A stretch of DNA of 64,000 nt from Clostridium sp. (lineage in GTDB: Bacteria; Bacteroidota; Bacteroidia; Bacteroidales; Muribaculaceae), in contig JAMPGR010000001.1 of NCBI GenBank assembly GCA_023663805.1, positions 620,733 to 684,732 of the forward strand, given 5' to 3'. Below are positions 1 to 64,000 of this stretch, piece after piece. The position numbers were made by a program, and so were the translations under genes. Numbering within the stretch: the stretch's first letter is position 1; each line of letters opens with the position of its first letter. The notes under the pieces were generated by a model that ran no database searches, had not been told where the DNA came from, and saw only the letters and a program-made list of their open reading frames with translations.

Positions 1-1
1 C

Positions 2-388
2 GGAACGCCGCTTGATTTTACAAAGGCAAAACGGATTGGCGACGAGATAGAGGCCGATTTTGAACAGCTCCGTCTGGTAAGCGGCTACGACCATAATTTT
101 GCCATCGACGATTGGAAAGGGGAGCTGCAGCTCGCGGCGAGGATTTCCGAAAATACGAGCGGCCGGACGATGGAGGTATATACCGACCTCCCCGGCATTC
201 AGTTCTATGCAGGCAACTGCATTGACGAAACGGTTGGAAAGGAAGGCGTGACCTACGGCGTTCGGGACGGTTTCTGCCTGGAAACCGACTATTTCCCCAA
301 TGCGGTCAATGAAGAGAGCTTCCCGTCTCCCGTATATGGGCCGGAGAAAGATTATACTTCGACAACCGTCTACAAATTTATCTTCTGA
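2..388 (+). CDS. galM: Aldose 1-epimerase (galactose mutarotase), C-terminal part
   Basis: The gene enters from the left edge; about 128 C-terminal residues are present, read in frame from base 2. GalM interconverts the alpha and beta anomers of aldoses such as galactose and feeds the Leloir pathway. The fragment shows the GYDHNF motif, whose His is the general acid in the family, and near the end FCLETDYFPNAVN, whose Glu is the general base. Both catalytic residues are therefore present and the C terminus looks normal for the family. Upstream context is outside the window. The stop codon is followed directly, in the same frame, by sequence that reads as part of the next gene (see 389-565). 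Confidence 0.9.
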   Translation, partial: GTPLDFTKAKRIGDEIEADFEQLRLVSGYDHNFAIDDWKGELQLAARISENTSGRTMEVYTDLPGIQFYAGNCIDETVGKEGVTYGVRDGFCLETDYFPNAVNEESFPSPVYGPEKDYTSTTVYKFIF

Positions 389-565
389 AAATTCACGAAT
401 TGTAAAATCCGCAAAAGCGCCGTCGCCCCGCTGGCGCTCGCCGGAGAGGTCGCGCCCGGCCGCGCCCTCTGGCTGATCGCCACGATCGCCCTGGCCGAGG
501 CGGTCACCTACCCCCTGCTCTACTTCCTGACAAACCGCCGCGTCTCCCCCGACATCGACAACTAT
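389..565 (+). other. Coding-like stretch without a start codon, upstream extension of the next gene
   Basis: Immediately after the galM stop the same frame stays open for 59 codons into the ATG at 566. It contains no ATG, GTG or TTG in frame. From about base 410 the translation looks like genuine protein: a hydrophobic helix (LWLIATIALAEAVTYPLLYF) followed by TNRRVSPDID, which continues smoothly into the membrane segments after 566. I infer that this is the remaining N-terminal coding sequence of the phosphoethanolamine transferase, whose original start was lost when the region was joined to the end of galM. Confidence 0.6.
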
Positions 566-2083
566 ATGGATATCGCCGTCGGTGAATATCTGTTCGGCTG
601 GCTGACGGCTCAGGCGCTACTGGCAGGTAGCCTGCTGCCGGGCAACGCGGTCATCCCCGTTCTGCTCTCGGCAGTCGAAGTCGTGCTGGCTATGGTGCTG
701 GTCTATCAGTTGGTCTACTACGCGATGTTCGGGGGGTGTTTCGATGCGGTTGGCGCCCGAGTCATGCGCGAGACCCATGTCAACGAGATAATCGAATATA
801 TGAAGACCGGAAAGACATTCTTCCTTCCGGTTCTCTATCTCCTTCTCTTCGTCGCCGCGACGGCCGCTGTCGTCTGGATGAACATCTCGGCGACGCCGAT
901 GACCGGAGCGCTGGCGTGGTGGCGCAATCTGCTGCTGATCCTCTACTTCGCCGCGGTCAGCCGACTACTCTGGGGGCCGCACAAGGGGGCGGTCAGACGC
1001 GCGGGCCCCGTACGCCTGATGCTCGACGAAATCGAATATGCGCGCAGCAACCGGGTCTATCTGACCGAACGCGACCGCCGGCTCCGCGACCTGACCGTCC
1101 GACGGCTCGACAGACGCACGGACAGCCGTCCGCAGACTGTCGTTATGGTCATCGGAGAATCGGCCTCGCGCGACTACATGTCGGCTTTTGCGCCGCAGCC
1201 CGGGGGGATCGACACGACCCCCTGGATGAGCCGCGAGGCCCGCGACCGCGACCGCTTCATTCTCTTTCCGAACAGTTACTCCTGCGCCTTCCAGACCGTG
1301 CCGACCCTCGAGCGGGCACTGACTGAGAAGAACCAGTATAACGAGTTGGAGTTCAACTCGTCGGTCTCGATAATCGACATTGCCCACGCTCTCGGATACC
1401 GCGTCCACTGGTACAGCAACCAGGGTCACCTCGGCAGTTTCGATACGCCGGTCACTCTGGTCGCCGAGACCTCCGATGTCGCGAAATGGACAAACCAGCA
1501 GGTCGGCAAGGTCCAGTATGACAGCGTGCTCCTCGACTTCTTTTCCGAAGTCGATCCGGGCCGCGACAATTTCGTAGTCTTCCACCTGAAAGGGAGCCAT
1601 TTCAATTTCTTCAACCGCTACCCGGCCGACCAAGCCGTCTGGGGAGGACCCGGTTGCGAGGATCCGCAGACTACCTACCGCAATTCGATCCGCTACACAG
1701 ACACGATTCTCGAACAGATCTTCGACTACGCCCGGAAGAACCTGAACCTCCAGGCGATGGTCTACTTCTCGGACCACGCGACCATCCCCGACCGCCGTCG
1801 CTCCCCACGATTCGACGGGTTCGGACAGTGCCGCATTCCGCTGGCTGTCTGGCTGTCTGACAACTACTGCAACGAACATCCCGGCCGGGCCGCAGCACTC
1901 CGCCACAACCGCGACCGGTATTTCACGAACGACCTGACCTACGACCTCCTCTGCGGCATCTTCGACATCGAGTCAAACCATTTCGACCCGACCCAGTCGC
2001 TCGCCCGCGACGAATACCGTTTCACGCGCGACAAGCTGACAACCTATCTCGGCACACGCCGAATCGCAGACGACCGGTCGTAA
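566..2083 (+). CDS. Phosphoethanolamine transferase (sulfatase-like, EptA/MCR superfamily), probably 5'-truncated
   Basis: Inner-membrane enzymes of this family move phosphoethanolamine from phosphatidylethanolamine onto lipid A or other surface glycans. From the ATG the protein has 505 residues: several membrane helices up to about residue 140, then a periplasmic alkaline-phosphatase-fold domain. VIGESASRD (about residues 193-201) is at the position of the nucleophile, with Ser in place of the usual Thr. FHLKGSH and YFSDHAT match the substrate and zinc-binding His/Asp motifs. The catalytic domain therefore looks complete. Homology-like sequence extends upstream to the galM stop without any start codon, so the ATG at 566 is only the first possible start and lies inside the membrane domain. 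Either a shortened protein is made or the gene is a pseudogene; no promoter is visible ahead of it. Confidence 0.75.
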   Translation: MDIAVGEYLFGWLTAQALLAGSLLPGNAVIPVLLSAVEVVLAMVLVYQLVYYAMFGGCFDAVGARVMRETHVNEIIEYMKTGKTFFLPVLYLLLFVAATAAVVWMNISATPMTGALAWWRNLLLILYFAAVSRLLWGPHKGAVRRAGPVRLMLDEIEYARSNRVYLTERDRRLRDLTVRRLDRRTDSRPQTVVMVIGESASRDYMSAFAPQPGGIDTTPWMSREARDRDRFILFPNSYSCAFQTVPTLERALTEKNQYNELEFNSSVSIIDIAHALGYRVHWYSNQGHLGSFDTPVTLVAETSDVAKWTNQQVGKVQYDSVLLDFFSEVDPGRDNFVVFHLKGSHFNFFNRYPADQAVWGGPGCEDPQTTYRNSIRYTDTILEQIFDYARKNLNLQAMVYFSDHATIPDRRRSPRFDGFGQCRIPLAVWLSDNYCNEHPGRAAALRHNRDRYFTNDLTYDLLCGIFDIESNHFDPTQSLARDEYRFTRDKLTTYLGTRRIADDRS

Positions 2084-2162
2084 CACCGCCTCCACCCGTA
2101 AAGTTCATGGCTGTTTCAAAAAAAATTTCGAACCTGGGCTGAGTTTCAGTGAAGCCGAAACA

Positions 2163-2194
2163 TTTGGCGATGTCGGAAATATCTGTTATCTTTG
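2163..2194 (+). promoter_or_regulatory. Bacteroidota sigma-ABfr promoter of the AAA-ATPase remnant
   Basis: TTTG at 2163-2166 and TATCTTTG at 2187-2194 are separated by 20 bases, an exact match to the Bacteroidota -33/-7 pattern. The ATG at 2220 follows 25 bases later. The promoter looks intact although the gene behind it is decayed. Confidence 0.65.
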
Positions 2195-2219
2195 CAACTG
2201 AACAAACCGACCCCACGCT

Positions 2220-2953
2220 ATGGCTCAGATCAAGTACCCAATCGGAATCCAGACTTTCTCCAAACTCCGGGAGAATGGCTTCGTCTATATCGACAAGACC
2301 GAATATATCTGTAAACTTGTCGAGAACAGTCCGTATGTATTTCTCAGCCGACCCCGCCGGTTCGGGAAGAGCTTGCTAGTGTCGACCCTCGAGGCGTTCT
2401 TCCGGGACCGACGCGATCTGTTCCGAGGACTGGCGATCAATTGCTCGACGAACATATCCGGTTCTGTATGCTGACCGGCATTACAAAGTATGGTCACCTG
2501 TCGGTCTTCAGCGTGCTGCGGCTCTATGGTAACGTAACCGACTCCCAGGTTCTTGTCCTCGGCTACAGACAGCAACTCGAGCAGGGGGATATCGAAGGGT
2601 TCATCGCCTCGCTGACGCGCTTCTTCGCCCGGGTCCCGTTCGACCTGAGGCGCAACGTCGAGCGGTTCGAGAACTACTACCACTCCCTCTTCTACGTCAT
2701 CGTTCGACTCCTCGGTATGGACATAAAGGCCGAATACCACACCTCCGAAGGCTCTGTCGACATCCTGATCGAGACCGACCGCTTTATCTACGTCATCGAA
2801 CTGAAGATGCGCGGCGACGCCGAAGCCGCAATGCGCCAGATCAAACAGCGCAACTACGCCGCCCAGTTCGCCGGCGATCCACGCCGCCTCTTCAAGGTCG
2901 CCCTCGGATTCTCCGAATCGACCCACACAATCGACTCCTTCCTGATCGACTGA
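2220..2953 (+). pseudogene. AAA-ATPase / PD-(D/E)XK nuclease-like family protein (DUF1703 type), internally deleted and frameshifted
   Basis: The 5' part (2220-2440) reads [20 protein letters not shown] and [19 protein letters not shown], the family's N-terminal motif and Walker A. After GLAI the frame breaks; the rest (about 2441-2953, another frame) resumes with [14 protein letters not shown], which belongs far downstream in the ATPase domain, and then passes, apparently across another deletion, into the C-terminal nuclease-like domain with SEGSVDILIETDRFIYVIELKM. Intact members, as I know them, have roughly 500-530 residues; here about 245 codons remain. The nuclease-like motif (D...EVK-like, here D-ILIET...ELK) is preserved, but Walker B and the sensor regions are gone. 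Such genes are multicopy in Bacteroidales. I treat it as a dead copy. Confidence 0.8.
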
Positions 2954-2961
2954 CCCCTGCG

Positions 2962-3705
2962 CTATTTTCCGCGGAGGCGACAGAGAATGTAGGGAAAAAT
3001 CAGACGCGGCAGCAGTCTAAGACGTTCCGCCGGCGTATCCATTTCCCGGACAACACGGATATTATCGAGCAGCCCCGCCGAACGGCAGCGGTTCGACACA
3101 CCCGACGTATCGAAATCGGCGACCGCGACATCCGTCCTGACAAACCGTCGCCCCTGGCGTATCATCGACTTGACCCACTTGAAATCGGCCGACATACGGT
3201 GGGCCGTATCGAACGGCGTGTCGAGCAGCAACTGCCGCCGCCCGAAGCAACACTGATGGCAGAAGAACATGCGGTGGCAGTTCTTCGGCTCGCCGGCACG
3301 TTTGACGACACCCCCTTTAATTACATCGCCGTAGACGACATCCCCCCGGCGCGCCTCCGCCTGGGCGAAAACCCGGCAGACGACATCGTCGGCCGCAAAC
3401 CGGTCTCCGGCGTTCATAAAAATCACGAATTCGCCCGAGGCCATCGCGACCCCTTTGTTCATCGCGTCGTAGATTCCGCAGTCCGGCTCGCTGACCGAGC
3501 GGGTAATCGAGGAGGCATAGCGGTCAAGCAGTTCGCGACTTCCGTCGGTCGATCCCCCGTCGACAACGATATATTCCAGATTCGGGTAATCCTGGCGCGC
3601 AACGTTCCGGACGGTCAGTTCCAGACCCTCTCTATCGTTGTAGCACACAGTCACGACCGACACCTTCGGCCACAGTTCAGCATTCTTTTCCATCGCGATT
3701 TCCAT
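2962..3705 (-). CDS. Family 2 glycosyltransferase
   Basis: 247 residues with a GT-A fold start: KVSVVTVCYNDREGLELTVR, then EYIVVDGGSTDGS, which holds the nucleotide-sugar-binding Asp, and GIYDAMNKGVAMASGEFVIFMNAGD, which has the usual NxGD in place of the DXD motif. The shape matches the WcaA/colanic-acid type of GT2 that adds sugars to surface polysaccharide; the acceptor cannot be told. An alternative start is the second Met (codon 5). It is convergent with the preceding pseudogene, only 8 bases from it, and is not within a polysaccharide cluster in this window. A short, very similar copy of its N-terminal DNA lies at 43312-43370. Confidence 0.85.
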   Translation of the reverse strand: MEIAMEKNAELWPKVSVVTVCYNDREGLELTVRNVARQDYPNLEYIVVDGGSTDGSRELLDRYASSITRSVSEPDCGIYDAMNKGVAMASGEFVIFMNAGDRFAADDVVCRVFAQAEARRGDVVYGDVIKGGVVKRAGEPKNCHRMFFCHQCCFGRRQLLLDTPFDTAHRMSADFKWVKSMIRQGRRFVRTDVAVADFDTSGVSNRCRSAGLLDNIRVVREMDTPAERLRLLPRLIFPYILCRLRGK

Positions 3706-3717
3706 TTATTTACCCGA

Positions 3718-3725
3718 CAAAGTTA
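3718..3725 (-). promoter_or_regulatory. -7 element for the GT2 gene
   Basis: On the minus strand TAACTTTG lies 12 bases upstream of the first ATG at 3705. No TTTG was found at the proper -33 distance, so only the -7 half of the promoter is recognisable. Confidence 0.4.
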
Positions 3726-3810
3726 ACAAATTTCCCGCGACCGTCCCGTCCCCGCCCCGCCATAAAACGTTCGTTTTTGTCCGATGACCTAAAAAAATCA
3801 TACAGGCTCG

Positions 3811-3868
3811 TGCTCCACTACCGCCAGTCGATGATCAGACCTGAAACCAATTTCAGGGGAGCAGGCGG
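3811..3868 (+). other. Nested inverted repeats in the leader before the efflux operon
   Basis: In the 344-base gap ahead of the RND operon a perfect hairpin (CCTGAAA, loop CCAA, TTTCAGG, 3840-3857) is enclosed by TGCTCC (3811-3816) pairing with GGAGCA (3857-3862). CCGCC (3821-3825) could also pair with GGCGG (3864-3868). It could be a terminator-like or regulatory fold; no poly-U run follows it. The rest of the gap holds only the promoter elements listed next. Confidence 0.35.
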
Positions 3869-3908
3869 CCGGGGCCTCTCAGGCAGAATATTTGGAGCAG
3901 AGGTATTA

Positions 3909-3953
3909 TATGATATATGTCATAGATAAGGCGCAGGGTTATGTGTAATTTTG
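3909..3953 (+). promoter_or_regulatory. Promoter region of the RND efflux operon with an upstream dyad
   Basis: TAATTTTG at 3946-3953 is a clear -7 element, about 96 bases before the first ATG. The expected -33 TTTG is absent. In its place lies a dyad, TATGA-N6-TCATA (3909-3924), where a local repressor or activator could bind. No regulator gene is encoded next to the operon. Confidence 0.4.
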
Positions 3954-4049
3954 CACTCGGATTCGTAGGCCCTGACGGGTCTGCGCTTCCTGACGTAATA
4001 AAACAAAATTATCTAAGGAATAAAAAAATCAATATTTAAGGAAAAATCA

Positions 4050-5246
4050 ATGAAGACTTCCACTTTGAAATGCGCCGGCATCGTTGTCGCCGGTATCGCC
4101 GCGTCTTTTCTGACGGGTTGCGGCCAGAAGGGTGGGATGCAGCAGGCTCCCGCGCCAACTATCGCAACAATGACCGTCGGTCTCTCCTCCTCCGAATCGG
4201 AAAACACTTTCCCGGCCCAAATCAAGGGTAAGACGGATATCGCAATTCGTCCCCAGGTCACCGGATTCATCACCAAAGTTCATGTCGACGAGGGCCAGCA
4301 GGTCCACAAAGGACAAGTTCTCTTCACTCTCGACCAGGTGACCTTCCAGGCCGCCGTCGACCAGGCTCAGGCCGCTGTCAACTCGGCCCAGACCGCCGTT
4401 AACACAACCCAGATGACCGTCGACAACAAAAAGAAACTTCTCGACAAGAACATCATCAGCCAGTATGAATATCAGCTCGCCGTCAACGACCTGGCAACTG
4501 CCAAGGCCGCTCTGTCGCAGGCTCAGGCCGCTCTGTCGTCGGCCCGACGCAATCTGGCCTACACCGTCGTTACGGCTCCGTCGGACGGCGTCGTCGGCAC
4601 GATTCCCCAGCGCGAGGGTTCGCTCGCATCGCCGTCGTCGGCCCAGCCGCTGACGACTGTCAGCGACAACTCCGAGGTCTACGCCTACTTCTCGCTGACC
4701 GAAAAGGATCTGCTCAACCTGTCGAACAACGGCGCGAACACCGTCAACCAGGCTATCGCCCAGATGCCCGCCGTCAAACTCCGCCTCAGCGACGGCTCGA
4801 TTTATCCGCTCGAGGGCAAAGTCGCAACTGTCAGTGGCGTTATCGACAGTTCGACCGGCGCCGCAACCGTCCGCGCCCTGTTCAACAACACGAACGGCCT
4901 GCTCCGCAGCGGTTCGACCGGCACGATCATCATCCCCGAGAACCGTGACAGCGTAATCGTGATTCCCCAGGTCGCCACATTCGAACTTCAGGACCGCCGC
5001 TTTGTCTATCTGGTCTCTGACTCGAACAAGGTCAAATCGACCCCCGTCACCGTCACACCGGTCAGCGACGGACGGACCTTCGTTGTCACTTCCGGCCTGA
5101 ACCCGGGCGATGTCATCGCCGTCGAGGGTATCGGAACCCAGGTCCGCGAGGGCATGGTCATCAACCCGGTCGACGCCGCCGCACAGCAGCAGGCGGCACA
5201 GCAGCAGGCAGCCGCTGTCGCAACCGAGGGTGTGTCGGAAGACTGA
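4050..5246 (+). CDS. RND efflux periplasmic adaptor subunit (membrane fusion protein, AcrA/MexA type)
   Basis: 398 residues. The first 24 residues form a lipoprotein signal peptide ending in lipobox LTGC, so the protein should be anchored to the periplasmic face of the inner membrane. The lipoyl-like half (TDIAIRPQVTGFI, VDEGQQVHKGQVLF) is followed by an alpha-hairpin coiled coil (about residues 90-160, rich in QAQAAV repeats), the second lipoyl half (VTAPSDGVVGTI) and beta-barrel and membrane-proximal domains. It bridges the pump and the outer-membrane channel encoded next. The Gln/Ala-rich C terminus (AAAQQQAAQQQ) is a low-complexity tail. The gap to the pump gene is 74 bases. Confidence 0.93.
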   Translation: MKTSTLKCAGIVVAGIAASFLTGCGQKGGMQQAPAPTIATMTVGLSSSESENTFPAQIKGKTDIAIRPQVTGFITKVHVDEGQQVHKGQVLFTLDQVTFQAAVDQAQAAVNSAQTAVNTTQMTVDNKKKLLDKNIISQYEYQLAVNDLATAKAALSQAQAALSSARRNLAYTVVTAPSDGVVGTIPQREGSLASPSSAQPLTTVSDNSEVYAYFSLTEKDLLNLSNNGANTVNQAIAQMPAVKLRLSDGSIYPLEGKVATVSGVIDSSTGAATVRALFNNTNGLLRSGSTGTIIIPENRDSVIVIPQVATFELQDRRFVYLVSDSNKVKSTPVTVTPVSDGRTFVVTSGLNPGDVIAVEGIGTQVREGMVINPVDAAAQQQAAQQQAAAVATEGVSED

Positions 5247-5320
5247 TCCCCCGGGACACAAACAACAGAACCCATTCACTCACACGAAATCATATTATCA
5301 TCCGAAGATAATCAAACACA

Positions 5321-8300
5321 ATGAAACTTGACGGATTTATCAATCGTCCGGTCCTCTCGACCGTGATCTCGATTTTTATCGTGCTGTTGGGTTTGATTGG
5401 TCTCGTTTCGCTTCCAATCACCCAGTTTCCCGACATCGCGCCCCCGACAATCTCTGTCACAACAACTTATACGGGTGCTAACGCCCAGGCCGTGTTGAAC
5501 TCGGTCATCGCCCCTCTCGAAGAGTCGATCAACGGTGCCGAGGGTATGACCTATATGGAGTCGACCGCAACCAACACCGGTTCAGCAACAATCAACGTCT
5601 ACTTCGAACAGGGATTCGACCCCGACATGGCCGCTGTCGACGTCCAGAACCGCGTCGCCAAGGCCCAGAGCCTTCTCCCGGCCGAAGTCACCCGCGTCGG
5701 TGTCCTGACCCAGAAGCGCCAGACCTCGATGCTGATTGGCGTTTCGCTCTACGCGACCGACACTGCCGCCTACTCCGAGCCCTTTATCGAGAACTACATG
5801 AAGATCAACATCGTTCCCCAGATGCAGCGTATCTCGGGTGTCGGCGATGTTATGGTCATGGGCGCGGACTACTCGATGCGTATCTGGCTGAAGCCGGAGG
5901 TCATGGCCCAGTATGGTCTTATGCCCGCCGACATCTCGAACGCCCTGGCCGAACAGAACATCGAAGCCGCTCCGGGTGCATTCGGCGAACAGGGGAACCA
6001 GACCTTCCAGTATATCATGCGCTATCGCGGACGTCTCGAGACTCCGGAGGAATTCGACAATATCGTTATCCGCGCGACCCCTAACGGCGACGTGCTCCGG
6101 CTGAAGGATGTAGCCGACGTCGAACTCGGCCGCGTCACCTACGGCTTCCACGGCATGCTGAACGGCTATCCGGGCGTTACGGCTGTTGTCTTCCAGACTG
6201 CCGGATCGAACGCGACAGCAATTATCGAAGACTGTCTGAAGTTCATCGACGAGATCAAGAAAGATCTCCCGAAGGGTCTCGATATCGCAATCCCGATGAA
6301 CAACAACGACTTCCTCTACGCGTCGATCGGACATGTCGTCCAGACGCTTATCGAGGCGTTCGTCCTGGTGTTTATCGTCGTGTTCCTCTTCCTCCAGGAC
6401 CTCCGCTCGACCCTTATCCCCGCTATCGCGATTCCGGTTGCCTTGATCGGTACGTTCTTCGGCATGAAACTGATCGGCTTCTCGGTCAATCTGATTACCC
6501 TCTCGGCTCTCGTCCTTGCGATTGCGATCGTTGTCGACGACGCGATTGTCGTCGTCGAGGCGGTCCATGCGAAACTCGATGTCGGTTACAAGAGTGCACG
6601 CAAGGCGGCGATCGACGCCATGAACGAAATCGGCTCGGCAATCGTCTCGATTACCCTGGTCATGATGCTCGTGTTTATCCCTGTGTCGTTCATGCCCGGT
6701 ACGGCCGGCGTGTTCTACCAGCAGTTCGGTCTGACGATGGCAATCGCAATCGGAATCTCGGCCGTCAACGCTCTGACGCTGTCGCCGGCACTCTGCGCCA
6801 TCTTCCTGAAACCCCATCCCGAGGATAATTCGACCCTCAGCGAACGCGTCGGCCAGGCCTATAGCGCCGCTGGCGAAGTCTATAAAAAACGCTTCAACCT
6901 CCCGCCGTTCGTCACCCTGATTCTTCTGATTGCGACGATCTTCTTCATGATTATGGGGTGGTTCAACTTCGAGAATGTCCTTCTGAGCACCGCCTGCTCC
7001 GTCGTCGCGTTGATTACCCTCTTCGGCCTCTTCAGCAAAAACTTCCAGCAGGCCTTCGAACGGACCTATAACTCGTTGCTCGGCTCCTATTCGAAGGGTG
7101 TCAAATTCTTTGCCCGCCACAAAATTTCAGCCTTCGCGACAGTCATAGTCTCCGTTGCCGTTCTGGCATGGCTGATGATTTCGACGCCGTCGACCCTCGT
7201 CCCGAACGAAGATACCGGAACAATCTTCGTCATGCTCAACATGCCTCCGGGAACATCCCAGGAACGCACAACCGAGACCCTCGTGAAGATGGACAAGATC
7301 ATGAGCCAGGTTCCGGCAATCCAGACCCGCTCGATGATCAACGGCTACAGTTTCATCGCCGGACAGGGTGCGACCTACGGAACGTTCATCATCAAACTGA
7401 AAGACTGGAGCGAACGCTCGGCTGCCGAAAGTTCAGACAACATAATCCTCCAGCTCTACGGCATGATGTCGCAGATCAAGGACGGCACGGTCATGATCTT
7501 CGCGCCGCCTATGATCACCGGCTACTCCGCGACGAACGGCTTCGAGATCAAGATGCAGGACCGCAAGGGCAGCGACATCAACGACTTCTTCGCCGTCGTC
7601 CAGGGCTTCCTCGGCGCGTTGAACCAGCAGCCCGAAATCCAGATGGCCTACACGACCTTCAACCCGACCTTCCCGCAGTATCTGGTCGACATCGATGCTG
7701 CCAAGGCAAAACAGGCCGGACTCTCACCCTCGACGATACTCTCGACGCTCCAGGGATACTACGGCGGTATGTATGTCTCGAACTTCAACCGCTTCGGCAA
7801 ACTCTACCGCGTCATGATGCAGGCCTCGCCCGAGTCGCGCGTTTCGCCCGAGACCCTCTCGAGCATCAAGATCCGAAACGGCAGCGAGATGGCCTCGCTC
7901 GACAACTTCGTCACCCTGACGCGCGTCTACGGCCCCGACCTTCTGAACCGATTCAATATGTTCCAGTCGATCTCCGTGACCGGCCAGCCCGCTCCGGGAT
8001 ACTCGTCGGGTGACGCTCTGGCAGCAATCGAACGTGTCGCTTCGCAGACACTCCCCCAGGGATACGGCTACGAATATGCCGGCATGACCCGTGAAGAGGG
8101 ATCGTCGAACACCGGAGCAGCAACGGCGATCATCTTCGGACTCTGTCTGTTGTTCGTCTACCTGATTCTCTCGGCCCAGTATGAGAGCTACATCCTCCCC
8201 TGGTCCGTCATCTTCTCGATTCCGTTCGGTCTGATGGGCGCGTTTATCTTCGCCGATATCAGTTCGATTGCCAACAGCATCTATCTCCAGATCGCCCTGA

Positions 8301-8680
8301 TCATGCTGATCGGACTTCTGGCGAAGAACGCGATTCTGATTGTCGAATATGCCCTCGACAACCGAAAGACCGGCATGTCGGTCCTCAACTCGGCGATCGC
8401 CGCAGCCCAGGCCCGTCTGCGACCGATTCTGATGACCTCGCTGGCTCTGATTATCGGTCTGCTCCCGATGATGTTCGCCCACGGCGTCGGCGCAAACGGA
8501 AACCGCGCCCTCGGAACCGGTTCGGTCGGCGGTATGCTGATCGGTATGATCTGCCAGATCTTCGTCGTCCCCGCGCTCTTCGTGACCTTCCAGTTGATCC
8601 AGGAGAAGATCTCCCCGATGAAGTGGAAAGACACCGACAACGCCGGTATCGAAAGCGAGATCGAACAGTATTCGCGTTAA
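5321..8680 (+). CDS. RND multidrug efflux permease (HAE1, AcrB/MexB type)
   Basis: 1119 residues; typical relatives have about 1040-1050. Proton-relay residues are all present: the Asp pair in LAIAIVVDDAIVVVE (TM4), Lys in LLAKNAILIVEYA (TM10) and Arg in RLRPILMTSL (TM11). The protein exports hydrophobic drugs, bile salts or similar compounds, driven by the proton gradient, as a trimer in the inner membrane. The extra length lies between TM6 and TM7, about residues 500-595, where AcrB has only a short amphipathic linker. Here it holds two further hydrophobic stretches (FVTLILLIATIFFMIMGWF and a second ending near residue 568). Neighbours on both sides are its adaptor and outer-membrane factor. 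Confidence 0.95.
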   Translation: MKLDGFINRPVLSTVISIFIVLLGLIGLVSLPITQFPDIAPPTISVTTTYTGANAQAVLNSVIAPLEESINGAEGMTYMESTATNTGSATINVYFEQGFDPDMAAVDVQNRVAKAQSLLPAEVTRVGVLTQKRQTSMLIGVSLYATDTAAYSEPFIENYMKINIVPQMQRISGVGDVMVMGADYSMRIWLKPEVMAQYGLMPADISNALAEQNIEAAPGAFGEQGNQTFQYIMRYRGRLETPEEFDNIVIRATPNGDVLRLKDVADVELGRVTYGFHGMLNGYPGVTAVVFQTAGSNATAIIEDCLKFIDEIKKDLPKGLDIAIPMNNNDFLYASIGHVVQTLIEAFVLVFIVVFLFLQDLRSTLIPAIAIPVALIGTFFGMKLIGFSVNLITLSALVLAIAIVVDDAIVVVEAVHAKLDVGYKSARKAAIDAMNEIGSAIVSITLVMMLVFIPVSFMPGTAGVFYQQFGLTMAIAIGISAVNALTLSPALCAIFLKPHPEDNSTLSERVGQAYSAAGEVYKKRFNLPPFVTLILLIATIFFMIMGWFNFENVLLSTACSVVALITLFGLFSKNFQQAFERTYNSLLGSYSKGVKFFARHKISAFATVIVSVAVLAWLMISTPSTLVPNEDTGTIFVMLNMPPGTSQERTTETLVKMDKIMSQVPAIQTRSMINGYSFIAGQGATYGTFIIKLKDWSERSAAESSDNIILQLYGMMSQIKDGTVMIFAPPMITGYSATNGFEIKMQDRKGSDINDFFAVVQGFLGALNQQPEIQMAYTTFNPTFPQYLVDIDAAKAKQAGLSPSTILSTLQGYYGGMYVSNFNRFGKLYRVMMQASPESRVSPETLSSIKIRNGSEMASLDNFVTLTRVYGPDLLNRFNMFQSISVTGQPAPGYSSGDALAAIERVASQTLPQGYGYEYAGMTREEGSSNTGAATAIIFGLCLLFVYLILSAQYESYILPWSVIFSIPFGLMGAFIFADISSIANSIYLQIALIMLIGLLAKNAILIVEYALDNRKTGMSVLNSAIAAAQARLRPILMTSLALIIGLLPMMFAHGVGANGNRALGTGSVGGMLIGMICQIFVVPALFVTFQLIQEKISPMKWKDTDNAGIESEIEQYSR

Positions 8681-8704
8681 TCCCAACCACCCCAAACTAC
8701 GACA

Positions 8705-10102
8705 ATGAAACTCAAAAATCTCATATTGACCGCAAGTGTTGCAGTCGTCGGAGCCTCGTTGCTCGGAAGCTGTAACATTTACAAAAAATTCGAGATGCCG
8801 ACAGACTCGGCCCTGACGGAGGAATATGCCCGTCAGGCCGATCTGGCTGTCGATTCGGCGGCCTTCGGTAATCTCCAGTGGCAGGAGGTGTTCACCGACC
8901 CGATGCTGGTCGACCTGATCAACCGCGCCCTGCAGAACAACGTGAACCTCGACAACGCCCGCCTGAACGTCGAGATGGCCCACGCCTCGCTCAAGGGAGC
9001 GCGCCTCAGTTATCTTCCGTCAGTCGCCCTCGCCCCGAACGGAGCAGGAGCCGGCTTCGGCGGTAACCGCCTCGACTGGAGCGGACTAAGCTGGAGCTAC
9101 CAGCTTCCGCTGTCGGTCAGCTGGGAGATCGATGTCTTCGGAAAGATCCTGAACAACAAGCGTAATGCCCAGGCTACCTACGATCAGACCAAGGCATACC
9201 ATCAGGCTGTCCGCTCACAGATCATCGCCGGCGTCGCCAATACCTACTACGCCATCTCGATGGTCCGCAGCCAGCTCGAACTGAACCGCGAGACCGCCGA
9301 AAACTGGCGCCAGAGCGTCGAGGTCATGAAGAACCTGAAAGAAGCCGGACGCCTGAACGAAACAGCCGTCGTCCAGAGCCGCGCACAGTACTACGGCATC
9401 CTCGCGTCGATCACCGACCTTGAAACCTCGCTTAACGAACTGAACAACACGATGTCGCTGTTGCTGAACGTCGCGCCCCAGCAGTGGGCCGTACCGACCT
9501 ATGCGACAATCGGCACCCCGGCAATCATGCGCGACGCTATCCCGATGCGCGAACTCGCCGCCCGTCCCGACGTCCGCGCCGCCGAACAGGGGCTCGCCGC
9601 AGCCTACTACTCGACCGCCGGAGCCCGCGCGGCCTTCTATCCCGGCCTGTCAATCACGGCCAACGGCGGTTTCACCAACCTCCTCGGCTCTGTCATTATG
9701 AACCCCGGCGAATTCTTCCTCAATCTGGCTGGATCGCTGACCGTTCCGATTTTCATGCGCGGACAGAACATCGCCCGCCTCGAGGCCGCCAAAGCCCAGC
9801 AGCAGCAGGCCCTGAACAACTTCGAGTATGCCCTTCTGAACGCCAGCGCCGAAGTCAGCAACAGCATGACCGCCTACGAGAAAGCCGTCGAAAAGCAGAA
9901 ACTCCTGACAGTCCAGGTAGAGAACCTCGAGAAATCTGTCGAATACACCCAGGAACTCCTGACCTTCGGCACATCAACCTATCTCGAGGTACTGACGGCC
10001 CAGACGAGCCTCCTCTCGGCCCAGATGGGCGAAATCCAGTGTCAGAACGCCCGCGACCGCGCAATCATCAATCTCTATCAGGCTCTCGGCGGAGGACGCT
10101 GA
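8705..10102 (+). CDS. RND efflux outer membrane factor (OprM/NodT family TolC-like lipoprotein)
   Basis: 465 residues beginning with a lipoprotein signal peptide with lipobox LGSC. The two repeated OEP domains are visible, each with long helices; the first contains VSWEIDVFGKILNNKRNAQATYD and the second the conserved FLNLAGSLTVPIF strand. It forms the trimeric outer-membrane channel of the tripartite pump. It starts 24 bases after the pump gene and is certainly cotranscribed with it. No missing segment is apparent compared with the usual 450-480 residues. Confidence 0.93.
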   Translation: MKLKNLILTASVAVVGASLLGSCNIYKKFEMPTDSALTEEYARQADLAVDSAAFGNLQWQEVFTDPMLVDLINRALQNNVNLDNARLNVEMAHASLKGARLSYLPSVALAPNGAGAGFGGNRLDWSGLSWSYQLPLSVSWEIDVFGKILNNKRNAQATYDQTKAYHQAVRSQIIAGVANTYYAISMVRSQLELNRETAENWRQSVEVMKNLKEAGRLNETAVVQSRAQYYGILASITDLETSLNELNNTMSLLLNVAPQQWAVPTYATIGTPAIMRDAIPMRELAARPDVRAAEQGLAAAYYSTAGARAAFYPGLSITANGGFTNLLGSVIMNPGEFFLNLAGSLTVPIFMRGQNIARLEAAKAQQQQALNNFEYALLNASAEVSNSMTAYEKAVEKQKLLTVQVENLEKSVEYTQELLTFGTSTYLEVLTAQTSLLSAQMGEIQCQNARDRAIINLYQALGGGR

Positions 10103-10133
10103 CCGATGTTGAACCATGTAAAAACAAAACAGT

Positions 10134-10949
10134 ATGTCAACAGAAAACAACAAGGCTAACGCCAACATCAGCCCGCTGGCCTACGTCGATCCGTCAGCCC
10201 GTCTGGCTCCGACCGTCAAGGTCATGCCCTTCGCCTATATCGAAGCCGACGTCGAGATCGGCGACAACTGCGTCATCATGCCTTACGCCAGCATTATCCG
10301 CGGCACACGCATGGGATCCGGCAACAAGGTCTATCAGGGTGCCATAGTCGGCGCCGACCCCCAGGACTTCCGCTGGAAAGGGGAGCAGACCTACTGCTTC
10401 ATCGGCAACAACAACGTCATTCGCGAACACGCGATCATCAACCGCGGCATTAACCCCGAAGGTGGAACACGAATCGGCGATGACTGCTTCATCATGGCCG
10501 ACTCCCACATTGGCCATGACTCGGTCATCGCCGGACGATGCGTCATCGGCAACGGCGTCTCCGTCGCCGGCGACACCGAAATCGGCGAGTGCACGATCCT
10601 CTCTTCGGGCGTGATCGTCCACGAAGACAGCCATATCGGCGACTGGTGTCTGATCAAGGGCGGCTGCCGCATAACCGGCAACGTCCCCCCGTTCGTCATC
10701 ATGGCCCACAACCCGGCGGCATATTTCGGAGTCAACGCCGTCATCATGCAGAAACACGGCTTCTCGACCGACGAGGTCGACGATGCGGCGAAGGCCTACC
10801 GCCATATCTACCAGAGCAACACCTCGGTGTTCAACGCTCTGAAGCGTATCGGCACCGACGTCGACGAAGGACGCGTTCGCGACGCTGTCGTACGTTTCGT
10901 CACCCGCAACAATTTCAAACTCGTCGCTATCCCGCGCGAACTCGAATAA
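10134..10949 (+). CDS. lpxA: Acyl-ACP--UDP-N-acetylglucosamine O-acyltransferase family protein (LpxA)
   Basis: 271 residues made mostly of left-handed beta-helix hexapeptide repeats, from residue 15 to about 190, then a helical C-terminal domain (GFSTDEVDDAAKAYRHIYQS) that is typical of LpxA rather than of other hexapeptide transferases. HIGHD (about residue 124) matches the HxxHD motif whose second His is catalytic. LpxA transfers a 3-hydroxyacyl chain to UDP-GlcNAc in the first step of lipid A synthesis. In Bacteroidales the usual lpxA lies beside lpxC-fabZ; this copy stands 31 bases behind an efflux operon, so it is either the sole relocated gene or a paralogue. It is followed by a strong terminator. 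Confidence 0.85.
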   Translation: MSTENNKANANISPLAYVDPSARLAPTVKVMPFAYIEADVEIGDNCVIMPYASIIRGTRMGSGNKVYQGAIVGADPQDFRWKGEQTYCFIGNNNVIREHAIINRGINPEGGTRIGDDCFIMADSHIGHDSVIAGRCVIGNGVSVAGDTEIGECTILSSGVIVHEDSHIGDWCLIKGGCRITGNVPPFVIMAHNPAAYFGVNAVIMQKHGFSTDEVDDAAKAYRHIYQSNTSVFNALKRIGTDVDEGRVRDAVVRFVTRNNFKLVAIPRELE

Positions 10950-10971
10950 GGCGCGCGACACGCAGAGATAT

Positions 10972-11001
10972 AAAACCGTGGCATTTTGCCACGGTTTTTT
11001 T
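10972..11001 (+). terminator. Rho-independent terminator of the efflux-lpxA operon
   Basis: AACCGTGGCA and TGCCACGGTT form a 10-12 bp stem with a TTT loop, followed by a run of T. It ends the transcript that begins before 4050. Confidence 0.85.
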
Positions 11002-11106
11002 GTTTCCACACACTAAACCACCCGCTCCGGACGTTAATATCACGGAGAGAAACGCTCCGCCTCAACCAGAATTAACCCAAACCTATTTTATAACCTGTTT
11101 TCATAA

Positions 11107-13647
11107 ATGTTTACCAAGAAAAATATCGCCGGTCTGATGGCGGCTCTGATGGTGGCGGCCGCGCTCCCCTCCGGTGTTTCGGCCCAAGGGTTCGATCTCA
11201 GTTCACAGCGCAAGGAATCGCGCCACGTCAATCCCGTCCCCGGGCAGAAAATCGACCACAAAGGTCTGGTCATCAACCCGACACCCCAGTCGGTCGAAAT
11301 CGATGCGGAAAAATTCTACAACTTCCCCGCCGTCTCGAAAATCAAGGATCCGAAAAACCGCTACGCTTCAGAAATCGCCGAACTCGTCACCCGACCGGTC
11401 GACCTCTCGGTCGAACTGAACGCCAAGAAGGCGGTCAAACTCGGCGTCAAGCCCGAGACTGGCGCCTACTGGCTCAATATCGGCAAGAAAGGTATCGAAA
11501 TCGTCGGCTACGACGATGCCGGCGTCTTCTACGGTCTCCAGACCCTGCGCCAGATCCTCTCCTCAGACCTTGCCAAGGGGGCATCGGTCCCCTACATGAC
11601 CGTCACCGACTGGCCGACCCTCGCCCGCCGCGGCGTCATCGAAGGGTTCTACGGCGAACCGTGGAGCCACGAGGTCCGTCTGTCGCTGATCGACTATTAC
11701 GGAAAGAACAAACTGAACGAATATTTCTACGGCCCGAAGGATGACCCCTACCACAGCGTCCCGAACTGGCGCCAGCCCTATCCCGAAGACCAGGCCCAGA
11801 AGATTCGCGAACTCGTCGAGGCTTCAAACAAGGCCCGCGTCAACTTCGTCTGGGCAATCCACCCCGGAGCCGACATCCGCTGGAACGAGGCGGACTACGA
11901 CAGCCTCGTCAACAAATTCGAGATGATGTATGACCTCGGCGTCCGCTCGTTCGCCGTCTTCTTCGACGACATCGACGGCGAAGGGCGTAACCCGGTCAAA
12001 CAGGTCGACCTGCTCAACCGCCTCAACAAGGAATTCGTTCAGAAGAAAGGGGATGTCGCGAATCTCGTCGTCTGCCCGACCGACTACTCGCGCCTCTGGG
12101 CCAACCCGTCGCCCGACGGCGCTCTGGCAACCTACGGCCGTGACCTCGACAAATCGATCGAGGTGTTCTACACCGGCGATGTCGTCTGCAGTGACCTGAC
12201 CCACGACACGATGGACTTCTTCAACAACCTGATCCAGCGACCGGGATTCTGGTGGTGGAACTACCCCGTGACTGACTACTGCCGCAACATAATCGTCCAG
12301 GGTCCGGTCTACGGCCTCGACACGACGATGACTTCGGCCGATGTCGCCGGATTCGGTTCGAACCCGATGGAACACGGCGAGGCTTCGAAACTCGCCCTCT
12401 ACGGCGTCGCCGACTATACATGGAACACACCCGCCTATAACGCAATCGACAACTGGGAGCGCGGTCTTGTCGACCTTACCCCCCATGCCGCCGACGCATA
12501 CCGCACCTTCGCCATCCACTCGGCCGACACCGAGACCGGTTACCGCCGCGACGAATCGTGGGAGACCGAGACATTCTTCATCGACGAATACACCCCCGAA
12601 AAAGCCGCCGCACTGATGACCGAATTCAAGAAAGTCGAAGCCGCTCCCGCAACGATGGAGGCTAACTGCACGAACGAACTGCTGATGAAGGAGCTCCGCC
12701 CATGGCTCGTCGAATTCGGCAAACTCGGTTCGCGCGGCGTCCGCACCCTCGAACTGCTCGAGGAGTATCGCGCCGGAAACGACTCGATCTTCTGGAACGG
12801 ATATGTCGGGAACATCATGTCGACAGCCGACCGCGCCGAATATGAAGCCCACAAGTCGGGAACAATGAAACTCCAGCCGTTCGTCGACAACGCGATGACC
12901 GATATGGTCATCGGATTCTATAACCGCGTCGCCGGCGAACAACCGATGCTCCCCCGCGGAATCGGCTCCTACCCGAACGCCGGCACGACCCTCTCCGAGC
13001 GAATGCTCGACGGCGACACGACAACCTACTACACCTCGGCCCAGGGCCAGAAGAAGGGTGACTGGATCGGCGTCGACCTCCTCGCCGTCCGTCCCGTCGA
13101 CGCAATTTCGATCCGACAGGGACGTAACTCGGTCGACGACGTCGACTTCTTCGACAACGTCGTCCTCCAGGCCTCGGCCGACGGTCGCGTCTGGACAGAC
13201 CTGACCCTCCCGATGGTCAACACCTACGACATCAACTGGACCGGCCGTCCGGTCGATGCCCGCTACATCCGTCTGATGCGCCTCGACTCGAAGCGACAGA
13301 ACTGGGCGTCAGTCCGCACCTTCGAAGTCAATCCCCCCTCGATCGAACGCCTCGGTTTCGAGATTGTCGCCGACGACCAGCCTAACGCCCTCCGCGCCTT
13401 CGACAACAACCCGCTCTCGGCCGCCTCGATCGACGGCTCGATCTCCTTCCCCGTCGGAGGAACCCGGATGACGCTGCTGACCGACGGTAAGGCTCCGGCA
13501 ACCGTCACCTTCACCGACGCCAAAGGACAGCCCCTGTCGACCATTGAGGTCCGGACCCCCTACTCGACCGTCACAATCCCGGCCGACGCCGTCAACGCCG
13601 AAATCAGCGCCCGCGGACTCCAGCTCCACGAAGTCATTCTGAAATAA
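11107..13647 (+). CDS. Secreted beta-N-acetylglucosaminidase, glycoside hydrolase family 84
   Basis: 846 residues with an N-terminal signal peptide (hydrophobic to about residue 24, ending VSAQG). After a GH84 N-terminal domain comes the catalytic barrel: RRGVIEGFYGEPWSHEVRL, YGPKDDPYHS and FAVFFDDIDGEG. In family 84 the paired Asp residues of the last motif polarise the substrate N-acetyl group and act as acid/base in substrate-assisted catalysis. The sequence closely resembles Bacteroides thetaiotaomicron GH84 (O-GlcNAcase-like), which I know from memory. The C-terminal third includes a discoidin-like F5/8 carbohydrate-binding region (DWIGVDLLAVRPVDAISIRQG). It likely removes terminal GlcNAc from host glycoproteins or from cell-wall glycans. 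No clear TAnnTTTG element precedes it. Confidence 0.92.
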   Translation: MFTKKNIAGLMAALMVAAALPSGVSAQGFDLSSQRKESRHVNPVPGQKIDHKGLVINPTPQSVEIDAEKFYNFPAVSKIKDPKNRYASEIAELVTRPVDLSVELNAKKAVKLGVKPETGAYWLNIGKKGIEIVGYDDAGVFYGLQTLRQILSSDLAKGASVPYMTVTDWPTLARRGVIEGFYGEPWSHEVRLSLIDYYGKNKLNEYFYGPKDDPYHSVPNWRQPYPEDQAQKIRELVEASNKARVNFVWAIHPGADIRWNEADYDSLVNKFEMMYDLGVRSFAVFFDDIDGEGRNPVKQVDLLNRLNKEFVQKKGDVANLVVCPTDYSRLWANPSPDGALATYGRDLDKSIEVFYTGDVVCSDLTHDTMDFFNNLIQRPGFWWWNYPVTDYCRNIIVQGPVYGLDTTMTSADVAGFGSNPMEHGEASKLALYGVADYTWNTPAYNAIDNWERGLVDLTPHAADAYRTFAIHSADTETGYRRDESWETETFFIDEYTPEKAAALMTEFKKVEAAPATMEANCTNELLMKELRPWLVEFGKLGSRGVRTLELLEEYRAGNDSIFWNGYVGNIMSTADRAEYEAHKSGTMKLQPFVDNAMTDMVIGFYNRVAGEQPMLPRGIGSYPNAGTTLSERMLDGDTTTYYTSAQGQKKGDWIGVDLLAVRPVDAISIRQGRNSVDDVDFFDNVVLQASADGRVWTDLTLPMVNTYDINWTGRPVDARYIRLMRLDSKRQNWASVRTFEVNPPSIERLGFEIVADDQPNALRAFDNNPLSAASIDGSISFPVGGTRMTLLTDGKAPATVTFTDAKGQPLSTIEVRTPYSTVTIPADAVNAEISARGLQLHEVILK

Positions 13648-13652
13648 TCCAC

Positions 13653-13700
13653 CCCCGGGGTTAATCGGAAAATCCCGGAAAATCCCGATTAACCCCGGGG
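13653..13700 (+). terminator. 16-bp perfect inverted repeat after the GH84 gene
   Basis: CCCCGGGGTTAATCGG (13653-13668) is the exact reverse complement of 13685-13700. The 16-base loop contains AAAATCCCGGAAAATC. The stem begins 6 bases after the stop codon. It lacks a U tract on either side, so it may act as an mRNA 3'-end stabiliser as well as a terminator. Confidence 0.6.
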
Positions 13701-13715
13701 AATCCCGGAATCCCA

Positions 13716-13765
13716 CCCCCGAGATCCCCCGAGATTCCCCGAGATCCCCCGAGATCCCCCGAAAT
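13716..13765 (+). repeat. 10-bp tandem repeat, consensus GAGATCCCCC
   Basis: Four consecutive units of ten bases (13721, 13731, 13741 and 13751), one with a single C-to-T change, plus partial units on both sides. The same ATCCC/CCCCGG words occur in the preceding inverted repeat. The period equals about one helical turn. No gene is encoded between 13648 and 13815. Confidence 0.75.
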
Positions 13766-13869
13766 ATATAAAACTAAAACAAACATATTAACAACCAACT
13801 TAATTCTTCAAAAACATGGGCGTTGACATAAAATTCTCCCAGAGTTATTTCTGACTAGATTCCTGGATC

Positions 13870-14559
13870 ATGGCCAACATTATCCAACTCGGAACACAAA
13901 GTTTCTGCGATCGCTTCGTCGACTTCCGCCTCGATCCAGGACGCAGACCCTACGACCAGATGACTATGGCTGCCCGAGGCGGCGTTGCAAATATCGCCGA
14001 GGGATGCTCCCGCAAGTCGACCTCGCTTGAGCCCCAGATGAGACTGCTCGACGTTGCCCGCGCAAGTATCGACGAACTCCAGGGAGATTATTTCAACTTC
14101 CTCCTCCGCAACAAGATTCCGGCATGGCCAATTGGAAATCCAGACCGCGAGGCGTTGTGGACAATGAGAATGGACAAGCCCGAATACTCCAACAGCCTCC
14201 TCCACGATGCTTCAATCCATATCCTGAACCAGAAAAGCAAATTCGACCGATGGATTGAATGTGACTCTGTCGAGACTCGTGTCAATGCGATGATGATACT
14301 CTGTCTTCGCGTCAACAAAATGTTGCAACGCCAACTCGACTCGATCCTCGATGAATTCAGAAATGAAGGGGGATTCACCGAAAATATGACTGCAGAGCGT
14401 CTCGAAGCGAGACGTCGTCAGGCCGCAGAATCCGGGGCGCCGAACTGCCCGAAATGCGGCAAACCGATGATCCGGAGAATGAGAAAAAAGGGAGAAGGAC
14501 AAGGAACGGAATTCTGGGGATGCGGCGACTACCCCCGCTGCGACGGGACACGCCGATGA
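13870..14559 (+). CDS. Four-helix-bundle (23S rRNA intervening-sequence family) protein with C-terminal zinc ribbon
   Basis: 229 residues. QSFCDRFVDF, YDQMTMAARGGVANIAEG and LLDVARASIDELQGDY are signature segments of the TIGR02436-type four-helix bundle with the Bacteroidota suffix domain. The C terminus is a topoisomerase-type zinc ribbon (CPKCGKPM ... EFWGCGDYPRCDG). The biochemical role of these free-standing proteins is unknown; the ribbon suggests nucleic-acid binding. Family members usually have 15-20 more residues before QSFCDRF. Such an extension is present upstream, from ATG 13816 in the same frame, but is cut by an in-frame TGA at 13852-13854. The ATG at 13870 is the first start after it. 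Confidence 0.8.
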   Translation: MANIIQLGTQSFCDRFVDFRLDPGRRPYDQMTMAARGGVANIAEGCSRKSTSLEPQMRLLDVARASIDELQGDYFNFLLRNKIPAWPIGNPDREALWTMRMDKPEYSNSLLHDASIHILNQKSKFDRWIECDSVETRVNAMMILCLRVNKMLQRQLDSILDEFRNEGGFTENMTAERLEARRRQAAESGAPNCPKCGKPMIRRMRKKGEGQGTEFWGCGDYPRCDGTRR

Positions 14560-14570
14560 ATTCCCACTGA

Positions 14571-14635
14571 ACAAACGCCACGTCGCGTTTGTTAATAACT
14601 GCAGGAGACCTTTCGGGGTGTCCTGCGTTATTTTT
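14571..14635 (+). terminator. Two hairpins ending the four-helix-bundle gene
   Basis: ACAAACGC (14571-14578) pairs perfectly with GCGTTTGT (14585-14592). A second hairpin, GCAGGA-GACC with GGTG-TCCTGC (14601-14626), is followed by GTTATTTTT, a reasonable U tract. The second is the likelier rho-independent terminator. Confidence 0.65.
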
Positions 14636-14671
14636 AGTGTCGAAAATGACGCTCGCCTCGAAATTTTACCC

Positions 14672-14679
14672 TAACTTTG
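14672..14679 (+). promoter_or_regulatory. -7 element of the FKBP cluster
   Basis: TAACTTTG followed by GC, 28 bases before the ATG at 14708. No matching TTTG was found at the -33 position. Confidence 0.5.
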
Positions 14680-14707
14680 CAAATGCGTTTAACATAACCA
14701 AAATATT

Positions 14708-15343
14708 ATGAGCTCAGAGTCTAAAGAATTAGATAGAATCAGTTATGCGCTCGGCCTCAGTATGGGCCACAATTTCCGCGCATCTGGCATTCAGAAAATC
14801 AATTTCCAGGACTTCGCCGACGGCGTCGAAGCCGTCTTCGAAGGCACAACCCCGAAAATGACCATCGACGAGGCCAAAGCCGAGATCCAGAAGTTCTTCA
14901 AGGAAATGGAGGAACAGCAGCGCAAAGCCGCCGAAGAGATGGGCAAAATCAACGCCGAAGCCGGCGAGAAATTCCTCAGCGAAAACGCAAAACGCCCCGA
15001 AGTCAAGACAACCCCCTCGGGACTCCAGTATGAGGTCCTCGAACAGGGTGAAGGGATGAAGCCCGACAAGGGTGACACCGTCATCGTCCACTATACCGGC
15101 CGCCTGATCGACGGCACGGTCTTCGACAGTTCGGTCGAACGCGGCGAACCCGCGACCTTCGGCGTCACCCAGGTCATCCCCGGTTGGGTCGAAGCGCTAC
15201 AGATGATGAACGCCGGTTCGAAATGGCGTCTGTTCATCCCCTCCGAACTCGCTTACGGCCCGAACGGTGCCGGCGGTGTGATCGGTCCGAACTCGACCCT
15301 GATTTTCGATGTCGAACTGATAGCCGTCGCCGGAAAGAAATAA
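14708..15343 (+). CDS. FKBP-type peptidyl-prolyl cis-trans isomerase, cytoplasmic FklB/Mip-like
   Basis: 211 residues. The N-terminal part (about 1-95) is the helical dimerisation domain of Mip/FkpA proteins (ISYALGLSMGHNFR, then a long charged helix). The C-terminal FKBP domain begins at TTPSGLQYEVLEQGEG and carries VHYTGRLIDGTVFDSS, VIPGWVEALQMM and AYGPNGAGG. There is no signal peptide or lipobox, so it should work in the cytoplasm. It is the first of three adjacent FKBP genes; 16 bases separate it from the second, which suggests one transcript. Confidence 0.92.
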   Translation: MSSESKELDRISYALGLSMGHNFRASGIQKINFQDFADGVEAVFEGTTPKMTIDEAKAEIQKFFKEMEEQQRKAAEEMGKINAEAGEKFLSENAKRPEVKTTPSGLQYEVLEQGEGMKPDKGDTVIVHYTGRLIDGTVFDSSVERGEPATFGVTQVIPGWVEALQMMNAGSKWRLFIPSELAYGPNGAGGVIGPNSTLIFDVELIAVAGKK

Positions 15344-15359
15344 TCCGGTCATCAGAGCC

Positions 15360-16202
15360 ATGTCACGCAAACTGACATATATCGCCGCTGTCGCGACTGC
15401 CGCAATTATGGCGCCCGTCGCCGCTGTCGCCGCGCGTCCAGTTGTCGGCCCGACTCCGGCCGACTCTGCCGCGACAGCCGTTGCGACAGTGATCGGACAA
15501 TATCTGAGACCCGTTTCGGGCGTTCAGGAGAAGGTCGACACAGCCGAATACCTGACCCGCTACATCGACGGAGTCAACGAAGTGCTCAGCCGCCGCGGCG
15601 CGCCCGACCCATATGTTCGCGGACTTGTCGACGGAAACCGGATTGCGATGCAGATTGCTGATATCGAAAGCATGGGGATCGGCATCGACCGCCAGGCGTT
15701 CGTCGCCGCACTCGCCGAAGCCCTGCGCGGCGAACCGACCGGGCTGACCGTCGACCAGGCCAACAACTATATGCAGCGGCGCGTCGATGCCGGACCGCAG
15801 ATCGATCCGGAATACGCCGCATCGCAGCAACAGTTCCTCGAGAGCCAGGCCAGACGCGAGGGTGTCGTCAAGACCCCCTCGGGTTTGCTCTTCGAAGTCG
15901 TGACCGAGGGTGAGGGCGAGAGTCCGACAGCCAGCGACCGCGTACGCGTCAACTACACCGGACGCCTCGCCGACGGAACCCAGTTCGACTCGTCGAACGG
16001 CAATCCCGTCACATTCGGCGTCTCGCAGTTGATTCCCGGATTCACCGAAGGCCTGAAGATGATGAAACCGGGTGGCACCTACCGCCTGTTCATCCCCGCC
16101 GACCTTGGCTACGGAAACCGCGGAGCCGGTTCTGAAATCCCCGGCGGTGCCGCACTGGAGTTCACAGTCGAACTGGTCGAGATCCTTCCGCAGTCGAAAT
16201 AA
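15360..16202 (+). CDS. FKBP-type peptidyl-prolyl cis-trans isomerase, exported
   Basis: 280 residues. Residues 1-25 form a Sec signal peptide with Ala-rich end (AAVAAR) and no lipobox Cys, so the product is predicted to be free in the periplasm. A helical dimerisation domain (about 35-160) contains GLVDGNRIAMQIADIESMG. The FKBP domain starts at KTPSGLLFEVVTEGEG with VNYTGRLADGTQFDSS and LGYGNRGAG. It is longer than the cytoplasmic copy because of the leader and the longer helical part. It lies between two other FKBP genes in a probable operon. Confidence 0.92.
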   Translation: MSRKLTYIAAVATAAIMAPVAAVAARPVVGPTPADSAATAVATVIGQYLRPVSGVQEKVDTAEYLTRYIDGVNEVLSRRGAPDPYVRGLVDGNRIAMQIADIESMGIGIDRQAFVAALAEALRGEPTGLTVDQANNYMQRRVDAGPQIDPEYAASQQQFLESQARREGVVKTPSGLLFEVVTEGEGESPTASDRVRVNYTGRLADGTQFDSSNGNPVTFGVSQLIPGFTEGLKMMKPGGTYRLFIPADLGYGNRGAGSEIPGGAALEFTVELVEILPQSK

Positions 16203-16254
16203 CCAGACAAATAATAGAAAAACAGATAAACAATAAAACCATTCAAACAAAGAA

Positions 16255-17145
16255 ATGAAAAAACTTTTCTTGGCATGTGGAGTCGCTATGACTCTCTTCC
16301 TCGCCTCCTCCTGCGGAGGCAACGGCTCGTCTGACGCCGACAAATCTTTCGCCGACAGCGTTTCGACCATCTACGGCAAGTATAACGGCATGGGTCTCAA
16401 TCTGAATTTCAGTTCTCTTCCTACCGAAGAGAAGGCACACTACTCGAAAGCCGGCGTTGTCCGCGGCTTCAAGGAAGTCATCCTCGCCGACACCTCCGAC
16501 CTCGGTTACTATACCGGTCTGAACATCGCCCTCCAGATGAACAACCAGTTGATGCAGATTGAAAAGCAGGGCGGAATCCATATCGACCGCGCCAAACTTC
16601 TCGCCGAATTCTCGAAGGCCTTTATGGCCGACACCGTCTCGGAAACCGACATGACCGCCCTCGGATCGGTCTACAACAACATAATGGCCCAGGTCCAGAG
16701 CAAGATCATGCAGAAGCAGGAGGCTGACCGCGTAGCTGCCGAAGCCGCTGCAGCAGCCGCTTCGCAGGCCAATATCGAAGAGGGCGAGGCCTTCTTCGCA
16801 AAACTGAAAGAGGACAAGGATGTCAAGTTCACCGAATCGGGTCTCGCCTACAAGGTTGTCAAAGAGGGCGAAGGCGCCAACGCAACCGCCAACTCGAAGG
16901 TCACTCTGAACTATACCGGCTCGCTGATTAACGGAACCGAATTCGACAAATCACAGGATCCCGTCACCTTCGTACCGTCGCAGACCGTTCCCGGCTTCAG
17001 CGAAGGCCTCCAACTGATGAACGCCGGTTCACACTACATCCTCTATATCCCCTCGAACCTCGGCTACGGCGACCGTAACCTCCCGACGATTCCCGCCAAC
17101 TCGACCCTGATTTTCGACGTAGAGGTTATCTCGATCGCCGAGTAA
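16255..17145 (+). CDS. FKBP-type peptidyl-prolyl cis-trans isomerase, lipoprotein
   Basis: 296 residues. The signal peptide ends in the lipobox ASSC (about residue 20) followed by GGNGSSDAD, which marks a lipoprotein. The helical domain (about 30-170) ends in an Ala/Glu-rich linker (AAEAAAAAAS). The FKBP domain carries LNYTGSLINGTEFDKS, TVPGFSEGLQLM and LGYGDRNLP. It is the third FKBP of the cluster, 52 bases behind the second. A terminator follows. The three proteins divide the same activity between cytoplasm, periplasm and membrane. Confidence 0.92.
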   Translation: MKKLFLACGVAMTLFLASSCGGNGSSDADKSFADSVSTIYGKYNGMGLNLNFSSLPTEEKAHYSKAGVVRGFKEVILADTSDLGYYTGLNIALQMNNQLMQIEKQGGIHIDRAKLLAEFSKAFMADTVSETDMTALGSVYNNIMAQVQSKIMQKQEADRVAAEAAAAAASQANIEEGEAFFAKLKEDKDVKFTESGLAYKVVKEGEGANATANSKVTLNYTGSLINGTEFDKSQDPVTFVPSQTVPGFSEGLQLMNAGSHYILYIPSNLGYGDRNLPTIPANSTLIFDVEVISIAE

Positions 17146-17177
17146 CGTCCTTCATTACTATAATACGATCTTATCCC

Positions 17178-17225
17178 GGAACCGCCGGAGGAGCAGTACA
17201 CTCCTCCGACGGTTTCACATTCTTT
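17178..17225 (+). terminator. Terminator of the FKBP cluster
   Basis: AACCGCCGGAGGAG (17180-17193) pairs with CTCCTCCGACGGTT (17201-17214), one mismatch, 7-base loop. The following TCACATTCTTT is a weak U-rich tail. Confidence 0.7.
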
Positions 17226-17260
17226 AAGACCAGGACGAAATTATTTTATGAAAAAATTCG

Positions 17261-17268
17261 TAATTTTG
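17261..17268 (+). promoter_or_regulatory. -7 element of the Lrp/AsnC gene
   Basis: TAATTTTG, 49 bases before the ATG at 17318; the region just upstream is A/T rich but holds no proper TTTG at the -33 position. Confidence 0.5.
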
Positions 17269-17317
17269 CAACCGAAAAACAATCTAAATACCGAATAAAC
17301 GAATCTCATCTTTCAGA

Positions 17318-17776
17318 ATGGAAAAGATCGACAATCTTGACAGACAAATCCTCGACATCGTTATGGGGAACGCCCGAATTCCGTCGAAGGATGTCGCTAC
17401 TGTATGCGGGGTGTCGCGCGCCGCTGTCCACCAGCGTATCCAGCGACTTATCGAAACAAAAGTCATCATCGGTTCCGGATACTTCGTCGACCCGAAGAAA
17501 CTTGGATACCACACATGTACGTACATCGGCGTCAATCTCGAGCGCGGTAACATGTACCGCGAGGTCGTCCCCGAATTCGAGAAAATCCCCGAAGTCGTCG
17601 AGTGCCACTTCACAACCGGCCCCTACACCCTTCTGCTGAAGGTCTTCGCCCGCGACAACGGCCACCTGATGGAACTCCTGAACAAGAAGATCCAGAACAT
17701 CCCCGGCGTGACCGGCACAGAGACCCTTATCTCGCTCGACACAAGCATCAACCGCAAACTCCCCGTCGAAGACTAA
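17318..17776 (+). CDS. Lrp/AsnC family transcriptional regulator
   Basis: 152 residues, the normal size. The N-terminal winged helix reads LDRQILDIVMGNARIPSKDV and SRAAVHQRIQRLIETKVI; the C-terminal RAM/ligand-binding domain (about 65-150) includes PEVVECHFTTGPYTLLLKV. Such proteins form octamers and sense amino acids. It stands alone between a terminator and a long perfect inverted repeat, so its targets cannot be inferred from neighbours. Confidence 0.92.
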   Translation: MEKIDNLDRQILDIVMGNARIPSKDVATVCGVSRAAVHQRIQRLIETKVIIGSGYFVDPKKLGYHTCTYIGVNLERGNMYREVVPEFEKIPEVVECHFTTGPYTLLLKVFARDNGHLMELLNKKIQNIPGVTGTETLISLDTSINRKLPVED

Positions 17777-17800
17777 CGCACCCGATCCACAGGAAACCAA

Positions 17801-17849
17801 CCGTCGCCGCGTGTCATCCCGATGAATCCGGGATGACACGCGGCGACGG
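17801..17849 (+). terminator. 20-bp perfect inverted repeat after the Lrp/AsnC gene
   Basis: CCGTCGCCGCGTGTCATCCC (17801-17820) is exactly complementary to 17830-17849, with a 9-base loop. The tail (ATTAGATATTC) is only moderately U rich. It is a strong transcript-end hairpin. Confidence 0.75.
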
Positions 17850-17879
17850 ATTAGATATTCATTTTCAAAAGCCAAAGCG

Positions 17880-18510
17880 ATGAGAAACACAGTCTATATT
17901 TTGCTCTGCTGTTGCTGGATCATGGCAAGTTGCACACAGGGTAATGGCGATAACATGGCAATGGGTGACATAAAATACATCAAATCATTTCCGCATAGTG
18001 GAACTTTGAGTCGTATCAACAAATTCAATTGTGACGAGATTGGGCTTAACGGCGTACGGAATATCGACAGCCTTCTGATACTGTCGCAAGGGAGATGCTG
18101 GACAATACTGTCGGCTGAAGCAAAAACCCGTTACGGGACTTGTATAAGGCTGGTGAAGGCCCGAACGAATTTATCTACACACCGCGATGCGGAACATCAG
18201 CATACCGTACGGAGAATGACTCCCTGATACCCATGAAACAGTTTCCGCATGGGACTCCGGATTCGGAGCCTTATACAGCGGGGAGGTCTGGGACAAACCG
18301 GGATTCAAATCAAACAATAGTGAGATCCAGTTCTTCACATGGGACGGCACACCGGTATTCAAGGCTGTTTTACCAGTCAGGGCGTTGGCCTTCGATCTCA
18401 ACGCCGCCAACAGCACACTATATACCATTGACGCAGAAGAGGATACGCTGGTTATTTTCGATGCGTCCCCGATAATCGATGCCTACAAAGAAACTTCGGA
18501 AATGAAATAG
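17880..18510 (+). pseudogene. 6-bladed beta-propeller lipoprotein (BF3164-like) remnant
   Basis: Three frames are needed to read it. The first (from ATG 17880) has a lipoprotein leader with lipobox MASC, then GLNGVRNIDSLLILSQ. A second, around 18140, gives KAGEGPNEF, the recurring GxGPGEF blade motif of the family. A third, from about 18241 to the TAG at 18508, reads DLNAANSTLYTIDAEEDTLVIF, a C-terminal blade, and ends normally. Intact homologues are about 350-400 residues; about 210 codons survive, so there are internal deletions as well as frame breaks. Codon use (AAC, ATA, GGA) is less GC biased than in its neighbours, which suggests acquired DNA. Confidence 0.7.
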
Positions 18511-18566
18511 CCGGCAGAACGAACCTCGTCGCCAGGAGGGAATGTTCAGACGATAGAGAGATGTTA

Positions 18567-18598
18567 TTTGGCAGATTGTCGAAAAATCACTAATTTTG
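18567..18598 (+). promoter_or_regulatory. Promoter of pheT
   Basis: TTTG (18567-18570), 20-base spacer, TAATTTTG (18591-18598): a full match to the Bacteroidota consensus, 23 bases before the ATG of pheT. Confidence 0.8.
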
Positions 18599-18621
18599 CA
18601 CCCAATAGCTTATAAACGTTT

Positions 18622-21096
18622 ATGAACATCTCATATAAATGGTTGAAACAATATATCGATTTCGACCTTTCGCCCGAACGCCTCGCCGAAGTCCTGACCT
18701 CCGCAGGTCTCGAAACCGGCTCTGTCGAGGAAGTTGAATCTGTCAAAGGGGGCCTCCGCGGCCTCGTCATCGGTAGAGTACTGACCTGCGTCGAACACCC
18801 CGACAGCGACCACCTCCATATCACAACCGTCGACCTCGGCGACGGACAGCCGACACAGATCGTCTGCGGCGCCCCGAACGTCGCCGCCGGTCAGACCGTC
18901 GTCGTCGCTACCGTCGGAACGACTCTCTACGACGGCGACAAGGAGTTCCAGATCAAAAAATCGAAAATCCGCGGCGTCGAATCCTTCGGCATGATCTGCG
19001 CCGAGGATGAAATCGGCGTCGGCAACTCCCACGACGGTATCATCGTCATCACCGACCGCGAGGTAGCCCCAGGAACACCCGCCGCCGAATATTTCGGGCT
19101 GTCGTCGGACTTCTGCCTCGAAGTCGACCTGACCCCGAACCGTATCGACGCCGCTTCCCACTTCGGCGTCGCACGCGACATCGCCGCATGGCTGAAATGC
19201 CACGCCGAACCCCGCGCCCTGACCCTTCCCGACATATCAGCCTTCGCTTCTCAGCGCCCCGACGGCGCGACCCCGGTCGAGGTGCTCGACACCGAAGGAT
19301 GTCTGCGCTACTGCGGCGTGACAATCCGCGGCGTCCGAGTCGCCGAGAGTCCCGAATGGCTCCGCCAGCGCCTGACCGCCGTCGGCCAGCGCCCGATCAA
19401 CAATATCGTCGACATAACGAACTACATACTTCTCGGCCTCGGCCAGCCGCTCCACTGCTTCGATCTGGCGAAGGTCAAAGGAAACCGCATCGTTGTCCGC
19501 CCCGCCGAAGAGGGACAGACCTTCACAACCCTCGACGGCGTCGAACGGAAACTCTCGGCGGCCGACATGATGATCTGTAACGCCGAAGAACCGATGTGTA
19601 TCGCCGGCGTATTCGGAGGCCTCGACTCGGGCGTTACAGAACAGACCGCCGACATCTTCCTCGAAAGCGCCTGCTTCCACCCGACCCGCGTCCGCAAAAC
19701 CGCCCGGCGCCACGGACTGTCGACCGACGCTTCGTTCCGCTTCGAACGCGGCGTCGACCCAAATCTCGCGCTCTACGCCCTGAAGGTCGCCGCCCTGCTC
19801 GTCCGGGAAATCGCCGGCGGCGAAATCTGCGGCCCGGTCTCCGACCACTATCCTGCTCCGGCGCTACCCTATCCGGTCGAACTCAGTTACAAATACCTGA
19901 ACAGCCTGATCGGAAAAGAGATTTCCCGCGAGACAGTCGACTCGATTCTCGAATCGCTCGAAATCTCGATTACACCGACCGCTGACGACGACGTTGTCTC
20001 GCTTCAGGTTCCGACCTACCGCTACGATGTGCGCCGCCCCTGCGACGTCGTCGAAGAGGTTCTCCGAATCTACGGCTACAATAACATCGAAATATCAGAC
20101 CGGGTCCACTCGTCGCTCTCCTACAAATCTGTCACGGACAGCGTCAACGACCTGTCCAACGCCGTCGCCGACCAGCTCTCCGCCGCCGGCTTCAACGAGA
20201 TCATGAACAACTCGCTGACAGCCTCGGCCTACTACGACGACAATGCGACTTACCCCGCCGAGGCCTGTATCCGCCTGCTGAACCCCCTGAGCAGCGAACT
20301 GAACGCGATGCGCCAGACACTCCTCTACGGAGGCCTCGAGTCGCTGGCCCACAACCTGAACCGCCGCGAAGAGGACCTGAAGTTCTATGAGTTCGGGAAC
20401 GTCTACCGACGCTCCGGAGCCGAATCGACCGCCGAGGCACCCCTCGCCCCCTTCTCCGAGGAATACCACCTCGCCCTCTGGGTGACCGGCGCATGGCGCA
20501 AAGCCTCCTGGCTTGGCCCGGAACAGCCCTCGACATTCTGGCACCTCAAGGCCGAAGTCGAAAATATCTTCGCACGTCTCGGCATTGACAGCCGCGAACT
20601 GAAACTGACAACCGCCGGAGCAGGCGAACTGACGAGTTCGTCAATCGACGTCGCGACACGCTCCGGCAAACATCTCGGAACACTCGGAATCGTCGCCAAA
20701 CGCCTGCTGAAGGAATTTGACATCCGCCAGGAGGTCTACTACGCCGAGTTCGACATGGGCGCCCTGTGCCGCCTCGCCTTGCGCCGCAACGTCTCGTTCA
20801 CCCCGCTGCCCCGCACCCATCCGGTCAAACGCGACCTCGCCCTGCTGGTCGACACCCGCGTCGCGATGGCCGAGATCGAAACCGTCGTCCGCGAAAGCGA
20901 GCGCAAACTGCTACGCAGCGTCGAACTCTTCGACGTCTACGAAGACCCGGCCCACCTCCCCGAAGGGAAGAAATCCTACGCCATCGCGATGACGATCCAG
21001 GACAACGAAAAGACCCTGAACGACAAAGCGATCGACGCCGTCATGAACAAGATCATCGCCAACCTTCGGAAACGTCTCGGTGCCGAACTCCGCTGA
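18622..21096 (+). CDS. pheT: Phenylalanine--tRNA ligase, beta subunit
   Basis: 824 residues, the expected size. It forms the alpha2beta2 synthetase with PheS, which is not in the window. Domains in order: N-terminal B1 with the EMAP-like tRNA-binding fold (about 40-155: GRVLTCVEHPDSDHLHITTVDLG), the B3/B4 editing domain (about 210-395, with ITNYILLGLGQPLHCFD), B5 (about 405-480), the catalytic-like core (LLNPLSSELNAMRQTLL), and the C-terminal anticodon-binding FDX-ACB domain (FTPLPRTHPVKRDLALLVD). It begins a run of translation genes but has its own promoter. Confidence 0.97.
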   Translation: MNISYKWLKQYIDFDLSPERLAEVLTSAGLETGSVEEVESVKGGLRGLVIGRVLTCVEHPDSDHLHITTVDLGDGQPTQIVCGAPNVAAGQTVVVATVGTTLYDGDKEFQIKKSKIRGVESFGMICAEDEIGVGNSHDGIIVITDREVAPGTPAAEYFGLSSDFCLEVDLTPNRIDAASHFGVARDIAAWLKCHAEPRALTLPDISAFASQRPDGATPVEVLDTEGCLRYCGVTIRGVRVAESPEWLRQRLTAVGQRPINNIVDITNYILLGLGQPLHCFDLAKVKGNRIVVRPAEEGQTFTTLDGVERKLSAADMMICNAEEPMCIAGVFGGLDSGVTEQTADIFLESACFHPTRVRKTARRHGLSTDASFRFERGVDPNLALYALKVAALLVREIAGGEICGPVSDHYPAPALPYPVELSYKYLNSLIGKEISRETVDSILESLEISITPTADDDVVSLQVPTYRYDVRRPCDVVEEVLRIYGYNNIEISDRVHSSLSYKSVTDSVNDLSNAVADQLSAAGFNEIMNNSLTASAYYDDNATYPAEACIRLLNPLSSELNAMRQTLLYGGLESLAHNLNRREEDLKFYEFGNVYRRSGAESTAEAPLAPFSEEYHLALWVTGAWRKASWLGPEQPSTFWHLKAEVENIFARLGIDSRELKLTTAGAGELTSSSIDVATRSGKHLGTLGIVAKRLLKEFDIRQEVYYAEFDMGALCRLALRRNVSFTPLPRTHPVKRDLALLVDTRVAMAEIETVVRESERKLLRSVELFDVYEDPAHLPEGKKSYAIAMTIQDNEKTLNDKAIDAVMNKIIANLRKRLGAELR

Positions 21097-21173
21097 CCGC
21101 CGACGCCGTAGGACTCCGGAAAATACGAAAAAACGAAATATCAACAACACCATACTAAAAGTCTCAATACACT

Positions 21174-21887
21174 ATGGGAAGAGCTTTTGAATACCGCAAA
21201 GCAAGAAAACTGAAACGATGGGGCAACATGTCGCGCACATTCACCCGCATCGGCAAGGAAATCACGATTGCCGCCAAAGCCGGCGGTCCCGATCCGAACA
21301 TGAACCCACGCCTGCGCGTGCTGATGCAGAACGCCAAGGCTGCCAATATGCCGAAAGACACCGTCGAACGCGCCATCAAGAAGGCGACCGACAAGGACGC
21401 CGGCGACTACAAGGAGATCGTCTACGAAGGATACGGCCCCTACGGCATCGCCATCGTCGTCGAAGCCGCAACCGACAACAACACCCGAACCGTAGCCAAC
21501 GTCCGCTCCTACTTCACCAAACACGGCGGATCACTCGGCACCCAGGGTTCCCTCTCGTTTATGTTCGACCACAAGAGCGTCTTCAAAATCAAAGCCAAAG
21601 AGGGTGTCTCGCTCGAGGATCTCGAACTCGAACTGATCGACTACGGCGTCGACGAACTCGAGGCCGACGAGGACGAAATCATGCTCTACGGCGCATTCGA
21701 AGAATTCGCCAACATCCAGAAATATCTCGAGGACAACGGATTCGAAATCGTCAGTGCCGAATTCGAGCGCATCCCCCACGAACTGAAGGAGGTCACCGAC
21801 GAACAGCGCGAGAAACTCGAAAAACTTCTCGAGAAATTCGAAGAGGACGAGGATGTACAGAATGTCTTCCACAACATGAAGGAATAA
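21174..21887 (+). CDS. YebC/PmpR family protein (TACO1 homologue)
   Basis: 237 residues. The N terminus RAFEYRKARKLKRWGNMSRTFTRIGKEI and the PDPNMNPRLRVLMQNAKAANMPKD block are diagnostic. The family was long annotated as transcriptional regulators; newer work on homologues links YebC-type proteins to translation of difficult sequences on the ribosome, which fits the position between two aminoacyl-tRNA synthetase genes. The C terminus is very acidic. Only 3 bases separate it from glyS, so the two are cotranscribed. Confidence 0.93.
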   Translation: MGRAFEYRKARKLKRWGNMSRTFTRIGKEITIAAKAGGPDPNMNPRLRVLMQNAKAANMPKDTVERAIKKATDKDAGDYKEIVYEGYGPYGIAIVVEAATDNNTRTVANVRSYFTKHGGSLGTQGSLSFMFDHKSVFKIKAKEGVSLEDLELELIDYGVDELEADEDEIMLYGAFEEFANIQKYLEDNGFEIVSAEFERIPHELKEVTDEQREKLEKLLEKFEEDEDVQNVFHNMKE

Positions 21888-21890
21888 TCT

Positions 21891-23435
21891 ATGGCACAAC
21901 AGGAAGACGTTTTCAAAAAGATCGTTTCGCACGCCAAGGAATATGGGTTCGTATTCCAGTCGAGCGAAATCTACGACGGCCTTTCCGCCGTCTATGACTA
22001 CGGCCAGAACGGTGTCGAACTGAAAAACAACATAAAGCGCTACTGGTGGGACGCCATGACGCTCCTCCACGAGAATATCGTCGGCATCGACTCGGCAATC
22101 TTCATGCACCCGACAATCTGGAAAGCCTCGGGACATGTCGACGCTTTCAACGACCCGCTGATCGACAACCGCGACTCGAAGAAGCGCTACCGTGCCGACG
22201 TCCTGATCGAGGACGACATCGCGAAACTCGACGACAAGATCGCAAAGGAGATCGCCAAGGCCGCCAAACGCTTCGGCGACTCTTTCGACGAGGAGAAATT
22301 CCGCCAGACCAACCTCCGCGTCATCGAGATTCAGGCTCAGCGCGACCAGCTCCACGACCGCTTCTCGAAGGCAATGAACGACAATAACCTCGACGAACTC
22401 CGCCAGATTATCATCGACCGCGAGATCGTCGACCCGGTTTCCGGCACGAAGAACTGGACCGAGGTTCGCCAGTTCAACCTGATGTTCAAGACCGAGATGG
22501 GTTCGACCGCCGACGGCTCGATGACCGTCTATCTCCGCCCCGAAACCGCCCAGGGCATCTTCGTCAACTACCTGAACGTCCAGAAAACCGGACGCATGCG
22601 CATCCCCTTCGGCATCGCACAGATCGGCAAGGCATTCCGCAACGAAATCGTTGCCCGTCAGTTCATCTTCCGCATGCGCGAGTTCGAACAGATGGAGATG
22701 CAGTTCTTCGTCCGCCCCGGACAGGAACTCGAGTGGTTCGCGAAATGGAAGGAGACACGCCTCCGCTGGCACAAGGCCCTCGGCCTCGGCGATGACAAAT
22801 ACCGCTTCCACGACCACGACAAACTCGCCCACTACGCCAACGCCGCGACCGACATCGAATTCCGCATGCCCTTCGGTTTCAAGGAGGTCGAGGGTATCCA
22901 CTCCCGCACCAACTTCGACCTGTCGCAGCACGAGAAATTCTCCGGCAAGAACATAAAATATTTTGATCCGGAACTGAACGAAAGTTATGTTCCGTACGTC
23001 ATCGAGACCTCGATCGGCGTCGACCGCATGTTCCTCTCGGTTCTTTGCTCGAGTTACGACGAACAGGAACTCGAAGGGGGCGACAAGCGCGTCGTACTCC
23101 ACCTTCCTCCGGCCCTGGCGCCCGTAAAATGCGCCGTCATGCCGCTGGTCAAGAAGGACGGACTCCCCGACAAGGCCCGCGAGATCGTCAACGACCTGAA
23201 GTTCGACTTCGCGACCCACTACGACGAAAAAGACTCGATCGGGAAACGCTACCGCCGTCAGGATGCAATCGGAACCCCGTTCTGCATCACCGTCGACCAC
23301 CAGACCCTCGAGGACAACACCGTGACGCTCCGCGAGCGCGACTCGATGGAACAGACACGCGTCCGTATCGACGATCTCCACCGTCTGATCCACGACCGTG
23401 TCAGCCTGACATCGCTCCTGCGCCGCCTCGGCTGA
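21891..23435 (+). CDS. glyS: Glycine--tRNA ligase, alpha2 (eukaryote-like) type
   Basis: 514 residues. This is the single-chain class II enzyme, not the GlyQ/GlyS heterotetramer. Class II motifs are visible: motif 2 region FRNEIVARQFIFRMREFEQMEMQFF and motif 3 region ETSIGVDRMFLSVL; LRPETAQGIFVNY is a family signature. The C-terminal anticodon-binding domain (HLPPALAPVKCAVMPLVKKDG to the end) is present. It attaches glycine to tRNA-Gly in the cytoplasm. It follows yebC with a 3-base gap. Confidence 0.96.
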   Translation: MAQQEDVFKKIVSHAKEYGFVFQSSEIYDGLSAVYDYGQNGVELKNNIKRYWWDAMTLLHENIVGIDSAIFMHPTIWKASGHVDAFNDPLIDNRDSKKRYRADVLIEDDIAKLDDKIAKEIAKAAKRFGDSFDEEKFRQTNLRVIEIQAQRDQLHDRFSKAMNDNNLDELRQIIIDREIVDPVSGTKNWTEVRQFNLMFKTEMGSTADGSMTVYLRPETAQGIFVNYLNVQKTGRMRIPFGIAQIGKAFRNEIVARQFIFRMREFEQMEMQFFVRPGQELEWFAKWKETRLRWHKALGLGDDKYRFHDHDKLAHYANAATDIEFRMPFGFKEVEGIHSRTNFDLSQHEKFSGKNIKYFDPELNESYVPYVIETSIGVDRMFLSVLCSSYDEQELEGGDKRVVLHLPPALAPVKCAVMPLVKKDGLPDKAREIVNDLKFDFATHYDEKDSIGKRYRRQDAIGTPFCITVDHQTLEDNTVTLRERDSMEQTRVRIDDLHRLIHDRVSLTSLLRRLG

Positions 23436-23483
23436 CCTCGTCAACCGACGTAAAAAACACACGATCCAACAACGGACACTTAA

Positions 23484-24071
23484 ATGAAACTGAAACATCT
23501 TATCCTGAACATCATGGCGGCGGTCGCGCTGGCCGTCGCCATGAGTTCCTGCAACTACAACTCGCTCGTCGAGCAGCAGCAGGCCGTCGACCAGTCGTGG
23601 GCCGAAGTCGAGAACCAGTATCAGCGCCGCGCCGACCTGATTCCGAACCTTGTCAACACCGTCAAGGGCTACGCGACCCACGAAAGCGAGACGCTCGAGA
23701 AGGTTGTCGAAGCCCGCGCCAAGGCAACCTCCGTCACAATCGACGCCAACGACCTGAACGAGGAGACCCTCGCACGGTTTCAGGAGGCCCAGAACGAACT
23801 CTCGGGCGCCCTGAAGTCACTTCTGGCCGTCACCGAAGCATACCCCGACCTGAAGGCCAACGAAAACTTCAAGGATCTGCAGGTCCAGCTCGAGGGAACC
23901 GAGAACCGTGTTGCAACCGCCCGCAGCCGCTACACTGAGGCAGTCCGGGACTACAACACCGCGATCCGTAAGTTCCCGACGAACATCTACGCCGGATGGT
24001 TCGGTTTCACCGCGAAGCCGCAGTTCAAGGCCGAGGCCGGAGCCGAACGCGCTCCCGAGGTCAAGTTCTGA
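23484..24071 (+). CDS. LemA family lipoprotein
   Basis: 195 residues with a lipoprotein leader (lipobox MSSC, about residue 23). The LemA core is plain: VDQSWAEVENQYQRRADLIPNLV followed by a long helical bundle and the end NIYAGWFGFTAKPQFKAEAG. The biochemical role of LemA is not known; in many bacteria it neighbours TPM-domain (YgcG-like) proteins, none of which occurs here. It starts 48 bases after glyS and could be transcribed with it. Confidence 0.93.
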   Translation: MKLKHLILNIMAAVALAVAMSSCNYNSLVEQQQAVDQSWAEVENQYQRRADLIPNLVNTVKGYATHESETLEKVVEARAKATSVTIDANDLNEETLARFQEAQNELSGALKSLLAVTEAYPDLKANENFKDLQVQLEGTENRVATARSRYTEAVRDYNTAIRKFPTNIYAGWFGFTAKPQFKAEAGAERAPEVKF

Positions 24072-24124
24072 CACCTAAGCCAACTCCGCACGAATCTCCT
24101 ATCCCCCCTCCTACGATATAACAA

Positions 24125-24679
24125 ATGAAGAAATACAAACTGACTCTCCCGATCACGGCGGCACTGACGGCCGCATCGATTTTCGCCGGATGCGGCTCGG
24201 AATCGACGTGGGAAAAATATGAAAAATGGCGCGACACGAACAACGAATTCTACAACACGATGGTTGCGCGCCAAAATCCCGACGGAACTCCGTACTATAC
24301 CGAACTGAAACCGTCGTGGTATCCCTCGTCGGGGGTGCTGATCCACTACTTTAATGACCGATCGCTGACCGACGGGAACCTCAGCCCCCTCCAGACAAGT
24401 TACGTCACAACAAAATACCGGCTGTCGCTCTACAACGGAACCGCAGTCGACTCATCCTACGCCGCGACCGACAGCCTCTTCACAGCCCAACTCTCGACGA
24501 TGATCGCCGGATGGCAGGTTGCCCTGTCCGACATGCGCGTCGGAGACAGCGTCCAGGTCGTCATCCCCTCCCAGGCCGGCTACGGAACCGCCGGAAGCGG
24601 TTCGGTCCTCCCCTACTCGGTTCTGTTGTTCGACATCAAACTCGTCGACATCCCCTACTACGAGGTTCCGGAACCCTGA
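24125..24679 (+). CDS. FKBP-type prolyl isomerase-like lipoprotein
   Basis: 184 residues. Lipoprotein leader with lipobox FAGC; the mature part starts with a charged segment (WEKYEKWRDTNNEFYN) and an FKBP-like domain: VTTKYRLSLYNGTAVDSSY, MIAGWQVALSDMRVGDSVQVVI, AGYGTAGSG and LLFDIKLVDI. The first strand motif differs from the canonical V-H/N-YTG, so activity may be weak or altered. This resembles the Bacteroidota FKBPs associated with gliding or envelope proteins. It lies 53 bases after lemA and 13 bases before the helicase gene. Confidence 0.82.
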   Translation: MKKYKLTLPITAALTAASIFAGCGSESTWEKYEKWRDTNNEFYNTMVARQNPDGTPYYTELKPSWYPSSGVLIHYFNDRSLTDGNLSPLQTSYVTTKYRLSLYNGTAVDSSYAATDSLFTAQLSTMIAGWQVALSDMRVGDSVQVVIPSQAGYGTAGSGSVLPYSVLLFDIKLVDIPYYEVPEP

Positions 24680-24692
24680 CGACAACCGACCG

Positions 24693-26150
24693 ATGCCAAC
24701 ACCAGAGGAGAACGCCGGGATTCCCCGCCGTCCCGATCCCCGGCAACTCGCCGAACTGATACTGACAAATCTACCATACGTGCCGACCGACCAGCAACTT
24801 AACGTCATGGCCGCGTTGGCACGTTTCTGTACGTCCTCCTCCCCCGACGAGGCTGTCTTCGTCCTGAACGGCTACGCCGGAACCGGAAAGACCTCGCTGA
24901 CCGGAGCGCTCGTCAAAGCCCTCGCCTCGCTGAAAATCAAGACCGTTCTGCTCGCCCCGACCGGACGGGCCGCCAAGGTCTTCGGTGCCTTCGCCGGACA
25001 GCCGGCCTCAACGATCCACCGCCGTATCTACCGCCACAGCCTCGACGGCGTCTGGACAGGCGCCGGAATGCTCGCCGAAAACAACTCGGCTAACACATTT
25101 TTTATCGTCGACGAGGCCTCGATGATCGGTAACGACGGAGGTGCCGACGGTCGCGCGAGTCTCCTCGACGATCTGGTTCAGTATGTTTTCTCGGGAACAA
25201 ACTGCCGGATGATCCTGCTCGGCGATACAGCCCAGTTGCCTCCGGTCGGCTGCGACGTCTCTCCGGCGATGGATCCGGCGACACTCCGCTCGCTCGGACT
25301 GCGCGTCAGCCGCGCCGTCATGACCGCCACCGTCCGCCAGGCGCGCCAGTCGGGCATACTCTATAACGCTACCTGGCTGCGCCACGCGATGCGCCAGGGC
25401 GAGCCCTATCCCGAGCCCCAACTGACCCTGCGCGGATTCGACGATGTCCACGCCGTCGACGGCGAAGAGATGCTCGACGCGCTGACAGACTGTTACGGCC
25501 GTGACGGCTACGGAGAGACCTTGATTATCACCCGGTCGAACCGCCGCGCCGTCCAGTTCAACCAGGCCGTCCGCTCGACGATACTCGAGCGAACCGAACT
25601 GCTCCAGCCAGGGGAACGCCTGATGGTCGCCAAAAACAACTATATATGGAGCCGCGGTGTCAAAGGACTCGATTTCATCGCCAACGGCGACATGGCTGTC
25701 GTAAACCGGATCTACGGCTTCGAGGACAAATATGGCTTCCGTTTCGCCGACGTCTCGCTGAATCTCCCCGACCGCTCGGTCGACTTCGACTGCAAACTGA
25801 TTCTCGACGCCCTCGTCTCGGAATCGCCCGCGCTGACCCACGAGGAGTTCGCGACCCTCTGGGAGCGTATCCTGAGCGATCCGGATATGTTCTCGCCGAC
25901 AACGCCGATGGATGTCCGCGCCCGTATACTGAGGACCGACCCCTGCTTCAACGCCCTTCAGGTCAAGTATGCCTACGCCGTGACCTGCCATAAGTCGCAG
26001 GGTGGGCAGTGGCGCAACGTCTTTGTCGATATGGGCTATATACCTCCCGAGGCACAGGGGCTCGAGTTCTACCGCTGGCTCTACACCTCGACGACCCGCG
26101 CGACCGAGCGCCTCTACTACGTCAATCCGGCCGTCAGACTGATCGACTGA
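24693..26150 (+). CDS. RecD/Dda-type DNA helicase (superfamily 1B ATPase)
   Basis: 485 residues from the ATG at 24693; the frame stays open further upstream but overlaps the FKBP gene in another frame, so this start is preferred. Motif I LNGYAGTGKTSL, motif Ia TVLLAPTGRAAKV, motif II FIVDEASM, motif III ILLGDTAQLPPVG, a UvrD-like C-terminal helicase domain with AVTCHKSQGGQW and motif VI WLYTSTTRAT. It should unwind DNA 5' to 3' in repair or recombination. It is shorter than RecD2 and lacks the N-terminal helix-hairpin-helix region, which fits the Dda/PIF1-like group common in Bacteroidota. Confidence 0.9.
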   Translation: MPTPEENAGIPRRPDPRQLAELILTNLPYVPTDQQLNVMAALARFCTSSSPDEAVFVLNGYAGTGKTSLTGALVKALASLKIKTVLLAPTGRAAKVFGAFAGQPASTIHRRIYRHSLDGVWTGAGMLAENNSANTFFIVDEASMIGNDGGADGRASLLDDLVQYVFSGTNCRMILLGDTAQLPPVGCDVSPAMDPATLRSLGLRVSRAVMTATVRQARQSGILYNATWLRHAMRQGEPYPEPQLTLRGFDDVHAVDGEEMLDALTDCYGRDGYGETLIITRSNRRAVQFNQAVRSTILERTELLQPGERLMVAKNNYIWSRGVKGLDFIANGDMAVVNRIYGFEDKYGFRFADVSLNLPDRSVDFDCKLILDALVSESPALTHEEFATLWERILSDPDMFSPTTPMDVRARILRTDPCFNALQVKYAYAVTCHKSQGGQWRNVFVDMGYIPPEAQGLEFYRWLYTSTTRATERLYYVNPAVRLID

Positions 26151-26165
26151 CCGATTGACCGATAC

Positions 26166-26216
26166 GAAAAGACCGGGTCCCGTCTTGAGCGAATCAAGAC
26201 GGGACCCGGTCTTTTC
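26166..26216 (+). terminator. Bidirectional terminator between convergent genes
   Basis: A perfect 22-bp inverted repeat (26166-26187 with 26195-26216; core ACCGGGTCCCGTCTTG), 7-base loop, with AAAA at one end and TTTT at the other. It serves both the helicase gene and the minus-strand gene that ends at 26235. Confidence 0.85.
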
Positions 26217-26234
26217 AGTTCGTCCGGCGAGGGA

Positions 26235-28907
26235 TCAGTTCCCTTTTGCGCCGAGCGCATATTCCGTCACACCATATACGCCGGGCAGGCCGACATAGAG
26301 GCGGATGTTACCCTTGACGCTGATCTGCTGGCCGAGCATCGTCGGGTTGTCACCGAGATTCAGGGCCTTGCGGGCGTTGCTTCCGGAAGCGAGGTTGACA
26401 GAGACACATTTGTGCCAGTCGGTTTCGTCGGCCGAGGTCGCAATCAGAACGTTCGTATAGGTCTTCTTGTCGCCGTTGATGACGCCGAATATGACACTCT
26501 CGTCCGAGGCGCTCGACTTGACCGAAGTGTCGACATAGCCGACGATATATCCGGTCACCCACTTGCCTTCCTCGACAACAGCAGTCGAAGGAGGATTGAT
26601 CGCGAGAACCTGGGCGACCGTATATGGGTTCGAGGCTGTTCCTGCGTCTTCATCCCCCGGCTCGTCAGGAGGAGTAACCGGAGTCGAGCCTCCTGAGACG
26701 CCCGCCTGGATGTCGTCGACGCGGTAGGTCGTATAGTTGTCGGCGGCAGCGCCCTTATAGAGGAAGCCGATATAGATGACGCCGGAGAACTGTTCGAGCG
26801 AAATCTCGCCCGACTCGGTAAACTCGCTCCAGCTTCCGCTGGGCTGGACGATGTTGGCATTAAGTTTTGTCAGCGTCGCAGTCTTCGGGTCAGACGATGT
26901 CATTGCGTAGACCTCGAGCGAGCCGCTGCCGCTGTAGCCGACACACGATTTGAAGGAGAACGTCTTCGACGACATCTCGTCGACGTTAAGACCGGGTGTA
27001 ATCAGCCACGATTCGAAGCCGGAGGCACCTGCCGTACCCTTATATCCGGTTACTTCGGCGAAGTAGTTGCCGCTGTAACTGTTAACGAACCAGGCCTTGT
27101 TTCCGGAGGTCTCGACAGTTGTCCAGCCGGGAAGTCCGGAGATGTCCGACAGGCCATCGAAAGTCACGTCGAGCGAAGTAACGGGGTCACCGCCGCCCGA
27201 AGGGGGTGTCACGGGCGTTTCGCCGCCGTCGCCGAGTTTATAGGCGGTCACGTCGCGGAAGCCTGCCATCGAGAAATATTTCCGGATCGCGCCATGGAGT
27301 TCGACGAGTTTGCCGAGGTTGCCGGGGTTATCGACGAGGTTGATGGCCGAGCGGATTGATCCGGTCGGGAGGTTGACGGCGACACACTGGCGGTAGTCGG
27401 TCACGTCGGGGGTCGTTGCGATCAGGACGTTGGTGTTCAACTGGGCCGGAACGGTAAAGAAGGTGTTGTTCTCGTCGGCGAAGTTCTGGTCTGCTCCGTT
27501 ATACTTGTTGTAGATCCACCCGACGATATAGCCCTTGATCCACTTGTCGGCTACGCTTGCGTCGGTACCCATCGCGACAACCTGGGTCGGATTATAGGGG
27601 GAGGCTTCCGTTCCGTCGCCCGCGGCGACACCGCTTCCGGCAGGCTCGACACCATCGATGCGGAACTCATTGACCGTACCCTGGTTGCCGGTAATGCCGT
27701 AGGTCGACATATATCGGTCAAGCGTACCGTAGACCATTATGCTGCGGCCGAGATTGTCGGGGTTGTCGCGGAGGTTGCCATACTGGCGGAAGGCCGAACC
27801 CTGCGCAAGAGAGACGACAAGGAGTTTGTCGAGGGTGCGGGCGTCGGCAGTTTCGCCGATGACGAGGGTGTTGTTCATCTCGGCCGGAGCAGTGAACTCG
27901 ATGTCATCGGCACTGCGTACCTCGGTAATCTCGGCCTTGACGGCTCCGACGATGTAGCCCGAAACCCACCCGGCGGTTGTCGAACCGGTATTTTCGATTG
28001 CGACAGCGTCGCTGACGCTGTAGGGGTTCGTATCCGTGCCCTTTTCGAGGGTCGGGTTGCCGAAGTTGATGACATCGTCGAGCGAGCGGATCAGCAGTTG
28101 CCAGTTCGCGCTCGAGCCCGATCCATTGTAACTCAGTATACCGATGACATCGCCGTAACCGGCGGGGAGTTTCTCGCTCCAGAATCGCGAATAGCCGCTG
28201 GTGCGGACGGTCAGGGTCGTCCCGTTAGCGTCGACGAGCGTACGGTTGGTGTTCTCCTTGTGGCCGGTACAGTAGGCGAGTTCGCCGCCCCCTTCGAAAC
28301 TGACGTTGTTGAAGCGGACGAGCTGGCTCTGCATCCGCTGGAGTCCGTCGGCGGAGGTTGGCAATGCGGCGATGGTCGTCACGATTGTGTCGATTTTCTC
28401 CGGCTCGGGAAGGCCGTTGAACTGGCGGTGGGAGGCGAACATCTCGTAGGGCATGAAGGTTGCCTGCCAGCCGTAACTGCCGCTGTAGTCGGGATAACCG
28501 AGTTGCTGGAGCGAACTGTATTTTCCGATATAGAGATCCGTTACGTCGAGAACTATCTCCTGCCCGACGCGGTAGTCGACATAGAGGTTGCTGTAGTCGA
28601 TCGAGATCGCCAGCGCGGCGGTTTCGTCCTGGATAACGAGGCTCTTGTAGATATTTCCGGTTTCGTCTGAACTGATGACGCGTCCGGCGATGACGACATG
28701 CTCGCCGGCCGATGTGACACCGACTGTGTCGATATAGTTAGCGTCGTTGTTCCAGTATTGCTGCTTCAGTTCGAGAATGGTCGTGTTCGGTTTGAGCGTT
28801 GCGACCGGAACATTCATCTGGGGATCGTCGAAAGAGTTCTGACAGGCGGTGAAGCCGAGTGTCAGAGCGAGGACAGATCCGGCGATGATCTGTTTGATGC
28901 TTATCAT
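26235..28907 (-). CDS. DUF5689/DUF6359-type multi-module surface lipoprotein
   Basis: 890 residues. Lipoprotein leader with lipobox FTAC (about residue 22). The N-terminal module (about 40-275) begins TTILELKQQYW and contains GRVISSDETGNIYKSLVIQD, the DUF5689 pattern with an OB-fold look. Three related modules follow (about 280-410, 420-560 and 755-890), each starting with a TxSNPYTVxQV-like segment, then the WVTGYIVG-type strand, an NVLIAT segment and a closing DNPxxLGxxVxxxG. A choice-of-anchor-J jellyroll (DVTFDGLSDISGLPGWTTVE) lies between the second and third. Domain names are from memory. The substrate is unknown. It is the last gene of a TonB-receptor operon, 35 bases after a shorter paralogue. 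Confidence 0.75.
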   Translation of the reverse strand: MISIKQIIAGSVLALTLGFTACQNSFDDPQMNVPVATLKPNTTILELKQQYWNNDANYIDTVGVTSAGEHVVIAGRVISSDETGNIYKSLVIQDETAALAISIDYSNLYVDYRVGQEIVLDVTDLYIGKYSSLQQLGYPDYSGSYGWQATFMPYEMFASHRQFNGLPEPEKIDTIVTTIAALPTSADGLQRMQSQLVRFNNVSFEGGGELAYCTGHKENTNRTLVDANGTTLTVRTSGYSRFWSEKLPAGYGDVIGILSYNGSGSSANWQLLIRSLDDVINFGNPTLEKGTDTNPYSVSDAVAIENTGSTTAGWVSGYIVGAVKAEITEVRSADDIEFTAPAEMNNTLVIGETADARTLDKLLVVSLAQGSAFRQYGNLRDNPDNLGRSIMVYGTLDRYMSTYGITGNQGTVNEFRIDGVEPAGSGVAAGDGTEASPYNPTQVVAMGTDASVADKWIKGYIVGWIYNKYNGADQNFADENNTFFTVPAQLNTNVLIATTPDVTDYRQCVAVNLPTGSIRSAINLVDNPGNLGKLVELHGAIRKYFSMAGFRDVTAYKLGDGGETPVTPPSGGGDPVTSLDVTFDGLSDISGLPGWTTVETSGNKAWFVNSYSGNYFAEVTGYKGTAGASGFESWLITPGLNVDEMSSKTFSFKSCVGYSGSGSLEVYAMTSSDPKTATLTKLNANIVQPSGSWSEFTESGEISLEQFSGVIYIGFLYKGAAADNYTTYRVDDIQAGVSGGSTPVTPPDEPGDEDAGTASNPYTVAQVLAINPPSTAVVEEGKWVTGYIVGYVDTSVKSSASDESVIFGVINGDKKTYTNVLIATSADETDWHKCVSVNLASGSNARKALNLGDNPTMLGQQISVKGNIRLYVGLPGVYGVTEYALGAKGN

Positions 28908-28942
28908 TGTTTTCTGATGTTTGATTCTTGGATGGGTTAGAT

Positions 28943-30670
28943 TCAGTTCATTTTCTCATAGAGATCAGGCATAACGCCCCGGTCGTCGCTGTATGAACCG
29001 TAGGACTTGTAGGTCGGGTCATACTGAATCGACTTCCCGGTCGATGCGTTCTTGATCCGGAAGGCTCCGCCGGTCAGGGGTGTGACGGTCCATTCGGCTC
29101 CTTCGACTGCCGAGTCCTCCATATTGAAACTGTTGTATGTCCCGGTCATGATGACATATTTTCCGTCGGGAGCCTGGATTGTCCAGTTGTCGCCGGCGGC
29201 CTTGAATGTGAACGCCATTGTCCTGGCACAGGTGATCTGGTCATCCTTGATGGTTATCGAGGTGCTGTCGACCTGGAGATAACCGTAGGAGGATCCGAGC
29301 GGCTTGGCAACTTTTCCGTTGGCGACGATGATATAATCCTTTCCGGAAGTCAGTTTCGTGACCTTTTTGAAGGTGGCATCTTCGACCGGATCTTCGGCGG
29401 GCATATCGCCACCTTTGTCGCCCCAGGTATAGGAGGTAACCGACTTCATGCCCGGAGCCGAGAAATATTTCTCGAGATTTCCGAAGAGGGAAACCTGGCG
29501 GCCGAGATTCTTCGGGTTGTCCTGAAGGTTCAGGGCTGTGCGGACATCGCCGACCGGGAGTTGGATCGGAACACAATTCGAAACATTGGTTTCGTCGGGA
29601 GTTGTCGCAATCAGGAGGTTCGAGGCCGACGATGCCGGCGTTTCGAAATGTGCACCGTCGCTGAGGCTCGCACCTTCGACCCATCCGACGATATAGCCCG
29701 TCATCCATACATCCGACCCGGTCGCGCCGGAGATGACCTGCGGAACGCTGAAAGGCGATTCGGCCGTACCGTCGCCTTTCGGAGCGTCGGGGAGAGAGGG
29801 GTCATCAACGACATCGGCCTCGCCGCTGAAGTCAAAGCAGTCCATGGCGCTGCGGAACAGAATCTGCCAGTCGGTCCCGTAGTAACTCAGGATACAGACA
29901 ACATCACCCTTTCCGGCCGGCATCAGGTTGCGACCGAACGAAGCGTAGCCGCTGTTGCGGACTGTCACGGTTTTCCCCTGGCTGTCGCGGAGTTCGCGGT
30001 TCGTGTTCGAGCCGTTGTCGGCCCAGGTCAGTGTACCGCCGCCGACGAACGAGACGTCGTTCAAACGAATCAGACGGCTCTGGTATTTGATGATCGAGTC
30101 CTGCGAGGTCCACGACTTGATTTGGGAGATTGTTGTCGTCAGGGTGTCGATATCCTTCACATTAGGCAACCCGTTCGGCGAACCGGCCTGACGGAACTTA
30201 TAGTATTTCATGAAGGAAATCTCGTAGGTGTTCTGATAGGGCTCGGGCTGTCCCATCTGGAACAGACCGTTATATTTTCCGACATACTGTCCGGTCATGT
30301 CGATTATGACCTCTTCGCCGACAGGGAAATAATTGTAGAGTTTCGTTGTGTCGAGCGAAATGGCTATCGCGGCGGTCTTGTCCTGGATGACGAGGCTCTT
30401 GTAGATATTGCCGGTCGAGTCGGAACTGATGACGCGGCCTGAGATGATGACATGCTTCCCTTCCGGGGTCAGGCCGATCGTGTCGGCATAGTTGCGGTCG
30501 GTACTCCAGTATTGTGTCTTCAGGTCGAGAATTGTCGTGTTGACCTCGCCAACAAGGGGTGATACGGGGGGATTGACCGGCGGCAGAATCGGGTCTTCGT
30601 CACACGACACCATCCCGAATCCGAAGAGGAGCAGCCCCATGGCCGCCAGTATCGATTTATGCAGTTTCAT
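28943..30670 (-). CDS. DUF5689-type surface lipoprotein, shorter paralogue
   Basis: 575 residues. Leader with lipobox GMVSC. The N-terminal module (TTILDLKTQYW, GRVISSDSTGNIYKSLVIQD) is closely similar to that of the next gene. One further module (about 290-420: WMTGYIVGWVEG, NLLIATTPDETN, DNPKNLGRQVSLFGN) follows, and a C-terminal beta-rich domain (about 430-575) with KDYIIVANGKVAKPL. It has a single copy of the module that the 890-residue protein carries three times. Its place directly behind a TonB-dependent receptor suggests that the lipoproteins capture the ligand at the cell surface. Confidence 0.75.
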   Translation of the reverse strand: MKLHKSILAAMGLLLFGFGMVSCDEDPILPPVNPPVSPLVGEVNTTILDLKTQYWSTDRNYADTIGLTPEGKHVIISGRVISSDSTGNIYKSLVIQDKTAAIAISLDTTKLYNYFPVGEEVIIDMTGQYVGKYNGLFQMGQPEPYQNTYEISFMKYYKFRQAGSPNGLPNVKDIDTLTTTISQIKSWTSQDSIIKYQSRLIRLNDVSFVGGGTLTWADNGSNTNRELRDSQGKTVTVRNSGYASFGRNLMPAGKGDVVCILSYYGTDWQILFRSAMDCFDFSGEADVVDDPSLPDAPKGDGTAESPFSVPQVISGATGSDVWMTGYIVGWVEGASLSDGAHFETPASSASNLLIATTPDETNVSNCVPIQLPVGDVRTALNLQDNPKNLGRQVSLFGNLEKYFSAPGMKSVTSYTWGDKGGDMPAEDPVEDATFKKVTKLTSGKDYIIVANGKVAKPLGSSYGYLQVDSTSITIKDDQITCARTMAFTFKAAGDNWTIQAPDGKYVIMTGTYNSFNMEDSAVEGAEWTVTPLTGGAFRIKNASTGKSIQYDPTYKSYGSYSDDRGVMPDLYEKMN

Positions 30671-30712
30671 ATTTTTTTAGTCGTAAGTTTTTGGTTGGAT
30701 TGTTCGGGAAGA

Positions 30713-33466
30713 TCAGAATCGGACACCGACATTGAAATAGACCTTGATACCCTGGGCGAAGTAGTATTTGCTCGGATATTTCGTCGAGTCGAAGTTCGTA
30801 TAGTCGAAACGACCCTGCTGATAGCCATAGGTCATGATATTCTTGCGATTCAGAATATTGTCGACATTCAGATTGAAGTTCATCGAAAGTTTTCTGTTGA
30901 TGTACAACACCTTGCCGATCGACGCATTAAGAACGAAAGCGTCGTTCAGTTTTTCCTGGCAGGCGATTTCGCGGCGTTTTGCCTCGAGCTCCCCGGGATC
31001 GCTGAAACGGGCCCAGAGATTCTCCATCGACTCGTGGCGGATCGGCGAGAGGTTTACATAGGCGTCGCTCATCCAGCTGGCGTTGATGTTGAAGAACCAT
31101 GAGTGGGGGGCGGCCCAGTCGATTCCGATGTTGGCTGCGGTCTGGGGAGTTCCGCCGACGCGGTAGTTCTTCAGATAGACGACCGTCGCGGTGTCGGCGA
31201 CCTGTCCGTTCTCGACCGAGCGTATACCCTGCGGATTGTTCTTGTAGCGGTAACTTGCGATCGTTCCGGCAAAGGAGGCGGTCAGCGAGGGAGTGATTTT
31301 GAAGGCCATGCCGAGTTCGATTCCCTTGTAGTTTGTCCGGACCCCCTTGAGGACATAGTTGACGAAGGTTCCCATATTGTCGTCGTAGAACGAGGTTCGT
31401 TCGGTCTGGTCTGACATCTGGGTGAAGAAGCCGCCGATCGATCCGCGGAAGCGGGAGTAACTCCAGCCGTAACTTGCGTCGACCGACAGGATCCGTTCGT
31501 TGTTCAGGTCGACGGTTGTGTCTTTCGTTCGGGGAGATACATAGGCATATTCGAACAGCGGAGCGCGGGTCTCGTATTCGGCGTTGGCCATAAAGTAGTT
31601 GCGGCCGTTAAGTTTGTAGACGGCGCCGGCTTTGATGCCCATGTTGTCGAAGCGGTGGGTCAGGCCGTTGCCGTAGGAGTTCCCGGGGGCGCGGCCGTTC
31701 CGCATTTTTCCGTCACGGAAGAACTGGGTGTAACTTGCGCTGAGTCCATAGTGGACATCCCAGTGTGAGGTATGGATCATGTTCTGGAGCCAGAGGCGGG
31801 CCTGGAGGGCATTGATGTAGTAGTCATAGCCGAAGCGGTCACCCTTGACGACCTTGCGATATGGGTTGTTCAGGTCGTTGATTGCCAGATTGGGATTCGA
31901 GGGGTAGTCGCGCTCGGCGAACTGGTCGACGTCGAGCCAGAATTCGCCGCCGAGGAGATCACGGATTGTCTTGAAATAGTGGGCACGGGTGAAGTTGAAC
32001 GATGCTCCGGCCTGAAGCGACATAGTCGAACTGATACGATGGTTCAGAAGGGTGTTGAATATCGCGTTGAACTGGTTGCTGTGGCGGTTCTCGAGGATGT
32101 AGGTCGATCCCTTCGGAGTCGCGTTCGTTCCGTTGGCGTTCTGGTAGTTGTTCAGGTAGTTGGCTTCGTAGAGGTTGTCCCATTTAATCTGGCGGAAGGC
32201 TTCGTCGTTACGCCAGAGGTCTGTATACTCGTCGAAGGCCTGCGATTTTTCTTTAAAATAAGAGGGGAGATAGCGGTAGTAGTCGGGACGGGGGTCGGCG
32301 GCGTTATACCAGTTAAGGGCCGAGGTCGAGTAGTGGATCCAGCGGACGGCAGCGCCGGTGTTCAGACTTGTATTACGGCTCGGTTTGAAGAGCCAGTTCA
32401 TCATGAAGGTCGGGTCGAACGATTCGACTATCTTCGCGCTGCGTTTCTTTCCGTCCTGCCATCCCCAGTTCGGGTTGTAGAGGTTGTTGTCGGCCAGTTC
32501 GTATGCTTCGAGGAAGGTCGCCGAAGCGGTCGCGCGCTGGGTCGGGGCCCCGAAGAAGGTGAAGACGAGCGAATGAGCCGGAGAGAACTGCTTCTCGACC
32601 GAGAGGAACAGACCTCCCGAGTTGTAGAAGGTTCCGGGTATGACACCCTCGTCGGCATATCGTCCGACGGCAGCAACGGTCGCGCCCCACCCGCGGTCAG
32701 ATATACCGGTCGAATACTGGGCCATTGCGCGGAACATATAGTTGCTGTTTGTGTAGGCAAGGCTACCGTAGAATCCGGGGGCATATTCGGAGGTGATGGT
32801 GCTGATATTGGCGCTTCCTCCGATATCTCCGAAGCCATATTCGGCAGCATCCATACCGACTGTATTGGTTCGGTTTCTGAACGCGCGGTTCATACCGCCG
32901 AGAGTCGAGTAGTTGAATCGTCCGCGAGCCAGATCGTTGAATGGCAGACCGTTGATATAGGTCGTGTTATATTCGGAATTATAGCCGCGGAAGCGGAAAC
33001 GCATGACGCTGAAGTCGTAGTTCGTCGCGTTGTAGTAGATATTGTCCGACGCGCCGGTCAGAGCGCCAATCGACTGTGCGTTCCCCTCCTCGCCGTCGAG
33101 GAGGCTCTGGTCGAAGGCGAGTTCCTGCATTTCGTCGCTGTATTTGAACGCATCTTCTCCGGAGGATAGTTTCAAGGCTCCGAGATCGAGTTCGTTCCCT
33201 TCGAGAAGGGTCACAGGGGCAACCAGATCATCATATCCGAAGGCGAAAATTGTCAAACCTCCGGAACCTGGGGCATCGGCTGTCAGCAGAAACACACCGT
33301 TGGGGTCGGTCGTGACGACGACTCCCTGTTCTTCGAGCATCACCGTCGCTCCGGCTACGGGGCGACCGGTTGAAGCGTCGACCACTGTACCGCGAAGCGT
33401 TGTCTCTCGGGCGGCGAGAGAGAGCGTCGTCGACAGGGCCAATAGGGTTAAGAATCTAAGTTTCAT
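30713..33466 (-). CDS. TonB-dependent receptor with N-terminal carboxypeptidase-regulatory-like domain
   Basis: 917 residues. Signal peptide to about residue 19, then a CarboxypepD_reg-like domain (TTLRGTVVDASTGRPVAGATVMLEE, about 22-105), a plug (about 110-230: RFRGYNSEYNTTYINGLPFND, FGDIGGSANI) and a beta-barrel of about 690 residues ending in an aromatic strand (FNVGVRF). It should import a large or scarce nutrient across the outer membrane with TonB energy. No SusD-like gene is adjacent; instead two DUF5689-type lipoproteins follow 42 bases and more downstream. The operon has its own consensus promoter. Confidence 0.88.
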   Translation of the reverse strand: MKLRFLTLLALSTTLSLAARETTLRGTVVDASTGRPVAGATVMLEEQGVVVTTDPNGVFLLTADAPGSGGLTIFAFGYDDLVAPVTLLEGNELDLGALKLSSGEDAFKYSDEMQELAFDQSLLDGEEGNAQSIGALTGASDNIYYNATNYDFSVMRFRFRGYNSEYNTTYINGLPFNDLARGRFNYSTLGGMNRAFRNRTNTVGMDAAEYGFGDIGGSANISTITSEYAPGFYGSLAYTNSNYMFRAMAQYSTGISDRGWGATVAAVGRYADEGVIPGTFYNSGGLFLSVEKQFSPAHSLVFTFFGAPTQRATASATFLEAYELADNNLYNPNWGWQDGKKRSAKIVESFDPTFMMNWLFKPSRNTSLNTGAAVRWIHYSTSALNWYNAADPRPDYYRYLPSYFKEKSQAFDEYTDLWRNDEAFRQIKWDNLYEANYLNNYQNANGTNATPKGSTYILENRHSNQFNAIFNTLLNHRISSTMSLQAGASFNFTRAHYFKTIRDLLGGEFWLDVDQFAERDYPSNPNLAINDLNNPYRKVVKGDRFGYDYYINALQARLWLQNMIHTSHWDVHYGLSASYTQFFRDGKMRNGRAPGNSYGNGLTHRFDNMGIKAGAVYKLNGRNYFMANAEYETRAPLFEYAYVSPRTKDTTVDLNNERILSVDASYGWSYSRFRGSIGGFFTQMSDQTERTSFYDDNMGTFVNYVLKGVRTNYKGIELGMAFKITPSLTASFAGTIASYRYKNNPQGIRSVENGQVADTATVVYLKNYRVGGTPQTAANIGIDWAAPHSWFFNINASWMSDAYVNLSPIRHESMENLWARFSDPGELEAKRREIACQEKLNDAFVLNASIGKVLYINRKLSMNFNLNVDNILNRKNIMTYGYQQGRFDYTNFDSTKYPSKYYFAQGIKVYFNVGVRF

Positions 33467-33543
33467 ATACTTCCGTTAGAATGAGTGATTTGTTGAATTG
33501 ACAGGTTATGACTCTGCGCTTCAGTCGGAGCGCAAAAAGCACA

Positions 33544-33575
33544 CAAAATTAGTTAAATTCTGTTATACAACCAAA
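33544..33575 (-). promoter_or_regulatory. Promoter of the TonB-receptor/DUF5689 operon
   Basis: On the minus strand TTTG (33575-33572), 20-base spacer, TAATTTTG (33551-33544). The ATG is at 33466, so the leader is about 75 bases. Confidence 0.8.
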
Positions 33576-33623
33576 TCACCCTTCTACTTTTCGACGAAAT
33601 TCCGGTTTATGCCTCTTGAACAC

Positions 33624-34226
33624 CTATCGTGCCAGAGCGAGACAGGTCGAAGAAAGGGTGTGGAAGTAGATGTTCGATGTGATCCGACCGAACGAAGCCT
33701 CGACCGGAGTCGACGAGGCAGAGCCGAGCCTGACGGCGGAGAGCGAATGGGGCGCACCACGCATCAGTTTGAAAGCCGCCTCTTTGGCCGTCCATGCCAT
33801 CAGAAGTCGCTCCGAAGAGGCACACCAGATTTCGCGCTCTTCGGCATTGAGAAACTGGGAGGCAAGCCGCTGGAGTCGATTGGTCTGGTTCTCGATATCG
33901 ATTCCGACCGGATGACCATCGCGGCTGACGGCAAGAGCCAGATGGGTTCGCGAATGGCTGAGCGAGCACTCTACTTCGAGATCTCCGACTGTCAGAATCG
34001 GCGAGCGGTCGGGCCGGTGGGCAAGATTCCACACTCCGCCCGGATACAGAGAGTCGAGCAACAGGATTTCGGCGGCGCGCTCGCGTCGGCGCGACAGGGC
34101 GCCAATTCCGTCGAAGAGGTCGCGTCGGCTCGAGTCTGAACAGATCTGGTTTGTCGTCTGATTGTCGGGAAGCGGGATGATATATATGTCGACGCTGTCG
34201 ATAACGAGATGTTCTGTCGATGTCAT
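33624..34226 (-). CDS. 4'-phosphopantetheinyl transferase superfamily protein (Sfp-like)
   Basis: 200 residues. SLSHSRTHLALAVS, PVGIDIEN and LMAWTAKEAAFKLMRG are the ordered motifs of the superfamily; the Asp and Glu of GIDIE and the Glu of KEAAFK bind Mg and CoA. It would transfer phosphopantetheine to a carrier protein. Its ATG overlaps the stop of gldD in an ATGA tetranucleotide, so translation is coupled. This gldE-gldD-PPTase order recurs in Bacteroidota as far as I recall; the reason is not known. Confidence 0.85.
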   Translation of the reverse strand: MTSTEHLVIDSVDIYIIPLPDNQTTNQICSDSSRRDLFDGIGALSRRRERAAEILLLDSLYPGGVWNLAHRPDRSPILTVGDLEVECSLSHSRTHLALAVSRDGHPVGIDIENQTNRLQRLASQFLNAEEREIWCASSERLLMAWTAKEAAFKLMRGAPHSLSAVRLGSASSTPVEASFGRITSNIYFHTLSSTCLALAR

Positions 34227-34846
34227 TCGGAGAGGGGTGCTAGAGATCGGAGGGTTGTCATAATGTCGCGGCGAAGATCTTCGACAACCGGAGCCAGCGA
34301 ATCGACCGCCGCAGGATTGACCGAAGGATCGGTCGGCGCCGCGCTTCCGCTGACGACCTCACCTCCCCGCCCGACGGCGAGAAACTGTAGCGGGGTCGGA
34401 TTCCCAGGCGCTTCGACGAGTCTGACCTCGAAATTCCGGTCGTCAGAGAGGAATTCGTCGAGTCGCGCTTCCGATCCGCCGAGATTCAGGCCGATCCGTT
34501 CGAGCCGGTTATCGACGACAGCGGCGAGACGGGCCGTATCGCCTCCGACTGTTGTGACGGTCACGAAAATTTCGAAGCCGTAGCGTGGATAGCGGATGTT
34601 GACCCAGGCGTTGTCGCGGTCGCGACGGGTGATGGTCGCCGGGGCGTAGCCGTTGACGAGCAGTCTGACCGGTAGTCCACCGGCTTCGACCATCGAGTCC
34701 GACGGATAGACCTGGACCCGGGGATACGCCTCCGGACGTGGAACGGGGATATCGGCAGTCGCGCTACGGTGGCATGCCGACGCCACAAGGAGTCCGACAG
34801 CCGGCACGAAGCCAAGCATCAGGGAAAATCTCCGGAACAATCTCAT
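34223..34846 (-). CDS. gldD: Gliding-motility-type lipoprotein GldD homologue
   Basis: 207 residues from the ATG at 34846, which overlaps the gldE stop by 4 bases; a longer upstream frame exists but would run far into gldE. Leader with lipobox ASAC. IPVPRPEAYPRV and WVNIRYPRYGFEIFVTV match the GldD pattern (PKPxxYxxxxYP ... W.xIxYPxxxxxI). In Flavobacterium, GldD is an inner-membrane-linked lipoprotein required for gliding and type IX secretion; in non-gliding Bacteroidales the role is unknown. Its tail is Ser/Ala/Pro rich. Translational coupling on both sides suggests that the three products act together. Confidence 0.78.
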   Translation of the reverse strand: MRLFRRFSLMLGFVPAVGLLVASACHRSATADIPVPRPEAYPRVQVYPSDSMVEAGGLPVRLLVNGYAPATITRRDRDNAWVNIRYPRYGFEIFVTVTTVGGDTARLAAVVDNRLERIGLNLGGSEARLDEFLSDDRNFEVRLVEAPGNPTPLQFLAVGRGGEVVSGSAAPTDPSVNPAAVDSLAPVVEDLRRDIMTTLRSLAPLSE

Positions 34847-36192
34847 GCGGTCTGCTGTTCGGCCATCACCTTGACGCGGACGCGGGCGATACGGTGCTGG
34901 TGGATTTCGAGAATCAGGAAGCGGCATCGGCCGTAGACGAGGGGCTCTTTCTCCTTCGGGAAATCACCCTTGATAGCCAGTAGCATTCCGGCGAGAGTCT
35001 CGCAGTCTTCGGCAACGTCGCTGTATTCGGCTTCATCGAGGCCGGTTATACGAAAGAAGTCACCCAGAAGTGTCTTACCCTCGAAGATATAGGTGTCGTC
35101 GGGTAGTCGACGATAGGTTTTCTCCTCCTCGTCGTATTCGTCGTTTATATCTCCGACAATTTCCTCGAGGACATCTTCGAGGGTCACGATCCCCTGGGTT
35201 CCGCCGAACTCGTCGATGACGACGGCGAGGTGGATATGGCGGCCGCGGAAATCCTCGAGCAGGTCGTCGATCATACGCGATTCGGGGACATAATAGGGCT
35301 CGCGCAACAGGCGGTGCCAGTCGACCGAAGCCGTATCCTCGCGGCCGATATACGGAAGCAGGTCGCGGGAGTAGAGAATCCCTTTTATGTCGTCCTGGGA
35401 TTTGTCGCAGACCGGGAGCCTAGAGTAGCCGCTTTCGATGACTGTCCGCAGGACCTCGTCGAACGACGCCGAGTAGTCAAGGTCTGTAATGTCGACGCGC
35501 GGAGTCATAATTTCGCCGGCGGTTGTGTCGCCGAATTTGAGGATCCCCTCGAGCATCTGTTTGTCGTCGGGGGTCGTTACCTCGGTTATGTCGAGCGCCT
35601 GGGAGAGTTCGGAGGTTGTCAGATTGTCGGTTTTTCGCTTGACAACCTTGTTGACAATAACCGAACTGCTGACGAGCATCGCCGAAAGCGGGCGCAGAAC
35701 CGCAACCATAAAACTGAGCGCCGGGGCAGCAAACAAGGCCCATTTCAGATTGTAGGAGTTCGCATATAGTTTCGGGAGAATCTCTCCGAAGAGCAGGATC
35801 AGGAATGTCAGCAGAACGGTCTGGAGTATGAAGCTCAGAACCGTGTCCATTCCCTCGAAAACAGGCCCGAGGGCATAGTTCAGCAGAATGACAATCGTCA
35901 CATTGACAAGATTGTTCGCGATCAGAATCGTCGCGAGCAACCGCTCGGGATTCCGGAGCAGCCGGAGGATTTTCTCGCCGCGCGGCGACTGGTCGAGATC
36001 TTCGGTCTGAGTCGGAGTCAGGGAGAAGAAGGAGATTTCGCTTCCGGATACGAAGGCAGAGATAAAGAGCGCCGCCACAGCGCAAACGAGGGCTATGGTT
36101 TGTCCTAATCCGAAGGTCTGGGGTATCTGTAGTGTTATGGCCGATAGTATCGACAAAAGCGGGTCTAAAGCCGGCAGAGGGTCTGTGTCCAA
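34843..36192 (-). CDS. gldE: GldE-like CNNM/CBS-domain membrane protein (hemolysin C/CorC superfamily)
   Basis: 449 residues if translation begins at the TTG at 36192. A CNNM (DUF21) domain with about four membrane segments (LFISAFVSGSEISFFSL, RLLATILIANNLVNVTIVI, LILLFGEILPKLYA) is followed by two CBS domains (EIMTPRVDITDLDYSA; HLAVVIDEFGGTQGIVTLEDV) and a CorC_HlyC C-terminal domain. The family is linked to Mg/Co efflux or resistance. The frame is open to a GTG at 36261, but that codon lies only about 5 bases from the -7 element, so a downstream start is required; the A-rich stretch just ahead of the TTG supports it. Confidence 0.85.
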   Translation of the reverse strand: MDTDPLPALDPLLSILSAITLQIPQTFGLGQTIALVCAVAALFISAFVSGSEISFFSLTPTQTEDLDQSPRGEKILRLLRNPERLLATILIANNLVNVTIVILLNYALGPVFEGMDTVLSFILQTVLLTFLILLFGEILPKLYANSYNLKWALFAAPALSFMVAVLRPLSAMLVSSSVIVNKVVKRKTDNLTTSELSQALDITEVTTPDDKQMLEGILKFGDTTAGEIMTPRVDITDLDYSASFDEVLRTVIESGYSRLPVCDKSQDDIKGILYSRDLLPYIGREDTASVDWHRLLREPYYVPESRMIDDLLEDFRGRHIHLAVVIDEFGGTQGIVTLEDVLEEIVGDINDEYDEEEKTYRRLPDDTYIFEGKTLLGDFFRITGLDEAEYSDVAEDCETLAGMLLAIKGDFPKEKEPLVYGRCRFLILEIHQHRIARVRVKVMAEQQTA

Positions 36193-36265
36193 GGAGTTTT
36201 TATTTTGTTCAACATATGTGTCGTCCGCGAATCGTCGCGGAGCTTCTCCGCAGCGAATCACGCCA

Positions 36266-36273
36266 CAAAGTTA
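36266..36273 (-). promoter_or_regulatory. -7 element of gldE-gldD-PPTase
   Basis: TAACTTTG on the minus strand in the 84-base gap after trmD. No clear -33 TTTG. Its position excludes the GTG at 36261 as the gldE start. Confidence 0.55.
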
Positions 36274-36345
36274 AGACATTTCTTCGAAATAATAAAATCG
36301 AGATTATCCAAGGTCTGTTTCTTTCAGAGATCATGATATCCGGGG

Positions 36346-37020
36346 TCAGTCGAGGAGGTCGGGGCGCAGACGGCGTGTGCGCTCCAGGGCCTGGTCGTAG
36401 CGCCACTGGTCGATGCGGGCCTGGTGGCCCGAAAGGAGGATGTCAGGTACCCGCCAGCCGTTGTAGTCGGCCGGGCGGGTATAGACCGGCGGGGCAAGAA
36501 GATTGTCCTGAAAGGAGTCGGAAAGAGCACTCTGTTCGTCGCCGATAACGCCGGGAATCAGACGGACAACGGCGTCGGCTATCACGACAGCAGGAATTTC
36601 CCCTCCGGTCAGGACATAGTCTCCGATCGATATTTCGCGCGTGATCAGGTGCTCGCGTATGCGCCAGTCGATCCCTTTGTAGTGGCCGCAGAGGATTATT
36701 ATATTGTTAAACAGCGAAAGCGAATTGGCTATCGGCTGGGTCAGGGTCTCGCCGTCGGGGGAAGTGAAGATGACTTCGTCGTAGTCGCGCTCGGCCTTCA
36801 GAGCCGAAATAGCCCGGTCGACCGGCTCGATTGTCATGACCATTCCGGCCTCGCCGCCGAAGGGGTAGTCGTCGACTTTGCGGTGGCGGTTTGTCGAGTA
36901 ATCGCGAAGGTTATGGACAACGATAGTCGCGAGACCTTTGTCCTGGGCGCGTTTCAGGATCGAGCAGTTCAGCGGCGACTCGATCATCTCGGGGAGTACG
37001 GTCAGTATGTCGATTCTCAT
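36346..37020 (-). CDS. trmD: tRNA (guanine-N1)-methyltransferase (m1G37)
   Basis: 224 residues, normal size. [37 protein letters not shown], the trefoil-knot AdoMet site [13 protein letters not shown] and [20 protein letters not shown] are all diagnostic. It methylates G37 of tRNAs with G at position 36, which prevents +1 frameshifting. In many bacteria trmD sits with rpsP, rimM and rplS; here it is the last gene of the tRNA-Tyr/NamZ operon, overlapping the WYL regulator in an ATGA. Confidence 0.97.
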
Positions 37021-37937
37021 TTTTTTTCTGATGTGTTCTTGGGCGAATAGTTTGCGAGCGATTCCTTCAGCGATTTGACAACCATCGCCTTCAGTTCCGG
37101 CGGACCCAGGACGGTTATGTCGGGCCCGTAGGAGAGTATCTCCTGGACGAAGTCGGGGGTCAGGCGGAGGCGGTAGGTGAAGATCGAGAATGAGTCGTGG
37201 ATTGCCTCGTCCTGGGTACAGTGGAGCGGAAGCGCGCGGAAATATTTTGCGCGGCGCGAGTCGACGCGGAGAGAAACCTGGTGGACGGGACCCTGCGTGA
37301 AGATAATTCCGAAGGCGTCGCGCACGAATTCGCGGGGATCGAAGTCGGGAGGCGGAGCGAATGTCGATGTCGAGACCGTCAGTTCGCTCATTCGGTCGAG
37401 GGCATAGGTCTTGATTTTCCCGTCAGTCTGGTTTCGGCCGGTCAGATACCACCGCTGGCGGAATATCTTGAGGAAGTATGGCTCTATGGCGACACCGGGT
37501 GTCGGGAGGCTGCGGTTGTAGGGGTGGTAAGAGAAGCGGACCGGATGGTAGTCGCGCATCGCCTTCGTGATCGGGGAGAGGAATAGCCGCGCCGAGGGGA
37601 CCTCTTCGAGAAAGATTCGGTCAGCGATATGCTGCATCTCGACCATCGTGTCGCTCATCGACGCCGAGTTGAGTACCCAGTCGGTCAGTGTCGCGCTTTC
37701 GGCCGTTTCGTCGTTGGCGATCGAATACTCGTAGGTCGACGGGCTGACGACGATACGTATGCCGAAAAGGTCTTCGATTGCCTGGCGGTAGTTGTAGAAA
37801 GTCCGCCGGGCCAGGGGCTCGCCGTTGCTGTAGGGCGAACGCATCCAGTATTCGTTCAGTTCGCGGCGGCTGATTGTGCTGTGGCGCCGGATCGTGTCGA
37901 TGATCCAGACATAGCGGTTGAGGAGGTTTTTAGCCAT
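37017..37937 (-). CDS. WYL-domain transcriptional regulator
   Basis: 306 residues. N-terminal helix-turn-helix region ([34 protein letters not shown]), then the WYL domain (about 125-215: [40 protein letters not shown]) and the C-terminal WCX region. WYL proteins bind nucleic-acid-like or nucleotide ligands and control stress or uptake genes. It overlaps the symporter by 8 bases and trmD by 4, so it may be a local regulator of the operon, although the window cannot show that. Confidence 0.9.
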
Positions 37938-39429
37938 TTTGTTCGGTTATAGCGGTTTGTTCGACGGATTGTTTCGCTACTGGGGAGGGTATCAGCAGAA
38001 GGGGCGCGACGGTCAGGGCGGCATTGATCAGCAGCAGTTCGAAGCCGGTCTCGTAGCCGGCGCGGCGGAGCAGGGAGACAAAGACCCAGGTCAGTAGAGG
38101 CGCGGCGACGCAGGCGGCTGCGGCTGCCGTCGGGCGCGGGCGACGGCGTGACATCAGGCCGAAGACAAACAGTCCGAGTATCGGCCCGTAGGTATATGAG
38201 GCGAGAGTATAGACCATCGTTATCGCGTCGTCGGTCGCCAGATAGCGGAAAAGAACAATGACGGCGGCCATCGCTGCAGCCATCGCGATATGGACGCGGT
38301 GGCGTGTTGCCGACAGGCGCTCCCCGTCGCTGTCGTCGTCGCGGTCGGCCTCGAGGATATCGATTGTCCAGGATGTCGTCAGCGAGGTGATGGCCGAGGC
38401 TGCCGCGCTGTAGGCCGCGGCAATCAGCCCGACGACGAAGACGGTGCAAAGTATCGCGGGCATCCCCGGCGCTGTAGCGACCATCCCGAAGAGTTCATCG
38501 CTGTTGTCGGGGAGCGGAGTGCCGGACTGTTCGAGATATATGACCATTATGCTGCCAAGGAGGAGGAACAGAGCGATCACCCCGAGTTGGATAATACCTC
38601 CGGTCACCATGTTTTTCCGCGAGGCGCGCCAGTCGCGGCAAGACAGATGGCGCTGCATCATGTCCTGGTCGAGTCCGGTCATCGCGATGGCCAGGAACAC
38701 TCCGGCGACAAACTGTTTCCAGAAGTAGAGGGGCGAAAGGGGATTGTCGAAGTAAAAGATCCGTGAACTCGGATGAGCAGCCACGGCCGATATCGTGTCG
38801 GCCGGGGTCATTCCGGTTTCGCGGGCGATAAAGATTATGGCGAGTACGACTGTCGCGATAAGGCAGAACGATTTGATCAGGTCTGTCCATACGAGCGTCT
38901 TGACGCCCCCGCGGCGCGTATAGAGCCATATCAGTCCGACGGTCACAGCGACATTGACCTCGAACGCGACACCGAGCGGAGCGAAGACAAGGATCTGGAG
39001 CACGGCGCAGACAACATAGAACCGGACGGCCGCTCCGAGAAGTTTCGAAACGAAGAAGAACAGGGCCCCGGTTTTATAGACCGGACGTCCGAAGCGCTGT
39101 TCGAGATAGCCGTAGATCGACACGAGGTTATGGCGGTAGAACAGGGGGAGCAGAACGGAACCGATCAGCAGGTAGCCGACAACGAAGCCGAGGGCCATCT
39201 GGAGGTAACTGTGGCCCTTCGCGGCGACCATTCCGGGAACGGAGATGAATGTCACTCCCGAGATTGCCGCTCCGAGCGAGGCGAAGGCGACAATGCCCCA
39301 GGGGATGCGCCGGCCGCCGGTGAAGAACGCCGCGTTGTCGGCCGCCGCGCCGCGCGACGCCAGGCGCGAGGCGAGCAGGAGTATGGCGAAATAGCCGGCG
39401 ATTGTCAGTATGATGGAGAATGGTGTCAC
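37930..39429 (-). CDS. Sodium:solute symporter family protein (SSS)
   Basis: 499 residues with about 13 hydrophobic helices. The SSS core pattern is present: AFASLGAAISGVTFISVPG, TGLDQDMMQRHLSCRDWRASRKNM (sodium-site region) and LIAAAYSAAASAITSLTTSW. The start codon is GTG. It lies 35 bases behind namZ. In Tannerella forsythia a related symporter (MurT) imports N-acetylmuramic acid; the position here, next to a MurNAc-releasing enzyme and a sugar-kinase-like protein, leads me to infer an amino-sugar substrate. Confidence 0.88.
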   Translation of the reverse strand: MTPFSIILTIAGYFAILLLASRLASRGAAADNAAFFTGGRRIPWGIVAFASLGAAISGVTFISVPGMVAAKGHSYLQMALGFVVGYLLIGSVLLPLFYRHNLVSIYGYLEQRFGRPVYKTGALFFFVSKLLGAAVRFYVVCAVLQILVFAPLGVAFEVNVAVTVGLIWLYTRRGGVKTLVWTDLIKSFCLIATVVLAIIFIARETGMTPADTISAVAAHPSSRIFYFDNPLSPLYFWKQFVAGVFLAIAMTGLDQDMMQRHLSCRDWRASRKNMVTGGIIQLGVIALFLLLGSIMVIYLEQSGTPLPDNSDELFGMVATAPGMPAILCTVFVVGLIAAAYSAAASAITSLTTSWTIDILEADRDDDSDGERLSATRHRVHIAMAAAMAAVIVLFRYLATDDAITMVYTLASYTYGPILGLFVFGLMSRRRPRPTAAAAACVAAPLLTWVFVSLLRRAGYETGFELLLINAALTVAPLLLIPSPVAKQSVEQTAITEQNG

Positions 39430-39464
39430 GATGATGGTTTTTCTTTTGAGGAGGATGAGTGTGA

Positions 39465-40676
39465 TTATTCGGGGTAAAGCAGGTAGGGGCGGCGCCGGAG
39501 GCGGAATTGTTCGACGTCGGGCTGCCAGCCGCGGCGGATCTCTTCGGCGTTACGACCTTCGATAATCTGCTGTTTAACCGACGGATCGCCAATCAGATTG
39601 TCGAAGAAGCGGCGGAAAAATGGTTCGGTCGAGCGGCTGTTGCGATGGGCGCGGTAGGCCCGGATAACATATTCGAGGTCGACGCCGCGGGCTATGGCGC
39701 TGTCTGCCGGCACCGACGCGAGCGACTCGCCGCGGCATAGTTTGCCGCTGTAGGGGGGATTGGTCGCGCCGGGACGCGGCTGCGGTGTGAAACTGTAGTC
39801 GAAATCTTTGGCCGCGAACTGCGGGGCGCCGTAGAGGGTGAACGGATTGTCTGTTCCGCGCCCGACGCTGACCGGGGTCCCCTCGAAGTAACAGAGCGAG
39901 GGATAGAGCGCGACGGCGAGGTCGCTGCGAAGGTTGGGCGAGGGGGGGACGGGAAGCGAATAGCGGCTCTGATGGGTATAGTTCTGACAGGGGACGACCT
40001 TCAGGTCGAGTTGACGGCCCGAGTCGAGCCATCCCTCGCCGACTATCATACGTCCGAGTTCGCCGAGGGTCATGCCGTGGACGACCGGAATCGGGAGTCG
40101 GCCGACGCCGGAGTAGAGTTCCTGCCGGAGTGTCGGGCCGTCGACATACATCCCGTTCGGGTTCGGACGGTCGAGGATGACGAATTCCTTTCCCTGCCGG
40201 GCGGCGGCGTCCATCAGTTCGAGCATCGTGATATAGTAGGTGTAGAAACGGGTCCCGACATCCTGGAGGTCGACAACGACGACATCGGCCGCAGCAACGG
40301 CGCGTTCGGCGCGCTGGGCGTGGCCTTTCCCGTAGAGGGAGATGACCGGAAGGCCGGTTTTGGCGTCGCGCGAGTCGGAGACGGATGCCCCGGCGTCGGC
40401 GGTTCCACGAAAGCCGTGTTCGGGCGAGAAGAGGGTCGTCACCTCGAGGCCGAGCGAGCGCATCTCGTCGAGCGTATGGGTCATCTTCGGGGGGACGACG
40501 CCGGTGTGGTTCGACAGCAGGGCGATCTTTTTCCCTTCGAGCAGCGGAAGGTAAAGGTCGGGTCGGGCGGCGCCCGGGAGCGGTTCGGGGGCGGCGCCAT
40601 AAGAACAGATTGCAGCCGCAACGAACGTCACGACTGCAATAAGATACTGTTTATACGTGAATATGATGTTCTTCAA
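39465..40676 (-). CDS. namZ: Exo-beta-N-acetylmuramidase NamZ (DUF1343, GH171)
   Basis: 403 residues with a signal peptide (to about residue 28). The DUF1343 core is complete: GKKIALLSNHTGV, TTLFSPEHGFRGTADAG, VVVDLQDVGTRFYTYYITM, ILDRPNPNGMYVDGP, CYFEGTPVSVGRGTDNPFTLYGAP. Characterised NamZ enzymes release MurNAc from the non-reducing end of peptidoglycan fragments. The Glu in SPEHGFRG and the Glu in CYFEGT are conserved positions. The start is TTG and overlaps the stop of the kinase gene as TTGA; no nearer ATG would keep the signal peptide. Confidence 0.9.
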   Translation of the reverse strand: MKNIIFTYKQYLIAVVTFVAAAICSYGAAPEPLPGAARPDLYLPLLEGKKIALLSNHTGVVPPKMTHTLDEMRSLGLEVTTLFSPEHGFRGTADAGASVSDSRDAKTGLPVISLYGKGHAQRAERAVAAADVVVVDLQDVGTRFYTYYITMLELMDAAARQGKEFVILDRPNPNGMYVDGPTLRQELYSGVGRLPIPVVHGMTLGELGRMIVGEGWLDSGRQLDLKVVPCQNYTHQSRYSLPVPPSPNLRSDLAVALYPSLCYFEGTPVSVGRGTDNPFTLYGAPQFAAKDFDYSFTPQPRPGATNPPYSGKLCRGESLASVPADSAIARGVDLEYVIRAYRAHRNSRSTEPFFRRFFDNLIGDPSVKQQIIEGRNAEEIRRGWQPDVEQFRLRRRPYLLYPE

Positions 40677-41767
40677 GAATTTGTCAGTTCGTTTATAATC
40701 GATTTCATCTCCTTTTCCTGACGGCGGGCGCTGTTGAAGAGTTTCAACTGGGCGCGGGTGCGGACGAGGTTATGTTCGGGATACTGGATCTTATAGTAGG
40801 TGTCTCCGTTAAGATAGTCGGCGAAGAAGCGGACGGCCTGCATATAGGGGAAGAGCATCGCGGCGTAAGGGAGGTTCTCGATCTCGACGGGGGTCAGGAA
40901 CGAACGGGCTTCGGCGAGATAGCCTTCGGAAAAGGCGCGGAATATGTCGAGGTTAAAGTTGACGCGATCCGGATCGGCGTCATCTTCGGCGCCGGTGTTT
41001 GCGCCGGTTCTCATGAAGTCACCGAAGTCGCTGAAGATAAACGATGGCATGACCGTGTCGAGATCGATGACACATAGAACGTTTCCGTAGCGGTCGAAGA
41101 GCATGTTGTTTACCTTCGTGTCGCAGTGGCAGATACGTTTCGGGAGTTTCCCCTCGCGGTGGAGTCGTTCGGCGAGACACATTTCGTCGGCGTGGGAGAT
41201 CAGTTCGTCGTAGATGTCGCGAACCGAGTCGAGGCGTCCGGCCTTGTCGGCTTTGGCGGCTTCGCGGAGCTGGCGAAGACGGAGTTCCATGTTATGGAAG
41301 TCGGGGATGGTCTCGACGAGATGGTCGGGAATATCGACGAGCATGCTCTGGAAGTTTCCGAAGGCGCGTCCGGCGTCGCGGGCCGAGTCGGGGGTGACGG
41401 CCGAGAAGGTCTGTGTGTCGGGGATAAAGACCATCATACGCCAGTAGGCGTCGTTGTCAGCGTCATACCAGTAAGTCTTTTCGCTGTCTTTCAGAGGAAT
41501 GAATCGGAGCACGCGGCGGTCGATGTCGTCAGCGCCGGCCGCAGTCAGTTTCGCGCGGATATGGCGGGTCACGGCTTCGATGTTGTGCTGGAGGCCTTCG
41601 ACATCAGTGAAGACATGGTGGTTGACACGCTGGAGAACATAGTCGGGGGTGTCGCCCTCGGTCCGGACGACAAACGTATCGTTAATCAGGCCCTCGCCGA
41701 GGGGTTTCACCTCGCTTACACGGCCTTCGATATCGAATTTCTCGATGATGGGTAACTGGGTAATCAT
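40673..41767 (-). CDS. APH/choline-kinase family phosphotransferase, probable N-acetylhexosamine or MurNAc kinase
   Basis: 364 residues from the ATG at 41767; the open frame upstream runs through the tRNA gene and is not coding. The fold is that of aminoglycoside phosphotransferases: CHCDTKVNNMLF is the catalytic HxDxxxxN loop and VIDLDTVMP supplies the metal-binding Asp. The N lobe has PLGEGLINDTFVV. The overall pattern fits the NahK (N-acetylhexosamine 1-kinase) group, once misnamed mucin desulfatase; the Pseudomonas anomeric MurNAc/GlcNAc kinase AmgK belongs to the same superfamily. With namZ and a symporter behind it, a sugar-salvage kinase is the best reading. The start codon is only 5 bases from the tRNA 3' end. 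Confidence 0.8.
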   Translation of the reverse strand: MITQLPIIEKFDIEGRVSEVKPLGEGLINDTFVVRTEGDTPDYVLQRVNHHVFTDVEGLQHNIEAVTRHIRAKLTAAGADDIDRRVLRFIPLKDSEKTYWYDADNDAYWRMMVFIPDTQTFSAVTPDSARDAGRAFGNFQSMLVDIPDHLVETIPDFHNMELRLRQLREAAKADKAGRLDSVRDIYDELISHADEMCLAERLHREGKLPKRICHCDTKVNNMLFDRYGNVLCVIDLDTVMPSFIFSDFGDFMRTGANTGAEDDADPDRVNFNLDIFRAFSEGYLAEARSFLTPVEIENLPYAAMLFPYMQAVRFFADYLNGDTYYKIQYPEHNLVRTRAQLKLFNSARRQEKEMKSIINELTNS

Positions 41768-41772
41768 GGTTG

Positions 41773-41855
41773 TGGGCGAAGATGGATTCGAACCACCGAA
41801 GGTATAAACCAGCAGATTTACAGTCTGCCCCATTTGGCCACTCTGGTATTCGCCC
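41773..41855 (-). tRNA. tRNA-Tyr (anticodon GTA)
   Basis: 83 bases with a 7-bp acceptor stem (GGGCGAA pairing with TTCGCCC), discriminator A, anticodon loop CTGTAAA on a GCAGA/TCTGC stem (anticodon at 41819-41821), a long class II variable arm, and T arm GGTGG-TTCGAAT-CCATC. CCA is not encoded. It is the first unit behind a consensus promoter and is followed after five bases by the start codon of the kinase gene. Confidence 0.95.
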
Positions 41856-41881
41856 TGGAACGGAACTTGCGTTTTCCGACG

Positions 41882-41913
41882 CAAAGGTAAGCGATATTTT
41901 CGACTCCGCCAAA
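41882..41913 (-). promoter_or_regulatory. Promoter of the tRNA-Tyr-led operon
   Basis: On the minus strand TTTG (41913-41910), 20-base spacer, TACCTTTG (41889-41882). It drives tRNA-Tyr and, as I see no terminator or second promoter before the kinase gene, probably the whole series down to trmD. Confidence 0.8.
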
Positions 41914-42015
41914 AAAATCACTCGCCGAGGCTGATTTTTTCTATGATTGACGTCTCCAAATGTCATTTTGTATGATTTTTCCGGCGCGAACTCCTTTTGG
42001 CCCGATATTTTTTTG

Positions 42016-42023
42016 TAACTTTG
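42016..42023 (+). promoter_or_regulatory. -7 element of the glucosaminidase gene
   Basis: TAACTTTG followed by GC. TTTG at 41996-41999 is only 16 bases upstream, shorter than usual. The 97-base leader contains TGGTGAC (42069-42075) and GTCACCA (42101-42107), which can pair just before the ATG at 42121. Confidence 0.5.
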
Positions 42024-42120
42024 CAACCGTCAATAATCTCTAACCTAATTCCGCAACAGAACTTTCTATGGTGACCAGCGGTTTAAATACCATACACAAT
42101 GTCACCATAAAACAACCCTC

Positions 42121-42756
42121 ATGAAACGACTCGCAACTATCGTACTACTGTTCGTCGCGCTGATTTCGGGCATCGCCCCGCTCTCGGCGACAACCCCGAT
42201 TGTAGGCGATCCCGAACTGGATGTGGACCACATGGTCAGATATATTAGACAGCATAACAGCGATTTCCCGCGCGAAATCGCCGAGGTGTATTACGCCGTC
42301 GGCGAGCGCTACGGAATCCGCGGAGACATCGCCCTCTGCCAGGCCATAATCGAAACCGGCTGGTTTACATTCTGCGGCGGCACAGCCGTCACCCTCGAGC
42401 AGAACAACTTCTGCGGGCTCGGCGTTACGAAACTCGGCGTACGCGGCCTCGAGTTCGAGACAATCGAGGAGGGGGTTACGGCTCAGATCCAGCACCTGTA
42501 TGCCTACGCATGCAAGCGGCCGGTTCCTGCCGGGGAACAGATACTCGATCCCCGCTTCTCGCTCGTCACCCGCGGATCCGCCCCGACATGGGAGAAACTG
42601 AGCGGCCGCTGGGCAGCGAACCGCAACTACGGCCGGGACATCCTCCGGGTCTACACCCAGGCATGCGACTACAAACCTGAAAAACCCCGCCAGGAGAATC
42701 GCCGCTACATCCAGACCCCCTCAGGCGAAACCGTCGCAACCGCCTTCTTCGACTAA
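42121..42756 (+). CDS. Exported glucosaminidase-domain protein (GH73-like)
   Basis: 211 residues with a signal peptide to about residue 23. ALCQAIIETGWFTFCGGTAV is the LytG/FlgJ-type catalytic region, with the Glu as likely acid; NNFCGLG and EGVTAQIQHLYAYA are further GH73 marks, and TWEKLSGRWAANRNYGRDILRVY closes the domain. It likely cuts the GlcNAc-MurNAc bond of peptidoglycan in the periplasm. It diverges from the tRNA-Tyr/NamZ operon, whose exo-muramidase acts on the same polymer. The short C-terminal tail carries no known wall-binding module. Confidence 0.88.
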   Translation: MKRLATIVLLFVALISGIAPLSATTPIVGDPELDVDHMVRYIRQHNSDFPREIAEVYYAVGERYGIRGDIALCQAIIETGWFTFCGGTAVTLEQNNFCGLGVTKLGVRGLEFETIEEGVTAQIQHLYAYACKRPVPAGEQILDPRFSLVTRGSAPTWEKLSGRWAANRNYGRDILRVYTQACDYKPEKPRQENRRYIQTPSGETVATAFFD

Positions 42757-42952
42757 CGGCAGTAGCATAGGTAACTCAAGTTTCGGAGTTGGTATAATGA
42801 TTAGTACTTAGTGAATTGTATGTTTGCTAAGACTCGCGCGAATAGAGTTCCTCTGCATAACTTCTGCATACAAGCAGTCTATCGAGTTTCAGGGTGTCGC
42901 GCCGTCTGATTATTCGACCACTAACGTGGTCTGAATCTTTGGGCTATTCAGT

Positions 42953-42999
42953 CCGGGGGCTTTCGCCCCAGGCTACGATATTACACCGCTAACACGGTG
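42953..42999 (+). repeat. REP-like unit A (two adjacent hairpins)
   Basis: GGGGGCTTTCGCCCC forms one hairpin; CACCG-CTAACA-CGGTG forms the second, joined by AGGCTACGATATTA and followed by TTTTTTATATAA, which gives terminator potential. Just upstream, GACCAC-TAAC-GTGGTC and CTGAAT...ATTCAG add two more hairpins. It closely matches unit B in opposite orientation. Confidence 0.7.
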
Positions 43000-43065
43000 A
43001 TTTTTTATATAATAAGCACATCGAAGGCAATCCATGGCAAACGCTTATGTTTAAATCCGACAATG

Positions 43066-43111
43066 CACCGCGTCGCGGTGCCATAACGTAGCCGCGGGCG
43101 AAAGCCCGTGG
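43066..43111 (-). repeat. REP-like unit B, inverted copy of unit A
   Basis: Read on the minus strand it gives CACGGGCTTTCGCCCG, then CGGCTACGTTATGG, then CACCGCGACGCGGTG: the same two-hairpin plan and the same CTTTCGCCC and GGCTACG words as unit A. Such hairpin pairs are scattered in Bacteroidota genomes and may be moved by REP-associated transposases, none of which is encoded here. Another simple hairpin (GACCG...CGGTC) follows at 43133-43148. Confidence 0.65.
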
Positions 43112-43197
43112 TTTGCGTATAAAATTGATAAAGACCGCGTTATCGGTCGAATAATGTCGCATTTTTTTGCTCAGGAGTCCCCGTTTAGGGAATTAAA

Positions 43198-43260
43198 TCA
43201 TTGACAATAATCCATACCGAAACTTGAGTCATTGACAATAGTCCAGAACCGAAACTTGAG
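43198..43260 (+). repeat. Tandem duplication, 31/32 bp, of the element's right end
   Basis: Two consecutive copies of TCATTGACAATA(A/G)TCCA followed by ACCGAAACTTGAG (43198-43228 and 43229-43260), differing at a few positions and by one inserted base. Confidence 0.8.
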
Positions 43261-43311
43261 GAGGTCATCTCCTCTCGATAGGGAGTGCTTTTCTCTGGCG
43301 AGAGAAGATTT

Positions 43312-43370
43312 CTACGACGATATATTCCAGATTCGGGTAGACCTGGCGCGCGACAATCCGGATGGTCCGT
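43312..43370 (-). pseudogene. Fragment of a GT2 glycosyltransferase gene
   Basis: On the minus strand it translates to RIVARQVYPNLEYIVV, matching NVARQDYPNLEYIVVDG of the GT2 protein at 2962-3705. At the DNA level the two stretches (here and about 3563-3618) agree at most positions. Only about 60 bases remain; there is no start or downstream domain. Confidence 0.7.
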
Positions 43371-43795
43371 CCCGACATAAAACACCCGCCGACGTTATAT
43401 TTTACGGAATAAATGCCACGAAGAACGTCTAATCGAAAAATTATCATTATATTTGCACCGTCAATGGAGGAGAAATACCGTTGACAGGAAAAGCGTTTGC
43501 TTTCTTTCCCGAGTGATAAAATCGCCAAATTTTAAGTTCTGAGGGGAGAAGGATTAGACGCTCTTCTGTTTCGTCGTATATTTTCGAGGCCTCGAATGCC
43601 CCGCTGAAATACAACGGACAGTGGGGCATTTATTCTATCTTTTTCGGTCAGAACCAGGCGTTTGGCGATGCCCATCACTCCCGAAGAAGCGAAAAGTTCC
43701 CCACTTTTCTTTTATCTTAACCTAACGTACAATAATCGATCGCTGGATTCGGGATCTTGGCAGCATACAGGACAACAATTAACCGCATTCTGCCA
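43371..43795 (+). other. Non-coding leader before the phospho-signalling island
   Basis: No convincing gene. TATATTTG at 43448-43455 resembles a -7 element but has no -33 partner. A perfect 8-bp inverted repeat, AATGCCCC (43595-43602) and GGGGCATT (43623-43630), and the palindrome CGAGGCCTCG (43585-43594) could be a terminator or regulatory sites. The DNA is more AT rich than the genes around it. No clear promoter lies directly before 43796. Confidence 0.35.
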
Positions 43796-45298
43796 ATGGA
43801 AACGCTGAAAATAGGGAGAAGCTCCTCCAACGATTTGGTTTTGGACAATGACCCGACCGTATCGCGCCAGCACGCCGTCGTCACAATCCTCGACAACGGC
43901 ACGGCAACGATACGCGACCTGAACTCCACATCCGGAACATTTGTTGACAACAAACGGATCAGTGCTGAAACCCCCGTCACGCAGTCTTCACAAATCAAAC
44001 TCGGGAACACCGTTCTGACCCTCGGCCAGATTATGGCAACCAGGCGCAAAACGAAAGTACACCGGCCAAGCGGCATCTCGGCGTCGTCGGTTGCCCTGAC
44101 TTCGAAAAAAATCGTCGGGCGCGCTCCCTCGAACGATATCCCGATGTCGGCCGCTGACGTCAGTTCGTCCCACTGCGTCATAGGATTCGACTCCGACGGG
44201 AATCCCGCCATCGCAGACCTCGGCTCGAGCAACGGAACGTTCGTCAACGGGAACCGTATCTCCGGAGTGACCAGACTGAAAAAAGGGGATACTGTCCGTC
44301 TGGCCGCCAACACCCACCTGAACTGGGAAAATTACCTGAAGCCGAAAGGGAACCGGAAGATGACCATCGCAATCACATCGATTGTCGCTTCGCTGGCTGT
44401 CATCGCGCTTGTCGGAGTGATCGTCTGGAAAAACTGGAACCGCCAGCTTTCACCAGAAGAGATTTACGACAAATACCGCACGTCGGTCGTCATGATACTC
44501 AACTACAACTCATACGCGGTCAAACTCCACGGCAAATCCCCGAGCGACATCGACTCGCGCCTTGCCGTCATAGACAATGTCTATGTCAACAGCGACGGAG
44601 AGGTCGAATCGGGTATTTCAGGATCCTCCGGAACCGGATTCTTTATCTCGAAGGACGGGAAGATCATGACCAACAAACATGTCCTATATCCGATGGGGGA
44701 TGAAGAACAGAAAGCAAAAGAGAAAATCAAAGAGGCGATAACCAGCATGCTCTACAGCATCGCACGTTCGACCGGAGAATACGGCTACGCACAACTGGCG
44801 TCGGACATCGATGTCGAATATGTATTCAATTCGGTCGGCGTTGCCCGGAACGACACCCACGTCAGTTCGGCCGACGACCTGCTGAAAGCCACACCTATCA
44901 AGGGGAGCAAGGATGACGATGTCGACGTCGCGATCCTTCAACTGAACACGAAGACAACGCCCGAAGACGCCGTCATCGTCGATGTCGCGAACTTTTCCGA
45001 CCCGAAACACCGGAAAATAGGCAGCCGGATCTACACTATCGGATTCCCAAAGAATTTCGCCATCGGCAGTACCGCGGTCGGTCTCGAGGCAAACAACCAG
45101 AGCGGCGAAATCACCCAGGACCGCGGGGAGAATGTCTACGGACACAATATCACAATCCATCAGGGCGCAAGCGGATCACCCGTTTTCGACAGTTACGGAC
45201 AGTTCGCCGGAATCATCGTCTCGGGTTTCCTCGGCCTGTCGCAGGGTTACAACCATGCCGTCCAGCCCGAAAAGGCTTCCGAATTTGCAAACAAATAG
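43796..45298 (+). CDS. Transmembrane trypsin-like serine protease with two N-terminal FHA domains
   Basis: 500 residues from the ATG at 43796; the frame extends to a TTG at 43757, but METLKIGRSSSND is a natural FHA start. FHA1 (about 1-75: GRSSSNDLVL, SRQHAVV, NSTSGTFV) and FHA2 (about 95-170: GRAPSNDIPM, SSSHCVI, LGSSNGTFVNG) both keep the Arg and Ser of phosphothreonine binding. One membrane helix (about 194-215) separates them from a chymotrypsin-fold protease (about 225-500) with a likely triad His295 (TNKHVL), Asp377 (DVAIL) and Ser459 (GASGSP). I infer that the FHA domains face the cytoplasm and the protease the periplasm. It opens the seven-gene kinase/phosphatase/FHA group. Confidence 0.85.
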   Translation: METLKIGRSSSNDLVLDNDPTVSRQHAVVTILDNGTATIRDLNSTSGTFVDNKRISAETPVTQSSQIKLGNTVLTLGQIMATRRKTKVHRPSGISASSVALTSKKIVGRAPSNDIPMSAADVSSSHCVIGFDSDGNPAIADLGSSNGTFVNGNRISGVTRLKKGDTVRLAANTHLNWENYLKPKGNRKMTIAITSIVASLAVIALVGVIVWKNWNRQLSPEEIYDKYRTSVVMILNYNSYAVKLHGKSPSDIDSRLAVIDNVYVNSDGEVESGISGSSGTGFFISKDGKIMTNKHVLYPMGDEEQKAKEKIKEAITSMLYSIARSTGEYGYAQLASDIDVEYVFNSVGVARNDTHVSSADDLLKATPIKGSKDDDVDVAILQLNTKTTPEDAVIVDVANFSDPKHRKIGSRIYTIGFPKNFAIGSTAVGLEANNQSGEITQDRGENVYGHNITIHQGASGSPVFDSYGQFAGIIVSGFLGLSQGYNHAVQPEKASEFANK

Positions 45299-45325
45299 TC
45301 AATCAATCTAAATACAACCAAACAA

Positions 45326-45916
45326 ATGGCACCAAACAAACGCACCTGCCCAAACGGCCACAAGTATGACAGCTCGATCTACGGCGACAACTGCCCCTTC
45401 TGCCCGAGCCCGACACAACTGAACAACAGCACCGGCTACGACTCGCCCGGAGGACGCACCCAGGTCAACGGACCTTCAACCGAAGCAACGCGCCCGACCA
45501 TACCGGTCGGACCCGCTCCGGAACCCCCCGCAGGCGGAGGAGGCCACACGGTCATCCGCTCTCTCGACAGCAAAGATACCGACACCCCGGCAGGACGCCG
45601 TATCGTCGGTCTGCTCGTCTCCTTCTCCGCCAATCCCTGCGGAAAGGTCTACAACCTCTACGAAGGCCGCAACACAATCGGACGCGACATCACCAACGAC
45701 ATCGCCTTCCCCAACGACAACGCGATCTCCCAGCGCCACCTCGTCATCGTCTACCGTGCGTCTGACAACCGCTATCTGATGGAAGACCAGCTGACATCGA
45801 ACGGGACGTGGCTTAACGGCGAGACCGCCAACGACCGCGTCTCCCTCAACTCGGGCGACATCGTAGTCATCGGTGCAACCAAATTCGTATTCCTCTCTAT
45901 CCCGCAAGGACTCTGA
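45326..45916 (+). CDS. FHA-domain protein with N-terminal zinc-ribbon-like motif
   Basis: 196 residues. Cys8, His12, Cys23 and Cys26 (CPNGHKYDSS, DNCPFC) look like a small zinc-binding knuckle. A low-complexity Pro/Thr/Gly linker (about 30-80) leads to an FHA domain (about 105-192): GRDITNDIAF, ISQRHLVIVY, LTSNGTWLNG. There is no signal peptide or membrane helix, so it should be a soluble cytoplasmic adaptor that binds phosphothreonine. It is 27 bases after the protease gene and 5 bases before the phosphatase gene. The Thr-rich linker could itself be a kinase substrate; this is inference. Confidence 0.85.
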   Translation: MAPNKRTCPNGHKYDSSIYGDNCPFCPSPTQLNNSTGYDSPGGRTQVNGPSTEATRPTIPVGPAPEPPAGGGGHTVIRSLDSKDTDTPAGRRIVGLLVSFSANPCGKVYNLYEGRNTIGRDITNDIAFPNDNAISQRHLVIVYRASDNRYLMEDQLTSNGTWLNGETANDRVSLNSGDIVVIGATKFVFLSIPQGL

Positions 45917-45921
45917 ACGAT

Positions 45922-47388
45922 ATGAACCGACAGAACAACAATAACTACGATTACTGTATCCTCGGCGAAGCGACCGACGTAGGACAGCGTCGGTCGGCCA
46001 ACGAGGACAGTTGCGGCAACGGACTGACGATCAATGGTCTTGTTGCGACCGTATGCGACGGTATGGGCGGACATGTCGGCGGCGCGACAGCTTCGAAAAT
46101 CGCAGTCGAAACAATCTTCGACGTTCTGAACAACCGCTTCTTCGACGATCCGCGCGAAGCGATCGGCGTCGCTATCGACCGTGCCAACGAAGCAATCCTC
46201 CAGTATGCCGCCGAGCACCCCGAACTGCAGGGGATGGGATCGACATGCGTGCTGCTGATTGTCCGCGACGGGAAAGTCTACATCGGACATGTCGGTGACA
46301 GCCGTATCTATCTGATCCGCCGACACACAATCAAACAACTGACGACGGACCACTCCTACGTCCAGATGCTCGTCGACTCCGGGACGATAACTCCCGAGGA
46401 GGCCGAACGCCATCCCCGCAAGAACGAGATTACCAACGCACTCGGCATCCCGACGATGCAACCCGCTACAGTCAAGCCCGAACCGATCACTCCCGAAATC
46501 GGCGACTGCTTCCTGCTCTGTTCCGACGGTCTGTCGGGAATGGTACCGAACAACAAGATCGAGCGCGTTATCAGCGACCAGCGTAACATGCATCTCCAGG
46601 ACCGCGCCGAAAAACTGGTCCGTATGGCCAACGAGGCCGGAGGTGTCGACAATATCAGCGTCGAACTCGTCGAATTTGCCGACCTCCCCGGAACGAAACA
46701 GAATCTTCTGGCTGAGAAGAAAAAAATGGCGACAATCGGAATCTGCGCCGCATTGTTAGTCATCGCGCTTCTCGCCGTCTGGTTCGTCTTTATCCGCGAC
46801 ACCAAATCGACCGATCCGGCAACCGGCGACGAGACACAGACAGCGGACACAACGGCTGTCAGGACCGATACCGTCGCTAAACCCGGCGGCGAAATCATCG
46901 GCGCCATTCCCAACGACCAGACAATCGATCTTGGCAAACTGGGTATGACTCCCAAACAAGCCTTTATGACACTCAATTTCAAAAAGGATGGAACTGAGAT
47001 AACGACTTCGGCCGGAACCATTTCCAACGGATTTATTGGAGATCCTATGAAGATCGACTTGGAAGATGACAGACTTAAACGTAACTTAACGGATGACGGT
47101 AAGAAATGTGTCGTCACAGTATTAATAAATAAGGCTCCTAATCCGAAGGATGGTTTTGTGATTGTCATACCCTCGACAGACGGAAAATCGAAACTGACAT
47201 TGAAATTCCAGCTCGTTGAAACACAAAAGCCTGCGGTCACGCCTGCGACACCCGAAAAACCGGATGAGGTAAAGCCGAACATAGACGATAACCCTCAGGA
47301 TATTACAACTCCGGAAAAAAAGATCGATGGGGACTCCAATAAAGAAACTGACAAGAACGACAAAAACAATCCCCCCATAGCAATATGA
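45922..47388 (+). CDS. PP2C-family Ser/Thr phosphatase with membrane helix and extracytoplasmic tail
   Basis: 488 residues. The PPM domain (about 8-255) has all main motifs: SANEDS, VCDGMGGHVGG, GHVGDSRIYLI, LTTDHS, LLCSDGLSGMV and GGVDNISV; the Asp residues bind the two catalytic metals. A membrane helix (about 271-292) follows, then a 195-residue outside part whose first half (about 315-430) has a beta-sandwich look and whose end is rich in Pro, Asp, Lys and Asn. It would reverse phosphorylation by the two kinases encoded next. The last 80 codons are less GC biased than the catalytic part, so the tail may have been added separately. Confidence 0.9.
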   Translation: MNRQNNNNYDYCILGEATDVGQRRSANEDSCGNGLTINGLVATVCDGMGGHVGGATASKIAVETIFDVLNNRFFDDPREAIGVAIDRANEAILQYAAEHPELQGMGSTCVLLIVRDGKVYIGHVGDSRIYLIRRHTIKQLTTDHSYVQMLVDSGTITPEEAERHPRKNEITNALGIPTMQPATVKPEPITPEIGDCFLLCSDGLSGMVPNNKIERVISDQRNMHLQDRAEKLVRMANEAGGVDNISVELVEFADLPGTKQNLLAEKKKMATIGICAALLVIALLAVWFVFIRDTKSTDPATGDETQTADTTAVRTDTVAKPGGEIIGAIPNDQTIDLGKLGMTPKQAFMTLNFKKDGTEITTSAGTISNGFIGDPMKIDLEDDRLKRNLTDDGKKCVVTVLINKAPNPKDGFVIVIPSTDGKSKLTLKFQLVETQKPAVTPATPEKPDEVKPNIDDNPQDITTPEKKIDGDSNKETDKNDKNNPPIAI

Positions 47389-47391
47389 TCC

Positions 47392-48675
47392 ATGCCGACA
47401 ATCAATAACTACAGTTACGATGAGAAGCCGATCGGCGAGGGCGGAATGGGATGCGTGTTCCGCGCGACGAGCCCCGCAGGGAAAAAAGTCGCCCTGAAAA
47501 TGCTGAAGACGCAGTTTGCATCCATGCCGACTTTCAGCACTTTCTTCCAGACCGAGGCCGCTGCCATACGCCGGATGAGCCACCCTAACGTCGTCGGGAT
47601 CGAAGGGGAGCCCTTTTCGGACAGCGCCGGCAATCTCTATCTCCCGATGCAGTTCATCGAGGGGCAGACAATAGAGAAGCGGATCAAAACGCTGCTAGCC
47701 AACGGCCAGCGTATGGAAGAATCGGAAGCAACGGAGATCATGAAAAAAATACTCTCGACCTTCGAGTATATCCACAGCCAGGGGGTTATCCACCGCGATA
47801 TCAAACCGTCGAACATCATGCTCAAACCCGACGGCGAGATTTGCGTCATCGACTTCGGCATCGCCCGCGACTCTCGCCTCCCGACCGGCTACACAATCGG
47901 CCACAGCGTCGGAACCGACGGATATATGAGCCCCGAGCAGGTCAACGGCCTGAACATAGACCATCGGACCGACATCTACTCCCTCGGGTGTCTGCTCTTC
48001 TACATGATGACAGGAACACACGCGATCAAGAAAAAGGATAACGACCACGACACCCGCGTCGCGATTCTGAACGACACGATCCCCCAACCCCGCAGCCTCC
48101 GCCCCGACATCTCGGAGCGAATGGAGAAAATCATCATGAAATCTACCGACAAGGATATGCGGGTCCGCTACAAATCGGCCGAAGATTTTCGCCGCGCACT
48201 CGAACCGGCGGCCGAAACGAGCCATACGTTCGTCCAGGGAGTCGATATCACCGTCGGCCGCAACAGCGACAACGATATCGTCGTCCCGAACAACTATGTC
48301 TCGGGCCACCACCTTGTCATTTCTTATAATTTCGCTTGCGGCAACAGTATCATATCTATCCTCGACAGGAGCACCAACGGAACGGGAATCGAGTATCCCG
48401 ACTCAATGAAATTCCTCAAGCACAACACCCACACGATCCCTTACGACATCTACAACCAGCCCTCGTCGGGTCTTCCCGGAGTCTTGCTCTCGGGACGCGA
48501 GGAATGTATGCTCGACTGGGACCGCGTCATCGGCGAAATCAAATCGAGGCTGAATGTCGCGCCGCCGCCACCGCCGCCGACACCAGTCACCGAACCGAAG
48601 CCGAAGAGTCGGCTCTGGCTGATCGTCCTGGCTGTTGTCGCTGTCGCAGCAGCCGTTGCCATCCTGCTGTCATGA
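47392..48675 (+). CDS. Tail-anchored Ser/Thr protein kinase with C-terminal FHA domain
   Basis: 427 residues. The kinase domain (about 8-275) has the Gly loop IGEGGMGCVF, Lys36 (VALK), HRDIKPSNIML, DFGIA and a GTDGYMSPEQ activation-segment end, so it looks active. An FHA-like domain (about 280-360) follows: ITVGRNSDNDIVV, VSGHHLVISY and DRSTNGTGI. A run of seven prolines links it to a single C-terminal membrane helix of about 20 residues that ends the protein, a tail anchor facing the cytoplasm. A kinase and FHA on one chain is unusual and suggests self-recruitment after phosphorylation. It starts 3 bases after the phosphatase gene. Confidence 0.9.
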   Translation: MPTINNYSYDEKPIGEGGMGCVFRATSPAGKKVALKMLKTQFASMPTFSTFFQTEAAAIRRMSHPNVVGIEGEPFSDSAGNLYLPMQFIEGQTIEKRIKTLLANGQRMEESEATEIMKKILSTFEYIHSQGVIHRDIKPSNIMLKPDGEICVIDFGIARDSRLPTGYTIGHSVGTDGYMSPEQVNGLNIDHRTDIYSLGCLLFYMMTGTHAIKKKDNDHDTRVAILNDTIPQPRSLRPDISERMEKIIMKSTDKDMRVRYKSAEDFRRALEPAAETSHTFVQGVDITVGRNSDNDIVVPNNYVSGHHLVISYNFACGNSIISILDRSTNGTGIEYPDSMKFLKHNTHTIPYDIYNQPSSGLPGVLLSGREECMLDWDRVIGEIKSRLNVAPPPPPPTPVTEPKPKSRLWLIVLAVVAVAAAVAILLS

Positions 48676-48718
48676 CAAACAATTATACACTTTCAATCAT
48701 CCAAATCAAACATAGCCT

Positions 48719-49246
48719 ATGAGAACAATAACAATCGGACGGTCATCCTCTTGCGACATTGTCGTCCCCGACAACAGTGTCAGCCGCATACACGCCGAGA
48801 TCAGCATGATCGACGGGAAATATCTCTTCCGCGACACCAGCAGCAACGGCTCGACCCTGAACGGGGAATATATCTCGAACCGCGCCGTCGGCATCGCCCC
48901 GGGCGCACCCGTTCTGCTCGCCAACCGCATTCCCCTCCCCTGGGCCCAGATCTACGCCCTGCTTCCGATCAGAAACGGCGGCAGCAACCGCGTATACGAA
49001 CCGGAGGGGAGAACAAACGTCGGACTTGCAGCGCCCCCGGCTCCGGCTCCCGCAATTCCGGTTTATTCTGACGACGATCCTTCGCCGGTCGGATGGTGTA
49101 TCCTCTCCTTCCTGATTCCGCTTGTCGGATGGATCCTTTACTTCAGTTGGAAAAGCACAAAACCGCAGAAAGCATCGGCCGTATGCACATGGGCCTGGAT
49201 CGGCTTCGGGCTGAATGTCATCCTGTCGATAGCGAGCATCGGCTGA
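48719..49246 (+). CDS. FHA-domain protein with two C-terminal membrane helices
   Basis: 175 residues. The FHA domain begins at residue 1: ITIGRSSSCDIVV, SRIHAEISM, DTSSNGSTLNG. A linker rich in Pro/Ala (about 100-120) leads to two hydrophobic helices (about 124-142 and 155-174) separated by a short basic loop (KSTKPQKAS), similar to small DUF4190-like membrane modules. The FHA domain should be cytoplasmic. It may tether phosphorylated partners to the membrane. Gaps are 43 bases before and 64 after. Confidence 0.85.
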   Translation: MRTITIGRSSSCDIVVPDNSVSRIHAEISMIDGKYLFRDTSSNGSTLNGEYISNRAVGIAPGAPVLLANRIPLPWAQIYALLPIRNGGSNRVYEPEGRTNVGLAAPPAPAPAIPVYSDDDPSPVGWCILSFLIPLVGWILYFSWKSTKPQKASAVCTWAWIGFGLNVILSIASIG

Positions 49247-49310
49247 CGCCTGCTCCCCGGCATATCATCAATATCACACAATCGAAATCGTATCATACAC
49301 AACCATCACC

Positions 49311-52300
49311 ATGATAGGAAAAGAAATCCTTAACTACCGGATCGTCAAACTGATTGGCGAGGGTGGAATGGGCGCGGTCTATCTCGCCGAGCACAAATAT
49401 ATCCGCCAGCAGAAGGTCGCGATCAAGGTTCTCCATAACGGCGTCGTCAACGACTATACCCGCGAGAAACTGACACAGGAGGCCGAGCACCTCGCCTCGC
49501 TTGACCATCCGAACATCGTCAAACTGATCAACTACCACATCGATGACGAAGGGAACATCTACCTGATCGAGGAGTTCGCCGACGGAGTCACTCTCGAAAA
49601 GTTCATCAACGAGGTCAACGGTCTCGTTGTCGAAGACCGCGTCTGTGCCCTCTTCGAACCAATCCTCGACGGCGTCGGGTATGCCCACCAGAAAGGGATC
49701 ATCCACCGCGACCTGAAGCCGACCAATATCATCATCACCAAGGAGGGCACCCCGAAAATCCTCGACTTCGGCATCGCGACAATTATGAACGAGGATAACG
49801 ACGAGGAGAAGTTCGTCGTCGGAACCCCCTCCTACATGAGTCCCGAGCAGGTCCGCGGCCAGCACCTCGACCAGCGCTCCGACATCTATGCCCTCGGCGT
49901 TATCCTCCATCAGATGATGACCGGGAACGCCCCCTACGACACGACGACCATGTCTGAACACGAAATCAACGAGAAGGTCGTCAACGAGCCTCTCGCTCCG
50001 ATGAAGTCGTTCTACAAATATGTCAGTCCCGAGACACAGAAGGTCGTCGACAAGGCTACCGCAAAGAATCCCGACGACCGCTACCAAAACTGCAACGATT
50101 TCCGCAAGTCGCTCCACCGTGCGATTTATCCCCCGAAGACCCCGAGATGGGTATGGTGGACCGCTGCGGCTGTTCTCTGCGTCCTGATTGGAGGCGGCCT
50201 CTGGTGGTGGGACTACACCCGGACAAAGGTCACTTACTATAAAGACTACACCGAAGTATGGGGCGAACCGGTCGGCGTCGGAAAACTGTCGTCGTCGGAC
50301 TACTCCCACATCCACCGCGCCTACCGGTTCGAGACTTCGCGCGGGAAAGTTCGCCGTATGACCCACGTCAACTCGATCGGGACAATTATCCCCGACAACG
50401 AATCGGAACGCAAGGACCGCACAATCGACGCCCTCTACACCTACACCCCTGAGGGGAAGGTCGCCCGCGTCAAGGTCCTCGACCACAACGGCCGCGTCCA
50501 GTATGTCAAGTCCTATAGCGAAAACCTGAAAACCGTTGTTTTCCAATTCGACGACGAACACGGAACAGAGAAAACCCTCGGAGCCGACATGCTCGGTGCC
50601 ACAAACGCCTTCGACAACCGCAGTATGGACAACCGCGGAAAAATCTCGCGCTACCACCAGACCTACGACGACAACGGCTATGTCACCAGAACCGAATATG
50701 CCGGGCTCTACAATATGCGTGTCAGCGACGGCGACAATATCTACGGTCGCGAATATATCCGTGACGACAAAGGACGTATCGCCGAAGAACGTTATCTCGG
50801 ACTCGACGGACAGCCGATCTCGACAAGATGGGGCCTCGGGAAGAAGCGGTTCAAATATGACGACAACGACAATATGACCGAGGTCGTCTACCTGACCGTC
50901 GACGACGAGCCTTCAATCGAATTCCCTTCCGGAACAGCCGTCTACCAGCTCGATTACGACAAATACGGCAATGTCGCGGAAGTGCGTCTGCTCAACGGCG
51001 ACGGTGAACTCTATATCCCGGCGAGATACGGCTACTCGTTCCAGAAGACCAGTTACGACGACAAAGGATACATCAACCGTCAGGAACATTACGGCCCGGA
51101 TCAGCAGTTGATCAATCTCCCCGACGGATATGCGATTTTCGAGACAGAATGTGACGACAACGGTTTTTTCAACGTCATGAGATTCTACGACACCGAAGGA
51201 AATCTGACCCGTACGAAAAGCAACGCGGCGATTACCCGCTTCGTCAACGACGCGAAAGGAAACCAATTGACGGCCGAGAATTTCGACGAAAACGACAAAC
51301 CGCTGATGACAAAAGAGGCGTTTTTCCGTTCTGTCTGCGAGTATGACACACTCGGAAATATGATTTCCGCATTCTACTACGACACCGACGGCAAACTGAC
51401 GGCCACTCCGGGTTTCAACGGCGGCGCCGGAGCTCTGTTCGAATATGACGATTTCAACCGTATCGTAAAGCGGACAAATCTTAACTCCGATTCTGTTGTC
51501 GCGCCCAGTGACCTCGGTATAACTGTCGATACACGTACATTCGATGCCCGCGGCAATATGACCTCATATGCTTTCTTCGAAGATGTCGAATGCAAGAAAC
51601 CCCAGGAGAATATCAACGGAATCGCAGGCAGCAACATGACTTACGACGACAACGGAAATCTCAGTATGCAGACATTCTTCGGAAAGGACGGCCAGTTAAA
51701 GTTCGACGAGGACCATGTCGCCATCTATCGCTGCACATACGACGACCGTGGCAACAAAACCTCTGTCAGATATTTCGACACTGCCGACAAGCCAGTCCTC
51801 AGCACCGACCGCTATGCCGGGAAAATCTGGGAGTATGACTCTATCGGAAACAGTACTATGGAGAAATATATCGGAGTCGACGGCACTCTCGCTGTTGGAT
51901 ATCTCTATACGAGATATAAATACGACAAGGATAACAACGTTATCGAAGAGGCTCTGTTCGACCGCGGCGACAAACCGGGTACAAACAACTGGGGATACCA
52001 CATCAAGCGTATGAAATATGACTCGCGCCGACAGTGTACCGAGGAATCTTATTTCGACAAAGAAGACAAACCGACCCTGCACAAGATCAACCGCTTTGCA
52101 ACACAACGAATGAAGTACGACAACCTGGGTAATGTCATTGAGGTGGCATTCTTCGGAACCGACGGCAAACCGACAGACTGCAATTCGAATTACTCGATCC
52201 ATCGCTCGGAATATGACGCCATGGGACGCGTCATCCACCAGACCTTCTACGACACCGAAGGGAAACCGACCGATCCGTCGAAAATGGTTCCCGAAGGATT

Positions 52301-53123
52301 CTCAGGATATGACAACAACGGCAACATAAATTATGTGGCTTCCGGCGACGGCAAAGGGAACCTGATCTTTAACCCGCAGATTGGAGCATGTATAATGCGG
52401 TTCGAACACGACCCGAAAGGTCGCGTTCTGACCCAGACATTCTTCGACAAGGATGACAAACCGACAGTCTCGACCGTCAACGGATTCCATAAACTGGAGA
52501 ACAAATATGATGTAGCCGGAAATATCCTCGAAACCGCTTATTTCGACGCCGACGGGAAACCGATGCTGAAGCGCCCCGAAGGATACCACAAACTGGCCAA
52601 GACCTACGACGAACTGAACCGTCCGGTCTCCGAGACATACTACGGGGTCAACGGCAGCCAGATAACGCCTGCCGGATCGAATTTCTCGAAAATTACATAT
52701 CAGTATACCGACGAGACCCAGACCGCAAAGCGTCTTAGGGCATATACCCCTTCCGGAGCGCTCGCGATGACTCTCATATGGAACGGCAGTCAGTGGGTTA
52801 TCGATTCCAGCACAATCGATGAACCGCAACAAGACTGGCAGGCAATGATTACCGGAATGAACGCCGAGTGTCCCTACGATTTCGGTGAGGACGCTATGGG
52901 TATCATCCTGACAAGTTGCAAGGTGACGGGCGCGAAGAGTTGCCAGCTCAATATGCAGACCCCCGAGTCGCGCTACGATATGTCCGACGAACTCTACCAG
53001 GCTTATATCGCACTTGTCAACGAATTCGGCTCGAACTTCAAATCATCGGTTCCGTCAGGCGTCAGTATGACACTCATCCTGAAAGACAAACGCGGCCGCG
53101 AACTGTTTAACAAAACTTTCTAA
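49311..53123 (+). CDS. Transmembrane Ser/Thr kinase with a large YD-like repeat ectodomain
   Basis: 1270 residues. Kinase domain (about 8-270): IGEGGMGAVYLAE, Lys39 (VAIK), HRDLKPTNIII, DFGIA and VGTPSYMSPEQVRG, all intact. One membrane helix (about 281-302, WWTAAAVLCVLIGGGLWWW). The outside part is a repeat array from about residue 450 to 1120, some 21 units of about 31-36 residues with consensus YDxxGNxxExxYFDxDGKP, followed by a Ser/Thr-containing C-terminal domain of about 150 residues with two Cys residues (ECPYD; TSCKV). The repeats resemble RHS/YD or MORN-like strands and may form a long beta structure that senses wall or extracellular ligand. The small secreted protein encoded next is its likely partner. 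Confidence 0.9.
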   Translation: MIGKEILNYRIVKLIGEGGMGAVYLAEHKYIRQQKVAIKVLHNGVVNDYTREKLTQEAEHLASLDHPNIVKLINYHIDDEGNIYLIEEFADGVTLEKFINEVNGLVVEDRVCALFEPILDGVGYAHQKGIIHRDLKPTNIIITKEGTPKILDFGIATIMNEDNDEEKFVVGTPSYMSPEQVRGQHLDQRSDIYALGVILHQMMTGNAPYDTTTMSEHEINEKVVNEPLAPMKSFYKYVSPETQKVVDKATAKNPDDRYQNCNDFRKSLHRAIYPPKTPRWVWWTAAAVLCVLIGGGLWWWDYTRTKVTYYKDYTEVWGEPVGVGKLSSSDYSHIHRAYRFETSRGKVRRMTHVNSIGTIIPDNESERKDRTIDALYTYTPEGKVARVKVLDHNGRVQYVKSYSENLKTVVFQFDDEHGTEKTLGADMLGATNAFDNRSMDNRGKISRYHQTYDDNGYVTRTEYAGLYNMRVSDGDNIYGREYIRDDKGRIAEERYLGLDGQPISTRWGLGKKRFKYDDNDNMTEVVYLTVDDEPSIEFPSGTAVYQLDYDKYGNVAEVRLLNGDGELYIPARYGYSFQKTSYDDKGYINRQEHYGPDQQLINLPDGYAIFETECDDNGFFNVMRFYDTEGNLTRTKSNAAITRFVNDAKGNQLTAENFDENDKPLMTKEAFFRSVCEYDTLGNMISAFYYDTDGKLTATPGFNGGAGALFEYDDFNRIVKRTNLNSDSVVAPSDLGITVDTRTFDARGNMTSYAFFEDVECKKPQENINGIAGSNMTYDDNGNLSMQTFFGKDGQLKFDEDHVAIYRCTYDDRGNKTSVRYFDTADKPVLSTDRYAGKIWEYDSIGNSTMEKYIGVDGTLAVGYLYTRYKYDKDNNVIEEALFDRGDKPGTNNWGYHIKRMKYDSRRQCTEESYFDKEDKPTLHKINRFATQRMKYDNLGNVIEVAFFGTDGKPTDCNSNYSIHRSEYDAMGRVIHQTFYDTEGKPTDPSKMVPEGFSGYDNNGNINYVASGDGKGNLIFNPQIGACIMRFEHDPKGRVLTQTFFDKDDKPTVSTVNGFHKLENKYDVAGNILETAYFDADGKPMLKRPEGYHKLAKTYDELNRPVSETYYGVNGSQITPAGSNFSKITYQYTDETQTAKRLRAYTPSGALAMTLIWNGSQWVIDSSTIDEPQQDWQAMITGMNAECPYDFGEDAMGIILTSCKVTGAKSCQLNMQTPESRYDMSDELYQAYIALVNEFGSNFKSSVPSGVSMTLILKDKRGRELFNKTF

Positions 53124-53136
53124 AAAAGATAGAACT

Positions 53137-53640
53137 ATGAAAAAGTTAATCCTACTGATCTTCTGTCTTCTGGCTGTAGCCGGACAGGCCTTTGCGGATC
53201 TGAACGCCGAACAGTTGAAGGTTCGAAAGGACCTGACCCAGTTTCTCAAGGAGGAGGGTTTCCAGCCGGAACTCGACTCCGACGGCGACATCAAAGTCAA
53301 GATTCAGGGCACGACATGCTTTGTCAGCGTTGTCGAGAACAATACCAGCCCTATGTTCATAACAATCTCGTCGTACTTCTCCAAACCTTCGGAATATTCG
53401 CCCCTCGCCGTCAAAATCGCAACGGTCGAACTTAACCTCTACAAGGGGGTCAAGGTGCAGATTCTCGACAACTCGGTCAGAATTGTCGGCGAGATGTATG
53501 TCCGGAACTCCGAGCCGTTCAAACAGGCCTTCTATAAACTTGTCGACGTTATGAGCGATGTCAAGGGGGACCTCGATCAGGAATTCCAGAACGCCCAGAA
53601 GGAACTCGACCAATACTGCAACGGCGGATCTACAATCTGA
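53137..53640 (+). CDS. Small exported protein, YbjN/type III chaperone-like fold (tentative)
   Basis: 167 residues. Signal peptide to about residue 20 (AGQAFAD). The mature part has an alpha-beta pattern (RKDLTQFLKEEGFQPELDSDG, IKVKIQGTTCFVSV, then three strands and a long terminal helix ending QNAQKELDQYC), which recalls YbjN-like proteins related to secretion chaperones; this assignment is by eye only. It starts 13 bases after the repeat kinase and ends the island before a terminator, so it probably acts in the periplasm on the ectodomains of the island's membrane proteins. Confidence 0.7.
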   Translation: MKKLILLIFCLLAVAGQAFADLNAEQLKVRKDLTQFLKEEGFQPELDSDGDIKVKIQGTTCFVSVVENNTSPMFITISSYFSKPSEYSPLAVKIATVELNLYKGVKVQILDNSVRIVGEMYVRNSEPFKQAFYKLVDVMSDVKGDLDQEFQNAQKELDQYCNGGSTI

Positions 53641-53673
53641 CGAGAACGCAACTATCTTATATCTTCAACCGCG

Positions 53674-53710
53674 AACGGCGTCCGGCTTCAACCCCGGCCG
53701 CCGTTTTGTT
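53674..53710 (+). terminator. Terminator of the phospho-signalling island
   Basis: AACGGCG-T-CCGG (53674-53685) pairs with CCGG-C-CGCCGTT (53694-53705), 8-base loop, followed by TTGTT. The convergent ATPase gene ends about 60 bases further on. Confidence 0.7.
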
Positions 53711-53772
53711 ATCTATCAAGCCTAATTTTCCTTTCGCCAGGAGCGGTGTATTCCCGAGGTAAGGAACGGAGT

Positions 53773-55125
53773 CTAAAGAAGTCCCGCCATGTATATCGGA
53801 AGGTAGATGATATCCTGTTCCTTTCTGAGGTCTTTCGTGTAGAGCAGGTATCTCGTTTTTATACGTGATGAATATTTCCGGCTGAAAAGATCGAGCGATT
53901 TGTGGCTCTTGTAACCGGAAGACTTTACTTCAATTGGACATATCCTGTGGCCGCTCAAGATAAGAAAATCGATTTCATAGAACCGGGGCTTTTCGCTTTC
54001 GGGCGTCTGTTCTCTGAAAGTATAGTAGTACAGGGAATGTCCGGCCGAACGCAGCAGCTGGGCGGCAATATTTTCGTAGATATATCCCAGATCAACCGGC
54101 AATTTGTCGGCCAAAAGTTTCCGGTAGATTATATTGTCGGTGTAATCCCCATCCAGAAATGCCAACGTTATGAACAGCCCGGTATCAGCCAGGAACATCT
54201 TGAAATAGTCGGGATTGGCGTGGAGCGCCAGGCCGACATTCGGATCATCCGCATGATATGCGGGGTTAACGATTTTCGACTCGATGATATCTGAAAACAA
54301 TTCGCCGAGGCGGTCTATGCGTCCCCTTTCGATTGCGCTTCCGACTTTGTATCTCATCGTGTTGCGTGACAGCTCCGAAGGAATGGACCTGAGTATTGTG
54401 GAGGCTCGACCAAGCGGGTCTATTTTTCTCAAGTCCTCGTCGTAGAGGCGCAGTATGTCCCGCTTGACCCTGTCGACCTCCGCGAAGTCGTTGGTGTCGA
54501 GATAGGTGTTTATGGCCTGGGGCATACCTCCGACCAACATATACAGCCGGAACTCCTCCATAAGGTGGCGGTTCATCGAATCACCCATGGGTGTTAAAGT
54601 CTCGAAGGAATGGCGGATAAATTCAAATTTTGCCTTCTTGCCTGTCGCCCACAGAAATTCTTCGAAATCCATCGGAAACATATCGAGGTGTTCCTCCTCG
54701 CTCGGAATCAGAATGTCTGTTACATTTTTTTTTATCGATATGAGAGAGCCTGTTTCCAGATAGTCGTAGCGTCCGTCTTTGACGAGATGCTTGATTGCCT
54801 GACGTGCTTTAGGACAGAACTGGACTTCGTCGAAGATGATTAGAGACCTTCCGGTCGCGAGCGATTTCCCCGTGAATACCTGAAGTTTCAGAAAAAATCT
54901 GTCGAGGTCGCCGAGGCTGTTGAACAAATCGATTATATCCTGTTCCGCGGTTGAGAAGTCGATAATCAGATAGTCTTCATACTCGTTCTTTGCGAATTCT
55001 TCGGCAATCGTTGATTTTCCGATACGTCTGGCTCCTTCGATCAGCATTGCAGTCTTGAAGGATGTCTTGTTTTTCCAGTCTAACAGTTTGTTGTATATCT
55101 TTCGTTTGAAGATCCGTCCATTCAT
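53773..55125 (-). CDS. ATP-binding protein with DUF4143 domain
   Basis: 450 residues from the ATG at 55125; the frame runs further upstream, but the promoter and repeats lie there. Walker A IEGARRIGKST, Walker B SLIIFDEVQF, then the AAA_14 region with YLETGSLISI and the C-terminal DUF4143 domain (KMFLADTGLFITLAFL, YIYENIAAQLL, FYEIDFLILSGHRICPIEVKSSG), whose end is nuclease-like (D...E-K). These are widespread, often multicopy ATPases of unknown role. It is convergent with the signalling island and codirectional with the DUF4332 gene. Codon use is less GC rich than in the neighbours (many ATA, TTT, AGA), suggesting a different history. Confidence 0.88.
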   Translation of the reverse strand: MNGRIFKRKIYNKLLDWKNKTSFKTAMLIEGARRIGKSTIAEEFAKNEYEDYLIIDFSTAEQDIIDLFNSLGDLDRFFLKLQVFTGKSLATGRSLIIFDEVQFCPKARQAIKHLVKDGRYDYLETGSLISIKKNVTDILIPSEEEHLDMFPMDFEEFLWATGKKAKFEFIRHSFETLTPMGDSMNRHLMEEFRLYMLVGGMPQAINTYLDTNDFAEVDRVKRDILRLYDEDLRKIDPLGRASTILRSIPSELSRNTMRYKVGSAIERGRIDRLGELFSDIIESKIVNPAYHADDPNVGLALHANPDYFKMFLADTGLFITLAFLDGDYTDNIIYRKLLADKLPVDLGYIYENIAAQLLRSAGHSLYYYTFREQTPESEKPRFYEIDFLILSGHRICPIEVKSSGYKSHKSLDLFSRKYSSRIKTRYLLYTKDLRKEQDIIYLPIYMAGLL

Positions 55126-55152
55126 GGTTTTGTAATTGTTTGATTCAGTATG

Positions 55153-55183
55153 CAAAATTAGCCATAATGACAGAAATTCCAAA
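55153..55183 (-). promoter_or_regulatory. Promoter of the DUF4143 ATPase gene
   Basis: On the minus strand TTTG (55183-55180), 19-base spacer, TAATTTTG (55160-55153), 28 bases before the ATG. The -33 element lies inside the first of three 33-bp repeats. Confidence 0.8.
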
Positions 55184-55256
55184 ATGTTTTTAGCCGAAGA
55201 TGACAAGAATTCCAAAATGTTTTTGGCCTAAAATGACAAAAATTCCAAAATGTTCA
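55167..55256 (-). repeat. Three 33-bp direct repeats overlapping the ATPase promoter
   Basis: Units start at 55167, 55200 and 55233 (the last is partial). On the plus strand each reads ATGACA, two or three variable bases, ATTCCAAAATGTT, then in the first two TTTAGCC/TTTGGCC. Period 33, close to three helical turns. They look like iterated protein-binding sites upstream of the ATPase gene. Confidence 0.8.
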
Positions 55257-55259
55257 GAC

Positions 55260-55308
55260 GGACCGGACAGCCGACGGCCTGAAAGACAGGCCGTCGGCTG
55301 TCCGGTCC
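55260..55308 (-). terminator. 22-bp perfect inverted repeat between the DUF4332 and ATPase genes
   Basis: 55260-55281 and 55287-55308 are exactly complementary (core CCGGACAGCCGACGGCC), loop AAAGA. It lies downstream of the minus-strand DUF4332 gene and should end its transcript. No U tract follows. Confidence 0.7.
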
Positions 55309-55327
55309 GGGGGCAGTGGGGCGGCAA

Positions 55328-55738
55328 TCAGTAGGTCACTCCGCGGGGGAGGGTGGCAGCCTGGTCGATCATGCGCTGGAGCTCGGCGGCGGTCGGGACG
55401 CGGCCGGTCAGATGGCGCGTTTCGTTGACCTCGGCCATACGGGTGTGGAGGTTCTCGGCTTTGCGCTGTTTCAGTTCGGCAACGGTGTCGACTCCGGCGG
55501 CTTCGAGCAGTTCGGCATACTGGGGGCCGATTCCGTCGATACGCATCAGGTCGGCATGGTTTGTCCAGCGAAGGATGTTCGCGACGGGGATACCGGTCTC
55601 GGCTGCGAGGACCTTGCGTCCGGCCGGAGTCGATGTCTTCTCGAGATACTCCGCTACGGTCGCGATGCCGGCGGCGGTCAGTTTTTCGGCATATACGCTG
55701 CCGATTCCCTCGATGTCAATGATTTTATAGTCAGTCAT
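55328..55738 (-). CDS. DUF4332 helix-hairpin-helix protein
   Basis: 136 residues from the ATG at 55738. Two helix-hairpin-helix units are visible: IDIEGIGSVYAEKLTAAGI (about 5-23) and MRIDGIGPQYAELLEAAGV (about 64-82), joined by helices with VANILRWTNHADL. DUF4332 proteins bind nucleic acid or act as small adaptors; nothing more specific is known to me. It is a single gene ending in a strong hairpin. Confidence 0.88.
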   Translation of the reverse strand: MTDYKIIDIEGIGSVYAEKLTAAGIATVAEYLEKTSTPAGRKVLAAETGIPVANILRWTNHADLMRIDGIGPQYAELLEAAGVDTVAELKQRKAENLHTRMAEVNETRHLTGRVPTAAELQRMIDQAATLPRGVTY

Positions 55739-55854
55739 AGTCGTAGGATGGCGGATAAAGGTGATACTTATGCCATATTCTAACAACGAGGCGGGGCGAA
55801 CTGTTCGGCGAAAATTTTGTTAATAAATATGACGCTAAATCCGTCGCGAAACAT

Positions 55855-55862
55855 TAACTTTG
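55855..55862 (+). promoter_or_regulatory. -7 element of the second TonB-receptor gene
   Basis: TAACTTTG, 22 bases before the ATG at 55885. No -33 TTTG at standard spacing. Confidence 0.5.
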
Positions 55863-55884
55863 CAGTTTGTAAAAACCGTTCGTC

Positions 55885-58134
55885 ATGAACCGCTTATTAA
55901 AAACGTATCTGACTATACTCGGTCTGGTGGCGGCCTTCGCCGCCGATGCTGCCGGGTCAGCCGAGGCCTCCGACACGCTCCAGCTCGGGGAGGTCTCTGT
56001 GACCGCCATAAAACAGAGCCGCTTCCTCGGCAACCAGGCTGTCGCCTACACGACCGTCTCCGCCGAGGAGATTCGCCGCCAGAATATCGTCAATATGAAG
56101 GATGTCAGCGAAATCGCCCCGAATTTCTATATTCCGGCCTACGGTTCGCGCATGACTTCGTCGATCTATGTCCGCGGAATCGGCGCCCGCATCGACCAGC
56201 CTGTCGTAGGGCTGAATGTCGACAACGTTCCGTTTCTGAACAAAGACAACTACGACTTCGACCTGACTGACATCGCCCGGATAGAGATTCTCCGCGGTCC
56301 GCAGAGCACGCTCTACGGCCGCAACACGATGGGGGGTCTGGTCAATATCTATACGCTCTCGCCGTTTGTCTACCAGGGGGGACGCGTCATGGCCGAGGGG
56401 GGTAATGGGCCGATGATGAGGATGTCGGTCGGCTACTACCACCGCTTCTCCGCGCGTCTGGCGATGTCATGGAACGCAAACTTCAACTATGTCGGCGGTT
56501 ACTACCGGAATGAATTCGCTAATGGCGAGGATGTCGGGATGGAAAAGAATTTCGCAGCGCGATGGAAAATCTGCGCCCGACCCTCGGAAACCGTAACAAT
56601 CGAGAATATCGCTGCCTTCGGCGTTGCACGCCAGGGGGGATATCCCTATGCCTACAAACTCTCGGGCGAGATCAACTATAACGACACTTGCTTCTACCGC
56701 CGCAACTCCTTCAGCGACGGTCTGACTGTCAACTGGGATCCGGGGAGTTTCTCGCTGTCGAGCATCACGAGTCTCCAGACTATCGACGACAATATGACTC
56801 TCGACCAGGATTTCCTCCCGCTCGACTATTTCACCCTGACGCAGAAACGCCGCGAATGGGCCGTGACCCAAGACTTCGTCGGAAAGGGCTCGGCGGGAAT
56901 CTACAGTTGGCTCGGCGGTCTGTTCGGCTTCTACCGCCACACCTCGATGGATGCCCCCGTCACGTTCAAGGGCCACGGTATCAAGACCCTGATCGAGGAC
57001 AAACGTAACGAACAGAATCCCGATTACCCGGTCCGATGGCGCGATCCGGAGTTTGTACTAGGGAGCCATTTCACATATCCGGTTGCGGGAGCCGCTGTCT
57101 ACCACCGCAGTTCCCTTCGTCTCGGAGCGTTCACTCTCGACGCCGGGTTCCGCCTCGATTACGAACACGCCGCGCTCGACTACCGAAGCACCTGTTCGAC
57201 CGCCTACGACGTTCTCCACACCTCGTCCGACGGCGCCGAGGAGGTCTACCGTCATCAGGATATCGACATCGATGACCGCGGACACCTGAGCCACGACTAC
57301 CTCCAGTTCCTCCCGAAGTTCTCGGCGACATGGCACATCAGGGGGATGCGCGAGTCGAATCTCTACGCCTCCGTCGCGAAAGGCTACAAATCGGGAGGAT
57401 TCAACACCCAGATGTTCAGCGATGTTCTCCAGCAGAGACTGATGCGCGAACTCGGCCTCGGAATGAACTACGACATCGATGATATCGTCGGATACAAGCC
57501 GGAGAAGAGCTGGAACTACGAGGTCGGTGCCCATGTCGAATGTGGCGGCGGAAAGGTCGTGACAGACCTGGCTCTTTTCTATATCGACTGCCGCGACCAG
57601 CAACTGACGATGTTTCCCGACGGAACAACGACCGGACGCATCACGACAAACGCCGGAAAGACCCGCAGCATAGGCGGCGAACTGTCGACGACTTTCCGAC
57701 CTTCCGACCACTGGACCTTCCGCGCCAGTTACGGCTTCACCGACGCCCGCTTCGTCCGCTTCTACAACGGGAAGGATGACTTCGCCGGAAAACGCGTCCC
57801 CTACGCCCCGCGCCATACCCTCTTCGCCGGCCTGACCTACGGCAGCAACCTTCGCTGCTGGATCGACCGGATCGAGGCGACGGCGAGTATTCGCGGTGTC
57901 GGATCAATCTACTGGGACGAGGAAAACACATCGCGCCAGGGGTTCTACGCGACGGGGGCTGTCAACGTGACGCTGTCACACCGCGATATGTCCCTTTCGC
58001 TATGGTGTGAGAACCTGACCAACACGCGCTACGATGTCTTCAGTTTCAAATCGATCGGAAACGAATTCGTCCAACGGGGACTTCCTCGTCGCTACGGTGT
58101 CACGCTCCGCGTCAACTTCGAATCCGGAAACTGA
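55885..58134 (+). CDS. TonB-dependent receptor (siderophore/cobalamin-type architecture)
   Basis: 749 residues. Signal peptide to about residue 23; no carboxypeptidase-like extension, so the plug follows directly: LGEVSVTAIKQSR (TonB-box region), SSIYVRGIGARIDQPVVGLNVD, IARIEILRGPQSTLYGRNTMGGLVNI. The barrel ends in an aromatic-poor but regular strand (GVTLRVNFE). YASVAKGYKSGGFN is a common motif of FecA/FepA-like receptors, so iron complexes or another small cofactor are likelier than polysaccharide. A lipoprotein gene follows after 37 bases and is probably its partner. Confidence 0.88.
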   Translation: MNRLLKTYLTILGLVAAFAADAAGSAEASDTLQLGEVSVTAIKQSRFLGNQAVAYTTVSAEEIRRQNIVNMKDVSEIAPNFYIPAYGSRMTSSIYVRGIGARIDQPVVGLNVDNVPFLNKDNYDFDLTDIARIEILRGPQSTLYGRNTMGGLVNIYTLSPFVYQGGRVMAEGGNGPMMRMSVGYYHRFSARLAMSWNANFNYVGGYYRNEFANGEDVGMEKNFAARWKICARPSETVTIENIAAFGVARQGGYPYAYKLSGEINYNDTCFYRRNSFSDGLTVNWDPGSFSLSSITSLQTIDDNMTLDQDFLPLDYFTLTQKRREWAVTQDFVGKGSAGIYSWLGGLFGFYRHTSMDAPVTFKGHGIKTLIEDKRNEQNPDYPVRWRDPEFVLGSHFTYPVAGAAVYHRSSLRLGAFTLDAGFRLDYEHAALDYRSTCSTAYDVLHTSSDGAEEVYRHQDIDIDDRGHLSHDYLQFLPKFSATWHIRGMRESNLYASVAKGYKSGGFNTQMFSDVLQQRLMRELGLGMNYDIDDIVGYKPEKSWNYEVGAHVECGGGKVVTDLALFYIDCRDQQLTMFPDGTTTGRITTNAGKTRSIGGELSTTFRPSDHWTFRASYGFTDARFVRFYNGKDDFAGKRVPYAPRHTLFAGLTYGSNLRCWIDRIEATASIRGVGSIYWDEENTSRQGFYATGAVNVTLSHRDMSLSLWCENLTNTRYDVFSFKSIGNEFVQRGLPRRYGVTLRVNFESGN

Positions 58135-58171
58135 CAAAAAACGAAAACCAACGAAACTCATAACTAAACCA

Positions 58172-59068
58172 ATGCTGATGAACAGAATCACGACCTTCGT
58201 CGCCGGTGCGCTCCTGGCCCTCGCGGCCGTCTCGTGCGGCACCGACGACCCTGCGAAAGAACACTACAAGACAACCTTTACCGGTCAGTTCGGCTATGTC
58301 TCCGCCATGGGCGACATCGCCGCGCAGACCGCTCCGGCCGGAAAGGTCTCCCTCGATATCGACGATGACAACCGCGTCGCTTCGGTCGAAATCGAATCGC
58401 TCAGTGTCGGCGGCGTCAACATCGGCCCTGTACGGCTGACCAATCTGTCCTGCACGACAGACCTCCACAGTGTCCGGACAATCCGCGTCGCCGACGCGAC
58501 ATCGAACGGGGCAGTATACCCCCTCCGCGGCATCGACATGACCTACTGGCCTCCGGTCGACAACAACGGGACGATGTACCATGCCCTCTATCTTCGCCTG
58601 ACTCTCGCCGACGGCCGGACCGTCACACTCTACCCCTACAAATCCTCCGGAATCGGCGCGGCCGAGATAACGACGATTTCGACAGCCTCGAAATATGTCT
58701 CGACAAAGATGACGTTCGAGGTCTCGCTCGACCCGTCGACCATGACCGGAACAATCGACGTACTGAACCCCGACTTCGACCCCCGGATGCCGACTCTCGG
58801 CACGATGCATTTCCAGGGTGACGAACAGGGCTCAAGCGACATCGCTCTCAGCCTTGATGCAGATGGTTACACGATGGCCTGTCCGCGCCTGATCCCCTCG
58901 ATCGGCGGCGACCCCTATCCCCGCTTCGCCATTACCGACCTGAAAGTCACGGCCTCGCCGTCGGAGAACGAGACCGAAATCGAGTTCTACTGCGCCGGAG
59001 CCTATGCGGTCGACGCCGTCGTCGGAACGCTCTATGTCGAGGCCCCCGCGGAGACCGCTACGAAATAA
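58172..59068 (+). CDS. Lipoprotein of unknown function next to a TonB-dependent receptor
   Basis: 298 residues from the ATG at 58172; an ATG two codons later is equally possible. Lipobox VSC near residue 21 (ALAAVSCGTDD). The mature protein is all-beta in appearance. Two similar halves may be present: one with GKVSLDIDDDNRVASVEIE and TYWPPVDNNGTMYHALYLRLTL, the other with TMTGTIDVLNPDFDPRMPTL. I do not recognise a named domain. Its place 37 bases after the receptor suggests ligand capture or handling at the surface. Confidence 0.7.
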   Translation: MLMNRITTFVAGALLALAAVSCGTDDPAKEHYKTTFTGQFGYVSAMGDIAAQTAPAGKVSLDIDDDNRVASVEIESLSVGGVNIGPVRLTNLSCTTDLHSVRTIRVADATSNGAVYPLRGIDMTYWPPVDNNGTMYHALYLRLTLADGRTVTLYPYKSSGIGAAEITTISTASKYVSTKMTFEVSLDPSTMTGTIDVLNPDFDPRMPTLGTMHFQGDEQGSSDIALSLDADGYTMACPRLIPSIGGDPYPRFAITDLKVTASPSENETEIEFYCAGAYAVDAVVGTLYVEAPAETATK

Positions 59069-59094
59069 AAAATTAAAGATTTTTTTCTTTAATT

Positions 59095-59125
59095 TTTGTG
59101 AAAAGCGCAAAATCCGCTAACTTTG
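59095..59125 (+). promoter_or_regulatory. Promoter of the fumarate reductase/succinate dehydrogenase operon
   Basis: TTTG (59095-59098), 19-base spacer, TAACTTTG (59118-59125), then a 64-base leader to the ATG at 59190. Confidence 0.8.
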
Positions 59126-59189
59126 CGGAGAAACTATCCCTAACGGCAATAATCAAAATCAATCAAATAATTCAAATCATCATCTAACT

Positions 59190-59939
59190 ATGTGGTTAAC
59201 AAACTCAACCATAGGACGTAAGCTCGTCATGGCCATCACCGGCGCGTGCCTTGTCCTATTCGTAACGTTTCATGTGTTGATGAACAGCGTAGCCATCGCA
59301 TGGCCCGCCGCCTACAACCAGATCTGTATGTTCCTGGGCGCCAACTGGTATGCTCTTGTAGCTTCAGCCGGACTCGGACTGCTGTTCATCATCCACATCA
59401 TCTATGCCATCTGGCTGACTCTCCAGAACCGCCGTGCCCGCGGTCCCCAGCCCTATTTCATCAACAAACGCCCCGCCGAAGTCGAGTGGTCGTCGAAGAA
59501 CATGCTCGTGCTCGGTATCGTCATCCTGGCGTTCCTCGTTGTCCACATGATCCAGTTCTGGGCCAAGATGCAGCTCCAGGAGATTCTCCACGAACACGCC
59601 CCCGAGGCAGCCTTCGGAACAATCTTCATCCAGCAGGCATTCTCTTGTGTCGCCACACCTATTATTTATATCATCGGCTTTATCGCCCTCTGGTTCCATA
59701 TGAACCACGGCTTCTGGTCGATGTTCCAGTCCTGCGGATGGAACAACCGCACATGGCTCCCCCGCCTGAAGAAAATCTCCCTCTGGTGGACTTCGATTGT
59801 CGTCGCTCTGTTTGTCGCCCAGGCAATCGTCTTCACCGTCCAGGCCCACAGACATTACTACTGCACCGACACCGAACTGGTCGAGCAGTATATCGAAGGC
59901 GGTGTCCTCCCCTGCAGTAACAACTGCTGCGCCGAGTAA
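59190..59939 (+). CDS. sdhC: Succinate dehydrogenase/fumarate reductase cytochrome b subunit
   Basis: 249 residues with five hydrophobic helices, as in the dihaem Wolinella/Bacteroidota type. His residues in the helices (TFHVLMNS, LLFIIHIIYAIW, LVVHMIQFW, LWFHMNHGFW) are candidate haem ligands. It anchors the flavoprotein and iron-sulfur subunits and exchanges electrons with menaquinone. The C-terminal tail is Cys rich (PCSNNCCAE), which is unusual but short. It is the first gene of a three-gene operon. Confidence 0.93.
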   Translation: MWLTNSTIGRKLVMAITGACLVLFVTFHVLMNSVAIAWPAAYNQICMFLGANWYALVASAGLGLLFIIHIIYAIWLTLQNRRARGPQPYFINKRPAEVEWSSKNMLVLGIVILAFLVVHMIQFWAKMQLQEILHEHAPEAAFGTIFIQQAFSCVATPIIYIIGFIALWFHMNHGFWSMFQSCGWNNRTWLPRLKKISLWWTSIVVALFVAQAIVFTVQAHRHYYCTDTELVEQYIEGGVLPCSNNCCAE

Positions 59940-59985
59940 TTCATTCCTCTTTGTTTAACAACGTAAAACTACTATCGTCATCATT

Positions 59986-62013
<2,028 letters not shown>

Positions 62014-62080
62014 CAGAAACCCGCGAGGATCCGGGGCAACCGCCCCGGGTCACCCCAAATAAATAACAAAGATTTTCATC

Positions 62081-62836
62081 ATGGAAAAAAATATCAGCGT
62101 AAACTTAAAAATTTGGCGTCAGCGTGGGCCCAAGGAGAAGGGCGAGATGAAGGACTACCGCGTTGAAAACGTATCGACCGGCACAAGCTTCCTCGAAATG
62201 CTCGACATCCTGAACGAACAGCTCGTCCACCAGGGCGAGGAACCGATCGTCTTCGACAGCGACTGCCGCGAAGGTATCTGCGGCATGTGCTCCCTCTATA
62301 TCAACGGGCATCCCCATGGTCCCGTCCAGGGAATCACGACCTGCCAGCTCCATATGCGCAAGTTCAACGACGGCGACACAATCTATATCGAGCCGTGGCG
62401 CTCGGCCGCGTTCCCCGTTGTCCGCGACCTGATGGTCAACCGTAACGCCTTCGACCAGATCCAGCAGGCAGGCGGCTACACGTCGTTCAACTGCGGCGGT
62501 GCGCAGGACGCAAACAATCTCCCGATTTCGAAAGAGATCGCCGACGAGGCCATGGACTCCGCTACATGTATCGGCTGCGGCGCATGCGTCGCTGCCTGCA
62601 AGAACGGCTCTGCAATGCTCTTCGTCGCTGCGAAGGTCAGCCAGTTCGCCCTCCTGCCCCAGGGCCAGGTCGAACGCAAGCGCCGCGCACGCGCTATGGT
62701 TCAGAAGATGGACGAACTCGGCTTCGGCAACTGCACCAACACCGGCGCCTGCGCCGCCGAGTGCCCCAAGAGCATCTCGCTGAGCAATATCGCCCGCCTC
62801 AACCGCGAGTTCGAGGTCGCCAAGTTCTCGGAATAA
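62081..62836 (+). CDS. sdhB: Succinate dehydrogenase/fumarate reductase iron-sulfur subunit
   Basis: 251 residues. The [2Fe-2S] domain has [19 protein letters not shown] and a later TCQLH; the C-terminal domain has [14 protein letters not shown] for [4Fe-4S] and [15 protein letters not shown] for the [3Fe-4S]/[4Fe-4S] pair. It carries electrons between the flavin and the haems of the membrane subunit. It ends the operon before a terminator. Confidence 0.97.
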
Positions 62837-62859
62837 TTCCCCCGCAGGGAAACCCGATA

Positions 62860-62898
62860 AAAACGGGATGGTTACCGCCGGTAGCCATCCCGTTTTTT
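62860..62898 (+). terminator. Terminator of the sdhCAB operon
   Basis: AACGGGATGG-T-TACC pairs with GGTA-G-CCATCCCGTT around a short loop (one mismatch) and ends in TTTTTT. Confidence 0.85.
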
Positions 62899-63171
62899 CG
62901 CTCCCCGAAAAAACTGCACGGATTTCGGAAATCTGTGCCGATTTCGCTAATTATCAGTGAGATTTACAATCGTAATGATTTTTTCACCATTTTTTACATT
63001 TCGTCCTATCCAGTTAAAAACTAACAAATAACGACACGGGTATTCGCCCAATTTAACAAAATTCACATATCTTAAGGATCCCCGATTTTCTCATCCCCCT
63101 GATTTTGACTAATTTTGAAAGCGGAAGAGGTACACCCCCTGCTCCGACGATAAACTTAACCCGAAAAAGAC
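62899..63171 (+). promoter_or_regulatory. Intergenic region with ndk promoter
   Basis: TAATTTTG at 63110-63117 is the -7 element; TTTT (not TTTG) lies at the -33 position, 63086-63089, with a 20-base spacer. The leader to the ATG at 63172 is about 50 bases. The rest is AT rich without recognisable genes or repeats. Confidence 0.55.
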
Positions 63172-63633
63172 ATGGAAAAAACACTTGTGATATTCAAACC
63201 GTCGGCCGTCGAGCGCGGTCTCGTTGGCGAAGTCCTTTCACGCTTCGAAAAGAAGGGCCTGGCAATCGCCGGCATGAAAATGATGCAGCTCTCCGAGGAG
63301 ATTCTCCGCGAACACTACGCCCACCTGGTCGACCGTCCGTTTTTTCCTTCGATCCTTGCCTCGATGACCGCATCGCCCGTGATTGTCATGTGTCTCGAGG
63401 GACGCGATGCGATTAAAGTCGTCCGCCTGATGACCGGCGCGACCAACGGCCGCGAAGCGCTCCCCGGAACCGTCCGCGGCGACTTCTGCATGAGCAACCA
63501 GGCAAACATAGTCCACGCCTCCTCCTCCCCCGAGGACGCCGAAGCCGAGCTCCGCCGCTTCTTCGCCCCGGGCGAAATCCTCCCCCGGACGCCCCACGCA
63601 ACCAAGTTCCTCTACTCCGAAGACGAAATCTGA
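63172..63633 (+). CDS. ndk: Nucleoside diphosphate kinase
   Basis: 153 residues. LVIFKPSAVERGLVGEVLSRFE at the start, FPSILASMTASPVIVMCLEG, and the active-site region RGDFCMSNQANIVHASSSPEDAEAEL, whose His takes the phosphate. It passes the gamma phosphate of ATP to other NDPs. Size and motifs are normal; the first motif has PSAVERG in place of the more common PDAVxRG, as in several Bacteroidales. It is monocistronic as far as visible. Confidence 0.95.
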   Translation: MEKTLVIFKPSAVERGLVGEVLSRFEKKGLAIAGMKMMQLSEEILREHYAHLVDRPFFPSILASMTASPVIVMCLEGRDAIKVVRLMTGATNGREALPGTVRGDFCMSNQANIVHASSSPEDAEAELRRFFAPGEILPRTPHATKFLYSEDEI

Positions 63634-63756
63634 TCCCCCCTCCGATCCCCTTTCCATTCTCCTCTCTCCCCCTATTCTTTCATTCCCCCTCATCCTACTA
63701 ACCTCAACTCCGACAGGTCCGCGGCCCGCACCCCTCGCCTCTCAAATCCGTCAATA

Positions 63757-64000
63757 ATGAACTTCGTAAAAAGCATCATAATTTCAGCCGTGGCGGCTTT
63801 CGCCACAATCCTCACATCCGCAACCCCCGCTTCGGCGCAACTTAAATTGCCCGAATCCCATAACAGCCTCCATCAGGATCTGCTCGCCAACCAGCGCCCG
63901 GTCGGCGACAAATTCCGCATCGACGCCTCGAACGTCCTCTACAACTCGGTCCGTGATCGCGAAAACGCAGCCGAACTGAACAACGATATCTATACCGAAT
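63757..64000 (+). CDS. Exported protein, N-terminal part only
   Basis: 81 codons from the ATG at 63757 to the window edge, without a stop. A signal peptide is clear (hydrophobic from SIIISAVAAFATIL to the cleavage-like ASAQ at about residue 27). The visible mature part (LHQDLLANQRPVGDKFRIDASNVLYNS) recalls the start of Bacteroidales M23-type peptidoglycan peptidases, but no catalytic motif falls inside the window, so the family is a guess. Confidence 0.6.
   Translation, partial: MNFVKSIIISAVAAFATILTSATPASAQLKLPESHNSLHQDLLANQRPVGDKFRIDASNVLYNSVRDRENAAELNNDIYTE

Follow-up and report, generated by a model that had tools for sequence, protein, structure and literature searches.

The window, the whole 64,000-nucleotide stretch of DNA that was analysed, comes from a 2.58-Mb draft genome and contains seven intact open reading frames (g1 to g7) at positions 43796-53640, all on the + strand and separated by 27, 5, 3, 43, 64 and 13 nt. 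A preliminary description of the locus, made from the sequence alone, had reported seven codirectional genes with gaps of 3 to 64 nt, and our re-measured distances agree. In order, the genes encode an FHA-FHA-TM-trypsin protein, a zinc-ribbon-FHA protein, a PP2C phosphatase with a TM helix, a kinase-FHA-TM protein, an FHA protein with two TM helices, a kinase with a TM helix and an ectodomain, and a small exported protein. The corresponding Pfam assignments are two FHA domains plus Trypsin_2; FHA; PP2C; Pkinase plus FHA; FHA; Pkinase plus RHS repeat; and a sub-threshold match to TY-Chap1. As had been described, the operon thus comprises two intact kinases and a PP2C, all with their catalytic residues, and five FHA domains spread over four proteins (two in g1, one each in g2, g4 and g5), the two domains of g1 being fused to the trypsin-like protease. 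A hydropathy scan likewise matched the earlier count of five membrane products (g1, g3, g4, g5 and g6) and one exported protein, g7, which has a signal peptide. A candidate intrinsic terminator, identified by pattern match only, lies 3' of g7 (53683..53700, + strand); promoter and terminator patterns in the region show no excess over shuffled sequence.

The first gene, g1 (43796..45298; Pfam FHA 7.8e-39, Trypsin_2 1e-17), carries two FHA domains (43808-44005 and 44111-44302), a TM helix at ~44357-44420 and a protease domain (44630-45214) that is predicted from its complete His-Asp-Ser triad to be an active trypsin-like enzyme. As a membrane-anchored, trypsin-like protease predicted to be periplasmic it resembles MarP and DegS, but it has two FHA domains on its cytoplasmic side and no PDZ domain detectable with Pfam. 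Its scores against the NCBIfam HtrA, DegS and MarP models are far below their cut-offs, and we rejected its membership in this family. The g2 protein (45326..45916) joins a Cys/His zinc-ribbon-like N-terminus to an FHA domain (45674-45874; 1.1e-13) and is a putative soluble adaptor; its N-terminal motif CPNGH...CPFC has 27 matches among the ORFs of related loci. The phosphatase g3 (45922..47388; PP2C_2 1.1e-17) scores 243.4 bits against the NCBIfam Stp1/IreP-type PP2C model (cut-off 230) and has a TM helix at about residue 267, followed by an extracytoplasmic C-terminal part. The kinase g4 (47392..48675) contains a Ser/Thr kinase domain (47422-48174; Pkinase 1.5e-49), an FHA domain (48247-48384; 3.7e-8) and a C-terminal TM anchor, and g5 (48719..49246) consists of an FHA domain (48728-48889; 6.3e-15) and, according to the hydropathy scan, two TM helices.

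The largest product, g6 (49311..53123), is a receptor kinase with a Ser/Thr kinase domain (49335-50087; Pkinase 3.1e-55), a TM helix and an extracytoplasmic region of ~970 aa. This region begins with a juxtamembrane domain of ~150 residues (aa 301-448; 50211..50654) and continues with beta-hairpin repeats of ~32-residue period (50655..52836) and a small C-terminal alpha/beta domain with the element order helix, two strands, helix, two strands in the AF2 model (52837..53120). Sequence and model place the ectodomain in the RHS/YD (teneurin-like) repeat class. The repeats match Pfam RHS_repeat (25.3 bits, cut-off 22) and NCBIfam YD_repeat_2x (41.8 bits, cut-off 15.8), and a sequence search of the PDB found RhsA (7q97, 1.8e-6). 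A Foldseek search with the AF2 model, which was built on three sequences and has a pTM of 0.43, retrieved Rhs cores, teneurins and Tc subunits (best 8qja, E 1.3e-30), with low TM-scores of at most about 0.27 by query length. The long run of YD hairpins is shared with RHS/YD proteins, teneurins and Tc subunits (8qja, 7q97, 6fb3, 4igl), among which teneurins also have a membrane-anchored ectodomain. Unlike RHS/YD proteins, g6 has no recognised toxin C-terminus and no match to an RHS core model (Pfam, NCBIfam), and it has juxtamembrane and C-terminal domains of its own. In its relatives the ectodomain likewise follows directly after the TM helix, and the C-terminal alpha/beta domain is kept in type I and most type III loci (see below).

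The last gene, g7 (53137..53640), encodes a small exported protein that, judging from its model, has the YbjN/type III-chaperone fold. Its match to TY-Chap1 (25.9 bits) is just under the cut-off of 27, and its AF2 model (pLDDT 78) has the element order a-bbb-a-bb-a, as in YbjN and type III chaperones. The Foldseek search was led by YbjN (6vu7), AmyR and chaperones of type III secretion, with a best E of 1.6e-4. This fold is common to YbjN, TY-chaperones and type III class I chaperones (PF10722, PF22551, 6vu7), from which g7 differs in having a signal peptide and in adjoining an envelope kinase. TY-Chap families have been proposed to be peptide-binding chaperones (PMC9503650). Related genes occur in the loci L228, L042, L141, L142, L229, L230, L232 and L233, and in L116, where the gene lies upstream; no such gene turned up in L117 or L118, both of which are complete type I loci. 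The protein is therefore a frequent but optional partner of the operon. The locus L232 contains two such YbjN-like genes, each following a receptor kinase, and these tandem pairs suggest that the partner of g7 may be the ectodomain and not the protease. The g7 fold, the RHS/YD class of the g6 ectodomain and the sharing of this ectodomain with TIR-TM and nSTAND-TM proteins, described below, are additions to the preliminary description.

Comparison with related genomes showed that the kinase/PP2C/FHA/protease set is a co-conserved unit that recurs in the same order in other genera, a question that the preliminary description had raised. With the g1 protease as bait, 41 of 149 family genomes gave some match, and only a handful contained a full-length protein. 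When the surrounding sequence was read, over at most 20 kb, the loci fell into three types. Type I has the order of the window (FHA2-TM-protease, Zn-FHA, PP2C, kinase-FHA, FHA-2TM, receptor kinase) and is complete in six genomes, all of different genera (G000, G004 with L116, G023 with L117, G135 with L118, G002 with L119, and G959 with L228), and partial in L120, L038 and L042. The six-gene order thus occurs in six Muribaculaceae genera including that of the window, with protease identities of 31-46% in the other five, and such recurrence of the same genes in the same order argues that their clustering is not due to chance. Type II contains the protease, PP2C, kinases and FHA proteins without a receptor kinase of the window type; in the three loci tested (L121, L126 and L155) the next gene encodes a WG-repeat protein. 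Type III, found in ten loci (L141, L142, L229, L230, L231, L232, L234, L235, L242 and L244), arranges the parts of type I differently, in the order FHA; kinase-FHA; FHA-TM-protease; secreted protein; PP2C-TM; FHA-TM; receptor kinase; and a YbjN-like protein or further kinase. In g1 homologues the FHA and protease parts lie on opposite sides of one TM helix. A PP2C, an FHA-TM-protease and a kinase-FHA protein stand beside the receptor kinase in 16 of the 17 readable loci. The lone exception, L236, has the kinases without these partners, and the ectodomain kinase can therefore act elsewhere.

Although identities drop to about 25-30%, all 15 aligned loci retain the kinase Lys, HxD and DFG motifs, the Asp residues of the PP2C and the His, Asp and Ser of the trypsin-like domain. 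Pairwise divergences of the protease, PP2C, kinase-FHA protein and receptor kinase correlate across these loci (Spearman 0.66-0.85), and none of 2000 label permutations gave values as high. The correlation persists within the nine type III loci (rho 0.52-0.84). For the six type I loci, which provide few points, rho is 0.92 between the two kinases and 0.02-0.06 between the protease and either kinase.

The ectodomain of g6 is not confined to kinases. Of 397 genomes of the family, 30 gave a match to its profile, as did 12 of 395 genomes of the phylum; by our count, about 18 of the family genomes have the kinase version. Besides the kinases, this ectodomain is carried by TIR-TM proteins (L183, L237-L241 and L243) and by nSTAND1-TM proteins (L184, L245-L247). 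To avoid circularity, we built a stricter profile from the kinase rows and the juxtamembrane part only. All five TIR-TM proteins tested were recovered, with domain iE values of 1e-16 to 1.6e-8, and so were three nSTAND-TM proteins, at iE 5e-5 to 4e-4. The E-values refer to a small sequence set; all matches begin right behind the TM helix, and reversed or shuffled controls gave E >= 1.1. Two more nSTAND proteins, from L184 and L192, were not matched by this profile, and the nSTAND link is weaker than the TIR link. In a BLASTP comparison, the window ectodomain aligned with the TIR protein of L183 from residue 1 over ~800 columns (24% identity, E 9e-30). We found no published description of such a kinase/TIR/nSTAND receptor family in the literature searched. 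A tentative reading, which we consider less likely than not, is that the RHS/YD ectodomain and juxtamembrane domain form a general Bacteroidota receptor module, coupled through one TM helix to kinase, TIR or nSTAND domains, with the kinase version feeding an FHA/PP2C relay that leads to a periplasmic protease. If so, the module would be a bacterial analogue of Toll- or teneurin-like receptors, and the common ectodomain would tie classical phospho-signalling to bacterial immune-type receptors.

According to hydropathy and the single TM helices, the kinases, the catalytic part of the PP2C and all FHA domains are predicted to be cytoplasmic, and the g1 protease, the g6 ectodomain, the C-terminal part of g3 and g7 to be periplasmic. 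The preliminary description had envisaged a surface-facing kinase that signals to a membrane protease. Both proteins are indeed membrane-anchored, but since each has one TM helix and the organism is Gram-negative, prediction places the kinase ectodomain and the protease in the periplasm and not at the cell surface. This topology suggests outside-in signalling through g6, a relay by FHA domains and PP2C, and inside-out control of the protease through its own FHA domains. The proposal that the operon is an inner-membrane Ser/Thr phospho-signalling module of this design has, in our estimate, an even chance of being correct. The ectodomain of g6 would sense a periplasmic or envelope cue, and its kinase would phosphorylate threonines on one or more operon partners among g4, g5 and the cytoplasmic part of g1. 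These phosphothreonines would be read by the FHA domains of g1, g2, g4 and g5, which would build a membrane complex that g3 would reset. Engagement of the FHA pair on the cytoplasmic side of g1 might alter the state or clustering of this protein and thereby control its periplasmic trypsin-like domain. In the periplasm, g7 is likely to bind a peptide that belongs to the ectodomain, the protease or a protease substrate. Kinase activity and phosphothreonine-dependent FHA binding are predictions from sequence, and we infer the phosphorylation targets, the direction of the signal, the protease output and the role of g7. The earlier interpretation of the operon is partly supported: it holds for a co-conserved unit outside any T6SS and unlike described defence systems, the closed circuit being likewise inferred. 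A route from the periplasm through a cytoplasmic phospho-relay back to a periplasmic protease would, if true, represent a new circuit design. Sensor, writer, readers and eraser stand together in this one operon with what may be an enzymatic output, which makes it a self-contained module that can be tested. To our knowledge, Ser/Thr kinase signalling has hardly been studied in gut Bacteroidales. We found no described system with the same set of genes, and no description of the locus in the literature, where mostly open-access coverage makes this weak evidence of absence.

The most serious rival to a phospho-signalling module is a system for inter-bacterial conflict or anti-phage defence, in which g6 would detect envelope danger and the kinases and protease would execute growth arrest or envelope damage, comparable to KKP, PD-T4-6 and MADS kinases. 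We consider this rather unlikely overall, but it remains a serious contender because TIR and nSTAND1, to which the same ectodomain is fused, are characteristic of conflict systems, and because the kinase version occurs sporadically in the family. In addition, the nSTAND locus L184 also contains TIR-FGE, SIR2-TIR, CHAT and FHA/trypsin genes, and candidate defence genes adjoin the window locus (PDC-S01) and L228 (PDC-M16A). However, the scanned flanks of four of the six type I loci contain no defence gene, the operon has no toxin, nuclease or NADase effector, and a search of viral contigs found no relative of the operon variant, the one weak match to a phage record being restricted to FHA domains. 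PADLOC returned generic kinase and protease similarity; models such as PD-T4-6 and mad6 align with the operon kinases over the catalytic domain only, which led us to reject assignment to a known defence family. Like KKP (PMC11341870), the operon has a PP2C and a pair of kinases, of which one bears an FHA domain. It differs in lacking a cold-shock domain in either kinase, in its order (PP2C-kinase-FHA-kinase versus PP2C-kinase-kinase), in being membrane-bound, in its additional FHA adaptors and protease and in not being seen in prophage; on the first two grounds we rejected identity with KKP.

Functionally, the operon appears most similar to the actinobacterial PknA/PknB-PstP-FhaA/FhaB cluster and to the T6SS threonine phosphorylation pathway, but it is a member of neither. 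As in mycobacteria, two Ser/Thr kinases, a TM-bearing PP2C and FHA proteins lie in one locus (PMC6554272), one of the kinases having a TM helix and an extracytoplasmic sensor. An equivalent housekeeping role in controlling cell-wall growth is nevertheless improbable. The operon has an RHS/YD instead of a PASTA ectodomain, a protease instead of RodA/PbpA as candidate output, and five FHA domains, and it is accessory rather than core. Neither Pfam nor NCBIfam detected PASTA domains in its kinases, and the PknB_PASTA model reached 262 bits (cut-off 450) over the kinase part only. RodA or a penicillin-binding protein is absent at the window locus, and none was recognised in the scanned flanks of the relatives. 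The operon is patchily distributed and missing from most species of the window's own genus, and the genes flanking type I loci are unrelated each time (such as SAM synthetase, esterase, sigma factor, peptide transporter, and candidate helicase and AAA genes), so that it behaves as an accessory unit.

Slightly less probable still is a regulator of a secretion apparatus like the T6SS PpkA-PppA-Fha pathway (PMC5995506, PMC12607579), whose kinase likewise combines an N-terminal catalytic part with a TM and a periplasmic part, and which also has a PP2C and an FHA acceptor. The shared kinase/PP2C/FHA triad and the resemblance of g7 to type III chaperones are consistent with this role, as are the type II loci of four genomes, which contain a TssR-VWA-like gene together with genes for an ABC ATPase and an FtsX permease, the latter two identified in L125 and assigned by position in the others of these loci. 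Yet there are no secretion genes within the locus, VipB was detected in the E. coli positive control and in none of the 18 carrier genomes, and a model of Bacteroidales TssC that found the protein in four other genomes of the order gave no hit in 12 carriers. The operon also differs from this pathway in that its phosphatase has a TM helix and its protease is fused to FHA domains. T6SS membership was rejected on the VipB and TssC results, and a T6SS reading is largely refuted. The alternative raised in the preliminary description, that such gene sets always sit inside a known T6SS or defence locus, does not hold here, since the locus lies outside any T6SS and matches no described defence system.

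Finally, a chance neighbourhood or decaying cluster, to which a slightly lower GC content (0.539 versus 0.569 in the rest of the window) might point, is refuted almost completely by the order kept across distant genera, the intact catalytic residues and the co-divergence. The GC difference is within ~1 sd of 1-kb windows and not diagnostic, and composition was rejected as an argument for a foreign origin for the same reason. In an empty-site comparison, the flanking glucosaminidase (42121) and TonB receptor (55885) genes lay on separate contigs in most congeners, and the comparison yielded no clean empty site. The single plasmid relative that contains the protease is a type II locus in the record of a 140-kb Phocaeicola massiliensis plasmid.

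The RHS/YD ectodomain of the operon's receptor kinase (g6) is also found in relatives' loci on TIR-TM proteins (L183, L237-L241, and L243) and on nSTAND1-TM proteins (L184 and L245-L247), which are approximately 1000-1340 aa long. The neighbors of the nSTAND1 gene in L184 encode TIR-FGE, SIR2-TIR, CHAT, and FHA/trypsin proteins. In genome G022, an in-frame stop divides the receptor kinase gene into two ORFs (L142:1048-4722). Another genome, from the window's own genus, carries the receptor-kinase and YbjN-like pair twice in tandem (L232:10351-20000).

Type II loci, which contain the protease, PP2C, kinases, and FHA proteins without a g6-type receptor kinase, are preceded by a TssR-VWA-like protein in L123, L124, L125, and L128, and also by an ABC ATPase and an FtsX permease, identified in L125. 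The T6SS sheath protein TssC was not found in the genomes carrying these four loci. The plasmid record OY726067.1 (L155; Phocaeicola massiliensis, 140 kb) holds a complete type II kinase/PP2C/FHA/FHA-protease locus. Near the type II locus of L126, a Cys-rich repeat protein adjoins a radical-SAM-like protein (454-2396), and the two look like a peptide-modification pair.

In rumen Bacteroidales, FHA-FtsK/SpoIIIE fusion proteins with an EssC-like layout (L048:13861-17163 and L059:7790-11104) sit in clusters with many FHA proteins, a PP2C, and a kinase, which could represent an undescribed secretion-like system. The window's own genome contains a second small cluster, comprising a Ser/Thr kinase, an FHA, and a MORN-repeat gene (L140; contig C12, 637-5796).

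Upstream of the operon, the long intergenic region before g1 (window 42757-43795) contains an imperfect inverted repeat with 81-nt arms (42909-42989/43075-43155), together with copies of CTCAAGTTTCGG / CCGAAACTTGAG (42775, 43217, and 43249), and is a possible rearrangement site. A tRNA-Tyr gene (41772-41855), which precedes the operon by about 2 kb, is a possible integration landmark. Directly after the operon, the opposite strand encodes an AAA_14/DUF4143 ATPase (53773-55215), which PADLOC scored as the candidate defence family PDC-S01.
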